A stretch of DNA of 50,316 nt from Saccoglossus kowalevskii. Its lineage: Eukaryota > Hemichordata > Enteropneusta > Harrimaniidae. The notes under the pieces were generated by a model. That model worked only from the letters and a program-made list of their open reading frames with translations, ran no database searches and was not told the origin of the DNA. The DNA is taken from positions 112,687 through 163,002 of the forward strand of contig NW_003141322.1 in the NCBI RefSeq assembly GCF_000003605.2. The letters are read 5' to 3'. Positions 1-50,316 of the stretch are shown here, one piece after another. Both the position numbers and the translations under genes were made by a program. How positions within the stretch are numbered: position 1 is the first letter of the stretch; every line of letters starts with the position of its first letter.

Positions 1-18198
<18,198 letters not shown>

Positions 18199-18560
18199 AC
18201 AGCTATAACAGATGAATTCGCCGACACCAATATTTCAATCGGCGACGACCCAGGAAGTGAATCTGAAGGCTGAATGTTTTTTTCTGATGATGAGTCACGA
18301 AATATGGCTGATTTCCACGATCAGACACACCCTAACTAACCTGAAAAATCCCTTGCACTTCGGTTGAATTGGTAAATTGGCTTTCGAAAAATTAATGCGC
18401 TAAGTGTTAAAGACATTGAGATTAGTGTTAAAACGAACACGGAATACGTATATTGTGTCAGAAAACAAACATGGCGGATCACAGCGAAGGAAAGGCCATG
18501 ACGTCACATTAGGAGGGGGATATCCTGGTCACGTGGCAGTGTTGGGAACTAGTTCCTCCT
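18199..18560 (-). promoter_or_regulatory. Putative presenilin promoter with CRE, E-box and YY1-like site
   Basis: Upstream of exon A lie a perfect palindromic CRE TGACGTCA (18499-18506), an E-box CACGTG (18530-18535) and AACATGGCGG (18468-18477), which on the minus strand reads as a YY1-type CCGCCATGTT. No TATA box was seen. Such a mix is usual for housekeeping promoters. The transcription start is not determined. Confidence 0.4.
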
Positions 18561-19517
18561 CTGAAAAGACATGTATTTACGCTCATATTGTAGTTTATTG
18601 TATTGATAATTGACTGATATCACGTAAGTAAGTCGAATTCAAGGTTTGCATCAAGTTTCATTCTTTAAGCAAGGATGTTTGTTGTAGTTGTTGGCGTCAG
18701 TGATTTCAGTAGTTTCGGAGTTGTGTGGCCATTATGATGCGTGTACTTATTTTCGATTTTCATGAATAGTTAATTTTATGGTGGATCAGTTTGTGTTGAA
18801 TAAATAAAAACAAAATTATTTTACGTGAGCTGTATACGTGTGATGCACCACTGTAGAGTTGTAATTTATAGACCCGACCACGCCCACTTTAAACCTATTT
18901 GGGAAGGCAAGGTCAGCATTCATGAAGACCATTTTGCGACTTCGAATTTCGTTAACGCCACTTATTTTGAAAATTAATTCAAAATTTCTTAAATCGACCA
19001 ACGGTACTTTATTGGCCAATATCCAAGCGTCGAGCACACATTGCTAACCACCTTCACTGTGACCCCTCCCCCATTATGAATAAAACTACAATCATTGAAT
19101 CAAAGTCGTGTACATTGTATGTGCAGATGTTGAGTAGGATTTCGATTACACGGGTAACAAATTTATTAAATAATTTATTAAATTCTTAATTTAAATAGTA
19201 AATTGTATGTAATATTTGGCTGAAAAAAAAGTTTTCGATTAGTTTGGCGAGAAAAAGTTTAGTGATTTCAATGTAAGTGATCACGTAATTGAATAAAAAT
19301 GTGTAAATTTGTTTGTCCAAAGAAGATGCGTTTGCCTGTTCTCTGCAATGCATTGACCATTTTATTCAGTCTTCAAATTTAGCTATTACACAATAGATTG
19401 CATAATAGATCTCTCGACACCTTCAGCAAAATGTTTACATTTTTAATCAATGCCTTAGTTTACGGGCAATGTATTGCACAACACTGACATGTCAGCCTGA
19501 GGAGAGGTTCAGACCTA
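18561..19517. other. Intergenic stretch, no gene recognised
   Basis: A GACCACGCCCAC segment (18876) and a short minus frame (18816-19037) were examined; neither matches a family I know. Confidence 0.4.
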
Positions 19518-20553
19518 TAAGACAAGGGAGGAAACAAAATATGCACACATTTTTCTAGCTGCCGAAAATCATACCTCAAAATACAAAATACCTTGTCCAA
19601 ACTAGTTACGAGTGCTTATAAGACATTGAACTATCGCAAAATGTTGGCCGATTACATGTAAATCATATATTTTTCCAGATTTTACGCATTTATGACGAAA
19701 TTTGACAATTTCTATTCTCTGTAATNNNNNNNNNNNNNNNNNNNNNNNNNNNNNNNNNNNNNNNNNNNNNNNNNNNNNNNNNNNNNNNNNNNNNNNNNNN
19801 NNNNNNNNNNNNNNNNNNNNNNNNNNNNNNNNNNNNNNNNNNNNNNNNNNNNNNNNNNNNNNNNNNNNNNNNNNNNNNNNNNNNNNNNNNNNNNNNNNNN
19901 NNNNNNNNNNNNNNNNNNNNNNNNNNNNNNNNNNNNNNNNNNNNNNNNNNNNNNNNNNNNNNNNNNNNNNNNNNNNNNNNNNNNNNNNNNNNNNNNNNNN
20001 NNNNNNNNNNNNNNNNNNNNNNNNNNNNNNNNNNNNNNNNNNNNNNNNNNNNNNNNNNNNNNNNNNNNNNNNNNNNNNNNNNNNNNNNNNNNNNNNNNNN
20101 NNNNNNNNNNNNNNNNNNNNNNNNNNNNNNNNNNNNNNNNNNNNNNNNNNNNNNNNNNNNNNNNNNNNNNNNNNNNNNNNNNNNNNNNNNNNNNNNNNNN
20201 NNNNNNNNNNNNNNNNNNNNNNNNNNNNNNNNNNNNNNNNNNNNNNNNNNNNNNNNNNNNNNNNNNNNNNNNNNNNNNNNNNNNNNNNNNNNNNNNNNNN
20301 NNNNNNNNNNNNNNNNNNNNNNNNNNNNNNNNNNNNNNNNNNNNNNNNNNNNNNNNNNNNNNNNNNNNNNNNNCAAATTTCGTCATAAATGCGTAAAATC
20401 TGGAAAAATATACGATTTACATGTAATCGGACAACATTTTGCGATAGTTCAATGTCTTATAAGCACTCGTAACTAGTTTGGACAAGGTATTTTGAGGTAT
20501 GATTATCGGCAGCTAGAAAAATGTGGGCATATTTTGTTTCCTCCCTTGTCTTA
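19518..20553. mobile_element. Long palindromic TIR element interrupted by assembly gap
   Basis: The left arm 19518-19704 starts TAAGACAAGGGAGGAAAC. The right arm 20374-20553 is its reverse complement with few differences and ends CCTCCCTTGTCTTA. Both outer ends abut TA, consistent with a TA target duplication. The centre is the N run. Long identical inverted arms suggest a foldback or Tc1/mariner-related MITE. The true interior is unknown. Confidence 0.65.
19726..20373. other. Assembly gap (648 N)
   Basis: Undetermined bases, positioned exactly between the two arms of an inverted repeat. The stated length may be only a scaffold estimate. Confidence 1.
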
Positions 20554-21069
20554 TATATAGTGCAAGCTGATCGACCGGAAACAAGTATTAGTGATTTTTG
20601 TGGTTTCGGAGCGTGACGATTAAATTTAATATCATATGCTTGCTTTACATTACTAAACTGTTTTAATTCCATAATTTCTATTATTTTGAGCAAGGGTAAG
20701 GTCCTGTACCGGGACGGCCCCATATACGTCCACGCATTGAGACGAATAGATCGTCAAGCCCCTGTGGTTCAGACCTGGGTATTCGACTATTGACAGTATT
20801 TTTATTCCATCTATTCAAAAATGCGTGATACTTTTCGAACGAATTTAATTATTACGAAGAAGTGTATAAAATATAGGGCCTAGCTATTTAATATGCTATC
20901 TCGGATATCCCAGGAAATATTTCGCAAACCAGAGCGAACAACGTTTATACTTAGATTGCCATGGAGATATTTCGACAATTGAAAATTCAACACCAATCGC
21001 AATCCTGGAACAAGAAGGGTATTCATAGTTACGGTAATAAATTCCCATTCACAGGTTATTATCTAAACT
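20554..21069. other. Intergenic stretch, no feature seen
   Basis: No coding or repeat signal recognised, apart from a short GC-rich imperfect palindrome near 20700-20720. Confidence 0.4.
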
Positions 21070-21640
21070 GTTGTTAAAGTTCATCCCACTGCATTAGAAA
21101 AGCACGAAAATGGGGGAGGGGGCGTTGATCTGAGCGTTAATTTTCTTTGCGATTCGCAAATCGAAAAAGAGTTCCATTTATTAAAATGTATTTTTTGGTT
21201 GGTGGTCAAAGTTCACCCCAATGCATGGTGTAGATCTGAGCATTAGTTTTCTTTGTGATTAGCAAATCGCAATAGTGCTCCATATATTCAGAGGCGTCGG
21301 CACGACATTTTGCATGGAGGAGCGGGATCTGCTCACAAACCTCGCGCCGAAAGCCCGACCTTACTAGGGGGTCCGGGGCATGCTCCTCTTAACAATTTTG
21401 AAATTTAGACCCTCTGAAATGCCATTTCCTGCATTTAGAGGGGCAAATTTTGCTGACACAAAGTATTTCAGCTTGATTTCGGAGGGGAGGGTAGACGCCC
21501 CCCCCCCCACCACCACCACCATTTTTCGAGGGGGAGAGGCGCTCCGCCACTGTTATTAATTTGCATTTTTGGGATGGTCAAACTTCAACCCACTGCATTA
21601 GAATTGACGCACGGGGGGTAGTAGATTCAGAAATTTATTA
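21070..21640. repeat. Diverged tandem repeat (about 115-bp unit) split by an insertion
   Basis: Units share GTCAAAGTTCA-like, CCACTGCATTAGAA-like and GATCTGAGC..TTAATTTTCTTT-like segments (starting about 21075, 21206 and 21575). The third copy is separated from the second by the 264-bp element at 21289-21552. Confidence 0.5.
21289..21552. mobile_element. 264-bp TIR element (MITE-like)
   Basis: The ends CAGAGGCG and CGCCACTG form imperfect terminal inverted repeats; the interior has AGGGGGTCCGGGGCATGCTC and a TTTAGACCCTCTGAAATG segment of a kind seen in several marine invertebrate repeats. The flanks ATATT and TTATT look like a 5-bp target duplication with one mismatch, and the other copies of the surrounding tandem unit suggest the empty site CCATTTATT. 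The CAG...CTG ends would suit several cut-and-paste superfamilies. Confidence 0.55.
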
Positions 21641-22882
21641 ATTACATTTATTAATTTGTATTCTTTTGATACTTTGAGATTCCTAGATATTTTACACCTT
21701 TATATCAAAACAAATCCTCGATTTACTAAATACAATCTACTATAACAAATTACTATTAAAGTCTAGCAGTCCATTTACACCACGGTTGGAAGTTAAGTTG
21801 CCAGATAATCAAATATCAGACACCTATATTGTAAATATTTACTACACTGAGTTTTATTTATTCTTGTATTTTGGGTCACCGTGACGGACCATGCATTACA
21901 AAGAAGATCAATGTTAACAATTATGACACGATTATGACCCATAGGCAAGTTACTACGACAATCAATCCATTACCACGACAGTCAACAGGTCTCGCTTTAT
22001 GCTGTCACACTTTCACAGAAATCGCGTGACCTTTCACGTGTGACCACGTTTTTTTAAGTTACTAATTTAGACGTTCTATCCTCATATTACTCCGCCATAA
22101 TCGTAATGAGTTGAATATGTATTATTGTCCGGCGTTTCTGACGATAGCAGTCATAGTTTGGTGGTTGCCAGAGAAGTATAAAGAACAAGACGATTGCTGC
22201 AATGCAGAAAAAACATAATATGCACTATGATGCCAATTGTGTTGGTAAATATCTTAAACGTATCGATTTATTTCCATCCACGGTATAACGTACGAGATAT
22301 GCATACAGAACAATATACCAGGAAAAGTATTTGACAATTAGTATATAATAATTGAATTTGCTATATAAAAGAAAATTCTTATGATATTTATATAAATATA
22401 TACTCTGAAAAATCGATTATTCTATTACTATACGTGTTTACATACTAAACATCAATATGTGGGTAATTGAAAACTGAGAAATACGAAGCATAACATCACT
22501 CAAATCGTGGTTTAACAAATTGTAAAAAATAAATAGAATACTTCACAAATATTACCTGTTTAAGCTACGCTCAATGTGATCGACGATTTAATTGAGTATT
22601 ATACAACTTTCACATTTTTGGGCAAAACGAATATACATTCCAGAAAATATTAATTACAAGTGTCGAGTGATTTTAGTATTTTCTTATTTTACACATGTCA
22701 AGAAAGCACGTATTACGTGTACAGTTGATATAATAATGTATACAAATATTTTCGTAAATCGTCGAGTTATCTATAGCTTATTTATAAATGCCTTAAGTAT
22801 GACAAATTAAAACCGCTGCAAGTAGGACACAACATTAAACTGTGTTGATTAAAATTCGGTGTCGTAAATTGCATTCTTTCAG
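21641..22882. other. 3' flank of the CUB gene
   Basis: AT-rich sequence downstream of the CUB gene stop on the minus strand. A possible AATAAA signal on the minus strand lies at 22267-22272 (plus TTTATT), giving a 3' UTR of about 0.6 kb if used. No other gene seen. Confidence 0.35.
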
Positions 22883-23133
22883 TTAAACACTAGGCGTGTC
22901 CAGTGGCCAATGACGAACCCATTGATCATACCGAAGTCTTTCAGTTTCACTCTCGTTGTCTGATATAGCAAAGTCTTTTTCCTTAGGTTGTTGGCGAGGA
23001 CGTTTGGGTCTTCGTTTGTGACGTTTGCAAACCATGATACCGATAATAAAAATAAACATGGCCAAGCAGGCTATAGCCGCTATAATTGCTATTATGAATG
23101 TGGTTTTCTGATAATTCCCCAGATCCATATCGC
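22883..23133 (-). CDS. CUB receptor last exon: membrane span and cytoplasmic tail
   Basis: The acceptor TTCTTTTTTCAG is followed by GCGATATGG, completing Gly with the G from the large exon. It encodes DMDLGNYQKTT, a span IIAIIAAIACLAMFIFIIG, a stop-transfer run CKRHKRRPKRPRQQPK, an acidic segment SDNESETE and the end RHWPLDTPSV, then TAA at 22883. No ITAM, NPxY or standard PDZ-binding end was seen; one Tyr (RYDQW) is the only tail tyrosine. Confidence 0.92.
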
Positions 23134-26100
23134 CTGAAAAAAGAATACAAAAAGGCAGTTTAGGTTGACAATTTTGGAACTACTAAACAAATTCGCCCAG
23201 CAATGCTCGTTCTCACTCTTTGATATGACAAAGTCCTTTTCTGGTGTGGTGGCGTTGTTTTCGTTTTTTACATTTGCACACCATATACCGACAATAAAAC
23301 TCAAAAGAGTCATTTCGGGCACTTTAAATAAGTAACATTGAAAGTAGCATGGTAGAAAAAAAGTAACCACCGAAAGTGTTGAAATGCTCTTTTATTGGTG
23401 ATAGCTCGCTAACAGCTTCGGGATAACGTAACGTTTTTTTCAGTATGCCGTGATGGGAGGAATGATTTGATACATTACTCAATGGAATTTGAAGTAGTTT
23501 TAAATTTTGACACTTGTTTGACCTCTGACCCAATCTAAACTTGTCCAGTTTTCAGTATTTTCCAGGAATGCCAAAACAAATTTTAGACCTTCACGATGAT
23601 TTTTGTCAGGAACGTGGGATTGTTCCTCTTCTAATAGTCAATTTGTCACAAAAACTAGGTCGAGGTTTACTATACATCTCAACAACGTGATATGCATAAA
23701 TTTGGTGGTGATGTTAATATTGTCTTGTCCATACTTTAAATCGCGTTGACAATAATAATGCAAATACTATTAAATACAATCCGAATGAATAAAAGAACAT
23801 ACTCACCCTTTCCCACTTCGCCTCTATGAATGGTAACTTTTTGGATTGTGCTAGTTGTATGAATGGCTTCAGTAGTATCATTAAACTCGCCCATCTGGCC
23901 ATTCTGTTCATCAACGGCGGTCTTATTGGGAATTAAAACTGCAGCACCTACTTCAATTTCGGTGTAGATAGCATCAAATCCAATACTTTGACCATAATTA
24001 CTTTGAAATATTACATCAATTTCATTGGTAGAAGTTGTAATAACATTCGGAATTCCATATCCACAAAGTTTCCTAGATTTTATGTTTCCATTGGATTTGT
24101 ATTCGAGAATCAGTACATGATCATAGTTTTCTGAGCATTCATTTCCATTTGCACTTGAATCAACGCCAAAGTACAAGAACTGCAACCGAATTCTTCTACC
24201 ACCACCAACAGTTATGTGCCAAGAACAATGTTTATTAGGAGGGTAGTAGTTCGGAAAATTTGGAGAATAGAACGTTCCCGAAGGACCAGTCAATGTAAAA
24301 TTACAAAGTTCAAAATCTTCACCAAGTGGTGCTATATCACGGGTTTTATATAAAGCTTGAAATCCAGTGCCATAGCCATATTTACTTTGGAATTCCACTT
24401 GCAACTTGTTCGTAGTGGTGAATATTGAAAGCGGAAGCTGGTTCCCACAATGCAAGGAAGAGAGTTCATCTTCAGTATCAACATCTGTGATCACCTTAAT
24501 ATGGTCATATACATCACTACAAGTTCCATTGAAAAGTTGAAAATCAAGATCCATGTACAGAAATTGTAACAAAATTGTATTTCCAATGGAAGTAGTAATT
24601 CTCCAAATGCAAGTTGAATGAAAAGGATATTGATTCGGAAATTTTGGAGATTGTATTAAACCATAGTCATTAGTTATGTCATAATTGCATTCGATTCTTG
24701 GAAGCTCTGAAGTATATGCAGGATGTTCATGTTTTTCTGTTGATGTTGTAGAGGATTCCGAAAAGGTATCTGTTGATGTTTTGTCTACAGTTAGTGTTAC
24801 TATAGCGCCAGCAGTGGTAACAATATCACCAGGAAGATGCCTGTCGAATTGTGGTGGCATTTCTTTATATATAGCAGCAAATCCGGTACCATGCCCATAA
24901 TTACTTTTAAATACAATATCAATAGCATTTGAGACAGTTGCAATTTTGTCAGGGATGTCTACTCCACACAGCGTTGAAGTTTTAACAATTTTTCCATTCT
25001 CACTGTATTCAACAATATTTAAATGGTCATATGAGCGAGAGCAATTTGTTCCAATCATCCGAGAATCCATATCAAAATAAAGGAATTTTAATTGTATGAC
25101 CTTCTCTTCTCTAACAATAATATTCCAAGAACATATTTTATGAGGTGGGTAATAGCTCGGAAAGTTCAAAGAATGCAATATTCCCGATGGACCAGAGAGC
25201 TTATAGTCACAAGGTTCTAGAACATCTCCAGGTGGTGCTAGATCACGAGTTTTAAACAAAGCTTGAAATCCAGTGCCATAGCCATATTTACTTTGGAATT
25301 CCACTTGTAACTTGTTTGTAGTGGTGAGTATTGGCGATGGAAGCTTGTCTCCACAATGCAAGGAAGAGAGTTCATCTTCAGTATCAACATCTGTGATCAC
25401 CTTAATATGGTCATATACATCACTACAAGTTCCATTGAAATGCTGAAAATCAAGATCCATGTACAGAAATTGTAACAAAATTGTATTTCCAATGGAAGTA
25501 GTAATTCTCCAAATGCAAGTAGAATGAAGAGGATATTGATTCGGAAATTTTGGAGATTGCATTAAACCATAGTCATTAGTTATGTCATAATTGCATTCGA
25601 TTCCTGGAAGCTCTGAAGTATGTGCAGTATGTTCATGTTTTTCTGTTGATGTTGTAGAGGATTCCGAAAAGGTATCTGTTGATGTTTTGTCTACAGTTCG
25701 TGTTACTATAGCGCCATCAGTGGTAACAATATCACCAGGAACATGCCTGTCGAATTGTGGTGGCATTTCTTTATATATAGCAGCAAATCCGGTACCATGC
25801 CCATAATTACTTTTAAATACAAGATCAATAGCATTTGAGACAGTTTCAATTTTGTCAGGGATGTCTACTCCACACAGCGTTGAAGTTTTAACAATTTTTC
25901 CATTCTCACTGTATTCAACAATATTTAAATGGTCATATGAGCGAGAGCAATTTGTTCCAATCATTCGGGAATCCATATCAAAATGAAGAAATTCTAATTT
26001 TATGACCTTCCCTTCTCCAACAATAATAGTCCAAGAACACATTTTATAAGGTGGGTAATAGCTCGGAAAGTTCAAAGAATGCAATGTTCCTGATGGACCA

Positions 26101-29100
26101 GAGAGGTTATAGTCGCAAGGTTCTAGAACATCTCCAGGTGGTACTAGATCACGGGTTTTAAACAAAGCTTGAAATCCAGTGCCATAGCCATATTTACTTT
26201 GGAATTCCACTTGTAACTTGTTTGTAGTGGTGAGTATTGGCGATGGAAGCTTGTCTCCACAATGCAAGGAAGAGAGTTCATCTTCAGTATCAACATCTGT
26301 GATCACCTTAATATGGTCATATACATCACTACAACTTCCATTGATATGCTGAAAATCAAGGTCCATGTACAAAAATGTTATAGATATTGTTTTTCCAACA
26401 GAGGCAGTAATTTGCCAAATGCATGTAGTCTGTTGAGGATATTCACTTGGAAAATTGGGCGACTGTATCACGCCATGATCTGATGTTAATACGTGAAAGC
26501 AATCACTGTCAGTATGTTGTGTAATTTGTTCAGGTGGAGCACGGGTAGTTGCTACATTGTGACCATGAACCCGCTCATATAGTGGGATAATTTCTTTATA
26601 ATGAATTTTAAATCCAGTACTGAATCCATAGTTACTATGAAAAATAACATCAATACTGTTTGTTGTAGTTATAATTGTATCAGGAATTCCTGGACTACAC
26701 ACCAAGGTTGACTTCACAACATTTCCACTTTTGGAGCTGTATTCTACAATTTGCAAATAATCATATGAAAGAGAACAATTTCCCATTGCCATCCTGGAAT
26801 CAATATCAAAGTACAGAAACTGTAGTTCAATTACTTTGTTATCTTCAACAACAATGTGCCAGGAACATAATGTATTTGGTGGATGGTAGCTCGGAAAATA
26901 CAACATGCCTGCAGGTCCAGTTTTGGTGAATTTACAGGGAGGCGATATGGATGTAGAAATTGGCGTATTGCTTGTAGTTTCCTCTGGCAATGTAATATAA
27001 TCTGGCTCCAGAGATTCGAATGAAACTTGAAATCCAGTGCCTTGTCCAGACATACTTTGAAAAAGTATCTGTAATCTATTTGTAGTGGTAATTAACTCGG
27101 GTGGCAAAACCCTTCCACAAAATACCAAAGACTCGGCATTCTCAGTACCAGGCTGTGTTACAATAGTAACATGATCATATAAAATATTACAAGTTTCATT
27201 GATTGGGACAAAATCCAGGTCCATGGCAAGAAATTTCAAATGAATTATTTTCTTCAAAGGAACAGTTACTTCCCAAGTACATGTTGTGTGATGTGGGTAC
27301 TGATTTGGAAATTGAGGTGATTGTATTAATCCATGGTCATATGAAATATCAAAGTTACAGTCACGTGTCAAGGACTGGGTTGTTGGTGACGACACCTCTT
27401 CAGAAATATCACCAAGACCAGGCCAATCACGACCATGATCTGCATCTATTTCATTATAAATTGCATCAAAACCAGTACTAAATCCATATTTACTTTGAAA
27501 CAAAATGCGCATTTCATTTGATCCAACTATTATGACATCTGGAACAAATTTACACAAAGTCAGAGTTTTGCCAACTCTCCCATCTGTGTGATATTCTACG
27601 ATCTTAACATTGTCATAAAGTTCTGAACATTCTTCACCATCGGTATGAGAGTCAATATCAAAATATAAAAATTCTAACCGAATAAATTTACCTTCCCCTA
27701 CAATAATATGCCAAAAACACAGTTGATGAGCAGGGTAGTAGCTTGGAAAATTTAATGACTGGATTACTCCAGATGATCCAGCGATGATGAAACTGCACAT
27801 TTCATCATCTGGTTGAATATTAGCTCGTTCCGGGCTATCAGTCATGTAATCAGACACATATTCTGCAGCAGCTTTCTCATCTACAGATTTAAATATAGCA
27901 TGAAATCCAGTACCATTACCATATTTGCTTCGAAATTCGACTTGTAAAGTTCTAAATTTTGTAATTATTTCTGAAGGTAGTTCACTCCCGCAATACAATG
28001 TGGTAACTGCATCTTCAGTATCAACATCTGTTTTCACAACAATATGATCATATTCCTCACGACAAGTTCCATTGAAATGTTGATCAAGATCCATGTACAA
28101 TATTTGTAATGATATTTTCATTCCAATCTGTGCAGTGATCTTCCAAATGCAGGTTGTATGTAGAGGGTAAGTACTTGGAAAGTTTGGCGACTGTATCACT
28201 CCATACTCTGATGTGATATCAAATTGACAGGGATTATTCTTGTCAATTTCAGTATCATTAATCAACAACTTTTCCCTAATCACATGATCTGTTGAGTCTT
28301 GTTCGATTTCTTCATAAAGAACATCAAATCCAGTACTAAATCCATACCTACTTTGTAATACAACATCAATTGTATTAGTAGCAGTTTTAATGATATCTGG
28401 CACTTCACTTCCACAAAGAATAATCACTTCTTCAGCATCTCCATGTGTACTGTACTCCTTGATCTTCATATGATCATACTGTTCAGAGCATTCAGGACCA
28501 ATATTCATTGTAGAATCAATATCAAAATACAAGAATTGCAATTTGATGACTTTACCTGCTTCAACAATAATGTGCCATGTGCACAATTGATTAGGTGGGT
28601 AGTAGCTTGGAAAATTCAAGGAATGAAACACGCCTAATGGTCCAGAGGTGTTAAATTCGCAAGACTCATTAACTTGATTCACTTCAAATGATTTGAAGAA
28701 TGCTTGAAACCCTGTACCAGAACCATACATACTTCGGAATTCTATTTGCAATTTATTTGTGAAAGTGTCAATATCCTGTGGAAGGTCACCCCCGCAAAAC
28801 AGCATAGTAGATTGATCTTTCGTACCAATACCTGTTATAATTGCAATATGGTCATATAGATGATTACAAGTTGCATTGAAATATTGAGAATCTAGGTCCA
28901 TGTACATAAATTGCAACACCACAATTTTTCCTACTGGAACTGTTATTTTCCAAATACATGTAGTTTGTTCAGGATACACTGTTGGAAAGTTTGGTGACTC
29001 GATTAATCCATGTTCGGCAGTTATATCATAAAGACATTCATCTTTTTGTTGTGGAATATCAACTGTTTGTGCATTATTCACTGAAGATGTTTCTTGTAAA

Positions 29101-32100
29101 TTAGTAATAATACCAGTAATCTCAGTTGTTGGAAGATTAATGTCCATGGTCGTCCCAGGTTGATCTATCTCATTGTATATTGCATCAAATCCAGTACTAA
29201 ATCCATACATACTTTGAAACGTAATTTCAATTCGCCTTGTGGATGTTTCAACTACACTTGGAATATCAAATCTACAAAACAACATTGATTTAATTACATT
29301 TCCATTGACATCATATTCTACTATTTTCACGTGATCATATGCCTCAGAACATCTGCCATCAACCGTTTTGGAATCAATATCAAAATACAAGAATTGCAGG
29401 TTTATGATTTTGTTATCTGCAACAGTTATGCGCCATGAGCACAGTGTATTGGGTGGATAGTACCCTGGGAAATTCAAGGAATGTATTACCCCTGATGGAC
29501 CATATTTGTTCACATTACAATGCTGTTCAAGCTTGTCTTCATCGGTAACAATCGCTAGTGCTTTAAAAAAAGCTTGAAACCCATTTCCAATACCATATTT
29601 ACTTTTAAATTCAACGCGTAATTTACTTGTTGTGGTAACTATTTTTGGTGGCGGATTGTGTCCACAGAATAGTGAAGTGACTGCATTGCCTGTATCAAAA
29701 TCTGTAATGACTGCCACATGATCATACATATTGCTACAAGTTCCGTTAATTTGTTCATTATCAATATCCATATACAAAAATTGTAAAAATATAGGTTTGT
29801 TTGAAGGAACTGTTATCTCCCACACGCATGCAGTATGTTCAGGATAGTAGTCTGGAAAGTTGGGCGTCTGCACAATTCCTTTTTCAGCATATATTTTCTC
29901 AGAGCATGATTGTTCAGATGATGTACCACGAACATGGTCTATTGGATAAGTTATAATCTGACGGGTTGGCGTTGGCGTTGGCGTCTCTGTGGATTGTATA
30001 TGCAGTTCAGTCTCATCTAGAATTTTAAGATTCAAAGTAGGGTTGAATTGGATCACATCGGAAGTAGATAGTACATTAACCTGATCAGAGGTTGAAATGC
30101 TTGATGGTGTAGATGTCTCAATGTGTTGTGCTTTCTCAGTAGTTGGGTGCTGGTTCAAAGTGTTTAAAAAAGTTTGTAATTGTGGTAGGGTTGTTGGGGT
30201 TGGGGTTGGGGCTAATGTACTTGCTTGGTCAGAAGTGCTGTTGAATTTATACATGCGATAATAAAGTTTGAAGCCAGTGTATAGCTTATTATTAAAAGTG
30301 TTAAATATCAATATCAATGAACCTGATGTAATCGGGCTTGGTAAATCTGCTCCACATAATATTTTTTCCCCAAGTGAATGACCTTGCCAATAATTAAGTA
30401 CAACAAGATGATCTCTCTGGTCAAGACATGGATTGTCTTCATTAACTGGCGGAAGATTGATGTGCAAAAAATTAACCAGAATGTAACAGTTCGTACATGC
30501 TGTTATTTCCCACTTGCATGATAGGTGGTCTGGATATCTTAATGGGTATAAAGGTGAAGTTATGAAATCAGATTTGTTTTCAAATATGCCACCACATTCA
30601 ACATTGTCACTCACAATGTTCTCTGTTGGCACTATAGTATCTGATTGTTCAGTATCAATAGCAGTGATAGGAAGGGAGGCGACAGTTGACAGATCATGTG
30701 TACCAAATCTGGATAGAACAGTCTCAAAATGCATCTCAAAACCAAGGAAGAAATCAACATTTTGAAAGCTTATAAACTGTAAATAGATGTTGTTCACTGG
30801 CAGTGTAAATTTCACCCCAGTCTGGAAGCCACACAATCTATAACCTTGTACAACTAAAGTGCCATTCACAGAAGCGTTAAGTAAAATATGGTCCTGTTGA
30901 TAATCGCACAATCCATCACTTGATGGTAGCGGCATGTCAATGAATATGAAATTCATGGATATGAAACAAGTTTCACATGCTTGAATCGTCCATTCACAAA
31001 AAGAATCAGATGGGTATGGGGATGGGTATTTGGGTGATGTGACAATTTCAGACGGTTTCCCTAGTAAATGCCGACAATCATTGTTCAATTGATGCTCCAA
31101 CGGACCCTTTGTGCTACTCTCGTGTATTTCGTCATTTAACTTTGATATGTCGAAAGCTGTAGCCAACAATTTTCTTCTGAACGATGTTGTGCTCGAAAAT
31201 TCTTCATTTCTATGTTTTAATTCCATATCACCTACAGACATGGCGGCAATTCCTGGTAACAGTGGGAACAGATTCTTCGGATGTACAAGATTCCCATTAT
31301 TACGTCTTTGAATGTTTGCAGGCATGGAAATGAATTCAATAGAAAAACCCCTTCCCGTAGTGTAACTGTCCGAATACTGAGATATTATTATCACGTTAGA
31401 GCTTGATGTGATGTGCTGCAACCCATGTTCATTGCACAGTGTACAAAGAAGGGGACCTGTGATGGTTTCCTCCGTGATATTCATATGATCACTAAACACA
31501 CTACAGTAACCATGGCCAGTATTAGGAAGATCTACATCTTTAACAGATATACTTATCTGGGAACCATATGGAGCCGTTATCTTCCAGTGACACGAGAGAT
31601 TATTGGTGTAGTTTTTCGGATATCCCAGTGACGTCACAATCCCTTCCTCTGCCACGATGGATCGTCCACATGCTACGTGAAACAGAATGGTTTGGTCAGT
31701 AAAATATCATTGAGCTGTTTTTAATTGATGTATACAATAAAGACCCCAGTACATGCGCATATGAAAAAATATACCAATCGAGGTTTAGGCTTGGAAGACA
31801 AATTATAGAAGCAAAACATTTCCAAAAATTATAGAAATTTAAGGTTTCACCCTGAAACGCCAAAATATGGGAGAGACCAGTACTGTATTATTAAATGATA
31901 CCAGAGAAACATTTGTACAGGTAATGTTTGCATTATAGTAATGGGGTCAGCAAATGTCTATCTACATACCCCAAGCCAGCAAATTACAAAAAACTAGTAA
32001 AACTGTTACACTTCATTTTTCAAGCCCTCCACCGATGGGTGAACGGCAGGAAAGACCCTTATTGGGCTGAACATTCACATTAGAAAACTCGCTATAGTTA

Positions 32101-34977
32101 TAATAATTAGGGCTTCAGCATTTGAACACTGGGGAAAGGAATTGACAATATGTGTCGATGGCGAAGAGAAAACAATTTAGAAAATCACTTTTTTATCTAA
32201 ATGTGGGGGAAGATTAATGCCACACTAAAACATTCTTGTTAGATCAGGTTATAACGATTTTTTGTTTGTTTTGACGATGTTTTTAGTTGTAACACGTTTC
32301 TTGTCTTGGTACAGTGAACGGCAGAAAGCTGTACTTCACTTTATAATTGTATTTAAAAATATACAGATGCTCAGCTTCATTCGAATTTAAATATTTAAAA
32401 ATGATTGCGCGCGCATGCTTCAGGTAACGCAGGAACTGCGACGGCCAAAGATAAAGTGCTTGCAGATCGGATGATGTTGAACCAACTCATCAATAGTTAA
32501 TTAAAATTGGTAACGATGATGTCAGAATACCATTTCCGAATCGGTCAATTTTAATTGTACCAGCCATTTTGATTTATAACAAGTTTTATTTTACAAAAAC
32601 GTTTATAAATCCCTAAGCTTGTTTGCCGTTTAATGCATGTCAATGAGAAAACTAAAACCATTGAATCCAGTGTGCACACAACTGAAAATCTGGCGAAAGA
32701 AAATTAATTAGGCCAAATCTGATATGGCATAAAGAGATTTCCGCTAAATTTCGAAACTAGTACTGTAACAACAAAAGCCGCAAATAATTTCCAGTTGAAT
32801 CCCCCGTTCCAGTTCCGACGCTAAACGACGTGCGATCGATGCCCTTTATATGGAATTGATAAATTTACTTTATTTCAATCATAAATAAATAAATACAACG
32901 CGTAATTAAATTAAATGTATTGTCATCGTCCGAACATGAAATGAAATTCACGGTATTTGAAGCACCCGCAACACCGTGAATAAAACAAATGTCAAGTATA
33001 ACGTTAGTAAAACAGTTGCCTTCAAAACTGAAACATTACTCCACACTACGATATCCCCTCACATAGTAGCGTTAGTGAATGGTGATAACGGCCATGTGCT
33101 TATTTTAATAGGTTGCTTGTAGACATAGAAACATTTTAATAATCTTAGGAGGTCACTATTCGAAAAATTACAAAATGTTATCTCGAAATGAACATAAACC
33201 ATCAATTATCAAAGCAGCAGAGTTTTAAGAATAACAAATGGCATATATATATTTCACTAAAGTAATTACTACGAACTATAGAGACAATCTTTTTAAATAG
33301 CAATACAAAGACAAAACAAGTGGTAAAATATTTTATTAAAGGCAGATACATCAGTTGCTGATTCAACACTGAAATTTAGAAACAACCTATCACACTTTAT
33401 TAAATTATTTAGTTTGTTCTTTAGGTTTCAAATAAAAGGAGAGAAATTGGGTGGCAACATATGAATTCGAATATAAGAATAAAACGAATACTACATGATC
33501 AAATCAGTATGCCGAGTGCTTAGTCATACTATCGTCATCACAAACCCTTTCTCTTGTTTTGTATAGTTGATTGGCAGTTGCATCCAACAAGCCAATCAAC
33601 GAGCGCAGTGATGTTATTTGAAGATGTTCGATTATTATTACATCAATTATTAGAAATCCTTCGTTTCGGTTTAAATTGTAGAGTTTATACACATTTATAA
33701 AAATAGAAAAAAGGATTAGAGGTGTCGATGGCACTGATCCAGATTGGCAATCTCGTGCACCACACCCTGTTTAATCGCGAATGAATCCGTGTACATATCT
33801 AATGCACGTATATACTAGAGTCGACCTGCATTATAAAAACAAACATTCACTATATCTTGCATGTAGAGAAAAAATAGGTAAATGATTAAGTTTGATCGAG
33901 AGATTGTTACAACGGTGGATTTCTAAATAATCGGATGCTCGAAAGAATGTGCAGTGATATGGAGACTGGGGGTAGCTTACTGACCTATATCGGTGTAATG
34001 TTGCTTGTAATGATGAAACTATTTAAATTTACTGTAATTACAGGTGGCATTATAATTATATTGCTCTTTAACAAAGTAGTCACAGTCTTACCTTCATTCC
34101 ATCTATCCACATCTGTTGTAGAGCCAGTAATAGATTCAACCTGCAGTCAATAATAGATTATATCTCGTTATTAAAACAAGTTATGAATATTTTGTTTGGT
34201 TATCTACACTGCAGTATACTTGTACAAGTTGAGTCGAAGCATACATACAAAGAAGAATTTAATACATCGAAGAAACCTGTGAAGTTGCTCTGACTAGCAT
34301 AATCTCGTCTACAAGTTCTTGTGAGACCGAGCGGGAAGACAAGTTTCTCATCTCGCTCATCCTACTCGCTAACTCTCCCATTCGCTTATTCACTAAATGC
34401 ACATACTTTCAGTGAATGTGTCAAAACCAAATACTAAATTAGTAATGTCATACATTTCAGTTGCAATCGAATCTAACCAGATGTAGCGTAGAAAAATAAC
34501 GTCTAAGAAGCAGCCAATCAAAGAAAATGTTCCAATGACAATGTTACTCTATCGGCCAACATAAATCTCAGTTTCACCATTTATTGTAACATTTATAAAA
34601 ATGGGTGTGTTGTGTCGGTAGTTTGTACTTGAAATCAAAGAATATAAGAGCGTACGTAATCGGGTGTGATTATTCGAGAACTATAAAAGCCTTGCACACA
34701 ATTGATCTTTGGTATAACTCGTGGTTTCATTAGTTTATACCATTACTTTTCACGAGATGCGATAATTTCGGCCACCATTTCAAAGTTGTGTCATCAACAG
34801 AAATGTGCATGAATTGAGCGTTTCTTGACAAAGTCTATTACTCACCTGTGGAACTGCCGGAACCGACGACGTCACGCAGTTTTGAAGGAAAACCAGAAAA
34901 AACACGATGAGCCGCCTGTCCAGATAAGCCACGCAACCCTTTGTAATGCAGCTCATTGTATATTTCTTTTTTAACAT
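22883..34977 (-). CDS. Single-pass membrane protein with 17 CUB domains (2765 aa)
   Basis: Four coding exons: 34846-34977, 34092-34140, 23807-31672 and 22883-23133; lengths 132, 49, 7866 and 251 nt sum to 2766 codons with all phases agreeing. Layout: signal peptide (hydrophobic LIVFFLVFLQNC near residues 23-34), 17 CUB domains whose first Cys are at about residues 62, 260, 420, 650, 779, 940, 1065, 1209, 1353, 1499, 1640, 1785, 1913, 2087, 2215, 2389 and 2517, a Thr/Ser juxtamembrane stalk, one membrane span (about 2694-2718) and a 47-residue basic then acidic tail. Each CUB has the usual C...C-x-W...YD...C(G)...GF pattern. CUB domains bind proteins and glycans outside cells, so this is probably a type I surface receptor or adhesion protein; its ligand is unknown. 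Cubilin and CSMD proteins also have many CUBs, but I know no family with this exact layout. Confidence 0.93.
23205..23315 (-). pseudogene. Decayed duplicate of the CUB receptor membrane/tail exon
   Basis: In the intron just upstream of the last exon, the minus frame reads FIVGIWCANVKNEN...TPEKDFVISKSENE, lining up with FIIGIMVCKRHKRR...PKEKDFAISDNESE of the real exon. DNA similarity is also visible (GATATGACAAAGTCCTTTTC versus GATATAGCAAAGTCTTTTTC). The basic stop-transfer run has been lost. It could be a dead exon duplicate or an alternative last exon; no clean acceptor was established. Confidence 0.7.
23807..31672 (-). CDS. CUB receptor giant exon: all 17 CUB domains
   Basis: One open exon of 7866 bp between the acceptor TTCTGTTTCACGTAG and the donor AAAGG then GTGAGT. 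CUB1-3 are divergent and separated by long linkers; a Thr/Pro-rich linker (about residues 538-649) precedes CUB4-17. These 14 alternate strictly between type A (DIT..GLIQSPNFP..YP..TTCIW, LYMDLD, YGxGTGFQA) and type B (GPSG..HSLNFPSYYPP, LCSWHI, YFDIDS, YG.STGFDAIY). Seven of seven A domains carry an N-x-S/T-C sequon directly before the third Cys. Near the C-terminal end of most domains the calcium-type SD motif is replaced by S-x-Y-G. Confidence 0.95.
24350..26345 (-). repeat. 906-bp tandem duplication inside the CUB exon
   Basis: The same DNA words recur exactly 906 bp apart, for example GTATCAACATCTGTGATCAC at 24475, 25381 and 26287. Near-identity runs from the middle of CUB12 through CUB16, linkers included, about 2.2 copies of one A-B pair (302 codons). 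Outside this stretch the pairs are clearly diverged, so this is a recent in-frame expansion or gene conversion. Confidence 0.9.
31673..34091. other. CUB receptor intron 2, nothing recognised
   Basis: AT-rich intron between the micro-exon and the giant exon. The frame at 33504-33734 has no flanking splice sites or family signature. Confidence 0.5.
34092..34140 (-). CDS. CUB receptor 49-nt micro-exon
   Basis: Flanked by ATTATTGACTGCAG and GTAAGA, it reads VESITGSTTDVDRWNE plus one base. It enters in phase 0 and leaves in phase 1. Without it, exon 1 (phase 0) cannot join the large exon, whose acceptor needs one base from upstream; with it, the junction gives Ala-Cys-Gly, the usual CUB start. 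This frame logic is the main support. Confidence 0.8.
34141..34845. other. CUB receptor intron 1, nothing recognised
   Basis: About 0.7 kb between signal-peptide exon and micro-exon. No further feature seen. Confidence 0.5.
34846..34977 (-). CDS. CUB receptor exon 1: signal peptide
   Basis: 44 codons from ATG at 34977 to the donor CAG then GTGAGT. The sequence starts MLKKKYTMSC, with the hydrophobic core LIVFFLVFLQN and a likely cleavage site near TSSVPA. A second Met (residue 8) could also start translation. The exon ends in phase 0. Confidence 0.85.
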
Positions 34978-35110
34978 TGACTATCGTACGAAGGAAAGAG
35001 AATTCGACATGGCCCGGTCGGGGAGACGTTTAAGAGCAGCACAATTTTGACGACACCTAATTGGTCCACAACAAACTAGTGCAACGTGTCTGATTTGCAT
35101 ATAAGGTGAC
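34978..35110 (-). promoter_or_regulatory. Putative CUB receptor promoter
   Basis: Upstream of the ATG on the minus strand are an octamer ATGCAAAT (plus ATTTGCAT near 35093-35100) and a CCAAT box (plus ATTGG near 35060). Their spacing suits a promoter, but such short words are common and the start site is not known. Confidence 0.3.
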
Positions 35111-36015
35111 ATGCGTGGCATTGCAAATGAAATGTACTACTAGGTTTGTTGCACGTATGATTTAGGATTTTGAGGTCCAACGCAAGGAAGAGTTTTTCAA
35201 TCTACAGTATTTTGAAAACAAATTGTATTGAAAAAATTGTAAAATACGATTTGTTATATTTATATTTTTTAATCTCGCGTTTTTCTGATTTTCTTTATAG
35301 ATGCATGCGTTGACAAGTCGTGAAAGTCAAGTATATAAAACTCGATCTCGAACTTTAGTTTATTAATTTATTAGTCTCTATTATACAAACTATTTGTAGC
35401 ACGTTCTACTCTAAACAAACATAGGATCCCGTAGTGAAGTCCGGGAGGGGCAAGATGACTGACATCCCCGACCATTAATTGTCAATCCTGCTTGAAGACA
35501 TTTTTGTCTCCAGAAAATTGGTACGGTTTAGGGTTAAATCCAGTTTTAAATTGTTACCGCGGTTCTAGGGGCAATGTATAGTACAATAGTACTGGGGATA
35601 CAATGAACCAACGAGATTACTTCCTGTTTTTTTCTGATTTTACGCCAACAAAGTCACAGTCGATTTAAATATACAGGTGTACATGTGAAACAAACACGTG
35701 TCTTTCTGTTACGTAATTCAGTAGTATCCATTAATTTCATCCAATTTAACCGAATACAAAGTTACTTCCCCGGTGGGTGTGATATTTGTGAGTTGGGACC
35801 CAATGAAGATTCGAAAGTTTAACGCTTGAATTTCGTTGACTGAGGTTATACTTCTGCATTGGATTGATTGATCTGAGCATGGAACTATAGTTTATAGTTC
35901 CATGATCTGAGTCAAACAATCAATTTGTTCTTCCCTCAGTCTCTGTTGACACACTTACACACTTCACGTAGTGGTAGGTTACCTTGTTGGGGCTTTGTTG
36001 CCCTTTAAATACTAT
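35111..36015. other. Intergenic stretch with one tiny hairpin insertion
   Basis: No gene recognised. A TATATAAAA word at about 35332 faces the plus strand but has no open frame after it. The hairpin insertion at 35871-35911 is listed separately. Confidence 0.4.
35871..35911. repeat. Tiny hairpin insertion 1 (27 nt) with direct repeats
   Basis: ATCTGAG at 35871-35877 is repeated at 35905-35911 (the match extends upstream to TGATCTGAG). Between them 27 nt form a perfect hairpin: arms CATGGAACTATA and TATAGTTCCATG around GTT. It begins CA and ends TG. Confidence 0.8.
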
Positions 36016-36020
36016 TGTAG

Positions 36021-36115
36021 AATACTATATTTTCGCTTGGAATTTATTTTTGATATTTTCGCTGAAGCGATGCTTCAGTGAAAATAAAATCCAGCGAATG
36101 CTAGTATACTTGTTT
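36021..36115. repeat. Foldback element with about 33-bp arms
   Basis: AATACTATATTTTCGCTTGG and the following ATTTATTTTT recur inverted as AAAATAAAATCCAGCGAATG and CTAGTATACT, with a second small inverted pair CTGAAGC/GCTTCAG in the centre. About 95 nt in all, probably a palindromic MITE. No target duplication fixed. Confidence 0.5.
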
Positions 36116-36852
36116 TCATGTGTCACGCATTAAACTCGTCAACAATCAATGAAAAAAAAAATCCATAAAAAAAACACATGAAATATAATTCCAGCTAAAA
36201 TAAAGTATTTCACAGTATATTCAGAATCAAATAATTCGTTTTCTTTATTATCCGAGGCCTTAATATAATCATTCATTCTACAGTGCTTTCGGGAAAGTCA
36301 TTTCCATGTTTAGTTTTATAGTTAGTTTATCATTAATTTATCTAACGTTTCATTCAAATACTCTTTAGACAAGTGTTAGGGATTAGCAATGATAATTCCG
36401 TGTTACACGCTGTTACGCAAAGCCATTCAGATTTTGATGATACGGTACGCGCATGTGTCGATTGAGTGACTCCCGCTGCACATGTGCAGATTGGGTAATC
36501 CTTTTCAAGGGGCGTATTCGTCGGCGTTGATGTCACGGTGATCGTTCTGGTTGGTCAACTGCAGTTTTCAATTGTAAATATCAAATAATTGAAATAATCT
36601 TCTTATTGTTATTATTGATAATCATCCAAAAACACTTGGAAGTCAAGAATCGAATACCCGTTTCTACGTTGTTTTGAAGAGAAAGAAGAATATTTAGACT
36701 GACGTTTTTTTAGATTTTTATACGTAGGGTTAATTGCTGCATTAGCTGATTAGTATGTGCAGTTTAATCCCTGGTGTTGGACGCCAGTCCGCCAATTGAA
36801 ACAAAAAAAATAACGAATGTGCCTCAGTATGTCAATCATTTTTTGAGTTTGA
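36116..36852. other. Intergenic stretch, no feature seen
   Basis: AT-rich with a self-complementary CTGCACATGTGCAG near 36475. Nothing else recognised. Confidence 0.4.
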
Positions 36853-36892
36853 ATATAATCACCGTCCCGGTGTTGAGGGACGGTGATATAAT
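36853..36892. repeat. Tiny hairpin insertion 2 (26 nt) with 7-bp direct repeats
   Basis: ATATAAT at 36853-36859 is repeated at 36886-36892. Between them 26 nt form a hairpin with arms CACCGTCCC and GGGACGGTG around an 8-nt loop. It begins CA and ends TG and is much more GC-rich than its surroundings. Confidence 0.8.
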
Positions 36893-38640
36893 TGACCTGC
36901 AACTTGAAGACGATGCACTACATGTATAAAATCTAACACAGGTTTCTAATATGACCACTAGTCGGCAATTTTTAATCAGATCAAAAAAATACTAGATACC
37001 ATCATGTATCAATGTACGTAAAAGGTTTGGAAACAATCTTCCATGAACTTCAAAGAAAACGTGACAGACGAAAGCTGAAATTACAAAAATATTCATTAAA
37101 AATTGAGAATTAATGACATCGTCATGATATGATCAAATCTCATAAAAAAGAATATATGTACCAAGTATAAAAGCAATAGTGGTAATGGTTTTCATTTTTT
37201 TAGTGACGAAGTCAATCAGCCTAGACATGCCTGAGGAACCTGCATAAGACATAAGTGTAAGACATAAATGGCCACCAGTTGGTAAAAGGTTGTCAAAATA
37301 GAAAACAAATTGACCTGCCTAGGTGTACCATTATGTTTTGTCTTTGTACTTGGTTCCAGCAACAAATTCAGTCATATGAAATGGCCAACAGAAAATTGTA
37401 TTGTAACAGTGTTACGTTTATGCCATATAACAAATAATTAGTGTGAATTGATAGTGCACAGGACAGAAGTGTCAAAATTATGGTGTATACATACATGGTG
37501 GCCAGGGAATGAATGATTCAATTCAGGAAACAAAATTACATGCCTAAAGGTCCATGATGTTCATTATATCATAGACCCTCCAGTAGAGGGTCTATGATTA
37601 TATGGACCAAGTTTGAATTCAATCAGTTAATGAGTAACTGAAATCCATTTCCAGAGTATATGACCTGATGTGCGAAGTTTAGACTTGATTAGTTCAGGCA
37701 TGTACGAGATATGGCTCCATGGAACTGCATTTGTTTTAACAAGATGACCACCAGTCAGCAATTTTGAATTTAATGGTGATAAAAATCTGATGTGCACCTG
37801 AAATCTACAGATAATATACAAGATCCTGGTACAGATTTCGAAGCAGCAAACACTTTTTTTCTCTCCTACTTTTAGTTTTATACAAAAATGTCCTGTGTCA
37901 CTATTGTAATCGCCAAAATGTGGGCACTCAAAGCATAGCATATACCCTATATACCAACGTTGTATATTAAATCACTTGCAAGTGGAATCAAAGAAATTTT
38001 CTCCTGTGTGCTAAAGTGGTTGAAAGCATGAAGTTTGAACAAGGAATACTGTATTTACTATATTAGAAATACATCTACAATTCATATGAAACAAAATATG
38101 TATATATTGCATGCAAAATCATCAGAGTATGTCTTATTTTGACCACTGACTTGTCTTTGTCTGAGATATTACAGTTATGCATATTAATGAGGTCACATGA
38201 GCCCATTTGTACAAGATAATTAATATAAAAAAATACCAACACCGAAGTAATCAGATCTGTGGATTACTCAAAAACACCAATTTACAATGTTTCATCAAAA
38301 TTTAGTGGTACCGGTACTCAATATATCTGAATCATACAATTCGACTCTAAATTAACAATGTATATGGTTTATCTAAGAGCACCTATGTACAAGTACCTAG
38401 TTTCAATGAAATCTGATGATTGGCTGAAATATTGATGGAAATGCTAAAAATTCATGAATTCATATGCAAATTATGTCATTAATATGCAAGATTTCAATCA
38501 AAGACAACAGTTTTGTGTATTATCCAAGAACTACATTTCATTGAAATCTGTTAAATGGTATTTTAAAGACCAATGCAAAAGCTTAAAATTGGCTAACATG
38601 TGCACACACAGCAATTTTTAAACAAAATGGTCATTAATTT
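36893..38640. repeat. Degraded family A and B repeats
   Basis: About 36900-37960 carries family A words (ATGGCCACCAGTTGG, AAGGTCCATGATG, ACCAAGTTTGAATTCAATC, GATATGGCTCCATGGAACTG). About 38160-38640 carries family B-like words (ATGCATATTAATGAGGTC, TTCATTGAAATCTG). No terminal hairpin of either family remains. Confidence 0.5.
37563..37603. repeat. Tiny hairpin insertion 3 (27 nt) inside a family A copy
   Basis: ATTATAT at 37563-37569 is repeated at 37597-37603. The 27 nt between have arms CATAGACCCTC and GAGGGTCTATG around CAGTA, beginning CA and ending TG. Removing the hairpin and one repeat restores the family A order AAGGTCCATGATGTTC then ATTATATGGACCAAGTTTGA, comparable to 2264-2299. Confidence 0.85.
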
Positions 38641-40947
38641 GACAAATTTGATCAAAACACAAAAAACCACAACCTACAATATCAGTGTGTAAACTTTCAA
38701 ATAAATAAGGTGATATATTGATGAGGAATCTGCATAGAAATGAAAACTGGCCACAAATCACATTTTTGTCTGAAATATGACATGCATCTGACATAATATG
38801 CATGAAATCACCCGGTTCATCTTCAAGAAATTGTTCTCGACATGTTTAACCATGAGCAAATTTCACTACTGCATTGGCAGTCAGTCTGGCACATTTGACA
38901 GAATAATTTAATCTTTGTTCCAAACAGTACCTGTTTACTAATATTTTTGTTTTCACTAACGATTTTCAGATCATCAAATGTTGTGAATGCACAAACACTC
39001 AACTGAATGTGCTTAACAGGTGGTTGAATGCAATATTTTGTTTACTATGATAACTACTTTTTTAAAAGTCTTTGGCCCATTGTTCTACACAAAAGGAGTT
39101 AACCAACACAAAAACTATGTGACATGCGACAGGCTTCAAACAAAACCAACTAAAACTTTCAAAATTTGCAGTATTACCAGTACTTCATTAAAGTACTGCA
39201 ACTTTGATGCTAACAGTAGTTAATGGCCTTTTTGGGATCTCTGTACTATCAAACGGCTGGAGCCCACACATAGAACCTTAATTTCAGGCCGTTAACGTCC
39301 TCGTACCTGTACTCCACAGACATACACATCCTTCCACAGCTTGGCTACAGTAAACAGACAACATTTAGCATTACATAATTATATTTTTAATAAATGGTTA
39401 CAGCAAAATTAAACAGAACTTAATATTTCCTGACTATAACTGAATATAATATGTGTAAGGCCATACTATTATAAACCTACCAAGTCTCTGCATTGAAAAC
39501 CTCCATCCTAAAAGTCTGGTACAACTGTTAGTACATTAATACTGCTATGAGTACATGGCATCTATTTCTCAATCTGTAACTACAGTAGGATAAAAAAAAA
39601 CACTCAAAAGCTTAGAACAAGCAGCACATGGAAGCACAAATTTACTACATAACAAAACAGTCTCCATGATATGTATAGTTTTCAATGCAGAGACTAAAAT
39701 GAAACTTGTTTACCAAATGAGCATGTGTATCTACAGTGCCTGCACATTCATGCACAATCTTGATATAACCAATTTACAGTTTATTTGTGGCCAATTATTT
39801 CCAAATAACCTACTTTCCCACAAATCATTGAATACCACATGGAATTTTCTACAATGTAATAATAACTCAGAATAAAATGAAAAAAACAAAACAGCAATGC
39901 ACAAATATTTATCTCTGTAGAATTATTGTTTTTAAAGGTTTTTAACACACTAAGGCATGTAAAATTTTCTTCCTGAAAAAAGTTCACCACTACCATTTGC
40001 AAGAATTGCTTGGCCTTTGTCGAAAATCTTTTCCGACAAAAAACATACTGACTATAAAAATGAAGCTCAACCACTTCATCAGCTGTGCTCAGTTATCCCA
40101 AATAAAACAAACACTACTACACTAGCTAAAAGTGTGATACAGTCACCAAAACTTTAACAAAAGCTAGAACATAATATTTACTATTTTGAATCTATACTGT
40201 ACAAGTAATGGTAAATGTATGCTGACAAAGTCACCATGAAAGCATGCATGTAAGAGTAAAATGGGCAATGAACTGTAATGGAGACTTTGTCAGAAAATGA
40301 GCGTTATTCATACGCTTGATATTGAGTCAACTCCCCCACATACATATATTAATACCGCCCACCCCCACAAACACACAAGAAAGGGTCAAAATTGTGAGTG
40401 AGATACTTCATTTGTGTAACCATACAAATACTTAGGAAATGAATACATGCTAAGAAATGACATGATTAATAATATAATTCAAGCTGTCCATTACATTTTT
40501 TATGTTTTGTTACATAAATTAAACACTGGGGATAGATTATATTTTTGATGACTGGGCCTAGTTACTAGATTTCTGAAACTACTTATTATTGTAGCTAGTG
40601 AAGCAACCCTCATAATGCCAAAATAACAATACATTTAGAACAACAGGCATTTCCCTTTTTATGATTCCTTTTATAAATTACTTCTCAGAAAACAGCTTGA
40701 TGCTGTAAGTATGTCTACATACACAATATTTAGTGCTGTAAATTAAATGACCTTGTGTGAAAATCATTGTATTTTCCAGTTAAACAATGTATGATCTCTC
40801 TTTGAACTAAGACATCCAGTGAAGTGAAACTCCCCACAAATCAAAGTGCCATGTTACCCTCATAATTGGAAACTTAAAAACTGTATAAACCAGGCTTCGG
40901 AGAGGAATAAACATTGTAATAGCTGTACAGTTCAATATGACATAAAT
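38641..40947. other. 3' flank and probable 3' UTR of Rab1
   Basis: AT-rich sequence downstream of the Rab1 stop. A minus-strand AATAAA lies at 39780-39785, which would give a 3' UTR of about 1.2 kb. No further gene seen. Confidence 0.4.
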
Positions 40948-47906
<6,959 letters not shown>

Positions 47907-48110
47907 GGCCTGGAGACTTCTCAATGATGTAAAATACGCTTATTTACCCGTCTCCGGTCTAAAATTTGGTTACGTCGCCGATTATTCGATGCGATCTGCC
48001 ACGAAAGGAAGTTCCAAGATGGCTTCCCTTGTCTAACGTGCAATAGCCAATAGCTCCTATAGGGGGTCTCTAGTATTGCTCGATCCGACAATGACGTAAT
48101 GCTCCAACGT
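47907..48110 (-). promoter_or_regulatory. Putative Rab1 promoter / 5' UTR
   Basis: Upstream of the ATG at 47906 lie AAGATGGC (48016-48023, a YY1-type word), nearby GGAA ETS-type words and a half-CRE TGACGTAA (48092-48099). These fit a TATA-less housekeeping promoter; the start site is unknown. Confidence 0.35.
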
Positions 48111-50316
48111 GGCAACATCTGACCTCGCCCCTAATATGTATGATTTTATTACCAAACACCCATTTATTTAAGATTTTCCAGTTATTTTCCAGAAAAATAG
48201 CAAACAGAAACATATATTATTTTTGAAGAGTCTGCTGTAAAATAAATTGCATATAGATCGGAGCTTGCTCAGACTTGGGGTTGAGAGTGGCACACCCCTT
48301 CCGTTCTATTCAAATGGCGGTGATGATGCGTCAGACCTGACCGCGGCCAATGTCCATCGGATCTTGCGGATAATCAACTTCAAACTCTTACTCTTGCCAA
48401 TATCATTATTAGACTATTCCATAGTGAGCATAATACAAAAACGACACAGATATGTGGGTGTGGCTCAGCAGATGAAGTATTAAAATACACCGTGATGATG
48501 TACTCCATATTACATATTTAGTAATTTACTCAGTAAACACAATTCTCCACCATTTTGCAGTAGTTGTATAATACAGCATAGATTTATATTTATGTATATA
48601 CGCACAGATGAAAATATAAGTTTGGACAATTACGTCGTATTTTATAACTGATGTCACAGACCACAATATACCCGATCTCAGCTTATTGTCTACTATACAG
48701 ACGGACTTTACTGCATCAATTTATGTGAATTTTGATTTGGTGTGAATCTATAGCACTTATAATTAACCTATACCAGCCCCATGGGTGTATTCGAATACTA
48801 ATGGAGGCAAGAGGGTATCTGATTAAATTTGACAGAAAAGTTAATCTGTACTTTACATATGATAATCATTAGAAATGTTCTTAATTAGTTATACTACTGA
48901 ATTAAATGTTCGTTTACGTTTTTTATTTCGAAAACAAATGCAGCCAACATTATCCTGAATCAAATTATTGATTCCACATCTTTGAAGATTTCAGTATGCT
49001 ACAGTAGGACACGTCCTACTAGAGTGTGAACGCCTAATACGGTAACGTTCGCGTCCCCGTTGTTCACGAGAATGGCATACCGGTGATAGGTTAGGCAAAC
49101 AATGTTTCCAAATGTACCCATATCTTCTCACCTACCCAAGCTTTTAGAGAATGTGTAAATTACTACTACCACCTCTACTACTCAATATATGATATACATA
49201 TGCATATACATATACAGGTCTTCTTCAAGTAGGTCACCTTCAGAAAAATTATTTTCGTTTATGCTGTATCAACTCGTGCATTTTAACAACGTTTAATCGT
49301 CTTTATTTCAATCACAGCATTTTGTTAAAATTTAACATAAAATATAACAACACTAACCTATTACACACAGCTGTAATTGTTTTTTGTTCTCGGGCCGTTA
49401 ATACACATCATAAACCTTTCGGCAAAACTTGACAGATGTGTCAACACAAATGGACAAGAAGTATATTGCACACATACCAAGGTGTCACATACTATACTTA
49501 GATTTATCCAAATTTATAATCCCCCCCCCTCATCAGCTCATGATTGAAAGGGGTGAATCGAATGCTATCCTATAAGTCGGGCGAGTAGGCCTGATTGGAT
49601 GTAATTTAATTTGGGAGTATTATTTTGTTTCGAACTGTCTAAGGTTGAATACTAATTGCTGAATACTGCTATGTACCGCTTTCTAGATAGAAGATATACA
49701 CGTAAAATTATGCATTCTCTGACAGCGACACATTTAGGGCAATGCATTTGTCCCAGCTTTAGCGAACGCAACAAATGTTATGTTTGTTTTATATTATTCT
49801 CAATAATGTTTTCAGCGGCAAGTTTTTTTTCTGTATGTTTTCAAGGACAATTTAGTACGTGACATAGTATTACATTGCATTACGTATACTTGACTATTGT
49901 ATTATGTTTCACATTTTCGATACGCGTACATCGAAACGACTCTTGTCATGTGACAATCGGTAAAGTAAGATTGATCACATTACTGAGAAATGAAATACAC
50001 ATGTAACATATGGTGACGTAGAACGGTTATACGTGTACTGCATAAATGAAATCTTGAAAATAAAATATCGATGATGCGATACTTGAAACTTGCTTTACTT
50101 GGAATCCGAAATCAGACTTGATACTTTTGTGAAATTTGTTTTCTGTTTTTTTATGGGAAGCCCATGAATACTAACTTCTAATGGACAATACCAGTTCAAT
50201 GTCTGTAATCTCAATTCTTGCCCGACCGTATATTTCTTTACAAGCCTACAGTCGTGAAATGCACGCTCATACTTACTATTCAAATGTCCACCCATACCTA
50301 CAATCTCAATACATGT
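48111..50316. other. Intergenic stretch, no gene recognised
   Basis: Upstream of Rab1. Frames at 48247-48483, 49656-49862 and 50095-50295 have no family signature. A C tract lies at 49522-49529. A donor-like TTGAATA then GTAAGTATG on the minus strand near 50270-50283 might belong to an exon entering from beyond the right edge. Confidence 0.4.

Follow-up and report, generated by a model that had tools for sequence, protein, structure and literature searches.

Three short palindromes in a 50,316-nt stretch of the Saccoglossus kowalevskii genome (contig NW_003141322.1, positions 112,687 to 163,002; hereafter the window) are almost certainly excision footprints of DNA transposons of the P superfamily. 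The three hairpins would derive from three different element families. The mechanism is already known, and the host and the families are new; the titles and opening lines of abstracts in the literature surveyed mentioned neither a genome-wide census of P footprints nor P elements in molluscs. Our reading is drawn from the genome sequence, in which no element was caught excising.

Three palindromes between exact 7-bp repeats

The three palindromes are 26-27 nt long, have CA...TG ends and are each enclosed by exact 7-bp direct repeats (plus strand), read as target-site duplications. Footprint 1 (35878..35904), between copies of ATCTGAG at 35871..35877 and 35905..35911, would combine 12 nt and 15 nt from the two ends of a family-1 element, whose terminal inverted repeat (TIR) begins with CATGGAACTATAAACCCC. 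Footprint 2 (36860..36885), between copies of ATATAAT at 36853..36859 and 36886..36892, would combine 9 nt and 17 nt from the two ends of a family-2 element (TIR beginning with CACCGTCCCTCAACACCC), and footprint 3 (37570..37596), between copies of ATTATAT at 37563..37569 and 37597..37603, about 18 nt and 11 nt from those of a family-3 element (TIR beginning with CATAGACCCTCCAGTAGA). The two ends in footprint 3 overlap by 2 nt of microhomology (GA); plain matching gives 21 nt and 11 nt, the split at 18 being our interpretation. At all three sites a T stands three bases before the duplicated 7-mer and an A three bases after it, which is the motif of the genome-wide class.

The earlier note on this DNA had described these coordinates, arms, loops, CA/TG ends and repeats, all of which were borne out when the sequence was re-examined, and had argued that three exact 7-bp repeats were unlikely to be accidental. 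The null tests agree: among the 38 hairpins of the window (arms of at least 8, loop of at most 14), the abutting repeat was 7 bp in these three and at most 3 bp in the other 35, and among 753 hairpins found by the same criteria in 40 windows of simulated sequence the longest abutting repeat was 6 bp, with none at 7 bp. A strict scan for the design (exact 7-bp repeat, CA..TG ends, 9/9 outer pairs, 18-60 nt) returned exactly the three hairpins from the window and nothing from 40 simulated windows; when repeat and arm were each permitted a single mismatch, the window gained none and the 40 simulated windows gave two.

A search with 2.1 kb around the window sites for a second copy of the locus found none, only a dispersed repeat. 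This repeat (window 36004-36224, about 215 bp, just downstream of footprint 1) has around 40 scored places, mostly 77-82% identical.

Genome-wide copies and target-site duplications

Across the genome (572 Mb in 4,830 contigs), the exact 27-mer of hairpin 1 was found at eight sites, all in different places. Seven of these abut a direct repeat of at least 7 bp, and at the eighth (locus L007) an extra tip of the same element sits between hairpin and repeat. When any sequence was accepted at the centre, the arm pairs of hairpins 1, 2 and 3 occurred at 58, 99 and 143 sites, respectively, and the reversed-pattern controls at 0 sites each; the 143 palindromes with the outer arms of hairpin 3 fall into several subfamilies. 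The sites mostly carry repeats of their own; the check proposed in the earlier note, which asked for numerous copies each with a different 7-bp repeat, was thus positive. Some sites represent one event copied within other repeats (L018, L059, L066, L070), as three sites on C1482 probably also do, and the site counts therefore overstate the number of independent events.

Further members of the class were seen in the retrieved flanks. A fourth arm pair found there has 32 genome sites (control 0), a count of arm pairs alone. A family-blind scan of 168,103 nt of flanks yielded four more palindromes with CA..TG ends and 7-bp repeats whose arms belong to none of these families, and a second flank scan, with families 1 and 3 left out, yielded a fifth of only 14 nt; these flanks were picked around footprints and transposases, so the palindrome density in them is a biased estimate. 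The second scan also contained 103 other hairpins, 97 of which had an abutting repeat of at most 4 bp. One hairpin (L017:1994-2016) lies outside the class: its direct repeat measures 9 bp, and it lacks the CA..TG ends.

Exact 7-bp repeats flank 58 of the 77 sites retrieved over the three families: 29/42 in family 1 (58 sites in all), 17/20 in family 2 (99 in all) and 12/15 in family 3 (143 in all). Two more family-1 sites have an 8-bp repeat, and one has 11 bp inside a GT-rich stretch. No exact repeat of at least 7 bp was found at 16 retrieved sites (10/42, 3/20 and 3/15 in families 1, 2 and 3), at several of which the copies differ at one or two bases. The target motif is palindromic, the 7-mer tending to begin with GT and end with AC and to be accompanied by T at -3 and A at +9 (a tendency towards TnnGTnnnACnnA): T at -3 is present in 52 and A at +9 in 42 of the 59 footprints with exact 7-bp repeats (29, 18 and 12 by family, window hairpins 1 and 2 included), and each is present in 16 of the 17 full elements with exact duplications.

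These results leave practically no room for the explanation that chance hairpins fell beside chance repeats, or that the palindromes arose by template switching without a link to transposons. Template switching can yield perfect palindromes, but the null scans of simulated windows, the hundreds of sites against controls of 0 and the existence of elements bearing the same ends all speak against such an origin.

Parent elements

The family-1 18-mer CATGGAACTATAAACCCC occurs at 138 places in the genome, and among the 100 of these that were listed we counted, by eye, 22 inverted pairs about 450-760 bp apart. The 20 family-1 elements that were retrieved measure 446-757 bp, and 17 of them have an exact 7-bp duplication. 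Their TIR is perfect over 30 bp in 19 of the 20 and has one mismatch in the twentieth, its first 18 nt matching by construction. No transposase was linked to family 1.

The arm of hairpin 2 is the terminal sequence of a 7,942-bp element (C1630:10113-18054) whose two 30-bp TIRs are identical and whose frames match two RNase-H domains of P transposases, PF21787 (E = 1.1e-27) and PF21789 (E = 1.2e-06). The best solved-structure match of its 610-aa frame, a weak one, is the Drosophila P transposase (6p5a; E = 0.0048). This transposase between TIRs places the family-2 parent in the P superfamily. The arm of hairpin 3, in turn, is the terminal sequence of an element of 1,829 bp that has a TIR perfect for 33 bp and a duplicated GCGTATT. 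The TIRs thus measure 30, 30 and 33 bp in families 1, 2 and 3 and begin with CA, as is the case in the P superfamily. Another feature of the superfamily, a 7-8 bp duplication at a palindromic GT..AC target, is likewise present, except in the flanks of the 7,942-bp transposase-bearing element, where the 7-mers on either side are unlike each other. Shared end design, duplication length and motif suggest that families 1 and 3 also belong to the P superfamily, to which the retained-length wall of family 1, described below, would point as well.

PF21787 has 13 matches in the host genome and none in 14 control genomes. A TIR search in 13 transposase loci, each 3.2-3.4 kb long, gave nothing useful. 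With longer flanks, three of these loci revealed a single family-2 end and a single family-3 end; the opposite end of the family-2 element came to light only once further adjacent pieces of its contig had been joined. For family 3, a related TIR was found on one side only of a transposase copy (L072). A 12-bp inverted repeat around the L072 transposase was discarded as a TIR pair, that length being expected by chance in 7 kb according to our own arithmetic, and only the TIR-like end on the right-hand side of L072 was taken into account. The three transposase frames that were scanned showed no THAP domain. A 351-aa open frame at L071:6936-7991 (minus strand), within the 7.9-kb P-like element, had no Pfam match.

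Retained ends and junctions

The footprint reading draws on the difference between elements and palindromes: although the TIRs reach 30-33 nt, almost no palindrome retains more than 17-18 nt of either end. In family 1, 97 of the 100 ends at the 50 listed sites (of 58) keep at most 18 nt, two others keeping 19 and one 26, and in family 2, 98 of the 100 ends at the 50 listed sites (of 99) keep at most 17 nt, with one at 18 and one at 19. The limit is weaker in family 3, which was scored against 18-nt references only; here 49 of the 50 listed sites (of 143) measure at most 36 nt, where up to 42 was allowed. Short products are under-counted, because the search patterns set a lower limit (12 nt in family 1, 9 nt in family 2).

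This wall bears on the possibility that the palindromes are internal-deletion derivatives, produced by interrupted gap repair with the sister as template rather than by end-joining of cut ends. Such repair would leave a continuum of lengths, whereas between the family-1 arms we found 58 sites at 24-54 nt against one at 55-85 nt, the range from 86 to about 440 nt lying outside the scan. Incomplete repair synthesis does give most products of one Drosophila P-element assay, as reported in PMC2895639; in favour of this origin, too, a few copies keep more, such as a 54-nt family-1 site with 26 nt of one end, and the family-1 elements of 446-704 bp miss internal parts of the 740-bp form. On balance we judge interrupted gap repair a very unlikely source of the palindromes. 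In the single family-1 site at 55-85 nt (C3054:34410-34492), a CACAGTCCC...GGGACTGTG unit is nested in the footprint and has a separate 7-bp repeat, GTTTATA.

The junctions are diverse. Among the 50 listed family-1 junctions (of 58), 29 have neither filler nor overlap and 21 have 1-12 nt of filler; no overlap was found in these 50, where the search pattern hides overlaps within the outer 12 nt. The 50 listed family-2 sites (of 99) comprise 21 plain junctions, 12 with a 1-nt overlap and 17 with 1-8 nt of filler, 35 of the junctions being distinct. A 20-mer predicted for joining at a shared TATA has 19 genome sites and a control of 0, by sequence count alone. At L098, additional tips of the same element stand on both sides of a family-2 footprint in place of a 7-bp repeat, forming a palindrome within a palindrome.

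A further alternative holds that the palindromes are minimal mobile elements, TIR-only units of 20-36 bp that transpose themselves and duplicate 7 bp. The 27-mer that is identical at eight sites, nearly all with an abutting repeat, fits such units, but the palindromes are not copies of one sequence, as the distinct family-2 junctions illustrate; arms of unequal length and filler meet at the centre, the outer limit stays at 17-18 nt, and longer elements with longer TIRs exist. The movement of P elements requires their internal transposase-binding sites. The presence of such sites in P elements, as described in PMC7776569, is an additional point against TIR-only units, which we regard as extremely unlikely. 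The earlier note had seen in the hairpins a class built of terminal inverted repeats and had proposed either minimal mobile elements or a break-repair mechanism that inserts hairpins. This proposal is supported in part: the class, the inverted repeats and the break-repair origin agree with our findings, whereas the variable junctions, the limit per end and the longer elements with the same ends speak against the hairpins being mobile themselves or having been inserted as hairpins.

Excision of a P-like element would account for the palindromes as follows. An element with TIRs of about 30 bp starting with CA would have inserted at a palindromic target with the TnnGTnnnACnnA tendency, duplicating 7 bp, as the anatomy indicates. 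To judge by the retained lengths, the transposase would then have nicked one strand at the tip of the element and the other 17-18 nt inside it, leaving on each chromosome end a 3' tail that consists of the element's first 17-18 nt. The two tails would be identical in sequence and thus not complementary to each other; the junctions suggest that they were trimmed before end-joining, which would have been direct in some cases and in others would have involved microhomology or short filler. Two inverted tips joined head to head would form a palindrome between both 7-bp copies. Each window site would accordingly once have held an element, and it is the retained-length limit that points to a staggered cut 17 nt inside.

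Comparison with known P-superfamily elements

According to PMC7776569, one of the strands is cut by the Drosophila P transposase 17 nt within the element, which generates 17-nt 3' extensions, and end-joining products in Drosophila are described in PMC2895639 as the duplicated 8-mer with at most 17 nt of each end and a microhomology or insertion. The footprints here have the same build as these excision products (PMC7776569, PMC2895639), namely a duplication, the short remainders of both ends and a second duplication, with microhomology or filler; the retained limit lies at 18 nt for family 1 and at 17 nt for family 2, compared with 17 nt in the P element. The Drosophila melanogaster P element also shares CA...TG ends, a TIR of about 30 bp (31 in P) and P-type transposase domains with the elements described here, whereas its duplication is 8 bp rather than 7 bp and the TIR sequences differ. 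The Drosophila products come from a crossing scheme, while the footprints here are read as genomic fossils.

Galileo, a member of the P superfamily in Drosophila, generates 7-bp duplications with the palindromic consensus GTANTAC, near the GTnnnAC tendency seen here, but its TIRs are very long (PMC4168063) as compared with 30-33 bp, and by this feature the present elements fall outside the Galileo subgroup. The flanking motif (T at -3, A at +9) also differs from Galileo. Zebrafish Pdre2/THAP9 offers another example of P-like elements outside insects with internally deleted copies, Pdre2 having 8-bp duplications; according to PMC7776569 and PMC10983969, Pdre2 has a 13-bp TIR and distant subterminal repeats, unlike the elements here, and excision by zebrafish THAP9 in fly cells leaves larger flanking deletions (PMC10983969), also unlike the footprints here.

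Clustering and a possible archive of break repair

In the window, the three families lie within 1.7 kb, and the strict scan found none elsewhere in it. A second cluster, at L003, comprises three footprints with three arm sequences within 1.4 kb (1457-1483, 1501-1527 and 2821-2851), one of the arm sequences being close to family 3. The two clusters may reflect shared insertion hot spots. In Drosophila, P elements favour promoters and origins. Drawing on both clusters and on the nested unit at C3054, we tentatively entertain a broader reading, for which the case is nearly but not quite as good as the case against: that this genome is a large, readable archive of germline double-strand-break repair, with P-like footprints of many families, thousands by extrapolation, concentrated in hot spots hit repeatedly by different families. 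If so, cleavage offsets and end-joining preferences could be read for each family without experiment.

The dense archive and the possible clustering are of more interest than the known mechanism. If transposase tails are of fixed length, each scar records both the position of the cut and the mode of joining, and a scar-rich genome therefore preserves, in an animal that is not a model species, a natural history of how germline breaks were end-joined. In addition, the footprints indicate P-like families that may have few full copies left. Small palindromes with 7-bp repeats could be taken for a novel class of mobile DNA; those described here are best explained as repair scars.

Other features of the window

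The window contains several other features. On the minus strand, positions 23736-31655 hold an open frame of 2,639 aa that includes 17 stretches of CUB domain as well as internal repeats, many of which are spaced by about 906 nt. Two stretches bounded by inverted repeats (8781-9695 and 14774-15618; 915 and 845 bp) are possibly other non-autonomous transposons, and a near-perfect inverted repeat around a 648-N gap (19516-20555) is either a fold-back or an assembly artefact. Finally, positions 41272-42585 are occupied by a tandem array of about 20 copies of a 65-bp unit.
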